From positions 1 to 5,219 of the forward strand of contig JASHYD010000422.1 in NCBI GenBank assembly GCA_030043175.1: a stretch of 5,219 nucleotides of DNA. Reading direction: 5' to 3'. This stretch comes from Xanthobacteraceae bacterium (GTDB taxonomy: Bacteria; Pseudomonadota; Alphaproteobacteria; Rhizobiales; Xanthobacteraceae). Both the position numbers and the translations under genes were made by a program. Below, in pieces: positions 1 through 5,219 of the stretch (positions are counted from its first letter, which is position 1; each line of letters opens with the position of its first letter). The notes below the pieces were generated by a model, which ran no database searches, was not told the origin of the DNA, and saw nothing but the letters and a program-made list of their open reading frames with translations.

Positions 1-333
1 ACCTGCCAGCACTGCGCCACGAGGGCGCGGTCGGGATGAATGGCCCGATGCCTACGGTGGCATCCTTCGGCCCGCGTATGCACGCTAGCCGCAAGCCTGG
101 TACGACGGCTGTGCCCAATTGAATCGAACGGGCCGACAGATTACCGGGGCGGTGCCCAGCGATGAGATTGTCGCGCCGCCGCGCCTGAGCGCCGCACGCC
201 GCGGATGACCAGTACGTTCAGGCCACCAATCGCCGTCGCCAGACCATGGAAACAACCGGGACGACCCGAAGGGCGTCTCGATTACCGCCGGACGGAGCGA
301 ATTTAGCAGCGTCGCCCCAACTGATGAATTGAT
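1..333. other. No identifiable gene; possible degraded coding sequence
   Basis: I see no intact gene here and no tRNA, rRNA or repeat. Short stretches read like protein but change frame. Near the left edge (about 5-119) a plus-strand frame gives a Gly-Met-Asn-Gly-Pro-Met-Pro run. It follows a Cys-Gln-His-Cys in another frame, which faintly recalls a c-type cytochrome haem site. Positions 146-208 give another short readable frame ending in TGA. On the minus strand one frame is open from about 205 to the window edge without a convincing family match. The segment could be a decayed gene, a gene broken by sequence errors, or non-coding. I do not assign a product. Confidence 0.3.
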
Positions 334-397
334 TTGAACCTCGGAGCCTTTCCAGCAACCAAATCATTGGTTCGAACGAATGGATTTGGAGACAAAC

Positions 398-616
398 ATG
401 GCCTTCTTCTCGCTCACAGTTTTGTATCCGCCTATTGCAACGCGCGATACGGCGTCACCGACGTTCGAGCGGCCGCGAAACAGCAGCGCTTCCATCTCGA
501 CTCAACGGAATTCCTCTGACATCGCTTTCGGCGTCTGGGCCTCAATCATCCTGATAGTGTTAGCCTTGATTTCGGCGGCGTTGGGCGTGGCACCGCTTGC
601 TGATCCCGTGATCTAG
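398..616 (+). CDS. Possible small single-pass membrane protein (72 aa)
   Basis: I do not recognise a family. The ATG at 398 is preferred over the in-frame ATG at 380 because GGAGA at 388-392 lies 5 bases upstream, a good Shine-Dalgarno spacing. The predicted 72-residue product has a polar, Ser/Thr/Arg-rich first two thirds. A C-terminal hydrophobic stretch of about 20 residues (FGVWASIILIVLALISAALG) could form one membrane helix, followed by a short tail ending in Asp-Pro-Val-Ile. It would then be a small tail-anchored or single-pass inner-membrane protein. No neighbouring gene supports a role. An overlapping plus-strand frame at 334-519 is about as long, and the flanks contain no clear genes, so this could be a chance reading frame or a fragment of a decayed gene. 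Confidence 0.3.
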   Translation: MAFFSLTVLYPPIATRDTASPTFERPRNSSASISTQRNSSDIAFGVWASIILIVLALISAALGVAPLADPVI

Positions 617-824
617 TTCATCCGCGATCCTTTCTTTGCTTGTCGATTCGGCAGCATGAAAGACGGTGAGTGCACACCGAGCCGACGACAAACGCCTTCA
701 AAAAAGCGACGCCCGAATGTGAATATCTACACGGACGCCGCGTTTTCACCAACACAACGTATTTTTCCTCGGCGCCCCGGCAGGTGGCCGGAGGTGCCGG
801 AATTAACTCTGCGCAGTGAGCAGG
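617..824. other. Intergenic stretch downstream of the broken dehydrogenase
   Basis: No coding region is supported here. The only structure I see is a short inverted repeat, CCGGCA (777-782) and TGCCGG (795-800), with a 12-base loop, just past the stop of the minus-strand dehydrogenase. The minus strand after the hairpin is not T-rich (it runs into GGCGCCGAGGAAAAA), so it is a weak terminator candidate at best. Confidence 0.3.
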
Positions 825-2488
825 TCACAGGCCGAACACGAACAACATGGTCTGGTTGCGCATTTCGCGCAGTTCCGGCGTCAGCACGTGGCGGGTTTTT
901 GTGATCGGGCTGATTCCGGTGAGGATCGCGACGTATTGCTTGCCGCCGGTCTCGAAGGTCATCGGTGGTGCGTTGAAGCCCGATCCGACATTGATCTTCC
1001 ACAGCTCGGCGAGCGTGGTGTCATCGTAGGCGATGAGTGTTCCGTCGATCAGCCCGGTGAACACGAGGCCGCCGCCGGTGGTCAGCGCGTCGCTGTTGTT
1101 GGGATAGGCAGCGTGGACCGTCTTCTTGAGTCGCCGGTGAATGGATCGACGGCGATCAGATCGGAGCCGTTGCGCTCGATGCTGCGGAACTTCAGGCTGA
1201 AGAAAACGCCCTTCGTGATCGAGTCCCGAGCGTTGCTTCATTGCACGACGACATCGAGGGTATGTACATGAGCCGGGTCTTCGGGCTGTAGGAGGCGGCC
1301 AGTAGTTGTTGCCGCCAGACATTGCTGGGCACACCTTTTTTGTCGGGTCGGCGGGCGTCCAATTCTGCATGCCCGGCCGGTCTTCTGATGATGCCCTTGG
1401 TCCAGTTGACGGCGGCAACATAGGGCTTGGCCAACAAGGGCTGCCCGTTGGCACGCTCGAAAGCATAGAAGAAGCCGTTGCGCGCCGCATGGGCGACCAT
1501 CTTGCGTGGCTGCCCGGCGACCTCGCCATCGATCAGGATATGGCTGCCTTCTTCGTCGTAGTCCCACATGTCACCGGTGGTATATTGGTGGTACCAATTC
1601 ATCTTGCCGGTGTCGGGGTCCCACGAGATCAGGCTGTTGGTGAACAGATTGTCGCCGAGACGGTAATACGGATCGGACCAGGCACCGGATTGCCGGTGCC
1701 CCAAAGGACCTGGTTGGTGGCAATGTCGTAAGAGCCGGTGACCCACATGGCTCCGCCCCCCGTCTGCCAGGCATGTTCCTGTCCTTCCAGGTTTCGCTGC
1801 CGGGCTCGCGGGGGGCCGGGATCACGTATTTGCGCCACACTAGCTTGCCGGTTCTGGCATCAACGGCCAAGATGAAGTCGCGCGTCCCGTTATCGCCGCC
1901 GGCGGCGCCCACGATGATCTTGTCCTTGACGGCCAGAGGTGCCGCTGTGAACGTCAGGTTGGGCTGGCCATCGGCGAGATTGGTCTCCCACGCGATCTTG
2001 CCGGTCTCCTTGTCGGCGGCGATGACACGGGGCGGATAATTCGCGACCGACACGACGACGTTGCCCCACACTGCGGCGCCCCGGTTCGACAGTGGCACTT
2101 TCTACTGACCTGGGTCCATTCGCCACACGATGCGGCCCACTTCTCCTGAGCGGCCATCAATCTTGTAGACGGCGCCCCACAAATCTACGACGTAGAGAAA
2201 TCCATCCTCGGCAAGCGGCGTTGATTGCAAATTCTCATTGGCCGAGGTGCCGCCGATGGCAACCGCGTAGACGATCTTGAGTCCCCTTACATTGCCCCGG
2301 TTGATCTTGTCCGGAGGCGAGTAGCGTTGAGAATCATAGGTGCGATGATTCATGAGCCAGTTCTGCGGCTCCTTGTCGGCATTGGCGAGCCGCTCCGGCG
2401 CCACCTCGGCGGCAAAAACGGGCCAACCAGCGACCAGAACGCTGCCGATGAGGAGCGCCTTGCAGCGTGGGTGACGGCCTCTTGTCAT
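825..2488 (-). pseudogene. Broken PQQ-dependent dehydrogenase, methanol/ethanol family
   Basis: The product would be a periplasmic eight-bladed beta-propeller quinoprotein oxidising an alcohol-type substrate with PQQ and a metal ion, passing electrons to a cytochrome c. Translation starts at ATG 2488 after CGGAG. A signal peptide is visible (positive Arg/Lys start, hydrophobic core, cleavage near PVFA-AEV). Reading through the breaks gives about 556 residues, normal for the family. Tryptophan-docking repeats include AADKETGKIAW, AVDARTGKLVW and SWDPDTGKMNW. Active-site landmarks remain: the GGGAMW tryptophan (1743-1745), TGNP asparagine (1689-1691), WDYD (1555-1566) and AARNG arginine. It ends in VFGL. 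Damage: an in-frame TAG at 2102-2104 between DPGQ and KVPLSNRG, and single-base losses near 1774, 1674, 1389, 1375, 1294, 1221 and 1129. The vicinal Cys-Cys of classical methanol dehydrogenase is absent. Substrate cannot be assigned; true pseudogene versus sequence error is open. Confidence 0.88.
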
Positions 2489-2552
2489 GATCTCCGCCGA
2501 TTGCGAATTTCATGCTGCCTGATCACTGGTGCAGCCTTTCCGGCATCTTGTA

Positions 2553-2582
2553 CTTGGCCGGTCCTTGGCGCGACCGGCCAAG
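2553..2582. repeat. Perfect 11-bp inverted repeat with 8-base loop
   Basis: CTTGGCCGGTC (2553-2563) pairs perfectly with GACCGGCCAAG (2572-2582) across the loop CTTGGCGC. It lies about 65 bases upstream of the dehydrogenase start. Neither strand has a T-tract after the stem (ACCGAAAAAG on plus, TACAAGATG on minus), so it does not look like an intrinsic terminator. It could be an operator dyad or a stable hairpin in the dehydrogenase 5' leader. The loop repeats the first six bases of the left arm with one change (CTTGGCC/CTTGGCG). Confidence 0.7.
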
Positions 2583-2635
2583 ACCGAAAAAGAAGGCGGA
2601 TGTCTTTTGCGCCCCTGGGAGGCACACCGCTGCAT

Positions 2636-2661
2636 TGTGCGTCGCTATTGGATCACGCACA
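2636..2661. promoter_or_regulatory. Candidate operator: 7-bp inverted repeat, 12-base spacer
   Basis: TGTGCGT (2636-2642) and ACGCACA (2655-2661) form a perfect dyad with a 12-base spacer, about 92 bases upstream of the plus-strand gene start and immediately before a TTGGCA element. Size and spacing suit a dimeric transcription factor. I do not recognise the regulator, and a 7-bp dyad can arise by chance. Confidence 0.4.
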
Positions 2662-2667
2662 GCGCGC

Positions 2668-2696
2668 TTGGCAGTAGCAGTCAAAGCAGGCATCCT
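2668..2696 (+). promoter_or_regulatory. Weak candidate promoter for the plus-strand pair
   Basis: TTGGCA (2668-2673) matches five of six bases of the sigma-70 -35 consensus. The hexamer CATCCT lies after a 17-base spacer (2691-2696) but matches the -10 consensus at only three of six positions. Placement between the inverted repeat and the start at 2753 is reasonable. A poor -10 box would fit an activator-dependent promoter, but this is a guess. Confidence 0.2.
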
Positions 2697-2752
2697 ATCG
2701 CAAAAAGGTCACTCTCCCGCTGAACGACAATTGACGTGACTGGAGGAACGTC

Positions 2753-3613
2753 ATGCAGTACCGAGCCTCGATTCGAACGATTGTGTTTGCGGCAGCGGCG
2801 TTGTGCATGCCTGTTGCAACGCAAGCCTTCGACGACGCTAAATATCCTGCACTGACGGGCCAGTGGACCAGGGCCATCGTCCGGGGAGCGGTCGGCCAAC
2901 CCCCATTCGATCCGGCCAAGCCACCGGGCCGGGGGCAACAGGCCCCTCTGACGCCCGAATACCAGGCCAAATTCGAGAGCACTCTCGCCGACCGCGCTGC
3001 CAGCGGACTGGGTGACGCGGTGACGACTTGCCTTGCGCCCGGCATGCCAATGCTGATGCAGGCCTATGAACCCATGCAAATCACTGTGTTGCCGGAAACC
3101 ACCTATATCTTGATCGATCATATTCACGAGAGTCATCGAAGAATTTTCACCGATGGGCGCCAGTGGCCCAGAACTGTTCAGCCGACCTTCACCGGCTATA
3201 GCATCGGCAAATGGATCGACGAGGACGGGGATGGACGTTTCGATCTACTCGAAGCCGAAACTCGCTATTTCAAAGGGCCGCGCTTCTTCGACACCAGCGG
3301 CATTCCGTTGCACGAGGATGACGAAAGCGTCATCACGGAGCGGATCTATCTCGACAAGGCGGACCACAACCTCCTTCATGACGAGATCACCGTGACCGAC
3401 CACGCATTGACCCGCCCGTGGACGGTGATGAAGAACTATCGCCGCACCCTCGACCCGTTGGTGGATTGGCCGGAGTACATTTGCAACGAGCAAATTCCAT
3501 TCGTTCATATTGGCGACGAGGTCTACAAAGTCGGTGAGGAGGGCTACCTGATGCCGACCAGAAAGCAACAGCCGCCGCCGGACCTACGGTATTTCGGTCG
3601 ACCCAAGAACTGA
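2753..3613 (+). CDS. Exported protein of unknown function with EF-hand-type loop (paralog 1)
   Basis: A 286-residue secreted, probably periplasmic protein; function not known to me. The start is well supported: GGAGGA at 2742-2747 lies 5 bases before the ATG. Residues 1-25 are a signal peptide ending ATQA, giving a mature FDDAKYP start. Landmarks in order: APLTPEYQAKFE (64-75), Cys93 in CLAPGMP, HIHESHRRIFTDGRQWP (123-139), PTFTGYSIGKWID (144-156), the loop D156-E167 with Asp at 156, 158, 160 and 164, Gly161 and Glu167, then KGPR (174-177), DEIT (210-213), ALTRPWTV (218-225), Cys244 in YICNE, and a C-terminal PPPDLRYF. The 12-residue loop fits the calcium-binding EF-hand consensus. RRIFTDGR, GYSIG-W and TRPWTV resemble motifs I recall from abundant uncharacterised secreted proteins of Acidobacteria and Sphingomonadales, where an EGDTLVVET-like segment replaces the loop. 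It probably forms an operon with the paralog 51 bases downstream. Confidence 0.9.
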   Translation: MQYRASIRTIVFAAAALCMPVATQAFDDAKYPALTGQWTRAIVRGAVGQPPFDPAKPPGRGQQAPLTPEYQAKFESTLADRAASGLGDAVTTCLAPGMPMLMQAYEPMQITVLPETTYILIDHIHESHRRIFTDGRQWPRTVQPTFTGYSIGKWIDEDGDGRFDLLEAETRYFKGPRFFDTSGIPLHEDDESVITERIYLDKADHNLLHDEITVTDHALTRPWTVMKNYRRTLDPLVDWPEYICNEQIPFVHIGDEVYKVGEEGYLMPTRKQQPPPDLRYFGRPKN

Positions 3614-3650
3614 CGTCCGGCCGGCTTTTAGCGACCTTTGATCAGAAACC

Positions 3651-3657
3651 GGAAAGG
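3651..3657 (+). promoter_or_regulatory. Ribosome binding site that fixes the start of paralog 2
   Basis: GGAAAGG lies 7 bases before ATG 3665. This favours 3665 over the in-frame TTG at 3638. It also puts the signal peptide at the very N-terminus and gives a 286-residue product, the same length as paralog 1. Confidence 0.6.
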
Positions 3658-3664
3658 CAAACGC

Positions 3665-4525
3665 ATGCTGTACCGAAGTTCGATCGGCGCCTTAGCGCTG
3701 GCAGTGCTGCTGAGCCTGACAGTTGGCAGCGCGCTTGCTTTCGATGAATCGAAATACCCGGATTGGAAGGGCGCGTGGCGCCGCGTCGCCGTGCCCGGAA
3801 TTACCGGCCAGCCGTCATACGATCCGACAAAGGCCGGCGGGCTGGCTCAGGAGGCACCGCTCACTCCGCAATATCAGGCCATCTTCGAGGCCAACCTCAA
3901 GGACCAGGCTGCAGGCGGACAGGGCACCGACCCGACCTACACGTGCCTCTCGCCCGGCATGCCAAGAGTCATGACCACATTCGACCCGTTCGAAATCGTC
4001 GTGACGCCGCAGATGAGCAATTTCCTGATCCAGCACATCCACGATTCTCGCCGGATTTTCACTGACGGGCGCGACTGGCCAAAGAAAATTGTGCCCACAT
4101 TCGTCGGCTACTCGATCGGTCGATGGATCGACACCGATGGGGACGGCCGCTACGACTTGCTCGAGATAGAGACGCGTGGGTTGAAAGGTCCCCGATCGTA
4201 TGATCCGGCCGGCATTCCGTTTCACGCCGACAATCAAAGTATTTTCAAAGAGCGCGTTTACTCCGATAAGCACGACCCGAACATCCTCTACGACGAGATC
4301 ACGACGATCGACAACGCGTTGACGCGGCCGTGGACAGTCACAAAGAAATATTCTCGTCTACCGAGCAAGCAGCCGGAGTGGGTGGAGGAAGTTTGTGCTG
4401 AAGGCAACGGTGATGTCGAAATCGGTAAGGAGGGATACTTCCTCAGCGGGGACGGCCAGCTCATGCCCACCAAGAAAGACCAGGCGCCACCGGATTTACG
4501 CTATTTCAAACAAACCCAGAATTAA
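3665..4525 (+). CDS. Exported protein of unknown function with EF-hand-type loop (paralog 2)
   Basis: A 286-residue secreted protein, clearly paralogous to the upstream gene and almost co-linear with it. Residues 1-25 form a signal peptide ending in GSALA, giving a mature start FDESKYP (FDDAKYP in paralog 1). Shared blocks: APLTPQYQAIFE (64-75), Cys94 in CLSPGMP, HIHDSRRIFTDGRDWP (124-139), PTFVGYSIGRWID (144-156), KGPR (174-177), DEIT (210-213), ALTRPWTV (218-225), Cys244, PPDLRYF near the C-terminus. The EF-hand-type loop occupies the same residues, D156-E167, with Asp at 156, 158, 160 and 164, Gly161, Tyr163 and Glu167. Over residues 149-171 the two proteins match at 19 of 23 positions; they diverge most around 230-265. 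Two conserved cysteines in the mature protein suggest a periplasmic disulfide. Function is unknown; a metal-binding partner for the flanking quinoproteins is my inference. Confidence 0.9.
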   Translation: MLYRSSIGALALAVLLSLTVGSALAFDESKYPDWKGAWRRVAVPGITGQPSYDPTKAGGLAQEAPLTPQYQAIFEANLKDQAAGGQGTDPTYTCLSPGMPRVMTTFDPFEIVVTPQMSNFLIQHIHDSRRIFTDGRDWPKKIVPTFVGYSIGRWIDTDGDGRYDLLEIETRGLKGPRSYDPAGIPFHADNQSIFKERVYSDKHDPNILYDEITTIDNALTRPWTVTKKYSRLPSKQPEWVEEVCAEGNGDVEIGKEGYFLSGDGQLMPTKKDQAPPDLRYFKQTQN

Positions 4526-4526
4526 A

Positions 4527-4553
4527 ACCGGCACGTCCGCGCCAAACGCCGGT
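4527..4553 (+). repeat. Inverted repeat directly after the stop of paralog 2
   Basis: ACCGGC (4527-4532) pairs with GCCGGT (4548-4553) across a 15-base loop, beginning two bases after the TAA. No T-tract follows it directly. Together with an outer pair, AAAACCG (4524-4530) and CGGTTTT (4586-4592), it forms part of a folded 3' region between the convergent genes. Confidence 0.35.
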
Positions 4554-4560
4554 GTACCGG

Positions 4561-4592
4561 AAAAGGCCGGAACTGCCCGGCCCCTCGGTTTT
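4561..4592 (-). terminator. Candidate intrinsic terminator between convergent genes
   Basis: GGCCGG (4565-4570) pairs perfectly with CCGGCC (4577-4582) across a 6-base loop. On the minus strand the stem is followed at once by TTTT (complement of AAAA 4561-4564), which suits termination of the second dehydrogenase, whose stop lies 45 bases before the stem. On the plus strand TTTT (4589-4592) follows six bases after the stem, so it may also serve the paralog operon. The T-tracts are short, which lowers confidence. Confidence 0.5.
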
Positions 4593-4627
4593 GACGATGC
4601 CACCTCAAACATGCCCGCGAGGCACGC

Positions 4628-5219
4628 TCACAGCCCGAACACCCAAACGACGGTGGCGTTGCCCTGCAAGCGCAGTTCCGGTGTGCGATTGACCGTGGCG
4701 CGCGTGTTGCGCGGCGGCGCCGCGCCTGGGCCGGCGCAACACAGGCCGGACGCGATCGCGATGTATTGCTTGCCGTTCACCGCGTAGGTCATGGGCGGCG
4801 CATTGAAGCCTGAGCCCACGTTGATGCGCCACAACTCATCGAGTGTCTGGTCGTCATAGGCAAGCACGGTCCCATCGATCAACGCGGTCACCACGATGCC
4901 GCCCGCGGTCGATAGCACTCCGGCGGAGTTCGGGTAAGGCAGGTCGATGCGTTTCTTAATCTCACCGGATGCCGGATCGACCGCGACCAGGCCACCGCTG
5001 ACGCGGCCGCCGTCGCCGATCGCGCCGCCGAAGAACTTGCCCTTTACGTGGGCGGTGGCGTCGGGTGTCACCTGGCCGCAGCCCTCGTGGGTCGGAACAT
5101 AGAGCATGCTGGTCCGGCGACTGTAGGACGGCGGCCAGAAATTCGTACCACCCGCGATGTCCGGGCAGATGCGGCGTGCGACCTTATCCTGCACCCTATC
5201 GGCGGGTTCGGCGTAAAGC
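4628..5219 (-). CDS. PQQ-dependent dehydrogenase, C-terminal part (runs off window)
   Basis: This is the C-terminal ~196 residues of a second periplasmic quinoprotein of the methanol/ethanol dehydrogenase family. The frame is open to the right edge (LYAEPADRVQDK is readable before the apparent GTG at 5194), so 5194 is not the real start. Visible family features are GGTNFWPPSYS, the blade motif AVDPASGEIKKR, TALIDGTVLAYDD, and the near-invariant ELWRINVGSGFNAPPMTY followed by GKQYIAI. It ends in VFGL, as does the broken copy at 825-2488, and the two C-termini are clearly homologous (LIDGT, AYDD, INVGSGFNAPPMT). It differs by an insertion after IASGL that carries adjacent cysteines (codons 4736-4741). 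It appears intact in the window and converges on the paralog pair. The catalytic Asp region lies outside, so metal preference cannot be read. Confidence 0.9.
   Translation of the reverse strand, partial: LYAEPADRVQDKVARRICPDIAGGTNFWPPSYSRRTSMLYVPTHEGCGQVTPDATAHVKGKFFGGAIGDGGRVSGGLVAVDPASGEIKKRIDLPYPNSAGVLSTAGGIVVTALIDGTVLAYDDQTLDELWRINVGSGFNAPPMTYAVNGKQYIAIASGLCCAGPGAAPPRNTRATVNRTPELRLQGNATVVWVFGL

Follow-up and report, generated by a model that had tools for sequence, protein, structure and literature searches.

The window (the entire 5,219-nt stretch of DNA analysed here) encodes two paralogous proteins, F1 and F2, that carry a conserved acidic loop. Considering all lines of evidence jointly, we think it likely that the loop acts as a structural calcium clip on the turn of a beta-hairpin, and that the family is linked to DUF6152 and is not specially associated with PQQ dehydrogenases.

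F1, F2 and their acidic loop

The open reading frame list places F1 at 2753..3613 of the forward strand, where it encodes 286 amino acids. F2 follows on the same strand at 3665..4525, with its ATG at 3665 and its stop codon ending at 4525; an alternative TTG start at 3638 is possible. The two paralogs are 53% identical (alignment A1), and the region that contains them is 85% identical to the related locus L001 across positions 2608-4525 of the window. Judged by eye, the N-terminus of each protein resembles a signal peptide, from which we infer that both are probably exported. Profile scans against Pfam, NCBIfam and PHROGs placed neither protein in a family; the sole Pfam match of F2 (E value of 0.021) was under the family cut-off and implausible. 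A Pfam and NCBIfam scan of 10 further relatives of F1 and F2 yielded no family and just two sub-threshold Pfam matches. The AlphaFold2 model of F1 has a helix at the N-terminus, and the remainder is predicted to be mostly a beta fold. F1 and F2 are members of a large unnamed, probably exported and beta-rich family, for which our homolog search returned at least 8000 homologs at E<=0.001.

Translation of 3218..3253 (forward strand, residues 156-167 of F1) gave DEDGDGRFDLLE, in agreement with the letters reported in the earlier note on this DNA. The loop has Asp at positions 1, 3, 5 and 9, Gly at position 6, a hydrophobic residue at position 8 and Glu at position 12. Translation of F2 gave an acidic loop as well (DTDGDGRYDLLE, 4130..4165, forward strand), which shows that the loop is not peculiar to F1. 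Compared with L001, the codons of the F1 loop contain two synonymous differences and one non-synonymous difference. The earlier note had asked whether homologs keep the acidic residues, and the close homologs do. Among the best 120 of the homologs, 117 were parsed (P0083, P0085 and P0101 were left out); all 117 carried Asp at position 1, Asp or Asn at position 3, Gly at position 6 and Asp or Asn at position 9, while 116 carried Asp at position 5 and 115 carried Glu at position 12. A stricter EF-hand-like expression matched 109 of the best 120 homologs. The acidic loop is conserved and is not a product of chance.

DSSP applied to the AlphaFold2 model assigned a beta-strand to residues 149-155 (YSIGKWI; 3197..3217, forward strand), which precede the loop. 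A second predicted strand, formed by residues 165-171 (3245..3265, forward strand), follows the loop and includes E167, the residue at EF-hand position 12. With pLDDT values of 97-98 across residues 151-170, the loop looks like the turn of a beta-hairpin in this model. The earlier note had called it a canonical EF-hand loop and had proposed looking for helix-loop-helix geometry, which the model does not contain. The letters of both F1 and F2 satisfy the 12-residue EF-hand loop pattern (D1, D/N3, D/N/S5, G6, E/D12); however, the F1 model lacks flanking helices, its sequence lacks a second such loop, and the acidic residue at position 12 is not kept across the wider family set described below. 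Neither F1 nor F2 drew an EF-hand match at E<=1 from Pfam or NCBIfam; the HMMER filters remove most hits with E values above roughly 0.1. An EF-hand identity was rejected on account of the predicted beta-strand flanks and the dispensable Glu12. What stands of the earlier proposal is a canonical acidic loop that probably binds Ca2+.

Loop states across the family and the calcium reading

Alignment A2 comprised 87 rows: F1, F2, 19 of the best 120 homologs, and 66 frames out of the 83 that the family has in 50 genome loci. Frames shorter than 240 or longer than 309 residues were excluded, as were four very distant ones. A twelve-residue loop was present in 84 of the 87 rows, and the other three had instead the short hairpin WEGDTLV, aligned with a gap of seven residues. 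The earlier note had placed an EGDTLVVET-like segment here in relatives, and this proved correct: as aligned, the canonical acidic loop of these uncharacterised proteins replaces the short EGDTLV hairpin of distant relatives. Intact loops, defined by acidic residues or Asn at positions 1, 3 and 5 together with Gly6, accounted for 67 of the 84. Position 9 was Asp or Glu in 65 of these 67 and another residue in 2, and position 12 was Glu in 50 and S, L, V, M or A in 17. The combination of S or A at position 12 with D at position 9 occurred in ten A2 rows that belong to one clade (7 Gammaproteobacteria, 2 Acidobacteria and 1 Gemmatimonadetes MAG). The other 17 of the 84 loops were decayed, with the length retained and the ligands gone (e.g., DTTGSGKFDALE and ATQKPGEYDTLV).

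In EF-hands, the spacing from the acidic motif to the later ligand is five residues. Passages of Rigden et al. (2011; PMC3123361) report the Dx[DN]xDG motif from a wide range of folds and place an extra acidic ligand at a variable distance from it; in calcium blades the later ligand stands two residues past the motif (Table 1 of the same paper). The F1 loop resembles this motif in having D1-x-[DN]3-x-D5-G6 followed by an acidic residue, and its Dx[DN]xDG part (3218..3244, forward strand; D156, D158, D160, G161 and D164) has calcium-blade spacing. Candidates for the later ligand are found in the F1 sequence at both distances, D164 with two residues between and E167 with five. The family evidence favours D164 over E167, with the caution that Asp9 also occurs, as aligned, in all three rows with the short EGDTLV hairpin, as well as in 13 of the 17 decayed loops, so that its conservation may be structural, serving the turn itself and not ligation. 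Since Glu12 is near-invariant in the F1/F2 clade, an EF-hand-like extra ligand is possible there; Glu167 may contribute in that clade and would be dispensable family-wide.

On the basis of these sequence patterns, the loop probably binds a metal, Ca2+. Asp156, Asp158, Asp160 and Asp164 would hold one Ca2+ together with the Arg162 carbonyl, and the bound ion would pin both strands of the predicted hairpin as a structural clip. The clip would work in a calcium-rich compartment beyond the cytoplasm. According to passages of PMC3123361, homologs often differ in that some have a short loop without the motif and others a longer loop with it; the present family, too, has homologs with a short motif-less loop. 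In contrast to the systems treated there, the family that hosts the F1 and F2 loops has no Pfam entry. The F1 loop is like those of calcium blades, FG-GAP and integrins in lying between two strands with an Asp two residues past the motif, but F1 has one copy of the loop. Neither F1 nor F2 matched the FG-GAP profile at E<=1, and one weak match (L043, E value of 0.12) was obtained among the ten distant relatives scanned.

A different explanation is that the loop is metal-free in the cell, and that an exposed acidic turn is kept for its geometry or for contact with a partner such as DUF6152. The 17 decayed loops, which lost their ligands at unchanged length, agree with this explanation, since their hairpins presumably fold without metal; so does the invariance of Leu11 and the flanking Trp (87 of 87 A2 rows) and of Gly6 (84 of 84 loop-bearing rows). 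However, the Ca2+-ligating positions of Dx[DN]xDG loops are conserved together, and Asn is accepted mainly at position 3, a variation known for this motif from passages of PMC3123361. We consider a metal-free turn unlikely, although it is the stronger of the two rivals to the calcium clip.

A tree of the A2 rows was built without loop columns 156-164. The short, intact and decayed loop states required nine changes on this tree, and decayed loops were intermixed with intact ones within the large clade that contains F1 and F2 (L002, L004, L024 and L034, with L032 on a long branch). The minimum numbers of changes at positions 1, 3, 5, 9 and 12 were 2, 6, 7, 4 and 9, respectively; on this sequence-based tree, the loop ligands have been lost repeatedly in the family. 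Positions 3 and 5 were lost jointly (Fisher p of 1.1e-6, or 2.6e-5 for unique loops) in a plain count that ignores kinship, and a kinship-corrected test cannot reach significance with just five independent pairs. Passages of PMC3123361 argue for repeated convergent origins of the Dx[DN]xDG loop and state that ancestral-like and decayed sequences were indistinguishable in the family examined there. Here, short, intact and decayed loops occur in one alignable hairpin with many paralogs per genome, and gain and loss should therefore be directly studiable, although the tree lacks resolution at its base and gives no sequence of gain and decay for the deepest clades.

The best fold matches were calycin-like barrels, which were weak and near chance level. 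The segment G36-x-W38 (2858..2866, forward strand), invariant in all 87 A2 rows, resembles the first-strand Trp of calycins, in which this residue stacks on an Arg or Lys in the final barrel strand. Candidates for this pair in F1 are W38 and R231; position 231 is R in 72, H in 12 and K in 3 of the 87 rows. F1 differs from the calycin superfamily (lipocalins, FABPs and avidins) in having extra segments, and no sequence link between the F1 family and this superfamily was found. A term search of the PMC3123361 main text gave no hit for lipocalin or calycin.

Quinoprotein genes around the family

The earlier note had proposed a metal-delivery or metal-dependent partner role beside PQQ dehydrogenases. 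Two PQQ alcohol dehydrogenase sequences do flank F1 and F2 in the window. The left one (828..2488, reverse strand) runs through all three minus frames and contains a stop near 2102-2104, and is thus either a gene remnant or a region affected by sequencing indels; the second (4628..5218, reverse strand) is the intact C-terminal part of another such gene and is open at the window end. Across the 50 family loci, a PQQ alcohol dehydrogenase flanked three (L014, L029 and L041), as counted with a flank profile that was built from those matches and may therefore miss distant PQQ proteins. At L029, the PQQ gene is followed by two family genes; the short flanks of L001 (about 1.4 and 0.5 kb) gave no PQQ match.

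The genome G001 (Centralia_MAG_73, Hyphomicrobiales), a single MAG of 6.1 Mb, contains 36 close family paralogs (E below 1e-99) and about 30 PQQ alcohol dehydrogenase matches (34 for TIGR03075, 30 of which were used for adjacency). A family match was found in 1 of 60 searched relatives of G001, indicating that the expansion is local. Under a simple uniform expectation, with contig ends disregarded, the observed and expected family-PQQ adjacencies in G001 were 2 and 0.77 within 1 kb, 3 and 1.45 within 3 kb, and 3 and 3.75 within 10 kb, respectively, which is near chance. PF01011 proteins were present in all 18 searched genomes (5 to 51 matches each) compared with 4 of 14 controls. The co-occurrence suggested in the earlier note thus holds by genome, in that these genomes are quinoprotein-rich, but not by gene neighbourhood, and the evidence at hand does not support a role as a PQQ dehydrogenase accessory. 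It is very improbable that the loop is a true EF-hand-type site, with its ligand at position 12, that binds or delivers Ca2+ or a lanthanide for adjacent quinoproteins: F1 does fit every loop position including E12, which is kept in the close homologs, and quinoprotein genes accompany the family in the window, at L029 and by genome, but the flanks of the loop are beta-strands, E12 is lost in 17 of the 67 intact loops, linkage is rare among the loci and near expectation in G001, and frameshifts interrupt the PQQ gene on the left side of the window.

Linkage to DUF6152

The recurrent neighbour of the family is DUF6152 (PF19649), not a quinoprotein. It was located directly upstream of a family gene or array in 16 of the 17 genomes other than G001, the seventeenth being cut by a contig end. 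In G001, DUF6152 was directly upstream at 2 of 26 family loci, and 3 of the 36 family genes were within 1 kb of it compared with 0.18 expected (10 of the 11 DUF6152 places were used). DUF6152 was missing at 7 of the 24 loci outside G001 and was not found in the window; upstream at L001 there is a distant family relative. Most of the expanded G001 paralogs and the F1-F2 pair stand without DUF6152, and the linkage holds in the other sampled genomes. The family domain was also carried by 14 of 16 long DUF6152 frames. DUF6152 is both a gene neighbour and a natural fusion partner of F1-family members, but it has a predicted OB fold, unlike the F1 family. Adjacency and fusion now tie a large family that lacks any Pfam or NCBIfam model to DUF6152, and this tie is the more interesting lead.

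Tentatively, and with more doubt than for the calcium clip, we suggest that the family and DUF6152 form a previously undescribed exported system of two parts, which some uncultured bacteria carry in dozens of copies and which is sometimes fused into a single protein. The calcium-clipped beta-barrel would bind a ligand, perhaps a hydrophobic one. The OB-fold partner has an invariant Pro-His and a mature end that may start with His-His; it would carry a second metal site, possibly for copper, and would hand on or modify the ligand.

In DUF6152 proteins (L036, L037, L043-L050 and others), His-His directly follows a signal-peptide-like segment, and a Pro-His is invariant; the His-His is a possible N-terminal metal site. 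The natural single-frame fusions of DUF6152 and family relatives (L051-L056 and L058-L064) are of the short-hairpin kind wherever the segment is readable. Two Gammaproteobacteria MAGs under 3 Mb, G013 and G018, gave 73 and 75 DUF6152 matches, respectively. DUF6152 was adjacent to a family relative in two of the three annotated sphingomonad plasmid regions examined. On a Novosphingobium humi plasmid (L070, 5779-7067), a family relative and DUF6152 overlap by 4 bp, and a Croceibacterium plasmid (L071, 4994-9193) carries a row of two DUF6152 genes, a family relative and a TonB receptor.
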